Of a stretch of DNA of 57,259 nucleotides, positions 1 to 57,259 are shown one piece after another. Made by a program: the position numbers and the translations under genes. The stretch comes from Deltaproteobacteria bacterium (GTDB taxonomy: Bacteria > Myxococcota_A > Polyangia > JAAYKL01): contig JAFGQN010000071.1 in the NCBI GenBank assembly GCA_016935665.1, positions 1-57,259 of the forward strand. The letters are read 5' to 3'. Every line of letters starts with the position of its first letter. The first letter of the stretch is position 1. The notes under the pieces are model-generated. The model searched no databases. It was not told the origin of the DNA and saw nothing but the letters and a program-made list of their open reading frames with translations.

Positions 1-8
1 CAATGAAA

Positions 9-40
9 GATAGGTCGTGAGCGCAGCGCAGCGACCTATC
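9..40. repeat. 9-bp perfect inverted repeat (hairpin)
   Basis: GATAGGTCG at 9-17 is exactly complementary to CGACCTATC at 32-40, with a 14-base GC-rich loop. No T-run follows on either strand, so it is not an obvious intrinsic terminator. It lies at the edge of the window next to gene debris. It could be a small palindromic repeat or the tail of a gene outside the window; its role is unknown. Confidence 0.5.
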
Positions 41-147
41 GGATGGTTGAACAAGCCCTCCTTTATATTGGGAAATAAATTACAGACGGTGTGTTGGCGT
101 TTTGGATGAAACGGGTGCGAAAGTGCATCCACGAGCGGGAATCTGGA

Positions 148-212
148 TTTGGTGTTTGAAGATGGCGTCGGGGTCAGGTGGTTACACTCGACACAATTAT
201 CAAACACCCAAA
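148..212. repeat. Imperfect 12/13-base inverted repeat
   Basis: TTTGGTGTTTGA (148-159) pairs with TCAAACACCCAAA (200-212) with one bulged base, across a spacer of about 40 bases. I recognise no gene in 41-244. The repeat may be the scar of a rearrangement or a weak structured element; nothing further supports a function. Confidence 0.35.
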
Positions 213-244
213 GTTGAGTTGGGGTCTGGACAAAGGTGGAGGCG

Positions 245-441
245 TCACTCGCCGCCGATGTTAATCGAACAGGTGCCGTGGTAGTCGCAGAGCATATTTT
301 CGTCGCACGGGGTACCGGGGGGGGTGAATCTCCCATTCCGTTGTGGAGTATTCCGGGGCGCATCTTTTGCAAAGGTTATCCGGCTGGTGAGCGCCGTTCA
401 GATACGAGACGTTGTCAATCACACATTCGGCCGGACTGTCG
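245..441 (-). pseudogene. Fragment of a Cys-rich secreted protein, frameshifted
   Basis: On the minus strand the frame reads [12 protein letters not shown], then C-x2-C-APEYSTTEW, and after a one-base shift at the C8/G8 run (317-324) continues PGTPCDENMLCDYHGTCS to a stop at 245-247. The spacing Cys-x-Ile, a Tyr-containing turn, Asn-x-Cys-x2-Cys and a terminal Trp is the pattern of the Cys-rich repeats common in secreted Myxococcota proteins. One canonical position, the Cys in the N-x-CY turn, is Ser here. No start or signal peptide remains, and the frame ends where the kinase fragment at 442 begins. I read it as the 3' end of a larger dead gene. A homopolymer sequencing error could explain the shift but not the missing 5' part. 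Confidence 0.55.
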
Positions 442-630
442 CGAGAACGTGACTTGGAGCAGCGCCTGCTTCAATCTCAAAAGCTCGAATCCATTGGGCA
501 GCTGGCCGCCGGCATTGCTCACGAAATCAATACCCCGACACAATATGTCAGCGACGATGAATTTCCCTTTTTTAACCTTTTCCAACGCATCTTAGATGAC
601 GTATATTCACCCTACGAAAACTCGCAATGA
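442..630 (+). pseudogene. Histidine-kinase H-box fragment
   Basis: Codons 442-555 encode [20 protein letters not shown] followed by [18 protein letters not shown]. This is a textbook dimerisation/phosphoacceptor segment of PAS-type sensor histidine kinases, with the phospho-accepting His at 520-522. Upstream the similarity stops at the Cys-rich fragment. Downstream it breaks off after QYVSD and the frame ends at 630 with unrelated residues. No ATPase domain follows. It is therefore an internal gene fragment of roughly 38 codons, not an expressed kinase. Its junctions with the minus-strand fragment at 441 and with yebC suggest past deletion or recombination. Confidence 0.65.
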
Positions 631-641
631 AAGAGGAGACA

Positions 642-1352
642 ATGGGTAGAGCATTTGAATTTCGCAAGAATGCGAAACTGAAACGATGGGGAAAGATGTC
701 CCGCGTTTTCCCTAAACTCGGTAAGGCCATCACTATCGCAGCAAAACAGGGCGGTGGCGATCCGGATATGAACGCAAAACTGCGCACCGCAATTGCCAAC
801 GCAAAAGCGGAGAACATGCCCAAAGACAATATTGACCGTGCCATTAAAAAGGCGCTCGGCAAAGACGCCGTCAATTTCACCGAAATTATTTACGAAGGCA
901 AAGGTCCTCACGGCGTCCAGGTCGTGGTCGAGTGCGCCACTGATAACAACACGAGAACCGTGGCGAATGTGAAATCCTATTTCAACAAAACCGGCGGTCA
1001 GATTCTCACCAGCGGTTCACTGGATTTTATGTTTGACAAAAAATCGGTGTTCATTTTCCCCGCTCCCAAAGGCAGGAATCTCGAAGAGCTCGAACTCGAT
1101 CTGATTGACGCGGGTCTTGAGGAGCTCGAAGAGCAAGACGGAGAAATTACCGTTCTGGGCGGATGGGACGATTTCGGCGCTCTGGACGCGGCACTTCACG
1201 GCATGGGTATCGAAGTTACCAGGGCGGTACGCCAGCGCTTTGCCAACCAGCCGCAGGAGTTTTCAGAGGAGCAGATGGTGGACATCGAAAAACTCCTCGA
1301 CAAACTCGACGAGGACGAAGACGTGCAGGAAGTGTTTACCAATATCGCGTAA
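642..1352 (+). CDS. YebC/PmpR family regulatory protein
   Basis: The 236-residue product begins MGRAFEFRKNAKLKRWGKM, the hallmark N-terminus of the YebC/TACO1 family, and keeps the GGGDPDMNAKLR and NMPKDNIDRAI segments. An in-frame ATG lies at 627, but the ATG at 642 matches the family start and has GAAAGAGGAG just upstream. The family is annotated as DNA-binding regulators (PmpR, YebC); newer work ties members to translation at difficult peptide motifs, so the job here is open. The acidic C-terminus (DEDEDV) is typical. An intrinsic terminator follows at 1452-1478 and the next gene is convergent, so it is probably monocistronic. Confidence 0.93.
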   Translation: MGRAFEFRKNAKLKRWGKMSRVFPKLGKAITIAAKQGGGDPDMNAKLRTAIANAKAENMPKDNIDRAIKKALGKDAVNFTEIIYEGKGPHGVQVVVECATDNNTRTVANVKSYFNKTGGQILTSGSLDFMFDKKSVFIFPAPKGRNLEELELDLIDAGLEELEEQDGEITVLGGWDDFGALDAALHGMGIEVTRAVRQRFANQPQEFSEEQMVDIEKLLDKLDEDEDVQEVFTNIA

Positions 1353-1451
1353 CGGCTTTTTTCGCACGACTCAGAAGGAAAACCCTCTCCCTTCACACTT
1401 TTTCCATAACCCTGTGCCTGCCCCAAAAACAGAAATGGCTAAAAATCGCCA

Positions 1452-1478
1452 AATACTGAAGCTGACAGTATTCTTTTT
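1452..1478 (+). terminator. Intrinsic terminator after yebC
   Basis: AATACTG (1452-1458) and CAGTATT (1466-1472) form a 7-bp stem with a 7-base loop, followed by CTTTTTCC. It lies 100 bases past the yebC-like stop, inside the convergent intergenic region. Confidence 0.7.
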
Positions 1479-1561
1479 CCGCTTGTTTGCTGTTCGTGCT
1501 CGTTGGGTTGATTTCGACCGGCTGCCAGTGCCGTTGGGGCGTCTTCCTTGCTGGGATGTGC

Positions 1562-1948
1562 CTACCGCCCACGCCGTTTTTCTTTTTTTCGTTCCTGCTT
1601 TTGGTTGTATTTTTCCTGCTTGCTTAAGTCTCTTTGCTGTTTTCGTTGCTTCTTTTTTTGCTGGAGGCACGCTTCCTGTGCGGCGCTGTAGGCCTGTTGT
1701 GAGCGGGTAATATTTTTGTTTGCGTCGGTGTGTTTCCACTTTTTTTTGAGTGGCACGTCGGCGTTGGTGGTTTGGCGAAATGCCAGTCTGGGATAAATGT
1801 TGATGTAGTAGTGCTGAATGTCATTCCAGGTGGGGTCGGGGCCGAACGTGTGTTTGGCTAAGAGATGGGTGCCGTCAACCATGTTTTTTTCAGCCATTGC
1901 AATCCAGTACTGTCCATCAAAGAAAATTGTTGTGATGCCGCTTTCCAT
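1562..1948 (-). CDS. yjdF: YjdF family protein (DUF2992)
   Basis: The 128-residue product opens MESGITTIFFDGQYWIAMAE, continues LLAKHTFGPDPTWNDIQHYY and ends in a long Lys/Arg/Gln-rich tail; that combination marks DUF2992/YjdF. The family is best known from Firmicutes, where many members sit behind the yjdF-motif riboswitch that responds to aza-aromatic compounds. Their biochemical role is unknown; a part in dealing with toxic heteroaromatics has been proposed. Here the ATG (1946-1948) has a strong GGAGG five bases upstream, and that ribosome-binding site abuts a 14-base palindrome. The leader is described in its own entry. The protein is probably cytoplasmic, and the basic tail could bind nucleic acid. 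Confidence 0.85.
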   Translation of the reverse strand: MESGITTIFFDGQYWIAMAEKNMVDGTHLLAKHTFGPDPTWNDIQHYYINIYPRLAFRQTTNADVPLKKKWKHTDANKNITRSQQAYSAAQEACLQQKKKQRKQQRDLSKQEKYNQKQERKKEKRRGR

Positions 1949-1949
1949 T

Positions 1950-2073
1950 TTTTACCTCCGGATAAATTTATCCATGAGGCAAAATGGACATCTCACCGAT
2001 GAAACCGGGGCGATGGATACGGGACTTAAAAAAGTCGCCCTGACTACCTACAGGGCTGTGTTTTTATTTGCCT
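1950..2073 (-). promoter_or_regulatory. Multi-stem 5' leader of yjdF, candidate riboswitch
   Basis: Read on the minus strand, AGGCAAAT (2066-2073) pairs with ATTTTGCCT (1977-1985) and encloses three hairpins: GCCCTG/CAGGGC with an 8-base loop (2037-2056), GACTT/AAGTC (2023-2036), and CATC/GATG with an inner CCG/CGG (1989-2015). Between this junction and the start codon lies the perfect palindrome GGATAAATTTATCC (1960-1973), directly next to the GGAGG Shine-Dalgarno. This architecture fits a ligand-sensing leader controlling translation. The gene's family is the one known to be controlled by yjdF RNA. I cannot recall the consensus well enough to assign the class, so the identity is inference. 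Confidence 0.5.
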
Positions 2074-2190
2074 AAAACCATTATCTGCGTTGTTTTTAAT
2101 GCATCTTTGAGATTTCAACAATAATTTCAAAATGATTTTTTTTTTTGCTGGATTGGGATATTGGGATTCCTATTGACGCATGGTGGATAA

Positions 2191-4838
2191 TCAGCATCCG
2201 CCCATGCAGCTGAACACGTCATTGGCTGCCCGTCCTGCGGCACTGTTTTCACCCAATCCGGTTATCTGGTGGCAGCTCAAGCCGTTGTAGCAGTCCTTAT
2301 GGGCGAAACGACACGGATTTTCATACGTACATTGTACAATTTCGGCACACCCTGGCGTTACATCGCACGTGCGAAGCTGAAGTGTGCAATCCGCGCATTT
2401 GCCGGTGTTGCAGTGACACGGATCAAAAGGCGTGATGTCATCGCATTTGAACGCTTCAGATACGTCCTGTTTGAAATTCGCAATCAGCTCCGCATCGGAA
2501 ATGGTGACTTTTCCATCGCAGTTCACATCGCCCGAATCAACATCGAAAGGTGTTGAAACAGTCAGTCCAAGATAGTGTCGGGCAACCATAAGCGCATCAA
2601 CAGCGGTAATCTGGCTGTCGCCATTCACGTCTCCTCGCGCTGGTTTCAACTCGAATGTGACAGTCTTATCCAGAAACAGATTTCCTTCCTGTGACGCATC
2701 AAACAGAAAACGGAGTCCAGTGATCTTCTGGTTATCCGGAAGATGAAAATCCGACAGTGGGATAGAAATCTGGTCGAATAAACGATATCGTCCATCGGTT
2801 TGCTTCTTGCAGTACAAATAGCAGATGCCCTCGCCATCACCGTTCGTATCCTCGACCTCGTAATTTACGCAATCCGGTTGTTTCGTCAGCTCAAAACTGC
2901 ATTTTGCCGCATCTACGTCAGGCAGGTTTTGTTTTACTTTCCAATTAATTCGACAGAGGTCCCCATATGGTTCACCATACATTGTGCAACCAATGACGGT
3001 GTTAATCCGATGGTCCAGTCGAACATAATTACTGACATTAACACGCGGATAAATAGCGCCATTTTCGCCAATCAATTGAACGCCAAAATCAATCGGTTCC
3101 TGTAAACGTGCAATATTTCTTTGAATGTAAGGGGCCACAGAAATGGACAGGGATGCTGCGGTACTGCTGGAAACAGAACCACCCGCGAACAGTGCGCTGT
3201 AGGTATCCCCCGACGTGACCTCCCCAATATGTCTTAATCTTCGTTCGTTGCCAGTTGCATTCATGTCGGGTATTTTTTCTGTCTCGTCAACACCTGCAGA
3301 ACCCAAAAAAGCATCCCCCAACGTTGCTGTGCGGGTTTTGTGATGCCATATGGACTCTCTGACCATCGGATATGGCGTCATTGTGTCCAGTTGATCAGGC
3401 AGCGGATATCTTGAATCAAACACATTCTGGTAGGTTTTGTGGTCGCTGGAGTCGCTCAGAAAGCCTTTTGCAAAAGCGGTCACGAGTTTTCTGGCGAGTT
3501 GTTGCTGAATGGCGGTTATTTCGGTCGCATCGATATTCCACGCCGTCGTCGTGCACGTGTAATTATCGGGTTTCCATTCCGAATTAAAGGAATTATGGTC
3601 GGCGCCCGGTATCGTAAAAACAGATGAAAACGCCTGCGAGGAACTGTCCAGCGTTCGCCGTTCCACAAACGGAACCACACCCCGGTAGTCACGCATGTCG
3701 GAATCACAGGTGCCCACCACGACGATGCGCGGGATGCCAATCGCATTGAAGGGGGAAGGCGTATCATTGGTGGCATCGGGATGCGACAGTCCAAAGTTGG
3801 AGGGCGCGAACTCAAAAAAACCTCGAATCACCAGATCTGTTACAACGTCAACCCCGGAGATTTCAGAGGATTTGGGAATGACAATATCGTTCAAACGGGA
3901 TGCGTAGCTGTCGGGGTCCTGTATTTCGTAAAGATACTGTGCTGCGCGAAGGCCTTCCCCGCCTCGAGAATGGCCGATGAAACCGACATGCCTGAAGTCG
4001 ATTTTTCCAAAAAGGTCTGTCCCCATATCCGGACTGATTACCGTGCCATCGTGAAGGTCTCTGAGATACGCCAGGTGCTTGAGAACCAAACGGCCTCGAG
4101 TCAGTATTTTGTATTTATCTTTTTCGTATCCTGCAGATTGTGACTCAATATAGCGGTCTCCAAATATTCCCAGATTCGCGTTAATGGAAACAACGATGAA
4201 TCCATGAGATGCCAAATGGGTCGCCAGTCCATCAAACCCCCGGTGGCTCGGCGTCTCCTCGTACCTTGCGCAACCACACTGGCCATTAGCCAAACTGGTA
4301 TATTCGATTTCGGGAATCAGTGACAAACAACTTTCGGGCGGAATATCCGGTATGTTTTTTTTAGCCGACAGGCACTATAGTTGCCATGCAGAAAGACAAT
4401 CAGAGGGTAGGGAGCGGCGCGAACAGACGTATCGGTGCTGGTCGGGATATAGACGATTCCGCGAACGTCTGTCTCAACCGTGTCGTCGCCTTCGGCCAGA
4501 ATGGTTACTTTGGGATCCACTTCCCCATGAACGACAGGTTCTCCATTTTCATATGTTGCAGGAAAGAGACTGTACTCATGAACAACGCTGTCGTAGGGGC
4601 CTTTGGTATCCAAATCCAAAAAGAGGGTCTCATCGCTGACAATACCTGACTTTGGGGTTGCCATTTTCACCTCGACCGTATGCACCGACTCCTCGCAACC
4701 CAACATCGACAACGCAGCGAACACAAACATTTCCACGTTGACGGCGATGGGCATCGGGGCTGAAAAAAAACGGCTGTTCGGATTGACCCGCGCTTTTTTA
4801 ACACGTGTCACATGGTCTGTTGACTGTTCAGTATTCAT
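2191..4838 (-). CDS. Secreted alpha/beta-hydrolase with dockerin-like region, frameshift at T8 run
   Basis: The start ATG (4836-4838) has AAGGA upstream. The N-terminus carries a hydrophobic stretch ending LSMLGC, a possible lipobox. Then come PLIVFLHGN (oxyanion loop), the nucleophile elbow GFIGHSRGGEG, and a late Asp/His region (GADHNS), as in PET-hydrolase/BAAT-like lipases. Further on is a dockerin-like Ca-binding pair (DVNGDSQITAVDAL and DVNCDGKVTISDAEL), then a Cys-rich tail. The frame breaks at A8 on the coding strand (4355-4362): a -1 shift, or one more A, joins HGNYSACR to the NIPDIPPESCLSL frame and gives about 882 residues. Either the A count is misread, the gene is dead, or slippage makes both forms. 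The second frame alone lacks the signal and the HG loop. It lies 70 bases downstream of the next lipoprotein on the same strand. Confidence 0.75.
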
Positions 4839-4908
4839 CTGTTTTTTCCTTGTTCTCGATAACGCAGCAGTTGCTGAACTCGTGGTGAAAAAAATCGCAA
4901 TCATTTGA

Positions 4909-6609
4909 CTACTGACCTGCCGGCAGATTGAATGGCGGATCAATATCCGGTAAAGGTTGATTGCAGGAGCAGAAGTATTTCTCGTTCCCCCTAAGCGGTC
5001 GATCTGCAAATGGTGGGTCCGTAGTCGCTCTGTTTGGTTTCTCAGCCGAAAGCATTGCCTCACCAGAGCTCGACGCCTTGTCACTCCATTGCTTGCCGGC
5101 ATCCTGTCGGTACCAGTGAAAACCACCGTTTCCTTCATCAGTGTAAAACACCTTTGTTCGATTCTCCGTGCATTGACCGTTAAAAGTGGTGGGAATCAAC
5201 CCTTCTCCTTCAATCCGTGCAATTCGACGTTCCGTGACGGTGTTCCAGTAGTGGATGACCGAAAGGTCCGTATTTAAGCCGCCTCCGGGTTCCATTAATT
5301 TTCCATCGGGATATTTGTTCAAAGCGTAGTACATGCAATTGGACTGCACGTTCTTGAAATCGTGTATGTAAATCGGCGCTTCGGGGGTGCCAAAGTTGTA
5401 ATTCCATCGCTCCGGCTCAAATACGGTGGGGGTACAGGTATGTGCGGCGCAGGACCGGTGGCAAACGGATTCCACCTTTTCGACGCACTCGTCATCCCAT
5501 GCATCTGTGCAACATTCATTGCGCTCGGCACAAATGCTGTCGACACAGCTGTCGACATTCAGCGATAACCTGGCGCCAGGGTTGCATAATCCGTGGGTGC
5601 CGGCCACTTTTCGCGCCAAAATGGCGTATGCACGCGTACTGCCGGGAGCAAGACTGATATAGTCGCGAGAGGTCACCCGCACACTGCGGTGGTCGTCGCC
5701 AATCGCGATTTCGGTGAGCATTCGTGCGGAGGAAACAGTGGATGAATCGCTGGAGGCAGAACCCCCGATGCCAATCAGCGCCCAGCCGGTTTTAACCTGA
5801 ACCGTACTGGTGGCAATCCCATGGTTGACGAATACCGGGTCTGCGGCAAGCGTATCGAATTCCAGTTTTCCGAACCCTTCAATTATCTGATCATCTATTT
5901 CGAGTATCCATGCGGTTGTCTGGCCATTCACCGATACCATGTGATCGGTGGAGGCCGCCTGCCACCCTGGCCACTGGGTGGAATCGACGAAATGGGAGGC
6001 GGTAACGAATCGGCCGAATGCGGCGTCGGGATCGGCTGAGGTGGCCACGCCACCGCTGATCAGCTGGGTGCCTGGAGTGACCTGCAGCGTTGCTGTATCG
6101 TTATTTACTTCGATTTGCTTCCAGTGAATGGCCTCTCTTAGATTTTTTGTGTTCACACCCTCAAGCCGCAATCCAATGGCATACACGCTGAGGTCGTGCG
6201 AAGTTTCAATGAGGTGATCAGTTGAGGAGGCCTGCCAGGTTCGATCATCGAGCGGTCGGCTTTCTGTAATGAAACTGCTGCCATTATAGCCATTGTATGT
6301 GGGTGGCAGGTATGTGATGGTTTGAGCTCCACCACCGACGAGCGCATACTCCGGATCGACTCGGCAACCGATTTCGCTGTGGCGGGTAGCCGGTGAATCA
6401 GTAGTGCATTTTCTGATTTGAACGTGAAGTGGAGCGGCTGAGGAATCAACATATGTTTCGATATTGGAATTTTGTGATGTCAGTATTACATTTTTACTTT
6501 TTGCGTTGAGGGGCGTTTCATTGACGGTGGTGTCGCACGCAGCAGAGTTCAACGCGATCACGCCTATCGTTATGGCGGTGTATATCCATTTCCCATGAAT
6601 ACGTTTCAT
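4909..6609 (-). CDS. Putative lipoprotein with Cys-rich segment, function unknown
   Basis: The 566-residue protein has a signal peptide ending SAAC after a basic start (MKRIHGK), consistent with lipidation, and AAGGA upstream of its ATG. Residues ~60-330 contain three related beta-rich units that each carry a WQAS-type motif (TWQASSTDH, GWQAASTDH) and Gly-rich turns (LVGGGAQ, LISGGVA, LIGIGGSA), which suggests an internal repeat. A Cys cluster around residues 345-395 (ECCTDAWDDECVEKVESVC) is of a type widespread in secreted Myxococcota proteins. The C-terminal ~170 residues are unassigned. It precedes the hydrolase by 70 bases on the same strand, so the two may be co-transcribed and act at the cell surface. 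I do not recognise a function. Confidence 0.8.
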   Translation of the reverse strand: MKRIHGKWIYTAITIGVIALNSAACDTTVNETPLNAKSKNVILTSQNSNIETYVDSSAAPLHVQIRKCTTDSPATRHSEIGCRVDPEYALVGGGAQTITYLPPTYNGYNGSSFITESRPLDDRTWQASSTDHLIETSHDLSVYAIGLRLEGVNTKNLREAIHWKQIEVNNDTATLQVTPGTQLISGGVATSADPDAAFGRFVTASHFVDSTQWPGWQAASTDHMVSVNGQTTAWILEIDDQIIEGFGKLEFDTLAADPVFVNHGIATSTVQVKTGWALIGIGGSASSDSSTVSSARMLTEIAIGDDHRSVRVTSRDYISLAPGSTRAYAILARKVAGTHGLCNPGARLSLNVDSCVDSICAERNECCTDAWDDECVEKVESVCHRSCAAHTCTPTVFEPERWNYNFGTPEAPIYIHDFKNVQSNCMYYALNKYPDGKLMEPGGGLNTDLSVIHYWNTVTERRIARIEGEGLIPTTFNGQCTENRTKVFYTDEGNGGFHWYRQDAGKQWSDKASSSGEAMLSAEKPNRATTDPPFADRPLRGNEKYFCSCNQPLPDIDPPFNLPAGQ

Positions 6610-7133
6610 TTTCTATATCCTTTCCTTTAATTTGTTGTTTGGCAGCAGATACTTTGCAAGAAGCAAACCAATCGTTGTGCCGGCATTATTCGCGCGGATA
6701 AATCTCGATTGAATTGTTTTTGGGGCGCGGACACTATAGTAGATCTGCCGTATTGAGGTGGCTTTTCGACGTTACAGCAACTGATAACTGCCTGGAAAGG
6801 GTTGCAGCGGATGGCACGATACCCATACATTCCCGATAATCACTGGATCAGGTCTCGCCGGGATTATTTCTTTTGCTGTCGCAAACATCCAATCCCGCCC
6901 CCGAGTGAATTTTTTCCCGTGGCAAGTCTGTTGAACTCCGGCGGTTTGTCAGGTGCTGTTAAATCGCTTGCTGATTTCGCCGTTGCCGTTGTGAACCTGC
7001 TGTACCAGATCACGTACGGTTTGATCGATGGTTTTGTTGATGGTCAGGAAGAAGTCTTCGGCAATTGGCTTAAACGGATTCATTACAACTGAGCGCAAAC
7101 AACCATTTTTCGGTGCACTGTGAAAAATCCCGA
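6610..7133. other. 524-base intergenic region
   Basis: This lies between the 3' end of the helicase and the start of the lipoprotein, both on the minus strand. It holds a possible 43-codon minus-strand frame (listed separately). The lipoprotein promoter should lie here; a TATAGT-like hexamer occurs near 6735 without a clear -35. I see no terminator with a T-run on the minus strand. Confidence 0.4.
6952..7083 (-). CDS. Possible small protein (43 aa)
   Basis: The minus-strand frame starts MNPFKPIAEDFFLTI and ends ISKRFNST with a coding-like composition: amphipathic, NKTIDQTVRDLVQQV. There is no convincing ribosome-binding site before the ATG and I recognise no family. It may be the remnant of a longer helical protein rather than a functional gene. 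It starts about 50 bases past the helicase stop. Confidence 0.3.
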
Positions 7134-9476
7134 TTATCCGCCCCAGAATGCATCCAGCAACGCCTGCCATTCCATGGGGGTTTTGATACTGCGAATTTCC
7201 GGCCAGGGTTTTTCCAAAAGTATGGCGTATGAGCGTTGTGCGAAGCGTTCTCCGATGAACAGGATGACGCCTTTGTCTTTTGCATGGCGCAGGACGCGGC
7301 CGGCGGCCTGGATGACTTTGTTCATACCGGGGTATTGATAGGCGTATTGAAAGCCCATGCGGTCGGTCTGTTCAAAATGGGTGCGGATGAGTTCCTGTTC
7401 AAAAGACACCATGGGCAGCCCGGGACTGACCACCACGGTGCCAATGAGCTGGTTTCCGGGCAGGTCGATGCCTTCGCCAAACAAACCGCCCAATACGGCG
7501 AGACCCAATAGATGGCGCTGGCGTCTTTTGGTACGGAACTTTGCGAGAAACGCCTGTTTTTTTGCATCTGAGAGGTATGGCCGCTGAGGGAGTACGTCGA
7601 CTTTTTCATTTGCAAAATCAAGGGCGCTTTGCACCATGTCCAGATAGGCGAATGAAGGGAAAAACGCCAGATAGTTGCCGGGGTGCGACAGTACTGTGGT
7701 ACGGATAAAGCCAGCCACGTCTTTTAGGGTGCGCGTGCGGTCTTTATATCGGGTAGAGATGGCGACACTGCGGGCCACACAACGATTTTCCGGTGGAAAC
7801 GTCGATGAAAAAATAGCGCAGCGGTCGCGCTCATCTCCCCCAAGGATGCGGCGATAGTATTCGATGGGAGAGAGTGTGGCCGAAAAAAATACCGCCAGCG
7901 CGCCGCTTTTTTTAAGTACCTGTTTGAGCTTTGGCGCCGGATCCAGACAAAAATGGGTGAGTATTTCGCCGGTGCTCTCTTTGGCTGTAATGAGACGGTC
8001 GCCGTCGCCGCCATTCGCAACGGCCCGCACAAACGCCAGTGTATCGAAAAAGGTCGTTAAAAGATTCTCGGGAAGCGGCAAGGTGGCATCCTGGAGACAA
8101 GCGGACATGGCGTCGATAAATTGATCGAGGGCAACGGTTATGGCGTTTGACAATTCGTCTTTGACCATGCGTTTTTCGCCCAGGGGGACGTGTTGTCCAG
8201 CGGCCGAAATGGCCCCGTGCAATCGGTTGAGACATTTTTTTGGGAAGGCGTATTGTTTGGACAGCTCCTGTTCGGTGCGGCTGAGTTTGTGGGTGAACAG
8301 CGCGGCGGTGAACATTTGCCTGGCTCTGTCCGGCAGGTTGTGTGCTTCGTCGACCAATAGCATGCGCGGCGGAGATATGGGGGCGGTTAGCGTGAGCAGA
8401 GTGGCTCCCGGATCGAAAAAGTAATTGTAGTCGCCAACAATCAGGTCCACAAAAGGCGCCATGGCGCGGCACAGCCAGTATGCGCAGACGTGATGGGCGT
8501 TGGCCACGCGTTTTACGGTATCCGTGGATGTACTTTTCTGCTCAAAAAGGGCGTCCATGGCTCCGCGCACCCGATCAAAATGGCCTTTGGCCAGCGCGCA
8601 GTCATCGCCGCCGCACCGTGTGCCTTTGGCCATGATACACATGTCATCCCGCGCAACCAATGAAAGTATTTTAAGTTGGGCGCCTTTTTCGGCAATGATT
8701 TGCCCCGCGCCTTCAGCCGCTTCGCGTCCCACAGTGCGGGCGGTTAAAAATAGAATTTGAGAAATCGCGTCCTGGGCCAGGGCGCAAAGGGCGCCGTATA
8801 CAATTGCCATGGTTTTTCCGCTGCCGGTGGGCGCTTCGGCGAACAGGCGCTGGTGAGTGTGTGGGAGGTTGGTCACCGCCTTTGCCAGTGGCCCCTGACC
8901 TGACCTTTGTGTGGCAAAGGGAAAGGGGAGATTCTTTAGCGATTCGTTTCGCTGTTGCCGATAGGTCCACACCTTTGCCATCCAGTCCATGTAAAGGCCG
9001 GTAGTCTCCTGAAAGAACGCATCAAGCGATACTGCCGACAGGGTGTTGCTGAACGTTCGCAGCTGCTCGGTCTCCGGATTGTAATAGGTCACCCGAAGCT
9101 CAAATGATTCCCCGCCGCGCGCCTTTGCAAACATGTGTCCGTACAGTTTGACCTGCGCCCAGTGAACCGGGTTGTTGCCATCGATGAGCAGGGGGCTTTG
9201 CAGCGTGGTTTTTATCTCTTCGATGATGGGGGGATTGCAATGGTCACATACCAAATCCGCTCTGCCGCTCACCGCCAGGGTGATTTCGTATCTCGTCACC
9301 TGACGGCGAAAGGGCACTTCGCTTTGAAAATCTGTTCTCGCCTTTTGAAGCTGTCGGTGCGCCCGGGCCCCTTCCTGTGCGCCCGGACCATCCCGTCCCT
9401 GTTTGAGATCCCCCGCGCGCCACACAAACTCAGCGAGTTCCCCAACAGATATGGAATGGGATAATTGTTGTTCCAC
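7134..9476 (-). CDS. PD-(D/E)XK nuclease / XPD-DinG type helicase
   Basis: The first ~190 of 780 residues resemble a RecB/Cas4-type nuclease module: GRADLVCDHC (Asp), IIEEIKTT (E-x-K) and a Q-x3-Y motif (HWAQVKLYGHM). Then come Walker A APTGSGKT near residue 220, a Cys set (DDMCIMAKGTRC, GGDDC, HHVCAYWLC) fitting the Fe-S insert of XPD/DinG helicases, the DEAH box, and C-terminal motifs ending in AAGRVLRH. Superfamily 2 helicases of this kind unwind 5'-3'; a fused nuclease domain points to DNA repair or processing. The start codon is GTG (9474-9476). The upstream same-strand neighbour is the BspA-like gene, 139 bases away, so co-regulation is doubtful. The gene appears intact. Confidence 0.88.
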   Translation of the reverse strand: MEQQLSHSISVGELAEFVWRAGDLKQGRDGPGAQEGARAHRQLQKARTDFQSEVPFRRQVTRYEITLAVSGRADLVCDHCNPPIIEEIKTTLQSPLLIDGNNPVHWAQVKLYGHMFAKARGGESFELRVTYYNPETEQLRTFSNTLSAVSLDAFFQETTGLYMDWMAKVWTYRQQRNESLKNLPFPFATQRSGQGPLAKAVTNLPHTHQRLFAEAPTGSGKTMAIVYGALCALAQDAISQILFLTARTVGREAAEGAGQIIAEKGAQLKILSLVARDDMCIMAKGTRCGGDDCALAKGHFDRVRGAMDALFEQKSTSTDTVKRVANAHHVCAYWLCRAMAPFVDLIVGDYNYFFDPGATLLTLTAPISPPRMLLVDEAHNLPDRARQMFTAALFTHKLSRTEQELSKQYAFPKKCLNRLHGAISAAGQHVPLGEKRMVKDELSNAITVALDQFIDAMSACLQDATLPLPENLLTTFFDTLAFVRAVANGGDGDRLITAKESTGEILTHFCLDPAPKLKQVLKKSGALAVFFSATLSPIEYYRRILGGDERDRCAIFSSTFPPENRCVARSVAISTRYKDRTRTLKDVAGFIRTTVLSHPGNYLAFFPSFAYLDMVQSALDFANEKVDVLPQRPYLSDAKKQAFLAKFRTKRRQRHLLGLAVLGGLFGEGIDLPGNQLIGTVVVSPGLPMVSFEQELIRTHFEQTDRMGFQYAYQYPGMNKVIQAAGRVLRHAKDKGVILFIGERFAQRSYAILLEKPWPEIRSIKTPMEWQALLDAFWGG

Positions 9477-9615
9477 GTTACCACTCGTTTTTACCTATGG
9501 GTCCAGGTGTTGTGTTCGGTCGTCCTCCAACACGACCCTGGACAATTTAGGGACCTGCCGCATGAATATCAACCTCAATTGCGTTTTATCGCGACAGCAC
9601 CAAAATCGAAAAGGC

Positions 9616-11472
9616 TCAATCCGAAGATGCGGGTCCACCATCATTAATGGTCCAGTGGTGCACGCTGATGAGATGGGTGCGGGCGGCCTCGGCGGCGGCG
9701 TACGTGGCATTTCCTGCGTCAAAGACAACGTTGTCCTGCACGTCCTGGGCGGCAAATCCAGTGAGGATGCCGTCGTATACATCCGTATCCAGGGTGATGC
9801 CGGCAAAAATGTACTGGAGCGATGCGATATTGGAAATATCCAAATCACCAATATTCTGGTTGAACGATGTGGCCGATGCCAGAAGGGTTAAAAGACGGGT
9901 GGCGGATTCCAGTTGCCAGTTGCCGATGTCCTGGTTGAAGGACTGGGCACCTGAAAACATGGCGTTCAGCTGCTGCACATTGCGCATATCCCAGTTGCCA
10001 ATGTATTGGTTGAACGCGCTGGCGCCGGAGAACATGGTGGTCATATCGGTCACTTTTGATGTGGTCCAGCCGCCGATGTCCTGGTTGAAACGGATGGCGC
10101 CTGCAAACATACCGATCATGGATACCACATTGGCGGTATCCCAGCTGCCAATGTCCTGGTTGAAGGATTTGGCGCCGCCAAACATGGATATCATGGTGGT
10201 CACACCGCTGGTGACCCATTTGGAAAGGTCCTGGTTAAACGATGTGGCGCCGGCAAACATGGACTGCATGTTGTTAACACTGGACGTATCCCAGCTGCCA
10301 ATGGGTGAGTTGAATGCGGTCGCATTGGAGAACATGCTTTGCATGGTGGTCACATTGGATGTATTCCATTTGTCCAGGGATTCATCGAATTCGGTGGCGC
10401 CCGCAAACAGGGCGCTCATATCGGTAATTGTGGCGGTATCCCAGGCGTTTAGAGAATCCGGGGATGCCAGCTGCGCACAGTTGTAGAAACATCCATGCAG
10501 ACTGGTGGTTTGCGACAGGTTGGGCGTATCTTCCGCTGAAATCCAAAGGTCGCTGCAACCGGCAAACTGTCCCCACGTATCTCCCAGCGAGAGCGGCCCC
10601 CAGGTTTGAATTTCCAGCAGCTTTTGCGCATCGCCGAAATGGGCAGCCTGATTCACCGCCAAAGGCCCTGAAGGTTCCGGTACAGCAAACTGCCACCCTT
10701 CGATGATACCCTTAATCTGCAATGTGACCACGCCGGGGGCGTCATACGTGTGCGTGGCCGCCATGTCTGTGGCAGCAGTGATCACATCGGTGGCGCCATC
10801 TCCCCAGTCCACAGTAAAATCATATGTTCCGTTGTCGACCAGCGGCAATGAGATGCTGCCAATGCCAAAAATGCCCTCGATACTGTTGTCCCATAGAGAA
10901 ATGAACGTTTCGGTGTGAACAACGCCATCTGTATCTGTATCTTCTTCTGTGTCACTCCCTGTTTCAGAATCGGGTAGAGTGTCCGAATCGGGTAGAGTGT
11001 CAGAATCGGGTAGAGTGTCCGAATCTTCTACACTGTCCGAGTCCGGTACAGATTCAGAGTCAAATAAAGTGTCTGTGCTCAGTTGTGTGTCGCTATCCGG
11101 TACGGTTTTGCTGTCCAATACAGAATCGCTGTCTGTATTGTCACCAAAGATTTCTCCGGTACCTGTATCTTCCTGTGCAGGTGGATTTGTATCCGCACTG
11201 GTTGCCGAATCCGTCACAGAATCACTTTCTGTTTCGGGTGGGATGACTTCACTTTCACTGGAGGTGACGGAGTCTGTTTGCGTGTCTGACAATGAGTCGG
11301 TATCGCTGGAATTTACAATGGATATCAGTGTTGTATCCACTACGGCAGACCAGACGTCGTCATTTGGCTTTTTGGCGTCGGACGATTTTTTACACCCTGT
11401 CGTTCCTGCTGACGCGATGGCAAAAATGAAAAAATAGAAACACGTGCGAAAAGTTGTGTTCGTAAAGGGCAT
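9616..11472 (-). CDS. BspA-like (DUF285) surface lipoprotein
   Basis: The 618-residue protein starts at the ATG 11470-11472, which has GGAAGGA upstream, and has a lipoprotein signal ending TTGC. Residues ~40-190 are a Ser/Asp/Thr linker, partly made of exact TLPDSD repeats. A PKD-like stretch ([11 protein letters not shown]) follows. The rest is a run of ~24-residue DUF285 repeats ([21 protein letters not shown]), about nine copies. DUF285 repeats resemble BspA leucine-rich surface proteins of Mycoplasma, Bacteroides and treponemes and are thought to mediate binding; in this group they are probably cell-surface or matrix proteins. A lipid anchor, flexible stalk and binding head is the natural reading. 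The open frame extends upstream to 11541, but without a good ribosome-binding site. Confidence 0.87.
10966..11025 (-). repeat. 18-bp tandem repeat encoding TLPDSD
   Basis: Three near-identical copies of agaatcgggtagagtgtc lie in tandem (10966-10983, 10984-11001, 11002-11019), differing only at the first base, with a partial fourth. They encode LPDSDT units in the stalk of the DUF285 lipoprotein. Such exact repeats can expand or contract, so the stalk length may vary between strains. Confidence 0.8.
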
Positions 11473-11755
11473 CCCATTTCCTTCCAGTATGTTGGGCAGC
11501 CGATTTTCAGCAAATGGCGGCTGCAGATAACCACAAAACACTCTGATTAATGTATTGAGGGCAGCTTAAATGATTCTGGAATTTTGATCTCTAAAAATGC
11601 CGCATTTCTATATGGCGAATGCGAAGTATAGGGAGCCGCGAATGGCGTCCACTGCTTTGCCGTCAGATGGAAATCAATCTGAGCATCGAAACCGCTCTGT
11701 CAAAAGTACCTGACGGCGCCGTTGAAAAGGCCAACTTTCTGTTTTATTGATTGGG

Positions 11756-12520
11756 TCAGTTGGGCGTATCGTTGCGGGTGGCGGTATAGTTGCGACCACA
11801 TCTGGGACATTCAACCTCGATGGTGTTCTGGTCGGCAAACAGTTCATTTTTTTGCACATCGGGCAGTTGGTCCACCATCTTGTAAATCATCTCTTCATCG
11901 CAGCGACATTCGTAGAATACCAAAAATTCCTGCAGTTGCTTCAGCTCGCCGTTGGCTTCCTTCTGGGTGAACAACTGAACCACCCTCTTATCGTCCATCT
12001 CCTCGAGCGCGGAGAAATCCGCGTTGGGCAGCGCCTGGACCAGTACACCCGTTTTGCCATGCACCGCAACGCGAGTCTGTGTCTGCACCACTTCGTTAAA
12101 GTACTGTTCGATGGTTTTTACCGGGCAGTCTGTTTTGGGTTCAAAATGGCTTTGCATCAGGGGACCATCATTTTTTTGCCGCTGCAGGTAAACTCTGTTC
12201 ATGTTGGGGTCTGCAGGTTTTTGACGCGTGCATATCATGCCTTCCGGTTCCATCCCCACGAAATACCCCTCATCTGAGCCGTTCAGCGTCAGTGTCCATC
12301 CCCAGGATTCCCTGTCGGATAAACTGGTGGCCGCCAGCGCGCAGACATTCAGCAGTCGCTGCTGTGTGTCGCCGTCTGCCGAGTTGATTCCGTGGCGTTG
12401 TTCGTAAAGATGTCGGCTAATCAGAATTTCGTCCACATTTCCTGTGATAACCAATACATTTCGGCCTTCGTCCAAATACTTCATGTATCTGGCCAGATGC
12501 AGTTTCATTTCCGTTGTCAT
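11756..12520 (-). CDS. Hsp33-like redox chaperone
   Basis: The 254-residue protein carries the Hsp33-type C-terminus: ECRCDEEMIYKMVDQL followed ~25 residues later by ECPRCGRNYT, i.e. C-x-C and C-x2-C as in the zinc/redox switch. The preceding region (TQTRVAVHGKTGVLVQALPNA) resembles the Hsp33 core. The first ~100 residues are divergent and the protein is shorter than the usual ~290. Hsp33 is activated by oxidation with zinc release and then holds unfolding proteins in the cytoplasm. It follows the zinc-ribbon/TPR gene by 11 bases on the same strand, so the two are very likely one transcript. A separate Hsp33-like paralogue family is possible. Confidence 0.72.
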   Translation of the reverse strand: MTTEMKLHLARYMKYLDEGRNVLVITGNVDEILISRHLYEQRHGINSADGDTQQRLLNVCALAATSLSDRESWGWTLTLNGSDEGYFVGMEPEGMICTRQKPADPNMNRVYLQRQKNDGPLMQSHFEPKTDCPVKTIEQYFNEVVQTQTRVAVHGKTGVLVQALPNADFSALEEMDDKRVVQLFTQKEANGELKQLQEFLVFYECRCDEEMIYKMVDQLPDVQKNELFADQNTIEVECPRCGRNYTATRNDTPN

Positions 12521-12531
12521 AATCGCTTCCT

Positions 12532-15500
12532 CTAATACAGCAGGTCATCCAATGCTGCTTTTACTTCAGCGCGGTCGATAGCATCTTCCGGGGCAATTTC
12601 CAAATATTTCCTGAAAGAAGCGATGGCGCCTTTGCTGTTTCCGATGGATTTTTGGGATATCCCCAGGTAGTAGTAGGCGTCCGTGAGCCAATAGGGCTTG
12701 TTATTCTGGGTTTGTGCAAGTTTTACAGCCTCTTCCAGAGGCCCTATGCCGCCTTTGTTCCCTTTGGTCTGCAGCCATGTTTTCCCGAGCCGGTAGAAAC
12801 CCTCTGGATTTTTCGGGAAGGCTTTGGTCGCTTTTTGATAGTTGGCCGCGGCGGATTTTAAATCCGCAATTTCCTCGTATGCCTGACCTGTAAAGATGTA
12901 TGCGTCCTCTATTTGTGGGTTGAGTTCCAACGCTTTGGCAAAATTATCGATGGCCGTTTGAATAGAGCCCGAGCGCAATTTCAATTCGCCCATTCTCAGG
13001 TAGGTTTCCGCCATTTTTGGATCCAGCTCAAGGGCTTTGGTGTATTGCTGAATGGCTTTACCTATATCGTTCAGCCTGAAAAGCGCTGCACCGTAGCGGA
13101 CAAAATAGATGGGATTGGCGGTATCCAGCTCTGTGGCTTTTTTCAGATATGGAATGGCATCCGCACTGCTGTCTTCAAGGCGAAATACTTCCCCCATGTA
13201 AAAATTTCCGTCCGGAGATTCGGGATTTTCATTGAGTACGTCCACCAGAAGCTCTTTGGCGCGGTCCAGATTGTTTTGATAAATGGAAGCCGCAGCCACT
13301 CTGGTTTTTGCGGAAAGATCATCGGGGTTTCGCTTCAATGCGTCTTCGTATCGTTTGAGTGCGTCGTCAATTTTTCCCGACAGTTCCAATACATAACCCT
13401 GTTCCACAGATAGCCCCGGAAAATTGGGATCGATTCGAAACACCTCATCCAATGCGTTTTGCGCATCCTGAAGCTCCTCCATTTTTCGATACATCTGAGC
13501 CATTTTAAAATGGACTATGGGGTTGTCCGGTTCAATTTCAAGTGCCTCATTCAGATTGACAATGGCCGATGCATAGTCTTCGTTTTCGGCATGACCATCT
13601 GCCAGTGTCAATTTGATAAGGGCCGATCCTGGGACCGCTTTGGCAGCATCGTCCAGCGTTTTCATGGCTTCTTCTTTGCGGTTTGTTTCGGCGTAAATCG
13701 AGGCAAGGGCCACATATGCCTCAATATAATCCGGGTTAAGTTCGATGGCTTTTTTGTAAGATGCCATCGCCGATTCGTATTGTTTCACATTTTGCGCAAT
13801 CGCACCGGAGAGATAGTGCGCTTTTTCATTGCCGGGGTGTTTTTGAACAATGGGTTCAATTGTGACACGAGCCTCGCTGGCTTTATTCTGACGAATCAGG
13901 GTTTCGGCAACGCCCAGTTGTGCATCAATGTTTTCAGGTTCCAATTGAAGTGCGCGCTTAAAGGCAGTTACAGCGCCCGGCAAATCGCTGCTCATTAACG
14001 CGATGCTCCCCTGTCCGGTCTGTGCCAGGGCATCATCCGGGTTGAGTTTGGTGGCTTTGGCGAATTCTTTTTTGGCGTCTTCCGTTTTCCGCAGCTGCAA
14101 AAGCATTTGCCCCATGATGGCATGAACAGACGCCTTTTGCGCCATGCTGGCGCGTGTGTCATCCGCTTCATTGACCGGGTTGAGCAATTCGGTCACTTTC
14201 GGAGTGTCTTTTTCCTTTTGCGCAACCAGAATTCTGGCCATCAGCAACCGGGCATCAAAGTGTTCCGGGGCCGTTTGAATCAACGCATCAAGCGTGGAGC
14301 GGGCGAGATCAGTGTTGTTGAGTCGTGCTGCGGCCAGTGCAGTTAAATACTCAAATCTCGGTGTGGCTCTTTTCCGGATACCTTTGCGCGCGCTGTCGAG
14401 TGCCCCCTGTGGATTATTGCTTTTCAGGTATGCCATGACCAGCAGCGCTGATTCGTTCGAAGAAAGAGTGGGCTTATTCGAGAGCGCATCGATGACACTT
14501 TTGGATTTTTCAGTCAGAATGAGCCTTGAGTAGCGAGCGATGGGCGCGTATTGCGATTCAGATTGCTCCAGATTAATGTTTTTCAAAAGCGAGAGCGCCG
14601 ATTTTTCATGGTCACTGGAAATGCCAAAGCGCAATTGATACCAATCGTTCAGGTATACGCCAATAATTCGTAAATCCTCGTTTTGCTGCAATTCATTGCG
14701 TTTGATTTCAAGTTCGTGAATCGCGTTTGCAATGCTGTGATATGTATCTTTGTCCACAGACTTCATGGCGCCATCAAATGCGCTGCGAACGACTTCGTCC
14801 GTTGTGGCGCTGGGCAGCAGACTCACCAGGTAGTTCACGCCAAAAAGCCCCAATGGTGTAAAATGAAGTCCCGCGCCACCCGCCGCCAACGCGAGCAGCA
14901 GCAGCATAATAATGATTTTGGTTCGGCGGGTCTGGCGTTCGTATTTTCTGCGCCCCTCAAACGCGGCTTTCTTTTTGGACTGTGCGGAGGATGCCTGAAC
15001 ATCACTTTGGTTGTTCAATGGGGTAGCGGAAAAGCCGCCAAATGCGCTGTCATCCAGTGTCCCTCTCACAGCGGGCATGTCATCCAAATCCAATGAATCC
15101 GTGCTGCGACGAGATGGACGCGGACTGGCATCTTTCTCTTCGTCCTGTACCGGAAAGGCATCAAATTCATCCGGTTCCTCGCCGGAGTCTTCCCCAAAAT
15201 CCAGCTGGCCAAAATCGATGGAGCCTGCAGCGGCACTGACAGAGGGCCGTCCTGTCATCGGGTGAGTGCCAGTGATATCTCCCTGCAAATCGATATTCCC
15301 GAAGTCCTCCAGTCCTCCTCCCTCAGCCGGGAATCCGAAGACATCTTCGGATGAATCTCGTGCATCCGGCACTTCGCTGGTGAGATCTGCAGGGGAGGGA
15401 ATTTCGAAATCATCGGGATCTATGGAAGGCAGCGATGCTCCTGAATGTCGCGGCGCGATACTGCCGCCGGCGCCGGTGGTGGTTTTCGTGGCAGACTGCG

Positions 15501-16443
15501 CCAGAGGGGGGGCGACGGGTTGCCTGAATACGTCGATGCTCTCCTCGATGTCCCCTTCTTCAAGCAGATTGTCGGTGGACGGTGGCAAATCAAAGTCACC
15601 GGTATCCAGCACGGGGCGACCCGAAAAGTTGGAGGCAACAGGGTTTTTGCCAGGGGGCATTGCGATGCTTTCGGATTCCTCCAATTCGTCATCGTCCAGT
15701 TCAATGCCGATATCGCCAAAGTCATCCAGGGGCTCCCGGGTCGCAACGTCTTCCAGGGGCTCGTCGGTTGAAAGGGCAAACCGGTCTCTCTCGGGTGAAA
15801 TTGCAATCGGTTCCGGCAAATCTGAAAAATCGCTGAGCGCCGGCAAATCTGAAAATTCACTGAGCGCCGGCAAATCGGAAACGCCTCTAACGGCCGGCAA
15901 ATCGATGTCCGTACGCGGTGCGGGTAAATCAGATATGCGCTGTGTGGTTGGCAAATCCACCAGAACAGCAGGAGTCGGTAAATCGACAACGTCCCGTGGA
16001 ACCGGTAAATCCACCGGGTCGGCCGGTGCAGGCAAATCGGTTATTCCGTGTTTCAGCGCGGGCAGGGACGCTTCATCCGACGATGTTAAGGAACTGCTCC
16101 GTAAATTCTGTGCGGGTGCACCTGTTTTTCTGTCAGCAAACGGGTCGCCCCAAAGATCGCTGGCCGTATTACGAGGCGCCATATCCGTTTCAGCAAACGG
16201 GTCGTCAATTTCTGCGGGAGATTTTGGGGGCGCCGAGGGGCGTCCCAGCACTGGAGGCATGCTGGGTGAACTGCTCCTGTAAGCGGTTGTGTTTGCGTCG
16301 GCAGGTGTCTCCGGCGCGACACCCTCTTTAGTTATGCGAAAAGATGTGCGACATTTGGGGCAACGCATTTTCTGGCCCCCGGCAGGTATTCTGCGCTCAT
16401 CCAGTTTGTATTCAAAATCGCAGCCCGGACAATTAATATTCAT
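12532..16443 (-). CDS. MJ0042 zinc-ribbon / transmembrane / TPR protein
   Basis: The 1303-residue protein starts with an MJ0042-type zinc ribbon (CPGCDFEYKLDERRIPAGGQ, then CPKCRTSFRI). Next is a long acidic disordered region with eight 9-residue DLP repeats and further Asp/Glu-rich segments. A basic stretch precedes one membrane helix near residue 520 (IIIMLLLLALAAGGAG). The remaining ~750 residues are TPRs (e.g. ALELDPKMAETYLRMGELKL), about 18 units. Topology: cytoplasmic ribbon and linker, periplasmic TPR array. Proteins of this layout are common in Myxococcota as scaffolds for envelope or motility assemblies, but the partner is unknown. A GGGAG ribosome-binding site precedes the ATG. It is co-oriented with the Hsp33-like gene 11 bases downstream, which suggests linked redox or zinc physiology. 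Confidence 0.88.
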   Translation of the reverse strand: MNINCPGCDFEYKLDERRIPAGGQKMRCPKCRTSFRITKEGVAPETPADANTTAYRSSSPSMPPVLGRPSAPPKSPAEIDDPFAETDMAPRNTASDLWGDPFADRKTGAPAQNLRSSSLTSSDEASLPALKHGITDLPAPADPVDLPVPRDVVDLPTPAVLVDLPTTQRISDLPAPRTDIDLPAVRGVSDLPALSEFSDLPALSDFSDLPEPIAISPERDRFALSTDEPLEDVATREPLDDFGDIGIELDDDELEESESIAMPPGKNPVASNFSGRPVLDTGDFDLPPSTDNLLEEGDIEESIDVFRQPVAPPLAQSATKTTTGAGGSIAPRHSGASLPSIDPDDFEIPSPADLTSEVPDARDSSEDVFGFPAEGGGLEDFGNIDLQGDITGTHPMTGRPSVSAAAGSIDFGQLDFGEDSGEEPDEFDAFPVQDEEKDASPRPSRRSTDSLDLDDMPAVRGTLDDSAFGGFSATPLNNQSDVQASSAQSKKKAAFEGRRKYERQTRRTKIIIMLLLLALAAGGAGLHFTPLGLFGVNYLVSLLPSATTDEVVRSAFDGAMKSVDKDTYHSIANAIHELEIKRNELQQNEDLRIIGVYLNDWYQLRFGISSDHEKSALSLLKNINLEQSESQYAPIARYSRLILTEKSKSVIDALSNKPTLSSNESALLVMAYLKSNNPQGALDSARKGIRKRATPRFEYLTALAAARLNNTDLARSTLDALIQTAPEHFDARLLMARILVAQKEKDTPKVTELLNPVNEADDTRASMAQKASVHAIMGQMLLQLRKTEDAKKEFAKATKLNPDDALAQTGQGSIALMSSDLPGAVTAFKRALQLEPENIDAQLGVAETLIRQNKASEARVTIEPIVQKHPGNEKAHYLSGAIAQNVKQYESAMASYKKAIELNPDYIEAYVALASIYAETNRKEEAMKTLDDAAKAVPGSALIKLTLADGHAENEDYASAIVNLNEALEIEPDNPIVHFKMAQMYRKMEELQDAQNALDEVFRIDPNFPGLSVEQGYVLELSGKIDDALKRYEDALKRNPDDLSAKTRVAAASIYQNNLDRAKELLVDVLNENPESPDGNFYMGEVFRLEDSSADAIPYLKKATELDTANPIYFVRYGAALFRLNDIGKAIQQYTKALELDPKMAETYLRMGELKLRSGSIQTAIDNFAKALELNPQIEDAYIFTGQAYEEIADLKSAAANYQKATKAFPKNPEGFYRLGKTWLQTKGNKGGIGPLEEAVKLAQTQNNKPYWLTDAYYYLGISQKSIGNSKGAIASFRKYLEIAPEDAIDRAEVKAALDDLLY
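15814..16040 (-). repeat. 27-bp-period repeat encoding DLP nonapeptides
   Basis: Eight consecutive units of nine residues begin with Asp-Leu-Pro (DLPAPADPV, DLPVPRDVV, DLPTPAVLV, DLPTTQRIS, DLPAPRTDI, DLPAVRGVS, DLPALSEFS, DLPALSDFS). At DNA level the shared core is gg(c/t)aaatc every 27 bases. The two units nearest the 3' side are nearly identical, so expansion looks recent there. Confidence 0.8.
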
Positions 16444-16658
16444 GTGGTCTCCCTTGATACTTCAGCTCGTCATTTCAAATTGAATTTTACGACGTTCACA
16501 GTATACGTGCAAAGAAAAGTCAATGTAATAATATAATTGCGCGATACAGCCCCTTGATGACGATGGAAAAGCACATCCTGAATTTTTGTATCAGTTGCGG
16601 CGGTGTTTCAGCCCGTTGATGGGAGTCTCCCTGATGATGGAGGCGGGGATGGTGTGTC

Positions 16659-17819
16659 CTACAGCAGAGCGGCCTTCAGTTCCTGGGCGCGATCTGTTTT
16701 TTCCCAGGTGAATCGTTTTCCTTTGCGACCAAAGTGACCGTATGCAGCGGTTTCAATATATCCAGGAGTCAGCAGATCCAGCTGTTCAATGATAGCGGCC
16801 GGACGCATATCGAAGTTTTTCATCACGTATTCAGAGATGATGGCTTCTTCCACTTTTCCGGTTCCAAAAGTTTGTACCAGCACTGAAACCGGCTGCGCCA
16901 CACCGATGGCATATGCCAACTGAACCTGGCATCTGGTCGCCAATTTTGCAGCCACGATATTTTTGGCCACGTACCGGGCATAATATGCCGCCGAACGATC
17001 TACTTTGGAGGGGTCCTTTCCAGAGAATGCACCGCCACCATGGGCACCCATGCCGCCATATGTGTCCACGATAATTTTCCGGCCGGTGACACCGGCATCC
17101 GCGTAGGGGCCGCCATAAACAAACCGCCCCGTCGGATTCACAAATATTTTTGTTTTATTTGTCATCAGCTTCGCTGGAATAGTGGACATAATCAGTTCAT
17201 CTTTAATCCATTTGCTCAATTTTTTGTGAGACACGTTCTCCGCGTGCTGTGTTGATACAACAACAGTTTCCACAGCGACCGGTTTTCCATCCACATATTT
17301 GCAGGTCACCTGTGATTTGCTGTCCGGACGCAGAAAATCCACCGCGCCTTTCTTGCGCAATGTTGCCAGATTTTTCATCAGTTTGTTCGCAAGCAAAATG
17401 GGCAGAGGCATCAACTCTTTTGTTTCGTCGCAGGCGTAACCGAACATCATTCCCTGGTCTCCGGCGCCCTGGTCCTTAAACAAACCTTCGCCGGAAGTGA
17501 CGCCCTGAGAAATGTCGGGAGACTGTTTTTCAATGGCGGTCAGCACTGCACATGTATCAGCGTCGAAACCGTGGGAAGAATGATTGTATCCAATTTCACG
17601 AATTGTGTCGCGAACGATTTTGGGCATGTCCACCCATGTGTTGGTAGTGATTTCGCCGGCAATCACAGCCATGCCGGTTTTCACCAGGGTTTCGACAGCC
17701 ACGCGGGAAGAAGGGTCATCCTTCAGGCAGGCATCGAGAATGGCGTCTGAAATCTGATCGCATACTTTATCCGGATGCCCTTCGGACACGGACTCTGAGG
17801 TAAAAAGGTATTCATTCAT
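16659..17819 (-). CDS. metK: S-adenosylmethionine synthetase
   Basis: The 386-residue enzyme makes SAM from methionine and ATP in the cytosol. Signature motifs are present: [20 protein letters not shown] at the N-terminus, [12 protein letters not shown] in the middle, and [13 protein letters not shown] with [20 protein letters not shown]. The length matches the family (~385-395). The GGAGG ribosome-binding site lies before the ATG at 17817-17819, and a consensus-like promoter is upstream at 17910-17938. Nothing unusual is seen. The 84-base leader shows only a short CGTAA/TTACG palindrome near the ribosome-binding site and no SAM riboswitch that I recognise. Confidence 0.97.
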
Positions 17820-17909
17820 TTGCTTGGTTTCCTCCGTAATTTTACGTATGGTAGATTTAATTCCCCGGTTTTGGTGAACTCGAAAGAATATATTGATTTC
17901 GCGTGTTAC

Positions 17910-17938
17910 TGCATAATTGCTCAGGTAATTAATGTCAA
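17910..17938 (-). promoter_or_regulatory. Sigma-70-like promoter of metK
   Basis: On the minus strand TTGACA (17933-17938) and TATGCA (17910-17915) are separated by exactly 17 bases, a good vegetative promoter about 90 bases upstream of the metK ATG and just past the murA stop. Confidence 0.65.
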
Positions 17939-17958
17939 GAGAACGGATTAGAGAAACG

Positions 17959-19242
17959 TTAAACTAAAACTCTTTCCAATCGTGCGCCGAGTTTTTTGAG
18001 TCGCAAATCAATTCGTTCATATCCCCGGTCAATTTGACGGATATTGTGAATTACAGATCGTCCGTTGGCTTTTAATGCCGCAATCAGCAGTGCCATGCCG
18101 GCGCGAATATCCGGGCTGGAAAGCTCTGCCCCCCACAGCTCCGCCGGTCCGCTGACGACAACGCGATGAGGGTCGCACAAAACGATTTGGGCGCCCATGG
18201 AAACAAGTGAGTCTGTGAAAAAGAGGCGACTTTCAAACATTTTTTCGTGGATCAGAACCGTGCCTTTGCACTGTGTGGCGGTAATGACCGCGATGGACGT
18301 CAAATCCGCTGGGAAACCCGGCCAGGGCGCGTCGTCAATTCTCGGAATGGCGCCATCGAGATCGTGGCGGACTTCCATTTTCTGATTTGCCGGGACGGTC
18401 AGCGTTGTGCCATCCAGCACCGTATCAACACCGAGGCGCCGAAAAGTGAGTCGAATCATTCTCAGATGTTCCGGGTCAACGTTTTTAATGGCGATTTCGC
18501 CACCGGTCACAGCGGCGAGACCGATAAAGCTGCCAATTTCGATGTGGTCACTCATGATCCGATGACTGCAACCGCTTAGCGTTGTACTGCTTTTAATATG
18601 CAGAATATTGCTGCCAACGCCTGTGATGTGAGCGCCCATACCGTTGAGCATATGGCAAAGCCCCTGGACATGTGGTTCACTGGCAGCGTTGTAAATAACC
18701 GAATCGCCATCCGCGGCGGCAGCGGCCATCAGCGCATTTTCTGTTGCCATCACAGATGCTTCATCCAGGAATATTTCAGCGCCGGAAAGTCCATTGGGGG
18801 CCGTGAGATGGTATGAACTGCCAATCCCAACCTCTGCGCCCAGTTGTTTTAAGGCAAGGATGTGCGTATCCAGACGTCGTCGGCCAATCTTGTCCCCTCC
18901 CGGACGCGGTAGTGTGATATGGCCTCGTCTGGCGAGCAGCGGACCTGCGAGAAGAAACGAAGCGCGTATTTTTGCACATAGCGACTGGTCCGGCTCCTCT
19001 GCGTTCAGATGGGATGCATCGATTTGCAGTGAGTCGTCCGCGTCGTTTCGAATCTGAATTCCGAGCCCTTTGAGTATTTGAATCATTGTGTGAATGTCGC
19101 CGATGTGCGGAACATTCCTTAATTCAACAGGGGTTGTGGCCAGAACAGCGGCTGCCAGCACGGGCAGTGCCTCATTCTTGTTGCCGGATGGGGTGATTTC
19201 GCCGTTTAGTGGAATTCCCCCTTCTACAATAAAACTCCCCAT
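17959..19242 (-). CDS. murA: UDP-GlcNAc 1-carboxyvinyltransferase, Asp-type
   Basis: The 427-residue enzyme catalyses the first committed step of peptidoglycan synthesis, adding enolpyruvate from PEP to UDP-GlcNAc. Family features include the N-terminal [14 protein letters not shown] (with the substrate-binding Lys), [26 protein letters not shown], and the C-terminal [13 protein letters not shown]. At the position of the catalytic Cys (Cys115 in E. coli) the loop reads [12 protein letters not shown], with Asp117 (codon 18892-18894). Asp at this position is known from Mycobacterium, Chlamydia and Borrelia and abolishes fosfomycin alkylation. Two extra residues (RP) precede the GG. It is followed by metK 139 bases on, but metK has its own promoter. 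Confidence 0.94.
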
Positions 19243-19431
19243 TCATATTCTCCTTGTGGTTGGGTCCGATCGATTAAACAGGTTGCAGCTGAACAATCGC
19301 GCAGTGTCCGCTCAGTGTCTGTTCAAATACAGTAATTTGGGCAAAATCGCAAATGTTCCTTGCATAAGGGCGTCGATGCAACACGGTTCACGTGCGGCTA
19401 TATTCAAAGACTGAATTATGAAACGTCGGGA

Positions 19432-21063
19432 TTACTTGCGTTCGTTGATATTGTTGATATTAAAGAGGTCGACAAGGGCTTTCATGGCCACCGCATGATC
19501 TTTGAGCTCCTCGCCGCTGCGTCGCAGCTGCTCGATGCCGGAGAGATTTTTGTGAGTCGAGTCGTTAATTTCGTTCATGGCTCGCGCGGTTTGCTCCAGA
19601 CCCGTTGCCTGCTGAAATGTATTGTGTGCGATACTCCTCGCCGCATCGGTCGAATTGGTGATGGATTCACCCAGCCGCTGAATCACTTCTCCCGTTCTTT
19701 CCATGCTTTCCACGCCGCGACGAACTGACGAAAGTCCCTGCTCGGTAATCGTGAGCATGCTGACGATGGCCTGCTGAATCCCCGTCAGTGTGCCACGCAC
19801 ATGCTCCGTCGCTTCGCGGGACTGCTGTGAAAGATCTCTGATTCGATTGGCCACCACTGCAAAACCGCGACCTTTCTGCCCCGCTTTGACCGCCTCTATG
19901 GAAGCGTTGATGGAAAGGGTGTGAGACTGTTGGGTGACGCCCGCCACGGACGCAATGATGCGGTCCACCTCCTCGAGTTCCAGGTTCAATCGGTTTGCAC
20001 TGTCAACAATGTTTTCCACCTGCGATTGAATGTCTTCAAGTTGTGCGCGAGTCATATCCACTGCACTCAAACCTTCATTGGATATTTTCTGGGTCCGGTC
20101 GGCTACAGACTGGATATTTTTGGCATTTTCACTGGTGAGGTGGCCTGTCTTTTCAACTTCTTCGATGGTGACGGTGGTTTCATTCACGGCCGTGGCCTGC
20201 TCGTTGGCAGCGATCGATAATTCCGCTGAGCTTGTCAGGATAATATCCGCAGTGCTGTTTAGCTCTTCGGCCACATGCGAGATGGATTCCAGATTTTCCC
20301 GCATGGCATCAATGGCGTGCTTCAGCGCCTGATACATTTCGACAATTTCGGTAGTGTCCGTGCCCAGTCTCACATCGTCCAGCGGACGGACATCCCCATC
20401 TCCCAGGCGTTTCATGAGGCGTGTAATGGTAACGATGGGCTTCACCGTCGTACCGGAAATGGTAAAGAAAAACACCGCAATAAAGAGCGCGGAAAGACTG
20501 GTGGCAAAAATAACAGTGTATTTGACAATGCTTGCGGTCCCTGCCTGCAGCGCTTGTTTTGAAAGCCCAATATAAAGCGTCCCCAGCTTTTTCTTTTCCT
20601 TTTTTACATCCAATGAAGCATGGATCACGTCTGCGTTGAGAATCCGTGTATCTCCTTTGCCTTCGGTAAACTGATTTCTTTTTTTCAAAAGATTTTCAGG
20701 AACTTTTCCCGCCTTTGCAAAAACGGATTTATCCGTGCGGTATACAACGGCATAGGTGAAATCCTTGTCGCGTGTTGCTGTTTGCAGGATGACGTTTCCT
20801 TCTTCGGACTCGCCGACTCTGCCCAGAATGGATTCAAAATCCAGCGGTGACATAAGATTTCCTGCAAGGAGCCTGGCCAGAGAAGTGGCTTTATCGGCGA
20901 GTCCCTGTTCAGATTCCGTAACGAAGAAATAGCTGAATAAAACTGTGGATAACGTACTGACAATGATAATCCCGACGCTGGAAATCAGGAATACCTTAAA
21001 TTTCAGTGATTTGAACAGATTTCGATATTTCAACGACAACCTCTTGATTTCAGTTTGGGCCAT
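19432..21063 (-). CDS. Methyl-accepting chemotaxis-like transducer
   Basis: The 543-residue protein has an N-terminal membrane helix (~residues 22-48), a periplasmic sensor region to ~170, a second helix (~175-205), a HAMP-like stretch and a long coiled-coil signalling domain. The hairpin tip reads INASIEAVKAGQKGRGFAVV, a recognisable variant of the canonical tip, continuing ANRIRDLSQQSREATEHV. It should pass sensory input to CheA/CheW, none of which are in the window. The small periplasmic domain resembles the folds of double-Cache/DUF3365-like sensors, but I cannot name the ligand. The ATG at 21061-21063 lacks a good ribosome-binding site. It lies alone between sulfatase and murA on the same strand. 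Confidence 0.87.
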   Translation of the reverse strand: MAQTEIKRLSLKYRNLFKSLKFKVFLISSVGIIIVSTLSTVLFSYFFVTESEQGLADKATSLARLLAGNLMSPLDFESILGRVGESEEGNVILQTATRDKDFTYAVVYRTDKSVFAKAGKVPENLLKKRNQFTEGKGDTRILNADVIHASLDVKKEKKKLGTLYIGLSKQALQAGTASIVKYTVIFATSLSALFIAVFFFTISGTTVKPIVTITRLMKRLGDGDVRPLDDVRLGTDTTEIVEMYQALKHAIDAMRENLESISHVAEELNSTADIILTSSAELSIAANEQATAVNETTVTIEEVEKTGHLTSENAKNIQSVADRTQKISNEGLSAVDMTRAQLEDIQSQVENIVDSANRLNLELEEVDRIIASVAGVTQQSHTLSINASIEAVKAGQKGRGFAVVANRIRDLSQQSREATEHVRGTLTGIQQAIVSMLTITEQGLSSVRRGVESMERTGEVIQRLGESITNSTDAARSIAHNTFQQATGLEQTARAMNEINDSTHKNLSGIEQLRRSGEELKDHAVAMKALVDLFNINNINERK

Positions 21064-21140
21064 GGAATGTCCGTCAATGAAAACTCTCGCAATAATATGA
21101 CACGAAAATCAGGAGCGCTCAATGCGACCGAAACAAAATT

Positions 21141-23594
21141 TCAATTACTTTCGATTTGCGCAATGGCTTTTTCGTAACGGGGCAAGTTGCTGATATCCGG
21201 TTCTTTTTTTCTGAGCGACAAGAGAATTGGGAGCGCGCGGCGATCGGCCAGCCTGCCGAGCGCTTCAATGGCTGCCCATCGACTCTGTTTAATTTGCAGC
21301 AATGAGATCAGCGCCGGCACCGCGTGGGGATCGCCCAGTTTCCCAAGGGCGAGCGCCGCCTGGGCTCGAAATTCCGGTTCATCGTGTTTGAGCAGCTGGA
21401 CCAGCACAGACAGGGCTTTGGGGTCCTGGTTTTGTCCCAGTGCAATCGCGCTCCAATATCCCAACTCCGACGTTTGGCTTAAATAGGGATATAATGCGTC
21501 TTGAGAAAAGGATTCTCCAAGCAGGGCGATTCCAATGGTACCCCATGCGGCCACCTTCGGTTTTTGGGACATGCTGAGTTTTTTTAAGTGTACTTCCACA
21601 GACTGTTGCCTAAGAAGCGCTAAAAGCCGTGTGGCTTCCACCACATGCGGAGAATCTTCGTTTTGGGTGATGGAGATCAGCCCCAAAATGGCTTCGGGCC
21701 TCTTGAGACGGCCCAGTATGATCGCTTCCGGCGCCGTTTTCCTAAGCTCGGCCAGTTCATGGTTTGCGGCATCTTTGAGCAATCCCAACATCGCCACGGT
21801 GTTGCCAACGTCCTTGCCGGCGATGTTGTTTGTCTCAGCGGGGTCCCGATTCAAGTTGAACAGTGCGCACGCGCCTGTGGGCCATTTTTCACAAATCAGT
21901 TTGTGTTGATTGAAAATCACAGCGCGTTTCATGCCAATGGTCGATATCACTGGGCGCGGTGCGGCCTCGGATACCATAAATGGTCTCAAATCGTCATCCT
22001 GAGCGGCGGATTCCGGCTGTACCAGGGAAATAATGGTATCGGCAATGCTCGCATTCGATACCGGCGTCTTCACGCGTCGCGGTGAGACATCCTGCAACCG
22101 AAATGCGAGTGGAACACGAACTTGCTCATCATATAAATCGGTAGAGTGATAAAATCGACCGTGTTCGCCAAACGCTTCGCCATGGTCCGCTGTAAACACA
22201 ATCACCGGTTTGTTCAATAGCCGATCCACTTCGTCCAGCAACCTGGCCAGATGCCCATCCAGATAACGGATTTCGGAGTCGTAACACTCTTCCTGACTTC
22301 GGCCCAATGATGAATCGTGACAGGTGTACGGCAGGTGCGGGTCGTACAGGTGAACCCAAAGAAACAACGGTTGGCTGGTCTGATGCTGATGCAAATGCGT
22401 CAATGCCGTTTGAACATCTTTTTGAGCATCCATTTGAAGCAGTTCAGTGTGCTGAAAACCAAACCGGCTTTTTTCAATCTCGCCCATCAGGGACGGCCCA
22501 ACCGAAAAAACTTTGGGCGGATACAATCCAATGGTCGTATATCCAAGCTTTGCCAAAAGTGCGGCAAGAAGCGGGGGCACTGGCGCCCCACTTTTCAGAT
22601 GCTGTTCCATGGGGACACCCGTATGGATGGAGGGGATGGAAAAAGAACTGGTCGGCGCGGTGCTGTAAGCGTGATCGAAGACCACCGAATCCTTCAGCAG
22701 AGTATCTATATTTGGTGACAGTTTCCGTTTGTATCCATAGAATCCCAAATGGTCTGGTCGAAGCGCGTCAACAGTAATCAATACAACGGAACTACCTGGA
22801 AAATGCGGTAAAATGGCGGCGGGCGGAACAATTGAGCGCGGCACATGTTTAAGAGGGGCTGTCTGCTCCACGAGTTCATCCATAGTATGGGCTCTGCCGA
22901 TGGAGGTTAAATCCCGAGCGAAAATCCCCTGGTCCGATGCGGCAAATGTATCCTCCAGGGAAATGGGCCATAGCATCATTCCGATTCCCATAAACACCAG
23001 AGATGCGGCCCCCGCACGTGCCACCCGATACGGCAGCATTCCAATGCCAATGCGTCCGGAGATCTGGAGATTCAGCCAGCAGAAAAACAGCGCTGCAAGG
23101 GCGAGAGGATAATGCAGCTTTTTAAGGTATACGGCACAGACAAACAGTGCCAGAGCGCTCGATAGGGAGATTCCGCCGCCAAGCAATCGATGACCGACTT
23201 TCGCTTCGGTGAGTTTATATAATCTATAAAGCAGCCAAAAGTAGCTGGCATAAATCGTTGCCATCAATGCAATTGGCATGACCACACGATATTTGTACCC
23301 AATCAGCCGAATGGCTGTTGCCGTTGTGGAAAGATGGTTCCCCGACGATATTGCCAGCGGGATGGCCAACGCCAGCAACGCAGCAAAATGTGCCTTTCCA
23401 GGTCGTCCTGCGGAAAGGACTTCACTGGCATAAAGCAGAATTATCGCAACGACAACACTCCAGGGGCTGACGCGCAGGGCAAGATTGACGGCACCAACGC
23501 CGCAACCGGCCAGAAGACAATCCACAAACTCTATTGCGAAGGCACTGACGGCAGCCAGAAACGCCGTCTGCCAGAGTGTTTGAGCGTTTCTCAT
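21141..23594 (-). CDS. Membrane sulfatase-like hydrolase with HEAT-like repeats
   Basis: The 817-residue protein has about six N-terminal membrane helices (to ~residue 210). An alkaline-phosphatase-superfamily sulfatase domain (~265-590) follows: VLITVDALRPDHLGFYG (metal-binding Asp), STAPTSSFSIPSIHTG with the S-x-P-S core at residues 319-322, HLYDPHLPY, and FTADHGEAFGEHG. The last ~150 residues form HEAT-like helical repeats (AALALGKLGDPHAVPALISL). Ser rather than Cys at the nucleophile site would need anSME-type maturation if it is a true sulfatase; a phospho-transferase role is the alternative. The periplasmic active site may act on envelope glycans or lipids. The fused HEAT array is unusual for sulfatases. 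Confidence 0.83.
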   Translation of the reverse strand: MRNAQTLWQTAFLAAVSAFAIEFVDCLLAGCGVGAVNLALRVSPWSVVVAIILLYASEVLSAGRPGKAHFAALLALAIPLAISSGNHLSTTATAIRLIGYKYRVVMPIALMATIYASYFWLLYRLYKLTEAKVGHRLLGGGISLSSALALFVCAVYLKKLHYPLALAALFFCWLNLQISGRIGIGMLPYRVARAGAASLVFMGIGMMLWPISLEDTFAASDQGIFARDLTSIGRAHTMDELVEQTAPLKHVPRSIVPPAAILPHFPGSSVVLITVDALRPDHLGFYGYKRKLSPNIDTLLKDSVVFDHAYSTAPTSSFSIPSIHTGVPMEQHLKSGAPVPPLLAALLAKLGYTTIGLYPPKVFSVGPSLMGEIEKSRFGFQHTELLQMDAQKDVQTALTHLHQHQTSQPLFLWVHLYDPHLPYTCHDSSLGRSQEECYDSEIRYLDGHLARLLDEVDRLLNKPVIVFTADHGEAFGEHGRFYHSTDLYDEQVRVPLAFRLQDVSPRRVKTPVSNASIADTIISLVQPESAAQDDDLRPFMVSEAAPRPVISTIGMKRAVIFNQHKLICEKWPTGACALFNLNRDPAETNNIAGKDVGNTVAMLGLLKDAANHELAELRKTAPEAIILGRLKRPEAILGLISITQNEDSPHVVEATRLLALLRQQSVEVHLKKLSMSQKPKVAAWGTIGIALLGESFSQDALYPYLSQTSELGYWSAIALGQNQDPKALSVLVQLLKHDEPEFRAQAALALGKLGDPHAVPALISLLQIKQSRWAAIEALGRLADRRALPILLSLRKKEPDISNLPRYEKAIAQIESN

Positions 23595-23870
23595 GGGGAG
23601 TGTATGCCATAAGTGACATTTTAATGAAACTGGATTTTACAATAGACTGTTGATAGATGGCGCAAAACCGGTGCCATTGGGAATCTGGCGAAATTTTTCC
23701 CAAACGCCCATCGGTCAGGCGAAGATATTCGATTTTTTTAAGGTACGTGATCCACCAGTTTGCTCCCCGTCGCATCCACGGACACTGGATCTGTTCAGAC
23801 GATGAGCGTGTTGAACTGTTTGGGGGTTCCCAAAAGCTGCATGCCGGTATGCTGTTTTTTTTTTTGAAAA

Positions 23871-24440
23871 TTAAATCACTTTGGCGAGCTTTAAAAGCTG
23901 TGATGACAGGTTCATTCCCTGTGCTCTGCTCTGCTTTAAGTTTACGATTATTTGCGGCTTGCCGTTGTCAAGGCTGATTCCAACAGCAGCACCGGCTTCG
24001 ACCAGCTGAGAATTTCCGCCCAGCACCGCTATTTTCCATGGCTTGGCTGAAGTAAGCACTGTTTTTAACGTTTTTACGGATGACCCATCGGGAAGATAGT
24101 AAATGTGTGCGGCGCCCTGGTCCAAAGAGGTATCTGATACCAATGTTTTTATATCGGATGTCACAACCTCAACTCGTTTTCCACTGATTTTCTGGTTCGA
24201 AATGACGGAGAATTCCTTTTGAAGCGCGTTTTGCTGACTTGCTGTGGCTGAATCAATGACGATGTGAAATTTTATGACATTCTGTGGTTTCCTTGCAAGA
24301 GACATATCGTAATTTAGAAGTTTAATAAAAATTGCCGCCTGCAATTTGGGATGAACCTGCGCCACTGACGACAGCGCCACTGCAAATACGCAGACGACCA
24401 ATAATATGGCTGGCAGTTGGTGACTGGATAGTCGATTCAT
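23871..24440 (-). CDS. YfiR/HmsC-like periplasmic protein (DUF4154)
   Basis: The 189-residue protein has a signal peptide (LPAILLVVCVFAVALSS-VA) and a small alpha/beta domain starting HPKLQAAIFIKLLNYD, the YfiR/DUF4154 entry motif, and ending with QIIVNLKQSRAQGMNLSSQL. YfiR proteins restrain membrane diguanylate cyclases (YfiN) from the periplasm and are sensitive to redox; related DUF4154 proteins sit near Cache or GGDEF sensors. No cyclase is adjacent here; the nearest membrane sensor is the chemoreceptor-like gene at 19432-21063. The family Cys pairs appear to be absent, so redox control is unlikely. Confidence 0.7.
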   Translation of the reverse strand: MNRLSSHQLPAILLVVCVFAVALSSVAQVHPKLQAAIFIKLLNYDMSLARKPQNVIKFHIVIDSATASQQNALQKEFSVISNQKISGKRVEVVTSDIKTLVSDTSLDQGAAHIYYLPDGSSVKTLKTVLTSAKPWKIAVLGGNSQLVEAGAAVGISLDNGKPQIIVNLKQSRAQGMNLSSQLLKLAKVI

Positions 24441-24859
24441 GGGTTCAAGCTTTCTTTACCTGCGGCGACTGGAACGCCTTGTTGCCCCTCAGCTTACAGA
24501 CCGGACATGTATACTTAAATTCATTCGATTTTTTTTGGGGTTGAAAAGGAACAATGTCCGCTTGAGAGTGGGAGAGTAATCAATTGGCACCTCGCGTTTA
24601 AAACAATCATGCGTGCTTTTCAGTTTCTGCATCTTTCAAGGACACGACCAATTTAAGTTAGCAGGTGTTGGTGGACTGTCAATTATTCCCCGGGTTTTTC
24701 TCGTTTCGCGAACATTCGGGCAATAGTCGACGAAGCGGCAGGAGAAAAATGGATTATAATTCCTAATAAATTGCTCCTATATTTGCGAGGATATGGCTAT
24801 GATGTCAAAGCGTTGAACGGGTCAATCTGAATTGTTGAAGAATAGGTTTGGTAGTCAGT
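24441..24859. other. Divergent intergenic region between yfiR-like and G1PDH-family genes
   Basis: These ~420 bases must carry both divergent promoters. On the minus strand there is a short frame ending next to the yfiR-like start, with YTCPVCKLRGNKAF (C-x2-C), but it has no ATG, GTG or TTG start. I see no other gene, no clear terminator and no operator. Confidence 0.4.
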
Positions 24860-26275
24860 ATGAGCAATGAACAGGAAAATAATGACGGCTATCCGGCTGT
24901 TCCCACGAATCTCGAAAAGCTGGCGGGCTTTGCAACGCGTTGTGCCTGTGGAAAGATTCATTCCATTGATATACAAAAATTTGGTATCGGCGAGGGGGCG
25001 ATTGGTCACGTCGGGGAACTGGCGAATTCGCTGATAACGGTTAAAAAAGCCGGCCTCGTTGCAGATGCGATCACTCTGTCTGTTGCCGGCCATGATGTGC
25101 AGGAACGATTGCAGTCATCAGGGTTTGAAGTGACCCTCTGTGTCGTGCCTGACGGCGAAGGTGGACGACCGCATGCGACATATGAAACAGTGCTTGACGT
25201 TGAACGTCAACTACATCAAACAGACTTTATTGTTGCTGTCGGAAGTGGAACGATAAACGATTTGGGCAAGCTTGCATCATATCGTTTGGGAATCCCGTAT
25301 CTGGTGGTTGCAACGGCGCCATCCATGAACGGCTATACCTCTGCAATTGCAGCCATCATGAAAGACGGCCTGAAACAAACGGTGGATTGCCACCAGCCAG
25401 TCGCTGTGATTGCCGATATTGACATTCTGAAGCGTGCACCGGCGCACCTTGTTCAGGCGGGCCTGGGCGATTTGGAATCCAAACCGGTCAGTACTGCGGA
25501 TTTTATGCTCTCATCCCTGTTGCGGGGAACATACTATTGCCCGGTACCGGGGCAGGTCGTTGCGGAAGCGGAAGCACGCGCCGCAGCCTGTGCTGCTGAT
25601 TTGGCACATGGGGACATTCACGCCATCAGAGTGCTGACCGAAGCATTGTTGCTTAGCGGGTGTTCAATGAAACTCGCCGGCTCGTCAAGCCCGGCGTCCG
25701 GAGGAGAGCATTTAATCAGTCATTATTGGGACATGACGGCACAAAATGAGAACCGGGTCGAAGGCTTTCACGGTGCGCAGGTGGGCGTGGCCACTATCGT
25801 GACCGCCACCCTCTATGAATATTTGCGACAGTTGTCCCCGGATTCCATTGACATAGATACATTGGTTTCGACGCGATTGTCGGCAGCGGATGAGAGACGT
25901 GCTGTTATCAAACGCCATGGGGTATTCGGCGAGCTGGCAGCCGACGAGATGCAGCAAAAGCGCCTTGATGATGATGCCTATCGATTTGAACTGGAGTATG
26001 TGAAATCCCATTGGGACGATATTTGGAAATCCCTGTCGATGCTGAAATCGGCAGCCGAAATCCGCGCTGTGCTGCAGGCAGCCCAATGCCCTGTCACCGT
26101 AGAAGCTCTCGGACTTTCTGATGCTCAGCTCAAATATAGTTTTTTGCACGCAAGGGAAATTCGAGGCAGATTCACTGTATTGGATTTTGCCGCGGATTTG
26201 GGCGTCCATGGGAATGCAGCAGCGCAGGTGCTCTCTGACAGTCACTGCCTGTCAGGCAACGGAAAGGAATTGTGA
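24860..26275 (+). CDS. sn-glycerol-1-phosphate dehydrogenase family enzyme
   Basis: The 471-residue protein has the dinucleotide-binding IVAVGSGTINDLGK, the strongly conserved ATAPSMNGYTSAIAAI, and the metal ligands of the family: GLGDLESK (Asp), GGEHLISHYWDM (His) and FHGAQVGVA (His). This is the G1PDH/AraM branch of iron-type dehydrogenases, which reduces dihydroxyacetone phosphate to sn-glycerol-1-phosphate, the archaeal-type lipid backbone also made by B. subtilis AraM. The ~100-residue C-terminal extension is helical. No prenyl transferase (PcrB/GGGPS) lies in the window, so lipid use is not shown. The start could be TTG 24848 or ATG 24860; neither has a strong ribosome-binding site. The stop TGA abuts the TTG start of the DUF4388 gene, so the two are translationally coupled. 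Confidence 0.8.
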   Translation: MSNEQENNDGYPAVPTNLEKLAGFATRCACGKIHSIDIQKFGIGEGAIGHVGELANSLITVKKAGLVADAITLSVAGHDVQERLQSSGFEVTLCVVPDGEGGRPHATYETVLDVERQLHQTDFIVAVGSGTINDLGKLASYRLGIPYLVVATAPSMNGYTSAIAAIMKDGLKQTVDCHQPVAVIADIDILKRAPAHLVQAGLGDLESKPVSTADFMLSSLLRGTYYCPVPGQVVAEAEARAAACAADLAHGDIHAIRVLTEALLLSGCSMKLAGSSSPASGGEHLISHYWDMTAQNENRVEGFHGAQVGVATIVTATLYEYLRQLSPDSIDIDTLVSTRLSAADERRAVIKRHGVFGELAADEMQQKRLDDDAYRFELEYVKSHWDDIWKSLSMLKSAAEIRAVLQAAQCPVTVEALGLSDAQLKYSFLHAREIRGRFTVLDFAADLGVHGNAAAQVLSDSHCLSGNGKEL

Positions 26276-27412
26276 TTGGCACTTTTTGGAACATTTGACA
26301 CTATGCCTTTGACAGACGTCATCCAGTGGATATTGGACAGTAAGGCTACCGGGCATCTTGTGGTGACGATGGATATGGAAGAGACCACACTCGAATTTCG
26401 CAATGGTGACATGGTGGGTATCAGTGGAGAATCCTTGCGTTTGGATTTGGGCCACTATCTGCTGCGACATGGAAAGATCACCGAAACGCAGCTGCAGACA
26501 CTGGTTCAACCCAGAAGCGAGATGGGCTCGATTAAAGCGCGTATGGTGGCCAATGGTATTCTTGACTATGCAACACTGGTCAACTCCGAGCGTTCTTATG
26601 CCATGGAAATACTCATGGATTTGCTCTTTGTCACGGACGGCAATTTTCATTTTACACCGGAGCATGGCAATGACGTGTCGGAGGATGCGAATGGCCTGGA
26701 TGAGGATGTTCCAAACGAAAATAGCGGCGCGCGACTTGAAAAACCCATTTCCACTCAAAATGCGCTGCTGGATGTGATGCGTCGGATGGATGAATGGAAT
26801 CGCATACGCGAAGTGTTTCCCAGCAATCTCACTGTGATAAAGGCAACAGGAGAGAGCGACGATTTCATTCATAAAGCGTTGACCGAGGCAAATGAACCAA
26901 TGTCCATTGGCGATTTGTGCATGAAACTGGAGTTGGGTCGATTTACCGTATACGATCGCCTCTACAGACTTTACCACGATAAAAAAATAGTCATCGACAG
27001 GATGAACGATGCCAGGGAAAACCACGACGCACTGGGACCTATTGGTGAATTGATTGAGAATGCACGTGTGCTGCTGGCGGAAAATCAGTTTGAGGAAGCC
27101 AGGGAGCTGCTATCCACTATTTTGGGTTTGGAGCCCGACAATGCAGACGCGCGGGATTTGGTGCGCACATTGCGGGAACATCATCTGAACTATCTGTATC
27201 AACAGATGCCTCCACATCTGACCCCTGTACTGACCATGCCCCGTGAGAAATTAAAACAGATGCCTCTCAGTCAAAAAGAGATTTTTCTCGGGGGGCGCCT
27301 GAACGGAAAATGGGATGTGGGAATGCTCGTGGTTGCCACATCTCTGGGGGAACTGGACACTTTGCGGGTACTGCGAAAGCTTATTCACGCCGGCATAGCA
27401 AGGCTGCAATAA
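26276..27412 (+). CDS. DUF4388 domain protein with C-terminal helical region
   Basis: The 378-residue protein begins MALFGTFDTMPLTDVIQWI, then TGHLVVTMD and LEFRNGDMVGISGE, the usual opening of DUF4388 proteins. A winged-helix-like middle part (LTEANEPMSIGDLCMKLELG) and a TPR-like segment (LLAENQFEEARELLSTIL) follow. Such proteins act as adaptors in the two-component and GTPase networks of Myxococcota. The start is TTG, immediately after the stop of the dehydrogenase, with GGAAAGGA upstream. That coupling suggests the adaptor is made in proportion to the dehydrogenase, which has no known precedent that I can name. Confidence 0.82.
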   Translation: MALFGTFDTMPLTDVIQWILDSKATGHLVVTMDMEETTLEFRNGDMVGISGESLRLDLGHYLLRHGKITETQLQTLVQPRSEMGSIKARMVANGILDYATLVNSERSYAMEILMDLLFVTDGNFHFTPEHGNDVSEDANGLDEDVPNENSGARLEKPISTQNALLDVMRRMDEWNRIREVFPSNLTVIKATGESDDFIHKALTEANEPMSIGDLCMKLELGRFTVYDRLYRLYHDKKIVIDRMNDARENHDALGPIGELIENARVLLAENQFEEARELLSTILGLEPDNADARDLVRTLREHHLNYLYQQMPPHLTPVLTMPREKLKQMPLSQKEIFLGGRLNGKWDVGMLVVATSLGELDTLRVLRKLIHAGIARLQ

Positions 27413-27475
27413 ACCATTCTTATTCTTTTAGCAGACATGTTGTTTTTGCGTTTTAATGCAAGGAGGGCAAACCAT

Positions 27476-30400
27476 TTATGTTGTCAATTCATCTTCCGGT
27501 ACGTGGGCATTCAGTTCTGCAATGAGGATGTCTGCCAACTTTACATCGTCGCTGGCTTTCGCCAGAACTTTGAGTGGATCGCAGAAGCCTGCGTATTGGG
27601 GCGCTTTCGCAAGGAGAGAATCAATATGGTGACAGATTCCATCCATATCACCATCAATGGAAAGCTCGTAAAACTCTTTGAGCGTTTGCACGGAAGGCAC
27701 AATGTACGGTTGGTTGACTTTCGAACCTTCAATATCGGTCATCAGCTCCGTGTGGTAATGGTGAATGTGGCGGGAAAGCTCAGTCAGCAGCTGTTCTCTG
27801 GAGATGGGCTTTCGAAGAAATCCGTCGCAAATTGACTGGATGCGCGCCTCGTCCGTTGGCATGGTGGATGCAGAGACCGCGATGATGGGTATCGTCCTGT
27901 ACTCCTCGCTCCCCTTGAGTATCTCAGCAAGTTCTTCGCCACTCAGCGTGGGCATTTTCATGTCCAGAAGCAGGACATCCGGTCGCTTCATTTGAATCCG
28001 TTCCAACGCTTCGTTGCCATTTTGTGCAAATTGCAGTTCGAAACCATAAGGCTGTAGAAAAACGGACATCAGTTGTCGGTTGTAATCAATATCATCGGCA
28101 ATGAGAATCCGGGCGAAATCAAAGCTGATGTTGTCGGGCGCCAGCAATGGAGCAGTTTGTGCCGACTCGTCTGCAGCCGTCGCGATTTCCATGTTTCGTA
28201 TTGTGAAAGTAAACACTGAACCTTTATCCAGACTGCTTTGAAATTCGATTTCTCCGTTCATGGCCTCGGCCAGTCTGCGTACAGTGACCAATCCCAGACC
28301 GGAGCTCCAGGACGCCATGGAATGCAGTTTGGCATCCTGGCCAAGTAATTCAGATATGCGCTGTTGTTCATCCTGTGCGATGCCTTTTCCAGTATCGGTG
28401 ATATCCACACGCAGGCTAACTTTTCCCGGTTTGGCGGGATTTCGATGATCCAGCTGACATCGAACAATAATGTCGCCGTGGGAAGTGAATTTCGCAGCAT
28501 TGCCAATCAGGCGAAGCAATACCTGACGAAAACTGGATTCCGCCATCCTTAGCCATTCTGGCACATTGTCATCCACGATGACTCTAAAATCGATTCCCTG
28601 TTCGGTAATTTTTCGGGCGAAGACCGTTTCAATTTCACCCAAAACGCGGCGCACATTAGCTGCTGTATGCGCGAGGTGGAACCTTTCGCTTTCAAGTTGC
28701 GACAAATCCAATATGTCATTTATACAGGACAGCAACGCATCACCGCTTTGTTGAATTGTATGCAGGTATGCTCGCTTTGTCACATCGTACTCTCTTGCAA
28801 TCAGAATCTGCGTATACCCCAGTACTGCGTTTAAGGGCGTGAGCAGTTCCTGACTCATAAAAGAAAGAAATTCCTTATTCGCACGATTGGCGATGTTGAC
28901 TTTTTCTTTTTCTGCTTGCAGTTCTTCAGTCCGCAAAATGATTGCATCCGCCATTTTGGATTGCTGTTTTTCCCAATCGACCTTCTGGTCGTTTTGTAAA
29001 CGCAACGTCTTCTTTAAGTTTTCGATTTCTCTGACAATTTCAATGGATATGGCCGCCTGTGAAGCGATGGCCTCAATAAATTGAACGTTTTGCTGCGAAA
29101 ACTCACCTGTGGATTGATGATTTTCCAGATACAATACCCCGATAAAGTTGTCGCCTCGCGCAATCGGTGCGCAGATAACCGATTGTATTTTGTGTTTTTG
29201 TATGTATGGATCGTCGGCGAAGAGGCCGCTTTCAGCGACGTCTTCGATTACCCGTATTTTTTGCTCAGTGACAGTGTTTTTGAGCAGGCGCACAGGAACC
29301 GATATTGAATTTTCGAGTGGAATCGGCGCCGGCAACACAGGATGTCGATTATTGGAATCCTGAATTGCAGCAATGTGCCAATCCAGATTGTCGCGGAGCA
29401 CCAGTACGCCTTTTTGGGCACCCGTATTTTTTTGGGCAATGGTCATCAGTGTTGTTACCGCACTATCCATTGTTGCTGCCTCGGAAATCGTCAGACAAGC
29501 CTGTATGACAGAGGCGACCGCGTTCCAGGGGTCGCAGATGTCTTGAGATTTGGACTCGACGGGAAAATCGGGTGCTGTTGATGCCCGAGTGTTTTTCTCC
29601 ACATCAACTTCAGGAACAGCATTTAGCTGTAGCAGTGCACTGAATTTGTTTTCCAGCAGGCGCACTTTTTCGGGACATCCCCATGTCGCGTAGCAGCGAT
29701 GGGCTTCCTGCATGAATCTGGCGGCCGTCGTTTCGTCGTTTTTCGAAAAATGGTATTTGCCGGCGCATTCGAGCGCTATCGCCTGCTCATAAATAAGGTT
29801 GTTATCTTTCGCTGTGGCGACGGCATCGTCATACAAACACACTGCGTCATTATGTTTACCCAATATTCTGGCAAGTTCCGCATCCAGAAGCTGGCGCTTG
29901 TTTAAAAAGAAAGTGGGATTGTGCTCGGCCAGTTCATCGATATTTTTTTTGATCTCCTGAATCTGCGCGACCATATCCCGGTTGTGTGAATTTGCGTTTT
30001 TCAGTTGGGCTGCCAGATTCAGGCCGTGATATGTGTTTAAAAAGCCGGAATAGACCGTGCCGGAAACGTACGACAGGTACTCCGTCGCCTTTTCCATGAA
30101 CGGTTTTATTTCTTCGTGTTTGTTATAGATATACATTACAAACGGTTTAAAACACTGGTACACGGCCTGGCGTATTGGGTTATTGTCCGCGAATACGGAT
30201 TGGATTTCTGCGTGGTCAATGGGCGCATCATTGTAGAGAAGCACCCGGTGCTCCAGATGGCCCGAGAGACAGCTCAGTATGACTTTTGCCGCCAGAGTGT
30301 GAATCGTGATGGCGGTGGTATTACCCGTTTGTCTGGTCCATTTCAGGTCTTCTATTGATTTTTGCCATGTTTCCTGAAGTGGCCGTCCCAGCAGGAGTTC

Positions 30401-33400
30401 GTACAGATTACGGTGTTGGGAATTATAAGCAGCGTATTCATTGTCGCCACCGTCACGGCAGAGACGGGCGCCCTCAATAATGTGTCGGTATCCTTCGACC
30501 AATGAACCTGTCAGGCCCAGCGTCATGCCTGACAGATATTTGGAGCGGCCCCGCACTCTTTTCATATTTGTTCGTTCTCCCAGTTCAATACCGAGTTGTG
30601 CAAAACGGGTTGCCTGTGTATAGTGCTTCATACCTGCCAGCAAAAATGCGTAGTATGAGTACACATACGGGGAAAACGGCGTATTGCCATAGGTGATTGA
30701 CGCATTTAGAATTTTGAACAGCAAAACCACAAGTACAGTCTGGTTGACATAAAATGCCGGCGCCAGACACTGCTCCATCAGGCTTGTGATTTTTAGCATT
30801 TTTTCATCGGTCATCATTGGCAGTTCCAGCAGATCCAGAGGATCTTTGCTTCCCATTAGCCTGGTTGTTCGTGCCATTTCAGACTGAATTGAGATATCTT
30901 TTAACAACTCAATATCGAGTTGCTGCAGGATGTTTATTCCCAAATCGAATGATGCCTTGTACATGTTGTCCATGGCCAATAGACTCACTTTAAGGCGGTG
31001 AATATCGATTGTATCCAGAACACTTTCGGCATTTTTTATGACGTCTGAAAACGCGTCTTCCGCTTCGATGTGATTTTGAGACAAATATGCAGTTTCAGCC
31101 AGACTCGTAAAGATTTGACGTGCCGTTGGATAGTCCCGCTTCCAGAAATCGGCCTGCAACTGCAACAATGATTTGGCTTGCCTAAAAAAAATAATGGCCG
31201 ATTCGCAGGCAAGGGTTGTTTTCGCCAGTTGGGCTGCCTCAATATTCAATTTCAGCAGTTGTTGTTTTTCATCATTGTTAAGCAATTCAAGTGCATTATT
31301 CAGATGATATGCGGCTTCATAAAGTTCTTTGGGACGGGCGATGTCCAGTGGGTGAGTCAGAAGATGGTTGCCAATTCTGTAGTGGGTTTGCAGCCGTTCT
31401 TCATCGTTGGTCAGCAACCGGACGGCCTCCCGCATATGATCGTGTGCGAAATGCAATTCAGCTCCACTTTTTATAACAAGTTGAGCACCGAACGCATCTC
31501 CCAACATATGCAGGACGTCGTCCATGGTTCGGTTAGTCAGTTCGCAAAGCAATGTTAAGGTACAGCGATCACCCAGGCAGGCTGCGATTTTCAGCAGTTC
31601 CAGTACGGATGCGGAATACGTTTGAAACTGTTGAGTAATAAGACGCTCAACTGTTTTTTCAACTGGGGCATTTTCTATCTGTTCCATGTCCCACAGCCAG
31701 GCGTCGTCAAAAATGATATAATTTTTTATAACCAGCGATTCGACAAACCTCTTTGTAAAAAGCGGGTTCCCTGCGGTTTTGTGCAGGATCAGTTCTGCCA
31801 GCAGCTTCGTTTCGATGGGCGCATAATGCAATGCTGTGCCCAGGATATTTTGCACATCATCGAGTTTGAGTGGCGCCGGATGCATTGTCAGGCAACGATG
31901 CGGTGACTTTTCAAGTCTGTGCAAAAGAGCTGTGAGAGGATGGGTTGTATCCACTTCGTTTTCACGATAAATGCCAATAAATAGAAAATATTCAATTTCG
32001 GTGTCGGTGAGAATGCTCCACAGCAACTTCAGATAGGCGTTGTCCCCCCACTGCAAATCGTCGGCAACGAGAATCAGAGGATGTGAATGGCTGGCACAGG
32101 CCCGTATGAAATTCTGGAAAACAAGTCTAAAACGGTTTTGTGATTCTGCAGGTGGCAGTGGTTCAAGCGGAGGCTGCGGTCCGATAATCTGAATTACACT
32201 GGGAATAACGGACGTAATAAGAGCTCCGTTGTCCCCCACTGCAGATATTATCTCATTTTTCCATTTGCCGATTTCCTCTTTGGAACCTGCAAGAATCTGC
32301 ATTACCAGGTCATCAAACGCCTGAATCAGTGCCGTGTATGGTTGATTTGTAGAGTGCCTGTTAAATTTGCCTTGAACCAGATGGCCCCTGATTTGCGCAA
32401 CAGGTCGATAAAGCTCATTTACGAGCGAGGTTTTACCGATACCAGGTTCTCCCGATATAAAAAAGACTTCCGCCTGTCCCTTTGCGATACGCTGAATACT
32501 TTGAGAAAGGACGTCGATGTCCGGGCCTCGTCCATAAAGCGTCTCGGGAATGTGAAATGTCCTGGTCGTGTCACTTTGTCCAACAGCAAATTTCTCAATT
32601 TGTCCGGAATCGTCAAGCTGTTGCTGACATCGCAGCAGGTCTGCGATGAGTCCAGACTCGCTTTGATATCTGTCTTCCGGATTTTTAGACAATAGTTTCA
32701 TGACAATGTCTGATACAGGAGCAGGAATGGTTTGGCTCAACTGTGATGGTGGGTGGGGGAGGCGGGAAATATGGCTGGTTACAACGCCAGTGGAATTGCT
32801 TTCATTAAACGGCAACCCGCCTGTGAGCATTTCAAAGAAAATCATCCCCAGTGAATACAAATCAGAACGATAATCCACCAAATGATTCGTTTGCCCTGTC
32901 CGTTCGGGAGAAATGTAGGGAAGAGATTCCTTTGGCGCATTGGAAGACGGAATCCGTACGCGTTCTTTGGGCAATGCTGTGGCGCTGTCAAAGTCGATGA
33001 TTTGGCACGTTTTGGTTTGCCGATGGACGATGATGTGGCGCGGACAAATGTCGTTATGAACGATTTTGTTTTGATGCATCGCGGCGATTGCCTGAGTTAT
33101 CTGGAGCGCCGTGTCAAGAAACGTGTCCGTGTCAAACGGGCCATTCGTTGATAGCAGTTTGTCCAGCGAAACACTGTCTGCATCCGGCGCTATAATAACC
33201 CATCCGTGCTCGTGCGGGGTAAGTTCCAACTTGTACGTGCCGCTTGTCGTCAGTCCTGCTGTGCTGGACAATTTAAACGCGTGCTCAATTTGTTTGGTCG
33301 CTTCTTCAGATGGCTGTCCGCTGTGAAGATACTTTAATACCACCTGCCTGCCATCGGTATCTCCTGTGGCGCGGTAAATAACAGATTTACTGCTCTGATG

Positions 33401-33445
33401 CAGTTTTTCGGTGTGTTTGAACCCATTCAATTCCCGCATGTGCAC
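27476..33445 (-). CDS. Ser/Thr kinase-AAA-GAF-histidine kinase-receiver hybrid, H-box His replaced by Gln
   Basis: The ~1989-residue cytoplasmic protein contains in order: a Ser/Thr kinase (1-270; VVLKYL Lys, HNDICPRH, DFDSAT), an AAA/ORC-type ATPase (~300-600; Walker A GEPGIGKTSLV near 333, VADDLQWGD), a long helical repeat region, GAF (~1310-1480), DHp, HATPase (GNAAKFT, DTGKGI, GLGL) and a receiver with LLLDMKMP (Asp ~1826). The DHp motif reads FMSQELLTPLNAV, so the phospho-accepting His is Gln (28850-28852, residue 1532). The receiver Asp and Lys are intact. Hybrids of this layout occur widely in cyanobacteria and Myxococcota, usually with His. The best start is GTG 33443-33445 with AAAGGGG upstream; an open frame continues to 33703 but looks non-coding. 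Confidence 0.88.
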   Translation of the reverse strand: MHMRELNGFKHTEKLHQSSKSVIYRATGDTDGRQVVLKYLHSGQPSEEATKQIEHAFKLSSTAGLTTSGTYKLELTPHEHGWVIIAPDADSVSLDKLLSTNGPFDTDTFLDTALQITQAIAAMHQNKIVHNDICPRHIIVHRQTKTCQIIDFDSATALPKERVRIPSSNAPKESLPYISPERTGQTNHLVDYRSDLYSLGMIFFEMLTGGLPFNESNSTGVVTSHISRLPHPPSQLSQTIPAPVSDIVMKLLSKNPEDRYQSESGLIADLLRCQQQLDDSGQIEKFAVGQSDTTRTFHIPETLYGRGPDIDVLSQSIQRIAKGQAEVFFISGEPGIGKTSLVNELYRPVAQIRGHLVQGKFNRHSTNQPYTALIQAFDDLVMQILAGSKEEIGKWKNEIISAVGDNGALITSVIPSVIQIIGPQPPLEPLPPAESQNRFRLVFQNFIRACASHSHPLILVADDLQWGDNAYLKLLWSILTDTEIEYFLFIGIYRENEVDTTHPLTALLHRLEKSPHRCLTMHPAPLKLDDVQNILGTALHYAPIETKLLAELILHKTAGNPLFTKRFVESLVIKNYIIFDDAWLWDMEQIENAPVEKTVERLITQQFQTYSASVLELLKIAACLGDRCTLTLLCELTNRTMDDVLHMLGDAFGAQLVIKSGAELHFAHDHMREAVRLLTNDEERLQTHYRIGNHLLTHPLDIARPKELYEAAYHLNNALELLNNDEKQQLLKLNIEAAQLAKTTLACESAIIFFRQAKSLLQLQADFWKRDYPTARQIFTSLAETAYLSQNHIEAEDAFSDVIKNAESVLDTIDIHRLKVSLLAMDNMYKASFDLGINILQQLDIELLKDISIQSEMARTTRLMGSKDPLDLLELPMMTDEKMLKITSLMEQCLAPAFYVNQTVLVVLLFKILNASITYGNTPFSPYVYSYYAFLLAGMKHYTQATRFAQLGIELGERTNMKRVRGRSKYLSGMTLGLTGSLVEGYRHIIEGARLCRDGGDNEYAAYNSQHRNLYELLLGRPLQETWQKSIEDLKWTRQTGNTTAITIHTLAAKVILSCLSGHLEHRVLLYNDAPIDHAEIQSVFADNNPIRQAVYQCFKPFVMYIYNKHEEIKPFMEKATEYLSYVSGTVYSGFLNTYHGLNLAAQLKNANSHNRDMVAQIQEIKKNIDELAEHNPTFFLNKRQLLDAELARILGKHNDAVCLYDDAVATAKDNNLIYEQAIALECAGKYHFSKNDETTAARFMQEAHRCYATWGCPEKVRLLENKFSALLQLNAVPEVDVEKNTRASTAPDFPVESKSQDICDPWNAVASVIQACLTISEAATMDSAVTTLMTIAQKNTGAQKGVLVLRDNLDWHIAAIQDSNNRHPVLPAPIPLENSISVPVRLLKNTVTEQKIRVIEDVAESGLFADDPYIQKHKIQSVICAPIARGDNFIGVLYLENHQSTGEFSQQNVQFIEAIASQAAISIEIVREIENLKKTLRLQNDQKVDWEKQQSKMADAIILRTEELQAEKEKVNIANRANKEFLSFMSQELLTPLNAVLGYTQILIAREYDVTKRAYLHTIQQSGDALLSCINDILDLSQLESERFHLAHTAANVRRVLGEIETVFARKITEQGIDFRVIVDDNVPEWLRMAESSFRQVLLRLIGNAAKFTSHGDIIVRCQLDHRNPAKPGKVSLRVDITDTGKGIAQDEQQRISELLGQDAKLHSMASWSSGLGLVTVRRLAEAMNGEIEFQSSLDKGSVFTFTIRNMEIATAADESAQTAPLLAPDNISFDFARILIADDIDYNRQLMSVFLQPYGFELQFAQNGNEALERIQMKRPDVLLLDMKMPTLSGEELAEILKGSEEYRTIPIIAVSASTMPTDEARIQSICDGFLRKPISREQLLTELSRHIHHYHTELMTDIEGSKVNQPYIVPSVQTLKEFYELSIDGDMDGICHHIDSLLAKAPQYAGFCDPLKVLAKASDDVKLADILIAELNAHVPEDELTT

Positions 33446-33750
33446 GGTGTCCCCTTTCTGAATTCTATGAATTGTCTGGCCAAAAATAATACTTTGAAAC
33501 CGGGGCAAACAATCTTTAAGAGGATAGAATCGGCAGATTGAACCCATCTGAAGATTCAGACAATTGCCGAATAATTTTAGCGTACTATGCAAGGAGGACG
33601 CCGCAAGTTTAATTGAACAGATGTGCAGCATTTTTTTTTGGGAAGCATCAAACGGAATGATTCCCCCGGTTTGAACAGCGGGGAGTATGACTTGCAGCTT
33701 CATGTAAAATTTTACTTTTCCCGCGAAATAAAATGTGAAACATTCGACTT
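33446..33750. other. Divergent intergenic region
   Basis: It separates the giant kinase (minus) from the Ser/Asp/Thr-rich lipoprotein (plus) and must hold both promoters. The minus-strand frame stays open through it, but it lacks a ribosome-binding site and coding character, so I treat it as leader. A T9 run lies near 33631-33640. Confidence 0.4.
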
Positions 33751-35520
33751 ATGAAACGAATTTTTGTCCTTAAAATAAGTAATGGAAGCGCAACTGATTT
33801 TTTATGGCTGCTGATTGCGGTATTCTGTTTTTCCTGCCAGGTCACGGTATCCGATGGACAAGTGGAGTGTGGTGAGCATAACGAATGTCCGGGTGCATTT
33901 CCCCATTGTTATGCAAAAACGTCGGGGGCGCTGCGGTGCTGGAAAAATCCAAATCAGAATGAATTCAATAGCGATACGGATACCGGGGATGAGAAGAGGG
34001 CGGACAGTTTGTGGTTATCAACCGATTGGAATGACTCGGATTCGCCAATGGATACCGCGACACAGAGCGAAGTTCTCCCGGAAACGGATAGTGAAACGGC
34101 GGAAGTGGTCACACAGCCATCTGACAGCGATGCAGACACTTTAAACGATTTGGTGGTAGTTGACACAGGATCGGCGTTGGATTCCGCTGCTGTTGATACT
34201 GCGAAAATTGAGGATACCGCAGATACCGAACCGGATTCGGACTGCTGCACAGATAGCGGCACAACGCCAACGGATTCAGACACATCGCCCTTGACAGAAG
34301 TGGACTCTGGTTCGGACTCTTTTACCGATACGGAATCAGATACAGAAATAGATACCGAAACAGATACCGATTGGGGAGATACTGTGACAGACACGCAGAC
34401 AGAGTCGGATTCAACAACCGCTGTTGTACCCAAAGACACGTCTGGAGACCCGCCAGATGTGGCATTGGCGCGTGTCATGATGGATATGACTCCGCTTCAC
34501 AGTGAAGGGGTGACCGTGTTCTCCACCACCCCCCGACTCGGTTTCGAAGGACTTGTGTATATCGGTACTGTGGCGGGCAACGTGTATCGCATCGATGACA
34601 TTAGAGAACGACCGTTTCGGGTGGTACGGCGGGATGTGAGTGAAGTGACGGTCGATATGAATGGCGAACTGGTTCAAATGGCCATGCCGAATATTCCGGT
34701 TTCATCCATCGCCATCGATCCTTCCGATGTGCGTAAAGTGTATGTTTCCTTTGCCGGGAACGGTGATTCGCTTCCCATTTTAGTGTGGCGGTCTGTGGAT
34801 GGTGGCGACACGTTTAAGCCTCTGTTGAACTCTCCCAGGGAGTGGCCATCTGTATTGTCGGTCAGCCCTTTTTCAGGACTGATTTACCTGACTCAAATGG
34901 ATCATGTGAAAACGTCCGAGGACAACGGCCTTACCTGGCAGGACAGACCGTCGTTGGATGAACTGTTCTATCATTTAAGCCAGAAGGACGGGGACATTGA
35001 AGACGATGATCAGATTAGTGTCGTTACATTATGTAGAGACCTCTTTGACACGGCGTCAGAGGTTCCTGTTTCTGGTTACGCTGGTACGCTGCAGGGAAAA
35101 ATTTTAAACTTTTTCAACACGGACACGGACACGGATACGGACACGGACGTTGATTTGTATGTCACCTTGATTCCCCCGCAAGAGCCCAGTGGGGGGGCGG
35201 CGCAAATCCCCTTCGGTATGTTTCCACGCGCTCTTGCGTACCTTTATGAAAAATTTGGGGATCTCTACATTTCCTACAGCATGGATTCGAGTAACCCATC
35301 CTTCCCACATATCTGGAGCAAGACTTACAATGAGGAAACCAAAGCCAATGAGTGGGACGCATTTGGGAGCGTCGATGGTTATGGAGCAACAGGTGCCATC
35401 AGTTACAACACGTTTTTCAATACGATTGCTGTCTATTTCTACTCGCTGACCAGCGAGTGTGCTTATCGTGCGGACAGACGTTTTAATATTATTGAAGAAT
35501 ACTGCAGGTCATCCTATTAA
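33751..35520 (+). CDS. Lipoprotein with Ser/Asp/Thr-rich stalk and propeller-like head
   Basis: The 589-residue protein has a signal peptide ending FCFSC, then a Cys-rich knot (ECGEHNECPGAFPHCYAK), as in many Myxococcota lipoproteins. A ~190-residue Ser/Asp/Thr stalk follows. The head (~250-589) shows repeats of the GLVYIGTVAGNVYRID and KVYVSFAGNG type, with VWRSVDGGDTFKPL and TSEDNGLTWQD: the Asp-box pattern (S-x-D-x-G-x-x-W) of beta-propellers such as sialidase/BNR or VPS10 folds. A hexanucleotide repeat adds TDTDTDTD inside the head near residue 452. It is probably an extracellular binding protein; enzymatic activity is not evident. Confidence 0.83.
   Translation: MKRIFVLKISNGSATDFLWLLIAVFCFSCQVTVSDGQVECGEHNECPGAFPHCYAKTSGALRCWKNPNQNEFNSDTDTGDEKRADSLWLSTDWNDSDSPMDTATQSEVLPETDSETAEVVTQPSDSDADTLNDLVVVDTGSALDSAAVDTAKIEDTADTEPDSDCCTDSGTTPTDSDTSPLTEVDSGSDSFTDTESDTEIDTETDTDWGDTVTDTQTESDSTTAVVPKDTSGDPPDVALARVMMDMTPLHSEGVTVFSTTPRLGFEGLVYIGTVAGNVYRIDDIRERPFRVVRRDVSEVTVDMNGELVQMAMPNIPVSSIAIDPSDVRKVYVSFAGNGDSLPILVWRSVDGGDTFKPLLNSPREWPSVLSVSPFSGLIYLTQMDHVKTSEDNGLTWQDRPSLDELFYHLSQKDGDIEDDDQISVVTLCRDLFDTASEVPVSGYAGTLQGKILNFFNTDTDTDTDTDVDLYVTLIPPQEPSGGAAQIPFGMFPRALAYLYEKFGDLYISYSMDSSNPSFPHIWSKTYNEETKANEWDAFGSVDGYGATGAISYNTFFNTIAVYFYSLTSECAYRADRRFNIIEEYCRSSY
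35120..35151 (+). repeat. ACGGAC hexamer repeat
   Basis: Five consecutive copies of the hexamer (acggac/acggat) encode TDTDTDTD inside the propeller head. This low-complexity insert can change by six bases without breaking the frame. Confidence 0.7.
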
Positions 35521-35595
35521 ATAAAACCAGGAATTCAGAGTGTCGTGTTGCATTCAGTCTCGACAGGATTGAATCGGGAAGGTACAGAAGGGAGC

Positions 35596-36606
35596 ATGAA
35601 AGACGATAGAATCGATAAAGTGAGTGAATTGTTGTTTTCGGATATCGATACTCTGCTGGGAGGCGAGGGCGCCGGCGCCAAATCGGTGGAGCAGACGCGA
35701 TTGCTGCAAAGCTGGCAGGTGGGCAAGATCATCTCTAGGGTGGAAAAAACGCAAAAACTGAGCACTTCGGAAACAGCGCGGGTGATGGAGCGGGTATCAA
35801 AGATGCTGGGCCAGAAATACGGACGGCGTTTTGGGCGGCGCAACATTTTTTACATGCGAAAATTTGCCGGCTATTATCCCAAACCCAAGGGAAACGAGGC
35901 GCTGTGCTGGAGCCACTATCGCTCGCTGCTGTCGGTGGATGATGAAGCGCGTCGAACGAGTCTGGAAAATCGGGCAGTGGCGGAAAAAATGTCGGTGCGT
36001 GCCCTGAATTCGGTGGTGACTGAGACGGTGGGATTTGAATCGGCCTCAGAGGAACGACTGGCCAGGGTGTTGGAAATTGATGAACGTAGGCTGCATATGT
36101 ATGAGGTGGTCCAGAGCGAAACGGGTGAATTGCAGCTGGACGCGGGTTTTGGCGTCTGCCTCCGTGTTCCCTCAAAATCCCTTCATCTGATGCAGCCCGG
36201 TGATATTGCCGCATGCATGGCCAGACAGGGGCGGTACTTGAATTTTAAGGGCGGAGAGGGGTTTCGCTTTGCGTATCTGGCATTTGTGCGCAAGGTAATG
36301 GATGGCGGCACAGTATTGCTGGAAGTGGCGTTGGGACTGGAAGCCCATGCGTTTATTCGGTTTCGGTTGAGGGGCGTGAAAGTAATGAAAGCAGGAACCG
36401 AAATGGGCGACGCCGCCATGCGGTTTGTGGCCGAACGATTGACGCCTGGAAAGCAGGTGCTGATTCATTCATATTGTGCTGAGACGTGGGGTGAATACAG
36501 TGCAGACGTATTTTATTCTCCATCCGGTCAATGCAGCGCACCGGATGAAGGAGAATACCTGAACCGGGAACTGCTGGAGTCGGGACTGGGCGGGCTGGTG
36601 GGCTGA
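35596..36606 (+). CDS. DUF1016_N domain protein with SNase-like C-terminus
   Basis: The 336-residue protein starts at the ATG at 35596, which has AGAAGGGAG upstream (the open frame extends to 35545). Residues ~30-155 match the DUF1016 N-terminal helical domain of YhcG proteins: LLQSWQVGKIISRVEK, YGRRFGRRNIFYMRKFAGYY and LCWSHYRSLLSV. YhcG normally continues into a PD-(D/E)XK nuclease. Here the C-terminus (~235-336) instead reads FIRFRLRGVKVMKAGTEMGD, then AERLTPGKQVLIHSY and EGEYLNRELLESGLG, the outline of a staphylococcal-nuclease (OB) fold. The catalytic D-x-P-E loop is absent, so binding without cleavage is possible. Such domains occur in mobile or defence-linked genes, but I see no mobile element beside it. 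Confidence 0.7.
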   Translation: MKDDRIDKVSELLFSDIDTLLGGEGAGAKSVEQTRLLQSWQVGKIISRVEKTQKLSTSETARVMERVSKMLGQKYGRRFGRRNIFYMRKFAGYYPKPKGNEALCWSHYRSLLSVDDEARRTSLENRAVAEKMSVRALNSVVTETVGFESASEERLARVLEIDERRLHMYEVVQSETGELQLDAGFGVCLRVPSKSLHLMQPGDIAACMARQGRYLNFKGGEGFRFAYLAFVRKVMDGGTVLLEVALGLEAHAFIRFRLRGVKVMKAGTEMGDAAMRFVAERLTPGKQVLIHSYCAETWGEYSADVFYSPSGQCSAPDEGEYLNRELLESGLGGLVG

Positions 36607-36709
36607 GGAATGGCCCGGTGGAATGCGCGGTGCAAATATTGCTCTTGACAGACGGCATCTGTATATTGAGGGCAAGTGTGTTTATGATTTGACAAGCAGG
36701 GAGTATAGC

Positions 36710-37693
36710 ATGGCTGATTTAACGACGCAGTATCTTGGTCTGGATTTGGAGAATCCGATTATAGTGGGGTCCAGTGGTCTGACCCGGTCGGCAGACGCCA
36801 TCGCGCGCTGTGAAGCGGCCGGCGCCGGAGCGGTTGTGATGAAGTCCATTTTCGAAGAGCAGATTGAAAAAGAAACAAAAGAGATCACATCTCATGTAGC
36901 CAATGTCACCTGGCACCCGGAAGCTGCTGAATATGTGCAGACATACAGCAGGGAAAATGCGGTGGATAAATATTTAAAAGAACTGCGCGCAGCGAAAAAA
37001 GCGGTGAAAATTCCAATTATCGCATCGGTTCACTGTGTGTCCGCGGGGGCATGGACCGAATTTATTCGTCGCCTGGAAGCGGAAGGCGCAGACGCCATTG
37101 AGTTGAATCTGTTCGTGATGCCATCGGGCGTGGAGCGGGCAGGTGACCGCCTGGAACAGGTGTATTTTGATGTGCTGGAAAAATTACTTCCAACCGTGTC
37201 GGTGCCGGTGTCACTCAAACTGGGAAGCTATTTTTCGGGACTGGCCCACACGCTGGTGAAGCTCGGCCAAACGGGATTGGCGGGGATGGTGTTGTTCAAT
37301 CGATTTCGCGCACCAGATATTGACATTGAAAATATGAGTATTGTGGAAGCCGATAATTTCAGCAGTCCTACCGAATATGTTCATTCGCTGCGTTGGATTT
37401 CCATACTCGCCAATCGGGTATCCTGTGATCTGGCGGCGACGACGGGAATACATGACGGGGAAACCGTTGTGAAGGAACTGCTGGCCGGGGCCAGTGTGGT
37501 TCAGGTGTGTTCATCGCTGTACAAAAACGGGATGGGGCGCATCGACGAGATGAAACAGACCCTCGAAAAATGGATGGACGAACACGGCTTCGATTCCATC
37601 GACGATTTTCGTGGGAACCTCAGCCAGAGCGAAACAGCAAATCCGGCAGATTGGGATCGGGTTCAGTTTATGAAAATGTCGCTCCAAATGTAG
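36710..37693 (+). CDS. Dihydroorotate dehydrogenase-like flavoprotein
   Basis: The 327-residue TIM-barrel protein starts MADLTTQYLGLDLENPIIVG with GGGAG before the ATG at 36710. It has SSGLTRSADAIARCEAAGAG, ADAIELNLF (instead of the classic NxSCPN), VPVSLKLG (FMN-phosphate Lys) and ATTGIHDGETVVKELLAGAS. It belongs to the PyrD-like group that lacks the usual catalytic Cys/Ser segment; these are often annotated as dihydroorotate dehydrogenase-like, without proof of pyrimidine synthesis. No other pyr genes are nearby. It follows the DUF1016-type gene by 103 bases on the same strand. Confidence 0.85.
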   Translation: MADLTTQYLGLDLENPIIVGSSGLTRSADAIARCEAAGAGAVVMKSIFEEQIEKETKEITSHVANVTWHPEAAEYVQTYSRENAVDKYLKELRAAKKAVKIPIIASVHCVSAGAWTEFIRRLEAEGADAIELNLFVMPSGVERAGDRLEQVYFDVLEKLLPTVSVPVSLKLGSYFSGLAHTLVKLGQTGLAGMVLFNRFRAPDIDIENMSIVEADNFSSPTEYVHSLRWISILANRVSCDLAATTGIHDGETVVKELLAGASVVQVCSSLYKNGMGRIDEMKQTLEKWMDEHGFDSIDDFRGNLSQSETANPADWDRVQFMKMSLQM

Positions 37694-37968
37694 CCGCCTC
37701 CTTTTTTGGAAATTACTCAATTTGTGGGTCACCATTTACCCGCCAGGTGTGGCTCGTCCCATTATTTCTCCGACCGTTAAGGAACTTTGGTTCCGTCCGA
37801 TATAGGCAATAGATTTATTCTTTATAATGCGTTGAGTGTACCTGCAGATACAAATATTCCAAAGAGTCGGCATCATCACGCGTTCCAACAGGTTCATTTT
37901 GCGCTGGAAATGGTCTGACGTGCAATCAATGGATGACGCGGTGGTCAAAATAACCGTGAGGACAACTG

Positions 37969-38933
37969 ATGGAACAGAATGAGCGAAATCCCGGACGCAC
38001 GGGAAAGGATACGTCTTCGAGTGACGAAATGATGTTGCAGATGCATGGTCGAAGTGGCGCTGATGGCGCGTTCGTGGATGATGATTATGATTTGCCGGAA
38101 TTTGATTTGTCGGAATTTGATTTGTCGGAAATGGATTTGGGTGGTGATGGCGATGACATTCTTCCGGTGGAGATGGAAGAACTTCAAAAGACCGTGGATA
38201 CACTTGCGGTGCGCGCGATAACATATACACCCTCCACATTGCCCCCTCCCGTCACCAGTATTGTCGTGGCTGCGGCGAAGGGCGTTGATTCCACGTTGCG
38301 CAGCGTGACATCGGCTGAAATTGCCGGGCAGGAAAAAAAAAGATTCGACGAAGTCGGTGGAAGAGACTGGTGTTGGCGGGACTGGCGGGAGCATTGCTGA
38401 TGGGGGGAACGTTTTTTCTGATTCAAATGGTTGCAAAAGGAGAGCGTGTTCCTTTCGGTGAAGAACGCAAAGTGGTTGCCGATGGCAATGATACACAAAA
38501 GAAGACGTTCCGCACTGGCAGCAAAGGGATGACAACTACAGAGATTCCCGAAGCGGTAAACAAAGCGTCGACAGCGACGCATGCCGCACAGATGGTGACC
38601 ATTACGCTTGAGAACCTGCCCGCCAACGCACTGGTCGCAGTTGACGACGAAACAACGGCTATTCCGTTGATGGTACCGCGTTCAGACATTCCCATTGCCA
38701 TCAAAGCGTTTATTGATGATCGCATCATTTTTTCAAAAATCTTAGTGCCGTCTGAGAATCAAACACTTACAGTGGCCACCCGAAAAAAGGGACGAAGCAA
38801 ATCCGTTGAAAAATCAGATGCGGATGCTGCCGGTAAGATGCCCAATGACGCACAGTGGCGTCCCTCGGGAAGTTTGTCTTCGAATCCCCATCCGTTGCGG
38901 AGAAATCCGTTTGCCACAGGAGATAATCAATAA
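37969..38933 (+). CDS. Single-pass membrane protein, frameshift at A9 run
   Basis: The first frame (from ATG 37969; GTGAGGAC upstream) encodes an acidic linker with LPEFDLSEFDLSEMDL and runs into a shifted tail. A -1 shift, or one more A, at the A9 run (38333-38341) joins GQEKKK to IRRSRWKRLVLAGLAG, a basic anchor plus membrane helix, then a periplasmic part with a beta-sandwich-like section (VTITLENLPANALVAVDD), similar in style to PEGA-type domains. The merged product is about 321 residues. The DLSEFDL motif recalls the DLP repeats of the zinc-ribbon/TPR protein. Its stop (38931-38933) overlaps the start of the dead TPR gene, so they formed an operon. Confidence 0.65.
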
Positions 38934-39250
38934 GGTTCCATCGCTTTATCAGTTTGGCGCTGTTTACGCTGATACCGGTGCGGGCAGTGGCCTGGAATCC
39001 CGAAGAAGCGTGTGCCCCCACGCCAAAAGATCCGGTTCTGGCACGGATGGCTTCCGGCGATTTGTTTGCACGGGCTGAAGCGGATTAACAATCCAGTCGA
39101 CCCATGAAGGCGCTGGAGGGATTCCTGTGTTCTCACCAGATTCTGCCCCACGAAAATACACTGTTTAATATCTCACAAATTGCGCAACTGGCAAAACATC
39201 GCGATGCATCCATACGGCAGCGGATTTTACGGTTTCAATGGAACTGTAGG
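38930..39250 (+). pseudogene. Secreted TPR protein remnant: ATA start, in-frame TAA
   Basis: The frame reads a signal peptide (FISLALFTLIPVRAVA) with the mature start WNPEEACAPTPKDPVLARMA, then TAA at 39086-39088, and after it QSSRPMKALEGFLCSHQI and LPHENTLFNISQIAQLAKHR, a TPR-like segment. This is the pattern of periplasmic TPR proteins with an FLCS...NTLFN motif. AGGAG (38918-38922) is correctly spaced from 38930, but the codon there is ATA. The overlap ATAA with the upstream stop is what a single G-to-A change would make from ATGA. Coding character fades before the convergent DUF1634 gene, so the 3' part is also lost. Confidence 0.6.
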
Positions 39251-39281
39251 AACAACCGGCGATGGCGAATCAAACTGGCCT

Positions 39282-39716
39282 CTAATGAATGCTTATCCAG
39301 CCCAGTGCCGAGGCGGTGAGCAGTAACGAGATAATCAGAACAAAAACGATGAATATGGTGGGATTGTCCTTTTTGCTGATCATCGTAGCGAACGACCCCC
39401 ATGCACCAAAAACGCCCGCCAGACAGGCGATGCCAATCCCCAGCATGGAAATACCATCACTGGTGCCAAGATGTTTGAGATACCAGTGGCCGCTGAGTAC
39501 ATCCCGGGCGGGAGAAGCGTTGTGCCAAATCTGATTCGCTCTTTGGCCTCTGCACAGTCCGTTGAAGAGGCTCTCGGCATTAAAAAACTGATTTCCGGTG
39601 AAGTATAAAAACATTCCAATAACCGCAATGACGGAACCACCGAGGGCCAGCCAGAACGCCACGTCACCGTACACGATGCCCGAAGGGGAAGGTTTGGGTG
39701 TGAACTTGTCATTCAT
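39282..39716 (-). CDS. DUF1634 membrane protein
   Basis: The 144-residue protein has three membrane helices (VAFWLALGGSVIAVIGMFLY, a central GISMLGIGIACLAGVFGAWG, and IFIVFVLIISLLLTA). DUF1634 proteins accompany TauE/SafE permeases, and here the gene follows the permease by 11 bases, so they are co-translated. The partner role is unknown, possibly an accessory subunit. GGAGG stands before the ATG. Confidence 0.8.
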   Translation of the reverse strand: MNDKFTPKPSPSGIVYGDVAFWLALGGSVIAVIGMFLYFTGNQFFNAESLFNGLCRGQRANQIWHNASPARDVLSGHWYLKHLGTSDGISMLGIGIACLAGVFGAWGSFATMISKKDNPTIFIVFVLIISLLLTASALGWISIH

Positions 39717-39727
39717 GGATACCTCCT

Positions 39728-40765
39728 TTAACCCAACGCTTTCATCAATAACCGGATTCCGGAAGTGAACATGACGATAACAATGAGTGGACGTATAAAA
39801 CCTGCTTTAACCCGCAGCATGATTTTGGTGCCAATTAATGTTCCGATGACCATTCCTATCATACAGGGAACAGCGAACAGCGGAAACATACCGCCTCCCT
39901 GGATATAAGGCCACACCGCTGCTGTATCGCCAATGGATATCATTACCTTGCTGCACGTGGCGGCCACTTTCAGCGGCGCCAGCATCACCAGATTGAATAC
40001 GGGAACCATTGCCCAGCCGGCGCCAAGACCAAAGAGCCCAGACATCAGACCCACCCCGCAAAACAACACCAGTGCCACCCTGGCGCGTTTCAATTTGTAG
40101 TGAACGACTTTACCCAGCGAGTCTTCAAAATACGGCATGGGCAGGTTCATCGACGCGGTAAACGGGTCTACCTGTTTTACATCCGGGTATTCCGAATTTT
40201 TTTTGAGAACAAAGAGAACGCCAATTCCGATAACCAACATCCCCAGCGCGCCCTGGATGTACGCCTCGCTGGCGGGGCCCATGGCGGTTTTCATATAGCC
40301 GGCAAGCAATGATCCAATCACCGCAAATACAGCGTATGGGACGGCCGCTGTATACAGCAGGCGAATATTGGCAATGCCTTTTCTGAGAAACGGTCTGGCG
40401 GCGATAAGCGCGCCAACAGTGGCAACAAAGAGGCCCGTGGAGCGGATGATGTAGGAGTCAATATTGGTAAATCCCATAAACAATGGTGTAAAAATAACGC
40501 CGCCGCCAACACCGGCAAGAACCGCAAAAATACCAATGGCTGCACATACCAGAATGAGTCCAACAAAAAACAGCGTGGGGCTTAACGCAGACGCCTCTGT
40601 ACCAATGGCAGCCAGAATGCTGCCAAAACCAGCAGATGCCGCAATAATCACGATTAGCATAATCTCAATGACCTGCTTTATTGTACCAGGATCACCAGAA
40701 GATTTCGATGACGATGCAGGAGATGACGATGTGTTTACTTTGAGCACTCTATCCAAAAATGTCAT
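39728..40765 (-). CDS. Sulfite exporter TauE/SafE family permease
   Basis: The 345-residue protein has ~9 membrane helices and the two family repeats: AVLAGVGGGVIFTPLFMGFT near residue 95 and GLFGLGAGWAMVPVFNLVML near 255. These permeases move sulfite, sulfonates or related C2 organosulfur anions across the inner membrane; the substrate cannot be read from sequence. A GGGAG ribosome-binding site precedes the ATG at 40763-40765. It is cotranscribed with the DUF1634 gene. An N-terminal Ser-rich stretch is cytoplasmic. Confidence 0.85.
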   Translation of the reverse strand: MTFLDRVLKVNTSSSPASSSKSSGDPGTIKQVIEIMLIVIIAASAGFGSILAAIGTEASALSPTLFFVGLILVCAAIGIFAVLAGVGGGVIFTPLFMGFTNIDSYIIRSTGLFVATVGALIAARPFLRKGIANIRLLYTAAVPYAVFAVIGSLLAGYMKTAMGPASEAYIQGALGMLVIGIGVLFVLKKNSEYPDVKQVDPFTASMNLPMPYFEDSLGKVVHYKLKRARVALVLFCGVGLMSGLFGLGAGWAMVPVFNLVMLAPLKVAATCSKVMISIGDTAAVWPYIQGGGMFPLFAVPCMIGMVIGTLIGTKIMLRVKAGFIRPLIVIVMFTSGIRLLMKALG

Positions 40766-41087
40766 GGCTCATCTCCCAGGTATCTGTGAGCAGCGGTTAT
40801 CTGAATTCCTGTTTTGTAACATGAGTTTTTCAAAATCTGTATTTTTTTCCATGTTTAACTTTTCGCTGCTGGATTTGCATACCATTTAAATGACCGGCTC
40901 GTCCAGTGTATGAAAAAAACCATGTGAATCAAGCTTCATTGACTGTTCACAGCAGGAAGTTCTGGCAGTTTTGTAAAACATCGATTGGTTGCGCATGAAA
41001 TGTGAGGCATGTGGGTTGAGCGTTGCATATCTTCCTGTCTCGATTGCATTCATTGGATTGGGCCGCGAAAACCGGTGCCGCGATGGT
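40766..41087. other. 322-base intergenic region
   Basis: It lies downstream of the PfkB gene and upstream of the TauE/SafE gene (both minus). The permease promoter must be here. I see no coding frame with family character and no convincing hairpin with a T-run on the minus strand. Confidence 0.4.
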
Positions 41088-42032
41088 TTATGCGGTTTTT
41101 TTTCCAGAGATTTCCAGTTGAGGAAATGGCGGTAGTTTTTCCATGACGTCGTTGGATTGTCTGTCGTTTTGCGATGAAAGAAAATCCAGAACATCCTTGT
41201 ACGAAGGAAGTGAGCGGTTGCCGCCTTTGCGGGTGACACAAATGGCGGCAGCTGCGGACGCGAGCGTAATGCTTTGCTCGGTGTTTAGCTGATGCAGGCG
41301 CCCGAAAAGATATGCGCCATGAAAGCAGTCTCCGGCCGCAAGTGTATCCACGGCGTTGACTTGATATACCGGATATTGTTTCCGGCCTCCAGGGGTGTAC
41401 ACTATGACGGGGTGCTCGCCATTGGTGACCACCATTTTGTTTTGGTACTGCATATCGATAGTTTCGTCTTCGCTCAACCGTCGGGTCAACGCTTGAAAAA
41501 AAGGTGCAGAGGTCACGGGGTCGGTGGTCTGATTCAGCAGTGAATGTGTTTCCCTGCGAAATGAACCGGCATCCAGTACTGAGATACCGCGGTGGTGTTT
41601 GAGTAGCTGTCGGCTCCATTCATACTGATGGCCATCCAGCAAGAGGCCATCTGCAGCAAATGTTTCCGGAAATTTTGTTATTGGATACTCTCGACTGGCA
41701 TTTTGAGATAGCACTGTTCGAGATCCGTTTTTTTCGCTGGAGACGGCAATTGCACAATTGCAGGGCCCGGAGTAACGTTTCAGATAGTCGGTATGCACAC
41801 CGCAGCGATGCAAATCTGTAAGGGCAATTTCGCTGAACTGATCACTGCCAAGTTGACCCAGCAGATAGGTCTGAACGCCCCACTGAGCCAGGAGGCATGC
41901 GGCATTGGCTGCCGGGCCGCCAACGCTCATTTCCAGTGAATGTATAAATTGTTTTTGATTTTCCTCAGGATACTGCTCCACGCTGGTCATCAGGTCGCAG
42001 CAAATGTATCCGCAACATATTACGGTTTTCAT
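41088..42032 (-). CDS. PfkB family carbohydrate kinase
   Basis: The 314-residue cytoplasmic kinase has the N-terminal VGGPAANAACLLAQWG substrate region and the catalytic motif VDTLAAGDCFHGAY, where the base Asp is retained and the usual GAGD reads AAGD. It phosphorylates a sugar or nucleoside with ATP; the substrate is not predictable. The gene starts 79 bases after the 95-residue protein on the same strand and may be the last gene of the LC7/V4R cluster. PfkB kinases beside a class V aminotransferase hint at sugar-linked salvage, which is inference. Confidence 0.83.
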   Translation of the reverse strand: MKTVICCGYICCDLMTSVEQYPEENQKQFIHSLEMSVGGPAANAACLLAQWGVQTYLLGQLGSDQFSEIALTDLHRCGVHTDYLKRYSGPCNCAIAVSSEKNGSRTVLSQNASREYPITKFPETFAADGLLLDGHQYEWSRQLLKHHRGISVLDAGSFRRETHSLLNQTTDPVTSAPFFQALTRRLSEDETIDMQYQNKMVVTNGEHPVIVYTPGGRKQYPVYQVNAVDTLAAGDCFHGAYLFGRLHQLNTEQSITLASAAAAICVTRKGGNRSLPSYKDVLDFLSSQNDRQSNDVMEKLPPFPQLEISGKKTA

Positions 42033-42111
42033 TTAGGCAGTTTAGGGAGACAAAGCCGAGGGGGCAACTTTTATTTTAGACTTTTTCCGGAAAAAACACA
42101 GCGGTATGAAA

Positions 42112-42399
42112 CTACGACTGATCAATTTGCGTCTGCAGGTGTTGTTCAGTCTGAGCCGTCGCCTGTGGCGAAAATGTGACACGGAGTGAATCGTTGTTGA
42201 TAACTCCCTGGATGACATATTGCCGGGCACGCTCGATGCGGAAATACGGCCTTGGGAAATGCGGATAATATTTCAGAGTGCCATCTTCCACCAAACGTCG
42301 CATGAGCGTCTCATCAATTGGGCCATCAAGGCTTACTTCCTTCACCGTGGAGCTGTCCAGACAGTTTTCCAACAGCTTTATGGAAAGCACACGTGTCAC
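42112..42399 (-). CDS. Small protein coupled to the aminotransferase (95 aa)
   Basis: It starts at GTG 42397-42399; this codon overlaps the aminotransferase stop as GTGA, so translation is coupled. The product reads LSIKLLENCLDSSTV, LDGPIDETLMRRLVEDG and LKYYPHFPRPYFRIERARQY, a small alpha/beta protein with a conserved-looking PHFPRPYF stretch. I do not recognise a family; similar small partners of desulfurase-like enzymes may serve as sulfur or substrate acceptors, but a single Cys near residue 13 is all that supports this. No signal peptide or helix is predicted. Confidence 0.6.
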   Translation of the reverse strand: MTRVLSIKLLENCLDSSTVKEVSLDGPIDETLMRRLVEDGTLKYYPHFPRPYFRIERARQYVIQGVINNDSLRVTFSPQATAQTEQHLQTQIDQS

Positions 42400-43538
42400 G
42401 ATTGCACCATTCCTGCCAGTTCCTGGATGGCGGTTGCACATTCCGTTGCTGTGTCCAACGGATGATCGGCGCCAAAACTGATGCGTACGGTTCCTTCCGG
42501 AAATGTTTTGAAGTGGCGATGAATTTGCGGTGCACAGTGAAGTCCAGTGCGAGTGAGCATCAAAAACACATCCGCCAGAATGTATCCCGCTTCGCTGGCA
42601 GTCATATTTGACAGTGTAAATGATACAATGCCTGCGCGGCCATCGTTGTTCGCCAGAGGGAGGCATTGGACACCAGGGACATCTTTAATTTGGTCTCTTA
42701 ACAACGTCACCAATTGATGTTTATGTTGCGCACCAGTTTCGATGCCAGCTTTTAACAGATAGTCCACTGCGGCAGCGAGTCCGATGAAACCAGGTATGTT
42801 GGGAGTGCCGGCTTCATGCCGCAATGGCAGCTCCTCGGGGTGTTGCAGCAATTCGCTGCGAATTCCCGTGCCGCCAAAAAGAGATTGCGGCAATGTGTTG
42901 TCCGGTACAATCAGCCCGCCTGTACCTGCGGGGCCGAGCAGTGCTTTGTGTCCGGCAAATACGACAAATACACGTCCCGGCAGCGCGCTGTAATTGAATG
43001 GGATGCAGCCGATGTACTGGGCTGCATCAATAAGCAGAGGAATTTCGACACTTGCCGCAAGGCTGGCTATTTTATCTATGGGCTGAATCGTGCCAGTTAC
43101 ATTTGAGGCTGCACTTACTGCGATGAGGCAAGTGTTTTTTCGGATAGACTGGCGAATCCGGTCAACGTCGATGAGCGCGGATTCGTCAGTCGAACAGAAG
43201 GTGACCTGTGCACCAAAGTCCTTTTGAGCATGATAAAGTGGTCTGAGCACCGAATTATGCTCGGTCGTGGACGTGATAACATGGCCACCATTTCGCAAAA
43301 GGCCGGTTATTACAGTATTGATGCCATGCGTGGCGGATGGCGTTAATATGATTTGTTCCGGTTTGTGAACTCCCAGCAGGCGGGCAATACTCGCTCTGCA
43401 TTTCCACAGGATGTCGCCGTCATGGTGCCCCCTGCCGGGGGCGTCATGATTCGCGGTCATCAATGCCTGATGCATGGCCTTTGCAACACAGGTTGGTTTG
43501 GGGAAAGAAGATGCCGCGTGGTTCAGATAATACTGCAT
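42396..43538 (-). CDS. Class V aminotransferase, cysteine-desulfurase-like
   Basis: The 380-residue PLP enzyme starts MQYYLNHAASSFPKP. The PLP-binding His/Asn region is TEHNSVLRPLYHA, the Asp is LLIDAAQYIG, and the Schiff-base Lys is FAGHKALLGPAGTGG. Near the C-terminus RTGLHCAPQIHR and TFPEGTVRISFG match the subfamily annotated as cysteine desulfurase family (EF2568-like), with a Cys in GLHCAP. It would release sulfur or convert a selenium or amino substrate. It starts 16 bases after the V4R gene and overlaps the 95-residue partner by four bases, so it belongs to this operon. Confidence 0.85.
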   Translation of the reverse strand: MQYYLNHAASSFPKPTCVAKAMHQALMTANHDAPGRGHHDGDILWKCRASIARLLGVHKPEQIILTPSATHGINTVITGLLRNGGHVITSTTEHNSVLRPLYHAQKDFGAQVTFCSTDESALIDVDRIRQSIRKNTCLIAVSAASNVTGTIQPIDKIASLAASVEIPLLIDAAQYIGCIPFNYSALPGRVFVVFAGHKALLGPAGTGGLIVPDNTLPQSLFGGTGIRSELLQHPEELPLRHEAGTPNIPGFIGLAAAVDYLLKAGIETGAQHKHQLVTLLRDQIKDVPGVQCLPLANNDGRAGIVSFTLSNMTASEAGYILADVFLMLTRTGLHCAPQIHRHFKTFPEGTVRISFGADHPLDTATECATAIQELAGMVQS

Positions 43539-43554
43539 GATTGATATCCCGAGG

Positions 43555-44139
43555 CTATTTGGCCTGGACTACAAATTCTCCAAAATCGTCGCCTGTTTCA
43601 ATTCCCATGGTTTGATTGCAGTTGTATTTTCCCATCCCATCGGGGTACGGGTCACTGTATGCCAATTCGAAAAAGGCGGAACTGACGCCTCGAATCATAT
43701 AGGCGCGATGACCTTCTCCTCCGCTATCCTGTTCATAGTAATCCGTGGCGCGAATTACCATGCGTTCGCCTTCCTTGATTTGTACGATACCGGATTTGGC
43801 CCAGCCCCACGCTGTAAATACGGCGTACGCGCCGCGCAGGACATCTTTGGCGCCGTCAGTGACCATGGGGGACACAACGGATTTGAATTCCTCGGAGTTA
43901 ATGATTCCCCAACCGGTATGATAACCACATTCATACGCACAATTTATCAGTGCGTCTTCTACCTCCTGTTGTTTATTGTTCTGCTTCGCCTCTGCCATGA
44001 TGCGTTCGGAAAAAGTATTCCAAAAGGAAGTGGGCAATTGATTGACAAGGACCCCGAATGCAGGAATGAGTCCGTCTTCATTACCGGTAACTTCCAGTTC
44101 CGCCAACGCTTTGACAACTTGATCGCGCATTACTACCAT
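43555..44139 (-). CDS. V4R-like small-molecule-binding protein (1)
   Basis: The 194-residue protein has helices with C-x3-C-GYHTGWG (YECGYHTGWG), a strand region AWGWAKSGIVQIKEGERMV, and the C-terminal RGVSSAFFELAY with CNQTMGIETGDDFGEFVV. The G-W-G turn followed by a late Cys and GD-x-x-F-x-V strand is the layout of V4R (4-vinyl reductase) domains, known to bind hydrocarbon or tetrapyrrole-like ligands in BchJ and XylR/DmpR-type sensors. It is alone, not fused to an effector. AAAGGA precedes the ATG at 44137-44139. Two adjacent V4R-like genes with a roadblock protein suggest a ligand-sensing heteromer. The assignment is by pattern. Confidence 0.6.
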   Translation of the reverse strand: MVVMRDQVVKALAELEVTGNEDGLIPAFGVLVNQLPTSFWNTFSERIMAEAKQNNKQQEVEDALINCAYECGYHTGWGIINSEEFKSVVSPMVTDGAKDVLRGAYAVFTAWGWAKSGIVQIKEGERMVIRATDYYEQDSGGEGHRAYMIRGVSSAFFELAYSDPYPDGMGKYNCNQTMGIETGDDFGEFVVQAK

Positions 44140-44157
44140 GATGGTCTTCCTTTCTTC

Positions 44158-44667
44158 TCAGCTTCGTTTGACCGAGATGATTGCTTCCTCATCCCCGAGC
44201 GCAATGGAGGATACCTCCATGGACTGGAAAGAACGCGGTGGCAGACTGTATGCCGCTGCAAATACCGCATTGGCATAACCGCATGTAAAGTGATTTACAG
44301 GTTTACTGCTTTTACCCCATTTTTTTATCCAGCCCTCATCCACGTGGGAATGGGTGAGCTTTACTTCCCCTGTTTTGTCATCGCCAGAGATTTTCATAAC
44401 GCCCATACCCATAATGCCAAAGTACTCTGCGCCAATTTGCAGACGTTGTTTGGCATCTGAAATGCTGTTTTGCGTAAAGTAGTCATCCAGCAGTGGACGA
44501 ACGCTGTCTTCGGCGCTTTCTTTCAGGATTCGAGTACCCCCCATCGCATCAAAGTCCATTGCCAGTTTGCTGGTCAGCGCCATATAGTGATGGCAATGCA
44601 GTACGGACTCGTGACCATTCATTGCGTGTCTGAAGGTGTTATTGTCGAAAGTGAATTTTGTTTTCAT
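44158..44667 (-). CDS. V4R-like small-molecule-binding protein (2)
   Basis: The 169-residue protein from ATG 44665-44667 (GGAG upstream; a TTG at 44679 is less likely) has HCHHYMALTSKLAMDF, GAEYFGIMGMG, and the C-terminal HFTCGYANAVFAAAYSLPPR with SIALGDEEAIISVKR. This is the same plan as the next gene: an N-terminal helical pair, a central Gly turn, then Cys and Gly-Asp strands. The His pair (HCHH) could bind a metal or heme. The two proteins are probably paralogues; the copy is 18 bases upstream of the other and in the same operon. Confidence 0.6.
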   Translation of the reverse strand: MKTKFTFDNNTFRHAMNGHESVLHCHHYMALTSKLAMDFDAMGGTRILKESAEDSVRPLLDDYFTQNSISDAKQRLQIGAEYFGIMGMGVMKISGDDKTGEVKLTHSHVDEGWIKKWGKSSKPVNHFTCGYANAVFAAAYSLPPRSFQSMEVSSIALGDEEAIISVKRS

Positions 44668-44700
44668 ATTTTTCTCCAATCTCCTTTGGCATTGTCTCGT

Positions 44701-45066
44701 CTAGAACAATGCTTCCAGCTCCCTGGCATAGTTTTTAAGTTGGTACCGGATGACACCCAGGGTGGACGCGTCCGGGGACACCAGTGCCACAATGGCATCG
44801 CCGATGGGACGGGAGAGAATAACAGCTTTGCCGTATTCAACGAACATGTCCCGGTAGGAGTCCACTCCCATCTCGGAACCCATCTGATCGAGACTGTTGA
44901 TGGCGTTGGCGAGGCACGCGCCGAGTGCGTCAATCTGCACGTCGTGACTGGCCCCTCTGGATTCAATGACAAATCCGTCTCGTCCAGTGATGAGCACCGC
45001 TTCCACACCGTTGATTTCGAGAATGTCCTTCAAAATCGCGGTGGAGTTTCTTGTGTTGGATAGCAT
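44701..45066 (-). CDS. Roadblock/LC7 domain protein
   Basis: The 121-residue protein has the roadblock/LC7 outline: ILEINGVEAVLITGRDGFVI, QMGSEMGVDSYRDMFVEYG, KAVILSRPIGDAIVALV and a C-terminal helix. Its start is ATG 45064-45066 with AAAGGAG eight bases upstream. Roadblock/LC7 proteins (e.g. MglB) act as GTPase-activating or scaffold subunits for small Ras-like GTPases in polarity and motility. No GTPase gene is in the window, so the partner is elsewhere. It heads a run of five closely spaced genes. Confidence 0.85.
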   Translation of the reverse strand: MLSNTRNSTAILKDILEINGVEAVLITGRDGFVIESRGASHDVQIDALGACLANAINSLDQMGSEMGVDSYRDMFVEYGKAVILSRPIGDAIVALVSPDASTLGVIRYQLKNYARELEALF

Positions 45067-45420
45067 ATTTACAACTCCTTTGTCCCTTCGGGGCACAGCG
45101 TTTGCGGTACCCTGATTAAAGCGTATTGTTGTCCAACAAGGGCTACAAAAAAAATGCGAGCGTCCCTTTGGTCTTCGGTTCAACGTCCGAAGAACAGTCC
45201 TGTGATTGCGCTGACTTTTCCTGTGGTATACGCGGTAACAGAAGGAAATGGAGAAGTAAAAATCCGCACCATGAGATATTGCTTGCTCGGCGGTAACTCA
45301 ACAAATCGCAACCATATGCCTTGTTGCTATGCGGTTAATATGAACGCTGTTTCTCTGTCGTCAAACTTATTATTCATAATATTCTGGAATTTTTTTGATG
45401 ATTTTTTTTTGGGGAAATGG
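45067..45420. other. 354-base intergenic region upstream of the LC7 gene
   Basis: On the minus strand it separates the DUF4388/roadblock gene from the LC7 gene. It contains an exact TTGTTG/CAACAA inverted repeat at 45126-45139 upstream of the LC7 start (see separate entry) and A/T-rich tracts. I find no coding frame with family character. Confidence 0.4.
45126..45139 (-). promoter_or_regulatory. Possible operator palindrome upstream of LC7 operon
   Basis: TTGTTG and CAACAA form a 14-base palindrome with a 2-base centre, 60-75 bases upstream of the LC7 start codon. It could be an operator or part of the promoter; no second copy was noticed in the window. Confidence 0.3.
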
Positions 45421-46119
45421 TCAGAGCACTTCCTGGATGGTCTGAACCAATTTGGACGACGCCAGTGAAATCATTCCAAGAGAGGAAACTGTGTCCGCAT
45501 TCATGAGTAAAATGGTTTTTTCATTGATAAGCGTGGCCACGATAGTCCCTTGTGTGTCTGTGAAATACAGTTTGTTCAAACCATCTCGCGGATGATTTTC
45601 CAGCAGTGCAATAACCTGCAGAATGGCAGCATCGAAGAGTGCGTCAGGTCGCTCTCTGTCCCATTTACACAGTGGTTTTCCACTGCGGGAATATAGCGCA
45701 ACATGTTCAATATACTGATGGCGCTTTGCACTCTCGGAAATAGCCGCCGATAGAGAGCTGATAGTATTCTCCGGGGCGACGGACAGCCTGCTCCGCTGAG
45801 GTGGTGAGGCGCCACGTTTCCTGTGCTCCGCCTGCGCCTTTTCCAGCAGGTCTTTTAATGAACCGCTGATGGACTCATCTTCGGCAGCGACGCCGTTGCG
45901 GAATTCGAATTCCCCTTCTGCAAAAAACATCAGTTCAACCAGCGCCTCGAGTCCCGGTTTTTCACCGCATACGGCATGATACAATTGTCCCTGTCTGTAG
46001 TAGAGGCGCGCTTCGTTGTCCTGTCCGGCAATGATGAGTTCTCCGGTTTTACCGGCAACGGAAGGTACCTGCACCAAATCTATAAGTCCCAGATCTGACA
46101 AAGTTCCTGTGAGTGCCAT
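45421..46119 (-). CDS. DUF4388-roadblock-like protein
   Basis: The 232-residue protein starts MALTGTLSDLGLIDLVQVPS, the DUF4388 opening, then GELIIAG and ARLYYRQGQLYHAV. After a linker, residues ~125-232 form a roadblock/LC7-like alpha/beta fold (HVALYSRSGKPLCKW, GTIVATLINEKTILLMNAD, GMISLASSKLVQTIQ). This combination places a DUF4388 adaptor with an LC7 scaffold in one chain. AAAGGA precedes the ATG. It precedes the LC7 gene by 354 bases, same strand; co-expression is plausible but not shown. Confidence 0.8.
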   Translation of the reverse strand: MALTGTLSDLGLIDLVQVPSVAGKTGELIIAGQDNEARLYYRQGQLYHAVCGEKPGLEALVELMFFAEGEFEFRNGVAAEDESISGSLKDLLEKAQAEHRKRGASPPQRSRLSVAPENTISSLSAAISESAKRHQYIEHVALYSRSGKPLCKWDRERPDALFDAAILQVIALLENHPRDGLNKLYFTDTQGTIVATLINEKTILLMNADTVSSLGMISLASSKLVQTIQEVL

Positions 46120-46372
46120 GCTGCTTCCTTTCTATATCGTTGACCCAATGACATCCGGGGAACACGAAGAATCCACTGTAATGAGTCCTGTGGTTGTGCT
46201 GGACAACAACTGGCGCATCGGGATCTCCCTTTTTCAAGGGAGACAATATCTAAAACATCTGCTCATATTTATAATATGGATTTGGGGTTTTTCATGTTTT
46301 ATTTTATGCAACATTATAAATTGCGACTCCCCGACAACATTCAGAATTGTTGAGTGATATTTGCCATCACAC
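46120..46372. other. Intergenic region with a strong hairpin
   Basis: TCTCCCTT/AAGGGAGA (46224-46243) form an 8-bp stem with a 4-base loop, about 105 bases upstream of the DUF4388 start and not followed by a T-run on the minus strand. It may shape the DUF4388 leader. I see nothing else. Confidence 0.5.
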
Positions 46373-46558
46373 TCAGTGGCAGGATGGGTAGTCGATGCCT
46401 GTATATCCAGGATCGGCGACATTCTGGTTCTGCAGGTTGTAGCCACTCACGCGTAATACCGTTTCCCTGTCTTCGATAAATTGGATGCCTATCGACGATT
46501 CCGAGTGATGATGGCAGGCTGTCGTTCCATCATAAAAATGAAATATATTGAATGAATG
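46373..46558 (-). pseudogene. 3' fragment of an unknown gene
   Basis: A 61-codon minus-strand frame with strong coding character (IFHFYDGTTACHHHSESSIG, ETVLRVSGYNLQNQN, PGYTGIDYPSCH) ends at 46373-46375. It has no start codon: in frame, TGA stops lie at 46559-46561 and again at 46574-46576. It sits just past a terminator for the permease gene. The four His/Cys-rich residues (ACHHH) and the terminal Cys recall a secreted metal-binding domain. It looks like the retained tail of a deleted gene; I do not recognise the family. Confidence 0.5.
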
Positions 46559-46575
46559 TCAAAAAAAAGCGGATC

Positions 46576-46597
46576 AAAAAAAGACAGGGCGCCCTGT
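46576..46597 (-). terminator. Intrinsic terminator after TauE/SafE (46707-47522)
   Basis: On the minus strand the palindrome ACAGGGCGCCCTGT (46584-46597) is followed by CTTTTTTT, about 110 bases past the permease stop. On the plus strand only TTTT follows, so it is mostly one-way. Confidence 0.75.
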
Positions 46598-46706
46598 TTT
46601 CGTTCCGATGGTCATCCCCGTGTCAGTCTTCGTGCTGTGTCGCGCACCTGTCCCGTTCCTTTAGTCCGTATTCCTCCGCGGTAAAGACGCTCCGCTACAT
46701 TTGCGA

Positions 46707-47522
46707 TTAAAAGAGAATGAATTTTACAGACATCAACACCACCGACACGGCCAGACCAATGCGAATGATTTTCTCGCCTTTTTTCAGGGTCCATTTGATG
46801 GTTATCCAGGACCCAATCGCGTTTCCGACACACAGGATTGCCGCATATATCCAATTGATTTTTCCGCTCCAGACAAATATCCCCATTGAGGGGATAATGT
46901 ATATCAGCACCACAAACACCCGGTGCATGTTAATGCGCATCAGGCTCATGTTGCCCAGATGCCGCAATACACCATAAATCAGGATCCCCACGCCCACCTG
47001 TACGACACCTCCGTAAAAGCCCACCAGTATCATCGCCGGGTATATCCACCGCCTCCTGCCGGATTCCTGCGGATTATCCTGGACACGTTTGGGCAAAAAC
47101 ATGCTTCCAACAATGAGAATCATCACAATAGCGAGTATTTTTTCATAAAGATCTCCTGAAATGCGAACCGAAAAAATCGCGCCGGCGATGCCACCCGGCG
47201 CGGTCCATAAACCCAGTTTCAGGCTCTGCTTTATGTCGGTAACCTTTTCACTTTTATACGCTGCCGCTCCGGTGGCGGTACTAATCAGCACTCCCACCCG
47301 ATTGGTGGCATTGGCGACTACCGGGTCCACGCCGAAAAGAATCATCAATCCCAAAACCAGCATGGAACCGCCGCCGGCCAGCATATTTACAAAACTGGCC
47401 ACAACGCCGGTCACAAACAGTCCCATCATAAAAAAAATCTCCGTCACACCGTCCGGTACGACGCGCCACAATGTTTCCATAACGGACATCAGCACGTGAA
47501 TGACAACAATGATAGTCTCCAT
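46707..47522 (-). CDS. Second TauE/SafE family permease, MarR-linked
   Basis: The 271-residue protein has ~8 membrane helices with the family repeats VASFVNMLAGGGSMLVLGLM and VGFYGGVVQVGVGILIYGVL and the inter-helix ANATNRVGV. The start ATG 47520-47522 has AGAGGAGG upstream (an earlier ATG at 47549 lacks one). A MarR regulator gene lies directly upstream, and an operator-like site (47559-47579) sits just before the gene. The arrangement suggests induction by an organosulfonate or similar anion that the permease moves. The substrate is unknown. A terminator follows. Confidence 0.87.
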   Translation of the reverse strand: METIIVVIHVLMSVMETLWRVVPDGVTEIFFMMGLFVTGVVASFVNMLAGGGSMLVLGLMILFGVDPVVANATNRVGVLISTATGAAAYKSEKVTDIKQSLKLGLWTAPGGIAGAIFSVRISGDLYEKILAIVMILIVGSMFLPKRVQDNPQESGRRRWIYPAMILVGFYGGVVQVGVGILIYGVLRHLGNMSLMRINMHRVFVVLIYIIPSMGIFVWSGKINWIYAAILCVGNAIGSWITIKWTLKKGEKIIRIGLAVSVVLMSVKFILF

Positions 47523-47558
47523 CTGGTCCTCCTCTGGCATCGCATACAAATGCTATCG

Positions 47559-47579
47559 TTTAGTTACTATACGCTTTAA
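47559..47579. promoter_or_regulatory. MarR operator-like site before the permease
   Basis: The 21-base site reads TTTAGT, two bases, C, TATAC, three bases and TTAA. It agrees at 16 of 21 positions with the site in front of marR (48048-48068, minus strand). It lies 37-57 bases before the permease ATG, where a repressor could block transcription. Confidence 0.5.
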
Positions 47580-47589
47580 GCAAAAAAAT

Positions 47590-48045
47590 TTATTCGTTTC
47601 GATTATCCAAAAAGAATTCGTATCGGTTTAAGAAGTCCCGAATTATCAATACATCGTTACCTTTCAGACTTTCAAGGTATTCATTGAAACCACCGTCTAC
47701 TTTTCGGTGCCAGACCTGATGTGCCCTGAGAACCCGCTTTCCTTCCGAACTCAGATACAGCAGTGTCCGGGACGCGTTGACAGGATCGGGGAATTTCTGC
47801 ACCAGTTTCTTGCTCTCCAGCTTTTTCAACGTCTGGGAAACAGCACCCTTGGTGATTTGCATGATTCCGGCAATTCGGGTAACACTCATCCCCTCGTTTT
47901 GTCCCAGAATTTCAACAAGATACATCTCCGCGTGTTGCATCAGAATTCCTGTGCCGTATTCATGGGGCGCTTTTTCCAGCTCGCTTTTTTTACGGGCGAT
48001 GCGTCTTAATTGTTCTATAATTTGAGTACTGGTATCGTTGCTCAT
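47590..48045 (-). CDS. MarR family transcriptional regulator
   Basis: The 151-residue protein has a winged helix-turn-helix: MSVTRIAGIMQITKGAVSQT (recognition helix), then LKKLESKKLVQKFPDPVNAS with the wing loop. The N- and C-terminal helices would dimerise. MarR proteins repress their own gene and neighbours until a small anion or aromatic binds. Palindromic sites precede both its own start and the permease gene, so it is probably an autorepressor of this two-gene unit. Its start (48043-48045) lies two bases from the operator, with only a weak ribosome-binding site. Confidence 0.88.
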   Translation of the reverse strand: MSNDTSTQIIEQLRRIARKKSELEKAPHEYGTGILMQHAEMYLVEILGQNEGMSVTRIAGIMQITKGAVSQTLKKLESKKLVQKFPDPVNASRTLLYLSSEGKRVLRAHQVWHRKVDGGFNEYLESLKGNDVLIIRDFLNRYEFFLDNRNE

Positions 48046-48047
48046 TA

Positions 48048-48068
48048 TTAGACTGTATACTTACTAAA
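48048..48068. promoter_or_regulatory. MarR operator-like site before marR
   Basis: On the minus strand the site reads TTTAGT, two bases, G, TATAC, three bases and CTAA: an imperfect palindrome around GTATAC. It lies directly upstream of the marR ATG and 85-105 bases from the divergent expansin-like gene, so it could also affect that gene. Confidence 0.5.
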
Positions 48069-48152
48069 CACATTGGTCAAGTTAAAAACAGTTTATTCCT
48101 GCGCTGGCGATCGATGCTGTCCAGTGGTCAACAGGAAGAAAGGAATCCGCGA

Positions 48153-49409
48153 TTGAATCGGTTTTTAATACTCGTGTTCATTTTGGGAATGCTTCTGTTT
48201 TCGGGGTGTCGGAATGACGGCGATGATGGCAGTGCTGATGCGGGAGTGTCGTATTACCAGGGTGAGCCGCTGCCGGTGGATGGCACATGTACCAGCGTCC
48301 GGCTGACCGCCTATGAAGCAGGCGATAGCGGCTGGTGTGAGTGGCGCGCCAGTCATGACTTTTTACCGCAGTTCGTTCGAGATGGTATGCACACTGCTAT
48401 TGCACAGCCATGGAACAATGGATCGTTCGAAGGCGACGAGGGAGAGGCGTGTGGTGAATGCTGGGAGATCAATACGGTGAATGCCACCGGTATTGTGATG
48501 GTGAACAATCTGTGCCCCATCGAGGGAAACCCGCTGTGTTCGGGTGGGCATTTTCATTTTGATTTGTCAACGGAAGCGGCGGCAACGCTTGGCGGAGGCG
48601 GACTCGATGAAGCCAGTGCCCGGCGGGTCCCGTGTCCTGTGGAGGGGAGCATTTATGTCCAGGTCAACGATGCCAATGAGTGGGGATATCTTAGATTTGC
48701 CCCAATGAATCACCGCGTGCCTGTACGACGTGTGGATGTGGCGGCATCGCCAGATGGCCCGTGGGTTGCGGTGGAGCGCAGCGGGGGCGCCATGCATGTA
48801 AAAAACGGACCCACACCGGATGAGGGAGATGGAATATATTTCAGACTGACCAGCACGCTGGCAGAGCAGGTAGTGTCCACCAGGCCAGTGCCGTATCTGT
48901 CCGCCAAAGGAAGTGCCCATGAGCTGGGGATTCAGTTCACACAGATATATGAACCGGCGGAATGTGCGTACCAGCCGCCCGGCGATGTCTATATCGACCG
49001 CTTCGGTGGTATCGAAGGGGTGGTGTGGCAGCCCAATCCATGGGGAGACAATTCCGAAGTTAAGGAAACGGGAAGCGGATGTCGCAACGGCAGTGCGTCG
49101 TGCCTTCAGGTTCAGCTTGATACATGGGGCGGTGCGCATTTTTATTATCGACAGGCGTTTCCGGCATCGGCGTTTACTACCGCATCACTTTGGGTGAACG
49201 CCGCCGCCGACATGCAACTCACCGTGGCGCCATCCAACGATGGAGAGCGTTGTACGGAACAGCGGGTGGCGTTGACCGGCGGGCAGTGGACCGAAGTGAC
49301 GTTTGAACTGGCCACCGCCTGCACCGGTTTTGCGCAATTAAACGGCATCACCATCGCCGGCAGCAATACACCCACATCCATGACGCTGGATGATATTCGT
49401 TTTGAATAA
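48153..49409 (+). CDS. Expansin-like secreted lipoprotein
   Basis: The 418-residue protein starts at TTG 48153 (AAAGGA eight bases upstream; an ATG at 48114 has no ribosome-binding site) with a signal ending LFSGC. Residues ~45-165 form a double-psi beta-barrel: SVRLTAYEAGDSGWCEWRA, EACGECWEINTVNATGIVMV, NNLCPIEGNPLCSGGHFHFD with the conserved Asp, and LSTEAAATLGG. A second beta-sandwich domain (~170-260) follows, giving the two-domain expansin/EXLX1 plan. The rest resembles a carbohydrate-binding module (PPGDVYIDRFGG, YYRQAFPASAFTTASLW). Expansins loosen cellulose or peptidoglycan without hydrolysis. Confidence 0.82.
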   Translation: MNRFLILVFILGMLLFSGCRNDGDDGSADAGVSYYQGEPLPVDGTCTSVRLTAYEAGDSGWCEWRASHDFLPQFVRDGMHTAIAQPWNNGSFEGDEGEACGECWEINTVNATGIVMVNNLCPIEGNPLCSGGHFHFDLSTEAAATLGGGGLDEASARRVPCPVEGSIYVQVNDANEWGYLRFAPMNHRVPVRRVDVAASPDGPWVAVERSGGAMHVKNGPTPDEGDGIYFRLTSTLAEQVVSTRPVPYLSAKGSAHELGIQFTQIYEPAECAYQPPGDVYIDRFGGIEGVVWQPNPWGDNSEVKETGSGCRNGSASCLQVQLDTWGGAHFYYRQAFPASAFTTASLWVNAAADMQLTVAPSNDGERCTEQRVALTGGQWTEVTFELATACTGFAQLNGITIAGSNTPTSMTLDDIRFE

Positions 49410-49456
49410 TGGGTTTGTTTATCTCACTGAAACAACAGTATTTAAAATGGCCGGCG

Positions 49457-51097
49457 TTATGGCAGAATCTGGAAGATGGTGGCGTTGCCGCTCACCTCAT
49501 TGGCCACTGCTAAAAGCGGCGTTCCGGTGGGGCTTTGGTCTGCCGAAATAAATACGATGCCTTCGGGGGCCAGGTCGCCGGCCTCGCCTTTTTTGGGGTC
49601 TCCTTTAAAATCGCGATGGTTTACATAGGTGACAAAGCTGGGGCTCCAGGGAATGGAAACATCGTAAACGATCACGCCGCCCACGCGCTCCAGTGTAATG
49701 AATGCATACAGTGCGCCATCAATGTTGCCCACCACCACACCCTCCGGTTCGGGGCCTTTGTCATCGCTGCGTTTGTCGGCATCATTGTCGTCGTTGTTGG
49801 CGTTAAAACCGTGGGGCGCCAACTCGGCGGTAAGCAGTTCAAACTCCGCGCCACTGTCAAACACCTGACGTCCATGGGTATCCCAGATAGAGAAGGAGCG
49901 GGCGCCATATGCATAAATCTGACTGTAGACCTCGTCGCCGTTTTCATCGACAAACTTGCCAAAAGGCGGCGACGTGGTGGTTTTCAGACGGCCCAGATTG
50001 CCCTTTTTCTGCAAATCGGGCCAGTAATTCTCATACACATCGAGCAGGTTCAAATCATTCACGCGGGCCTCTTCGGAATAGGCCACAATTTCTTCCACAA
50101 TGGGCTTTCCGTCATCATCGAGTTCGCCGGTTTCCTCCTTGTAAATATAGTCGCGGGCGTCCCCTTCGTTGGCGGTAATCAGCCAGGTGCGGCCCCACGA
50201 TTGAAACGATGCAATGCCATCGGGCTGGTACATGCCGAGCACCGGCCAGTTTTGAATATTGATTTCATCGTCTTTATCGCTGGCATCCATTTCATTTCCT
50301 GGCAGCCAGTGCGCCTTGTAGCCCAGCGGCACAAGGCGGGTTACTTTGGCGCTGTGCAAATCCACAACGGCCATTGCGTTGTTTTCCTGCAGGGTGACCC
50401 ACGCGGTACGCGAGTCCTGGGAGATGGTTAAATACTCCGGTTCCAAATCCTGCGCCACCGAAGCACCGGGCCCGTATATCCGAATCCCGCGACGTTTAAG
50501 CAGAGACTCAAATCGATTGAACCTTTTAAAATCCGCGGTGCGCACTTTCAAATTGCCCAGTTTGATAATCGAAATCGATCCTTCCGGATCCACGGTGTAC
50601 CGGTTGTTGGGCTCCCCTTCGTTGAGCACCACAAGGCTTTTGCCATCGGGCGTGAATTTGACGGCGTCCGGCAATGGGCCCACCGGAATGGCTTTTGGGC
50701 ATGCCGCTCCTGGATAATCCAGATGCACCAGCACCACAGTACCATTGTCGGTCACTTCATGGGCGCGAACCGTGATGGCCAACAGACCGTTTTTTAAATC
50801 CAGGTTGGTGGGCTCCAAACCGTACGGCGTTACATCCACTTCCCACACCAGTTCGGGTGCAGCGGGGTCGGCAATGCTTACAATGTGAACGCTTTGGGTG
50901 GCGCGATTGGTAATGGCTACCAACTGTGTCGCGGCATCGTACCCAATCGCTTCGGCGCCCCCTTCATCAAACCAGTCGGCAATGGGCGCATCGGGATACG
51001 ATCCCACCACTTCCATTGTCAGCGCGGCACATACGCTGGAACCGATAAACAACCCTGTGAATGCAAGGGCGGCAAAAATAGATTTCTGATGCATCAT
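49457..51097 (-). CDS. Choice-of-anchor I family secreted protein
   Basis: The 546-residue protein has a signal peptide (FAALAFTGLFIGSSVCA) and the choice-of-anchor I propeller: GGAEAIGYDAATQLVAITNR, GPLPDAVKFTPDGKSLVVLN, GEPNN, DLEPEYLTISQDSRTAWVTL and EGVVVGNIDGALYAFITLER. The family is a large secreted beta-propeller set, sometimes called alkaline-phosphatase-like, of unknown activity. ATGATG offers two starts; AGGAGG precedes. It is followed by an expansin-like gene convergent at its 3' end, so the two are independent. Confidence 0.83.
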   Translation of the reverse strand: MMHQKSIFAALAFTGLFIGSSVCAALTMEVVGSYPDAPIADWFDEGGAEAIGYDAATQLVAITNRATQSVHIVSIADPAAPELVWEVDVTPYGLEPTNLDLKNGLLAITVRAHEVTDNGTVVLVHLDYPGAACPKAIPVGPLPDAVKFTPDGKSLVVLNEGEPNNRYTVDPEGSISIIKLGNLKVRTADFKRFNRFESLLKRRGIRIYGPGASVAQDLEPEYLTISQDSRTAWVTLQENNAMAVVDLHSAKVTRLVPLGYKAHWLPGNEMDASDKDDEINIQNWPVLGMYQPDGIASFQSWGRTWLITANEGDARDYIYKEETGELDDDGKPIVEEIVAYSEEARVNDLNLLDVYENYWPDLQKKGNLGRLKTTTSPPFGKFVDENGDEVYSQIYAYGARSFSIWDTHGRQVFDSGAEFELLTAELAPHGFNANNDDNDADKRSDDKGPEPEGVVVGNIDGALYAFITLERVGGVIVYDVSIPWSPSFVTYVNHRDFKGDPKKGEAGDLAPEGIVFISADQSPTGTPLLAVANEVSGNATIFQILP

Positions 51098-51311
51098 TCT
51101 TCCTCCTGTTGGTGTTTTTCGTGGAAAAAAGACTACGACGTAATTGGTGTTGTGGCAACATCAATCGGGTTTGTATTTAGAGGAGGGATTGATTTCCATT
51201 GTTTTTGTCTGCGGCAAAGACGGCCGGGGTTTGTATGCCAACCCCAGCGCCAAATCCAGGGCGTCGCATGCAACGCCCCTGCTGTTTTTCGCACCACGCT
51301 GCCACCACGGT

Positions 51312-51638
51312 TCAGTCGTCGCCGCTTTCAACCGCAACGCATTTTTTATCCTCGCATATTGCAGCAAGCGACGGACAGCTGTTGTCACAGCTCCCGTCAT
51401 ATTCCAGAACCAGTCGCGTCGCAAGCAATCGGATGCGTGCCTCCTCGTCAACATTGACAGCCACACCACACGGCAGGGGACATTGAGGTGTAATGAGAAC
51501 ACAATCAGCCGTGCTCTCGCAGTCATTTGCGGCCGCAACTTCTGTTTGGAATTCTTCCTGCACTTCCTCTTCGGTGCGAAAATCAATACAGGACATCAAT
51601 CCCAGGCAAATAAACATTACAAATACGTGTGTTTTCAT
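51312..51638 (-). CDS. Small Cys-rich lipoprotein
   Basis: The 108-residue protein has a signal peptide ending LMSC after MKTHVFVMFICLG, then a Cys-rich domain (NDCESTADCVLITPQCPLPC and YDGSCDNSCPSLAAICEDKK) that ends with CVAVESGDD. This eight-Cys, Kunitz-inhibitor-like arrangement is common in Myxococcota lipoproteins of unknown function. It lies 214 bases upstream of the propeller gene, same strand, with GGAAGGAAATG before the ATG. Confidence 0.75.
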   Translation of the reverse strand: MKTHVFVMFICLGLMSCIDFRTEEEVQEEFQTEVAAANDCESTADCVLITPQCPLPCGVAVNVDEEARIRLLATRLVLEYDGSCDNSCPSLAAICEDKKCVAVESGDD

Positions 51639-51690
51639 GTCATTTCCTTCCTGCTGGTTGTCCCGCAGCCGGTGGTGGATGGATTTTCAG

Positions 51691-51845
51691 CTATGCGGGT
51701 ATGCTCTCAGCGGAGTCTGTGTCCGCGATGTCACCAATGGATTTGGACCCTCTGCTGCTCATATAGTCGCTGATGTATTCCTGATATCGGTCGGTGCCTT
51801 CAAACACATACTTCCCATATTCGTTGATTTCGTCCGCGGCCATTT
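51691..51845 (-). pseudogene. Decayed copy of the 3' end of the gene at 56472-57259
   Basis: On the minus strand the frame ends GSKSIGDIADTDSAESIPA and a stop at 51691-51693, closely matching the end of the intact gene (SKSVDSTADDSETTQSIPA). Upstream, YGKYVFEGTDRYQEYISDYM is identical in the two. Similarity stops abruptly at 51845. Only ~50 codons remain and there is no start. The intact gene lies 4.8 kb away in the same orientation, so this is a truncated duplication. Confidence 0.75.
51734..51845. repeat. Direct repeat, copy 1 (with 56517-56629)
   Basis: About 110 bases, nearly identical to 56517-56629, differing mainly at the g/t in attcgttgat versus attctttgat. It covers the 3' part of the tail fragment. 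The flanking sequences are unrelated. Confidence 0.8.
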
Positions 51846-52305
51846 ATTGAACGGTCCACAACTACAAAACAGGTTTATTATGGTGGGCAGTGAAACATGG
51901 GGGCCGGGCGGTGTCAAGGGAGGGATTGGGAAAAGCGGCGCCTTTTGACCGTTTGGAACAAACAGATTGCCACCGGTTGTCCACACACCGTCACCGTTTC
52001 TCCATCCCGGGACCGCCAACCTCCCTGTTCGCACTATCGAGGTGCTGTCCGAATTGACTTTGTCACGACCTCCATAAAAAGTAACGGTGAAACAGTTATC
52101 CGCTCAAAATGACAAGGTCGCCAATTGATGGTTACGCGTCATACCTTTACCATCCAGACTACTTGCCGTTGTCGCCTCCGTTGCCGCCTCGCCGTCGGGT
52201 CGCTGTCTAAATCATAGGGTCTGATGAATCGTCTCACTGGCAACTATTTCTCGAAAAAGCTGTAGCACTATTTTCAAACTCGTAATACTGGTATATAGGG
52301 TTGCC
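51846..52305. other. 460-base intergenic region before the TonB receptor
   Basis: It separates the tail fragment (minus) from the TonB receptor (plus) and must hold the operon promoter. I see no family-like coding frame. A TATATA-like hexamer lies near 52292, without a convincing -35 or a metal-box palindrome. Confidence 0.4.
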
Positions 52306-54501
52306 ATGCAGCCGTTTGATCTTTGTCGCCAATGGATATCGATTCCCGTTTTAAAAATGCGATACATTCCTGTCATTTTGCTTTTTCTGGTATGCCAATG
52401 CTGCCCGGCTATCGGCGTTGCCCAGACGGCAAACGAGTCCGCAAACGAGCGCGTAAACGAGCCCGCAAATGACGCTCATGACGACAATGTGTATACCGAA
52501 GGGACAGTGGACGAGTCCGAATTGCCTTCAGGGTTTGAGGTGGAAGAAATTCAGGAATTTGAAACCACCGTCAAGGATACCACTGTTGCCTCCTCTGCAG
52601 CGTCCACCGTCGTAACCCAGACACAGATTGCGCAGTCCAATGCGACATCCGCTGACCGTTTGCTTCAGCTTGTTCCAGGTGTAGAGATTGTCCAGCACGG
52701 TTCCGAAGGGAAGGGACATCAGATTATGCTAAGGGGGTTTGATGCCGCCCATGGCAGCGATGTGGAAGTGACCCTTGAAGGCGTCTCTCTGAACGAACCA
52801 TCTCAGGTTCATGGTCCGGGCTATGTGGATTTATATGGAATTATACCCGAAGTGGTAAAAAAAATAGATGTCCATATGGGATCCTTTTTACCCTTTCAGG
52901 GGAATTTTGCCACCGGGGGGTCAATGAATTTTGTACTGGGGCTTCCCGAGGATTTTGGACGACTCAAGCTAGGCGCCGGTATTGACAATTATTCCCGATA
53001 TAGATCTTTTGCTGTTTTTTCATTTGGGGACGACCAAAGCTTCGTCGCAGCGGATGTTTTGAATGACAATGGCTTTGCAGCAGGTCGGGAGGCTCAAAGA
53101 GGTACAGCTATTGTCAAACTGAACCATAACTTTGGAAATTACACCGTTCTTTCCGCAATTGTTTCTGCTCAAACTGCCCGGTTCGAAACACCTGGCACTT
53201 TGAAATGGTCAGATGTGGACGATAACGCAGCTGATTTCTATGATGCCCACTCGCCATATGGAGAGGGGCTTTCGGATAGAGTATTCATGCGAACCGGACT
53301 GGAAGTAAAGACTGATGGAACGGTGCTGAATGCTTTCCTCTATGGAATGGTTAGACGCTTTTCTTTAGAGGAAAACTACACTGGACAGCTATACTATCCA
53401 CTTACGGGGGACCGCAAAAGGCAGACCCAAAAAGGAGAAGTTGGCGGCGCTGCTTTTAGACTGCAAAAAAAACTGCATGTCTCAATACCTGTTTCGCTCA
53501 CTGGTGGTCTTGATTTTCGTGTGGATTCATTTCATCAGCGGGAAACCCAGGTAGCGCCAGACGGCGGTGAATGGCGAATTAACCGAAGCAATAAAATTCG
53601 TATTTATCAGTTGGGTACATTTGCGGGTGTAAAAGTATCACCTGTAAAATGGATAACGGTTTTTCCTTCCATACGACTGGACGCGGGATTTTACAATGTG
53701 CTGGATCATCAGACATCGGTGAAAAAAAAGCAGCGCTTTGAGGTTGTATCGCCACGCATCGCCGCATCCTTTCCCTTTAGTCGGATGGTGACCTTCTTTG
53801 CTGATTACGGAAAGGGATTTCGGTTTCCCGAAGCGCGCGCCATCCTGTACTCCCAGGATACGTCCGATGAGGATTTGAAACAGTATAAAGGGGGCCGCCC
53901 GGAGGTTTCAACCTGCAATACGGTGGAAACCGGTCTGGAAACGACGCCGGTTGCATGGCTTGGCATTCGCGCGGCGGGGTTTGCCATTTTTATGGAGAGG
54001 GAAATGGTATTTGATCATGTCAGTAACCTGACTATTGAAATGGACGGTACTAAAAGACTCGGGGCCGAACTCGATATTCGGGTTTCGCCTATCGACGGGG
54101 TGAATATCAATGCCACCACCACTTACGTTCAGGCGCATTTTAATCGTTCGGAGAACCCGGTGCCCAATGTACCGACCTTAATGGGGACTGCGTCTATTAA
54201 AGCCGGACGAAAACGGGGCCTTCATGGCGGCGCGGATTTGTTTTGGATGGGACGGCACAACCTTGCGCACCGCGCCACCATAAAAGGTTATGCCAAAGTC
54301 GGACTTGACGGGGGATATCGATTTAAAAATGTGGATATTACAACCGTAATTGAAAACGTTTTTAATACTCAAATCATGGAAGGAACATATCACTTCGCTT
54401 CCTGGTTCGATACGGACACCCCACGCAGCATGATTCCTGAAATACAATACGTCGCCGGCAATCCATTTACCCTGCGATTGCTGCTGACGGTTTTTCTTTA
54501 A
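52306..54501 (+). CDS. TonB-dependent outer-membrane receptor
   Basis: The 731-residue protein has a signal peptide around MRYIPVILLFLVCQCC with an N-terminal extension, then a linker with repeated NESANERVNEPAND. The plug domain (~90-230) shows ADRLLQLVPGVEIVQ, MLRGFDAAHGSDVEVTLEGV and PEVVKKIDVHMGSFLPFQ with NFATGGSMNFV. The rest is a 22-strand barrel ending TLRLLLTVFL; the last residue is Leu rather than the usual Phe/Trp. It imports a ligand from outside with TonB/ExbBD energy, encoded elsewhere. The start codon could also be the ATG at 52357. Two lipoprotein genes follow at 15 and 12 bases and probably assist it. Confidence 0.87.
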   Translation: MQPFDLCRQWISIPVLKMRYIPVILLFLVCQCCPAIGVAQTANESANERVNEPANDAHDDNVYTEGTVDESELPSGFEVEEIQEFETTVKDTTVASSAASTVVTQTQIAQSNATSADRLLQLVPGVEIVQHGSEGKGHQIMLRGFDAAHGSDVEVTLEGVSLNEPSQVHGPGYVDLYGIIPEVVKKIDVHMGSFLPFQGNFATGGSMNFVLGLPEDFGRLKLGAGIDNYSRYRSFAVFSFGDDQSFVAADVLNDNGFAAGREAQRGTAIVKLNHNFGNYTVLSAIVSAQTARFETPGTLKWSDVDDNAADFYDAHSPYGEGLSDRVFMRTGLEVKTDGTVLNAFLYGMVRRFSLEENYTGQLYYPLTGDRKRQTQKGEVGGAAFRLQKKLHVSIPVSLTGGLDFRVDSFHQRETQVAPDGGEWRINRSNKIRIYQLGTFAGVKVSPVKWITVFPSIRLDAGFYNVLDHQTSVKKKQRFEVVSPRIAASFPFSRMVTFFADYGKGFRFPEARAILYSQDTSDEDLKQYKGGRPEVSTCNTVETGLETTPVAWLGIRAAGFAIFMEREMVFDHVSNLTIEMDGTKRLGAELDIRVSPIDGVNINATTTYVQAHFNRSENPVPNVPTLMGTASIKAGRKRGLHGGADLFWMGRHNLAHRATIKGYAKVGLDGGYRFKNVDITTVIENVFNTQIMEGTYHFASWFDTDTPRSMIPEIQYVAGNPFTLRLLLTVFL

Positions 54502-54516
54502 AGGAAAGGAAAAAAA

Positions 54517-55305
54517 ATGTGGCGAAAAATACTAATTAACGCGGTTCTTTTCATCTCTTTGCCGCTGCTCTTTGCCGTCTGTGAACCAGCCGGAGACGAA
54601 TCTGAGCAGGTGATGCTTCCTGTGACCAGCAATGTAACCGGTATCAAACCCTGTGTGAATGACCTCGGCTGGAACATCACTGTGACCCGCTTTGAAGTTT
54701 CATTTAAAAACCTGGAGTTCACAACGGAAGGGGACGCCCATGCAGGACTGCTGCAACAAATTTCGGATTTTATTATTCCGTCGGCAATGGCGCATCCGGG
54801 ACATTTGGCTGGCGGAGAAGTAATTGGTGAACTGCCAGGGGCTTTTGTGGTGGATTTTGCCGCAGCTGCGCCAGTAAATATGGGGAGCGGCGTATTTCTC
54901 GAAGGCAGGTACAATGGTATGAATCTTTATTTTGTTCGCGCGACCGCAGGTGCGGATGGCAGCACCACTGATCCGATTGTTGGCCATACCGCATATATCG
55001 AAGGGGTGGCCCAAAAAGATGCGGTACAGATTCCGTTTCACATCACCCTCGATATTGAAAACAATTTGCAAATGGTCGGTGGTGTAATAGATTTGACCGT
55101 GAATGAAAACACGGCAACAACGGTGGGGATACAACTGCTTACTATTGATCCCTTTGAAAACGATACCATTTTCGATGGCGTGGATTTCAGTGCAGTGTCT
55201 ATCGATAATGCGGGTGTCGCTGTCATTCAGCCCGGCCAGAATGCTCATAATTTCATGATGAAGGATTTGATCACTCATGATCAGTGGATGGTAATAACCA
55301 ATTGA
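54517..55305 (+). CDS. TonB-linked lipoprotein with HPGH motif
   Basis: The 262-residue protein has a signal peptide ending FAVC (a poor lipobox) and a body with SAMAHPGHLAGGEVIGEL, then VVDFAAAAPVNMGSGVFLEG, GMNLYFVRATAG, a HITLDIENNLQM strand and VIDLTVNENTAT. AHPGH is a likely metal-binding motif, and the sheet-rich body suits an exposed surface domain. It overlaps no known family that I can name. AAAGGAAAGG stands before the ATG, 15 bases after the receptor stop, so it is co-expressed. It may be a surface co-receptor for a metal or metallophore. Confidence 0.72.
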   Translation: MWRKILINAVLFISLPLLFAVCEPAGDESEQVMLPVTSNVTGIKPCVNDLGWNITVTRFEVSFKNLEFTTEGDAHAGLLQQISDFIIPSAMAHPGHLAGGEVIGELPGAFVVDFAAAAPVNMGSGVFLEGRYNGMNLYFVRATAGADGSTTDPIVGHTAYIEGVAQKDAVQIPFHITLDIENNLQMVGGVIDLTVNENTATTVGIQLLTIDPFENDTIFDGVDFSAVSIDNAGVAVIQPGQNAHNFMMKDLITHDQWMVITN

Positions 55306-55317
55306 AAGGATGGACAT

Positions 55318-56145
55318 ATGAACTCACTTTTATTAAACAAAAAAAACTGGATTACAATTGTGGGAATTTGGGTACTGCTGTGGCAGGCAGGGTGCGAGTC
55401 TTCAGATGAAGATGGCGCCGGAACTTTAAATGTAACTATATGGGGTGAGGCGTATATTGAACAGGGTATACCGGCAGCGGAATTCGCTGACGGATATGCA
55501 ATTACCTACGAAAAATTCCTCGTCAATGTAAGAAATATTTCCGCGGCCACTGCAGACGGGGCAATTGGGATCCGGGATGCTGCGTCTAAAATATGGGATG
55601 TTACAAAAGTGGGCCCCACTGACATCGTTTCTGCACAGGTGGATGCCGCCTCCTATACCCATACCGCGTACACTATTGCGCCAGCGAATGCCGCCAGTCT
55701 TGCGGGCAATGCCGATGCTGCCGACGTTGCCATGATGAAACAGAATGGATACTCTATATTCGTACAAGCCCTGGCAACCAATGGCACCATCACCAAGCAT
55801 TTTGCATGGGGATTTAATTCAGCAACGAGGTTTGATCCCTGTCATTCTTTGGGCGTGGTGACCAGCGACGGCGAAGCCAGTATTCAAATTACCATTCACG
55901 GCGATCATCTTTTTTATGACAGCGCACAGAGCACAGACCCTGCACTGCGTTTCACCGACCTCGCACTGGCCGATGCCAACAGTGACAACGAAATTACACG
56001 AGAAGAGCTTTTGGCCTATTCAATCACCGCACTGCAATACTATACCGTTGGCAATATGGATATTACCAATATGTGGGATTATCTCAGTTATATGGTCAAA
56101 ACGGTTGGCCACATTGATGGTGAAAACCATTGTGAAATGCAATAG
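55318..56145 (+). CDS. TonB-linked lipoprotein with EF-hand-like loop
   Basis: The 275-residue protein has a signal peptide ending QAGC and a sheet-rich body (GTLNVTIWGEAYIEQGIP, GYAITYEKFLVNVRNIS). It carries TIHGDHLFYDSAQ (His/Asp) and the EF-hand-like loop DANSDNEITREEL near residue 222, then MWDYLSYMVKTVGHIDGENH at the C-terminus. The motifs suggest calcium or another divalent ion. It follows the HPGH lipoprotein by 12 bases in the same operon. A role as a surface or periplasmic partner of the receptor is inferred from position only. Confidence 0.72.
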   Translation: MNSLLLNKKNWITIVGIWVLLWQAGCESSDEDGAGTLNVTIWGEAYIEQGIPAAEFADGYAITYEKFLVNVRNISAATADGAIGIRDAASKIWDVTKVGPTDIVSAQVDAASYTHTAYTIAPANAASLAGNADAADVAMMKQNGYSIFVQALATNGTITKHFAWGFNSATRFDPCHSLGVVTSDGEASIQITIHGDHLFYDSAQSTDPALRFTDLALADANSDNEITREELLAYSITALQYYTVGNMDITNMWDYLSYMVKTVGHIDGENHCEMQ

Positions 56146-56471
56146 AAAAAGTTGTGTGAATCATTGAACTTCCTCACCAGCGACGATGAGAGACGAAACC
56201 AATGAATCGTTAAAAATCAATCATCGATTTATGATTTTTGTTTGCCTTTCAATCGCGCCCATCTGTTTAAGCAATAATGCGCATGGTTGTAAAAAAAGTA
56301 TACTGGTGTTGTGCAAATCATTCGTTATTGTCTGCCTGCATTTGGAATCACTGCCGGATATTTTCTGTCATATCCGCACTTCACCGCACCACAGCACAAC
56401 ACGATCATCGTTTTATTACAGCGCCAGATGAGTTTCTCGATAGTGTGCCCGTGTTTCCTGCGGCAAAACCT
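56146..56471. other. 326-base convergent intergenic region
   Basis: It holds the probable operon terminator (56212-56239). On the plus strand a short open frame from 56186 begins with a signal-peptide-like stretch (FMIFVCLSIAPICLS) but becomes non-coding in character, perhaps a remnant. Nothing else is seen. Confidence 0.4.
56212..56239 (+). terminator. Possible terminator of the TonB operon
   Basis: AAAAATCA (56212-56219) and TGATTTTT (56232-56239) form a stem with a 12-base loop; the 3' arm supplies the T-run. It is A/T-rich and weak by stem strength, but it lies 67 bases past the last gene of the operon. Confidence 0.45.
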
Positions 56472-57259
56472 CTACGCCGGGATGCTTTGTGTGGTTTCCG
56501 AATCATCAGCGGTGCTGTCAACAGATTTGGACCCTCTGCTGCTCATATAGTCGCTGATGTATTCCTGATATCGGTCGGTGCCTTCAAACACATACTTCCC
56601 ATATTCTTTGATTTCGTCCGCGGCCATTTTGTAATAGCTCCATGCGCGGTGAAACATGTCTTTGGCCGCATTGACCGTATCGGGGTCCAGGGTGGCATCC
56701 GCGTATAATTCATTCAACGCGTTGTGCAACGTCTCTGCCTCCGCAATGGTGTTTCGGTCAAACAGGGGCGTCTTTGCCAGGTACGCCACATTCCGTTCGG
56801 CCAGCTTTTTCAAAGACATCAGATCGGCCACCATATCCAGATGACCGCGCCCTTCCTGAATGTGTTTGAGCTGCGTCAAAAGCGCCGCCTCATTGCGAAA
56901 CGCAAACGACATGTGTTTAATCATATACTTTCTAAGCGCATACCCTTTTTGCGCCGCCTCTTTCCACGCCTTGACCGCATCGGGATCTCTTTCAATTGCC
57001 ATTCTGTATTCCGCCGCCGCCACATCCAGCGCCCCCACCCGAACACCCAGCGACGCCACAATCCCGGGTTCTATCCCCGCATCCAGCAACGCCTGTGCAT
57101 CATCCACCAGCACCCGCTTCAGCCGAAACGCCTCTCCCACCGCAATATCAATCGGAATATTGCAATACGTAATCGTAAGCGGTAACAGAACGGCGTTATT
57201 GATTTTTGCCGATTGTGTCGATAAGGGAGCGGCGGGGTTTGTCGGCGAAATGAGTCTTC
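56472..57259 (-). CDS. Partial gene, TPR-like helical protein (5' end outside window)
   Basis: The frame is open to the window edge, so the start lies beyond 57259; a GTG at 57138-57140 is an internal codon. The visible part contains a beta-strand stretch (LPLTITYCNIPIDIAVGEAF), a TPR-like pair (ALDVAAAEYRMAIERDPDAV) and long helices (AKDMFHRAWSYYKMAADEIK), ending in an acidic tail (SIPA). It carries an Asp/Glu-rich C-terminus as in scaffold proteins. I cannot name a function. A truncated second copy of its tail is at 51691-51845. Confidence 0.65.
   Translation of the reverse strand, partial: RLISPTNPAAPLSTQSAKINNAVLLPLTITYCNIPIDIAVGEAFRLKRVLVDDAQALLDAGIEPGIVASLGVRVGALDVAAAEYRMAIERDPDAVKAWKEAAQKGYALRKYMIKHMSFAFRNEAALLTQLKHIQEGRGHLDMVADLMSLKKLAERNVAYLAKTPLFDRNTIAEAETLHNALNELYADATLDPDTVNAAKDMFHRAWSYYKMAADEIKEYGKYVFEGTDRYQEYISDYMSSRGSKSVDSTADDSETTQSIPA
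56517..56629. repeat. Direct repeat, copy 2 (with 51734-51845)
   Basis: This is the intact-gene copy of the ~110-base duplication, inside the coding sequence at 56472-57259. The repeat ends where the gene continues upstream with GTAATAGCTCC, a sequence absent at 51846. Confidence 0.8.

Follow-up and report, generated by a model that had tools for sequence, protein, structure and literature searches.

The window, the whole 57,259-nucleotide stretch of DNA analysed here, carries a structured leader in front of a yjdF gene, and its host belongs neither to the Firmicutes nor to the spirochaetes. The locus raises the question of whether this leader is a yjdF riboswitch and, if so, by which rearrangement it would control its gene. 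To our knowledge, the yjdF class is an orphan with respect to both its natural ligand and the function of YjdF. Our preferred model, to which we assign a probability of nearly four in five, is that the leader is an RF01764 switch that would control yjdF translation by exchange of one strand of its P1 helix.

The leader is a true member of the yjdF (azaaromatic) riboswitch class, found outside Firmicutes and spirochaetes. It lies on the minus strand, as do all of its parts described below. As computed with cmscan (Rfam 15), RF01764 matches positions 1968–2077 with 64.7 bits, well above the gathering score of 45 (E = 1.4e-10 over the window), and the model is covered from end to end (1–101 of 101). 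This match is the single Rfam match in the entire window and the only RF01764 copy in the 8.16 Mb genome. The original prediction, which had proposed a search with the yjdF model, had left two options, a distant representative of RF01764 and a novel class of leader associated with this gene family; the former is what the locus contains, and the latter falls away. The regulated gene, yjdF (1562–1948, minus strand), begins 19 nt beyond the end of the RF01764 model. It encodes a 128-residue protein of the anticipated DUF2992 family (PF11208, 69.8 bits; cut-off 23.8), of which this genome has one copy only.

The predicted closing stem, AGGCAAAT with ATTTTGCCT, corresponds to P1, which the model alignment composes of a 5′ strand at 2066–2073 and a 3′ strand, AUUUUGCCU, at 1977–1985. 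Within it lie the three hairpins that had been described: P2 (2037–2056), P3 (2023–2036; GACUU-UUUU-AAGUC), and P4 (1989–2015), which is without the CCUCC anti-Shine-Dalgarno (anti-SD) element of the Firmicute P4. By alignment and by comparison with the crystal structure (PMC10987639), the T-loop-like loop of P2, UAGGUAGU, belongs to the ligand pocket. The elements within the proposed leader span, 1950–2073, are real, but the span is too short, and the functional unit runs from about 2077 to the end of the start codon at 1946.

Covariation in homologous leaders, which the original prediction had also proposed to look for, is strong. Helices P1–P4 have compensatory changes in 17 of 19 pairs, with 94.3% of cells paired and 153 cells changed on both sides, and the covariation score of 0.753 (0.239 in shuffles) is reached by none of 500 shuffles. 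The signal falls sharply when the pairing partners are offset by one to three columns. P1 itself covaries in all seven pairs. In the crystal structure, the ligand is bound between A-U and U-A-U platforms of L2, J1/2, and J3/4, below which L2 GG forms G-C pairs with J4/1 CC (PMC10987639). These pocket nucleotides are invariant or nearly so in a 28-sequence alignment (A3) that includes the window, and the columns J1/2 CAC, L2 GG.AGUC, J3/4 GUA, and J4/1 GUCC are invariant. J1/2 AACAC, the L2 loop, and J4/1 CC are all found in the window, the exception being J3/4, which is CCGUAUCC (CCGUA) rather than the family consensus CAGUAACC (AAGUA), such that one A of the pocket wall is altered. Three relatives, L221, L222, and L225, share this departure in part. 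Since yjdF RNAs had already been listed in Actinobacteria, Fusobacteria, Spirochaetes, and Synergistetes (PMC4793209), a non-Firmicute host is less surprising on its own.

The expression platform in the window

In the yjdF switches described to date, 9–11 nt of P4/L4 pair with the ribosome-binding site (RBS) in the OFF state (PMC4793209, PMC9142559). A CCUCC anti-SD was sought in P4 of the window and is absent, and the longest complementarity between P4 and the SD, 5 nt, falls short of the described pairing and of the 9 nt available to the P1 strand. The SD, read from the sequence as GGAGG (1955–1959), is located six bases ahead of the ATG at 1948 and is directly abutted by the predicted 14-nt palindrome, GGATAAATTTATCC (1960–1973). 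Folding of the full leader with RNAfold gives a helix, CCAUUUUGCCUC:GAGGUAAAAAAUGG, in which the 5′ arm (1976–1987) comprises J4/1 and the P1 3′ strand, and the 3′ arm (1945–1958) covers the SD, the spacer, and the start codon. This predicted OFF helix contains nine contiguous pairs, UUUUGCCUC:GAGGUAAAA, and is closed by the palindrome, GGAUAAAUUUAUCC, as its apical hairpin. The original prediction had noticed the palindrome and missed this role in a helix that sequesters the SD and AUG by means of the P1 strand. On its own, the palindrome is unremarkable because the window contains five perfect 14-nt palindromes, about the number expected by chance. P1 and the OFF helix, both predicted folds, share one strand and are mutually exclusive; the P1 3′ strand is the proposed switching strand, which would pair with its P1 5′ partner in the ON state and with the SD and spacer in the OFF state.

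Taken whole, the leader exceeds chance expectation by a wide margin, as its RF01764 E-value and its folding scores indicate. Around the SD hairpin, folding has z = −4.8 (1 of 200 shuffles equally good), and the core of the OFF hairpin, from GUCC to AUG, has a minimum free energy of −20.6 kcal/mol and z of −6.1. The same series gives about −8 for L221 and L222, −5.5 for L224, −4.2 for L131, −4.1 for L223, and values mostly near 0 for Firmicute leaders; in L225–L229, a high GC content weakens the z-scores. When P1 is forced in the computed ensemble, exposure of the SD rises from 0.09 to 0.66 and that of the AUG from 0.07 to 0.53, at a computed cost of 12.7 kcal/mol for the ON state, with tertiary contacts lying outside the energy model.

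In the mechanism that we propose, J4/1 and the P1 3′ strand would leave the aptamer when ligand is absent and pair with the SD, the spacer, and the start codon, forming a helix that is looped by the palindromic hairpin and would keep ribosomes off. We infer that a planar ligand of the azaaromatic type would be held between L2 and the junctions J1/2, J3/4, and J4/1. Binding would lock P1 and J4/1 in the aptamer and free the SD and AUG, such that YjdF could be made, as expected of a translational ON switch. Because the OFF helix is favoured by approximately 12.7 kcal/mol, which is above the likely contribution of a micromolar ligand, an equilibrium switch is unlikely, and the decision between ON and OFF is probably kinetic, made during transcription of the leader.

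The far greater stability of the OFF hairpin over the ON fold at equilibrium would also be consistent with a constitutive translation brake or an RNA thermometer, next to which the aptamer would be independent or vestigial. We consider this explanation unlikely: the 5′ arm of the hairpin is exactly the P1 3′ strand plus J4/1 and is incompatible with the aptamer, and neither the retention of the pocket residues nor the covariation of every P1 pair is expected of a vestigial aptamer.

Two types of leader among relatives

Eighty loci are recovered by a DUF2992-alignment scan of genomes; whole-genome searches add further Spirochaetota loci, and RF01764 is present in most of the leaders scanned. 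In type A leaders, observed in Firmicutes and a few treponemes, a CCCUCC in P4 faces AGGAGGG. In type B leaders, it is the P1 3′ strand that faces the SD, and a small hairpin separates them. Type B comprises the window, L131 from Brucepastera, L184, L191 (which has no clear start codon), and L220–L229; L216 is doubtful, being ambiguous in that its P4 matches the SD too. The layout of the window is repeated in 13–14 Spirochaetota leaders.

The arms of the type B helix covary between species: UUUGCCUC:GAGGUAAA in the window and L221, UUUGCCCCC:GGGGGUAAA in L223, UUUACC:GGUAAA in L220, CUUUACUCC:GGAGUAAGG in L225, GCCUCC:GGAGGC in L224, and CGUUCCCC:GGGGAACG in L227. Because the MAFFT alignment of the OFF hairpin is out of register (39.6% of cells paired at slide 0 and 74.7% at +2), the OFF pairing was assessed by a permutation test, in which, over 10,000 permutations, the pairing of P1 strands to the SD region of the same leader is compared with their pairing to SD regions from other species. 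For the type B leaders and the window, the cognate mean is −15.24 kcal/mol and the permuted mean is −12.31 kcal/mol, with 0 of 10,000 permutations as low. The count is still 0 of 10,000 when four GC-rich leaders are removed and when the set is thinned to ten. Control regions of type B are weaker (1713 and 329 of 10,000), and pairing of the type B P4 with the SD is equalled in 1102 of 10,000 permutations. The 38 type A leaders give the reverse result, 0 of 10,000 for P4 with the SD and 2574 of 10,000 for P1 with the SD. These counts are not strict probabilities, since type B was first picked by eye and its members share ancestry. This double dissociation, in which P1 pairs with the SD in type B and P4 does so in type A, is a result of sequence comparison and constitutes the main support for a putative second platform.

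It also bears on whether the window contains an ordinary yjdF riboswitch that uses a P4:RBS platform and has an incidental SD-AUG hairpin. The aptamer and the downstream gene are identical in kind to those of the Firmicute relatives, which clearly use P4, but the P4 of the window offers the SD only its 5-nt match, and in spirochaete-type leaders the pairing that covaries is that of the P1 strand with the SD, not that of P4. A P4:RBS platform is therefore quite unlikely here, and P1-strand exchange is the reading that we retain.

Four Treponema DUF2992 genes without RF01764 share a different leader, with the pattern UACAUCUUUCGAGAG..stem..UCUUACUUUCC...GGAAGAUGUAUG; its loci are L137, L163, L185, L203, and L236–L250. 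R1, a model built on the 61-nt domain at its 5′ end, has matches in 15 of 274 family genomes, with one copy apiece, and in 14 of these 15 matches the leader precedes a DUF2992 reading frame. The stem has changes on both sides in 7 of 14 pairs, with 96.7% of cells paired, and the first 9–12 nt can pair with the SD-AUG region in 14 of 14 leaders. No Rfam family matches this leader in the loci scanned, and R1 matches neither the window nor the type B leaders tried. This conserved leader is unrelated to RF01764 and is a candidate for a new class of regulatory RNA for yjdF.

The yjdF gene and its host

In a tree of 61 YjdF proteins, the protein of the window falls inside a set of 14 rows with a support of 99, composed of ten type B members and the four Treponema members without RF01764. 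The closest protein, that of L222, is 40% identical to it, and a single change is needed to separate type A from type B on the tree. The host is no spirochaete: by RpoB it is separated, at full support, from both Spirochaetota and Bacillota, and a TonB-dependent receptor is encoded on the contig, in keeping with the predicted non-Firmicute origin. The phylum samples used for the host search and for the Spirochaetota search share no genome. RF01764 occurs in 1 of 317 genomes of the host class, which is this genome, and DUF2992 in 2 of 377 genomes of the host phylum. The other DUF2992 locus in the phylum sample, L003 (G269:C5), has a leader and a protein of the Firmicute type and may be a binning contaminant. 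Because the YjdF of the window resides in a spirochaete clade while its host lies elsewhere, horizontal transfer is suggested. The simplest reading is that yjdF was gained from a donor of the spirochaete type, and the gene and its leader probably came together from that lineage.

The closeness of YjdF and its leader to Spirochaetota, and the lack of RF01764 in the 316 further genomes searched within the class, might instead reflect a spirochaete contaminant contig in the assembly of a host that has no such riboswitch. This explanation is very unlikely in view of yebC (627–1352, plus strand), a convergent neighbour 210 bp from yjdF. Two genomes of the same genus, which is non-Spirochaetota by RpoB, have copies with 95% and 92% identity to this yebC, evidence that the contig belongs to the genus. 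In one same-genus genome, a gene that is GGDEF-domain-like by sequence stands downstream of yebC in place of yjdF. This yebC is a second copy in the genus, with 62% identity to that of Aureibacter tunicatorum (Bacteroidota) and at most 47% in its own class outside the genus, and may itself have been acquired. Least probable of all is transcription termination at P2 and the following GACUUUUUUA, which resembles an intrinsic terminator and is listed by a pattern scan: the stem is aptamer helix P2, the U run forms the loop of P3 and is missing from the close relatives L221 and L222, the four terminator-like sites found compare with 1.7 expected by chance, and the SD hairpin has no U run after it, so this reading was dropped.

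A sequence search finds no solved structure for DUF2992. The AlphaFold2 model of YjdF has a mean pLDDT of 87.4 and shows a small β-β-β-α domain plus a helix that is long and basic; fold searches of the PDB give no convincing match. Prophage DUF2992 genes with an RF01764 leader are observed in Streptococcus phages Javan105 (L125), where the gene adjoins a tape-measure gene, and Javan311 (L129), where it is at the end of the record. A scan of viral-contig proteins gives no match, and a viral pattern scan with two aptamer motifs gives loose matches only. On the Apilactobacillus kunkeei plasmid OX335174.1 (L130), a DUF2992-like gene directly follows a putative polyketide cyclase in a cluster with the locus tag PPKS, a hint that aromatic polyketide chemistry is a possible natural context. 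Elsewhere in the window, the gene at 9616–11541 encodes a 641-residue protein that includes three stretches of DUF285 repeats and contains tandem-repeat DNA at 10066–10263 and 10967–11051.

Comparison with known yjdF riboswitches

The published yjdF mechanism is built on P4:RBS pairing in Firmicutes (PMC4793209, PMC9142559). A P1-strand-exchange platform for yjdF was not found in the main texts of the open papers examined, and its priority is uncertain. A second platform in another clade would identify the aptamer rather than P4 as the conserved sensing unit and bears on proposals that P4/L4 is a tRNA-like element or the sole anti-SD. P1-exchange leaders, such as those of L221 and the window, are compact, have a clear predicted two-state structure, and are suited to probing and to ligand re-screening. 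The spread of gene and switch over phyla supports the idea of a portable chemical-stress module.

As in the RF01764 class at large (Weinberg 2010, PMC2864571; Li 2016, PMC4793209), the leader of the window has the P1–P4 aptamer, the pocket nucleotides, and a position 5′ of yjdF/DUF2992, and by analogy the translational ON logic would be expected to be alike. The main differences are that the class sequesters with P4 whereas the window would do so with the P1 3′ strand, J4/1, and an inserted apical hairpin, that the helix of the window includes the start codon, and the nature of the host. Similar to the Staphylococcus aureus and Bacillus subtilis platforms (PMC4793209, PMC9142559), the ligand-free SD would be masked by a segment of the aptamer; in those species the segment is 9–11 nt of P4/L4, compared with at most 5 nt of complementarity in the P4 of the window. 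The L2 loop, J1/2 AACAC, and the pairing of J4/1 CC with the T-loop GG seen in the Ruminococcus gauvreauii crystal structure (PMC10987639) are also found in the window, which differs in its J3/4 and has neither the P4 anti-RBS UUCCUCCUUA nor a P2a hairpin. The closest likeness is to the Spirochaetota leaders L131, L184, L191, and L220–L229, which have the same aptamer, P1-strand:SD helix, and apical hairpin; the sequences of the helix and of the apical hairpin covary, and the host phylum is different. Most of these leaders belong to YjdF proteins of the clade that contains the window, and L225–L229 belong to a second protein group. It is likely that two non-homologous platforms split with the YjdF tree, the described P4 anti-SD in Firmicutes and, in Spirochaetota, a P1 exchange with an apical hairpin and masking of the start codon, and that the latter moved with its gene into the unrelated phylum of the window.
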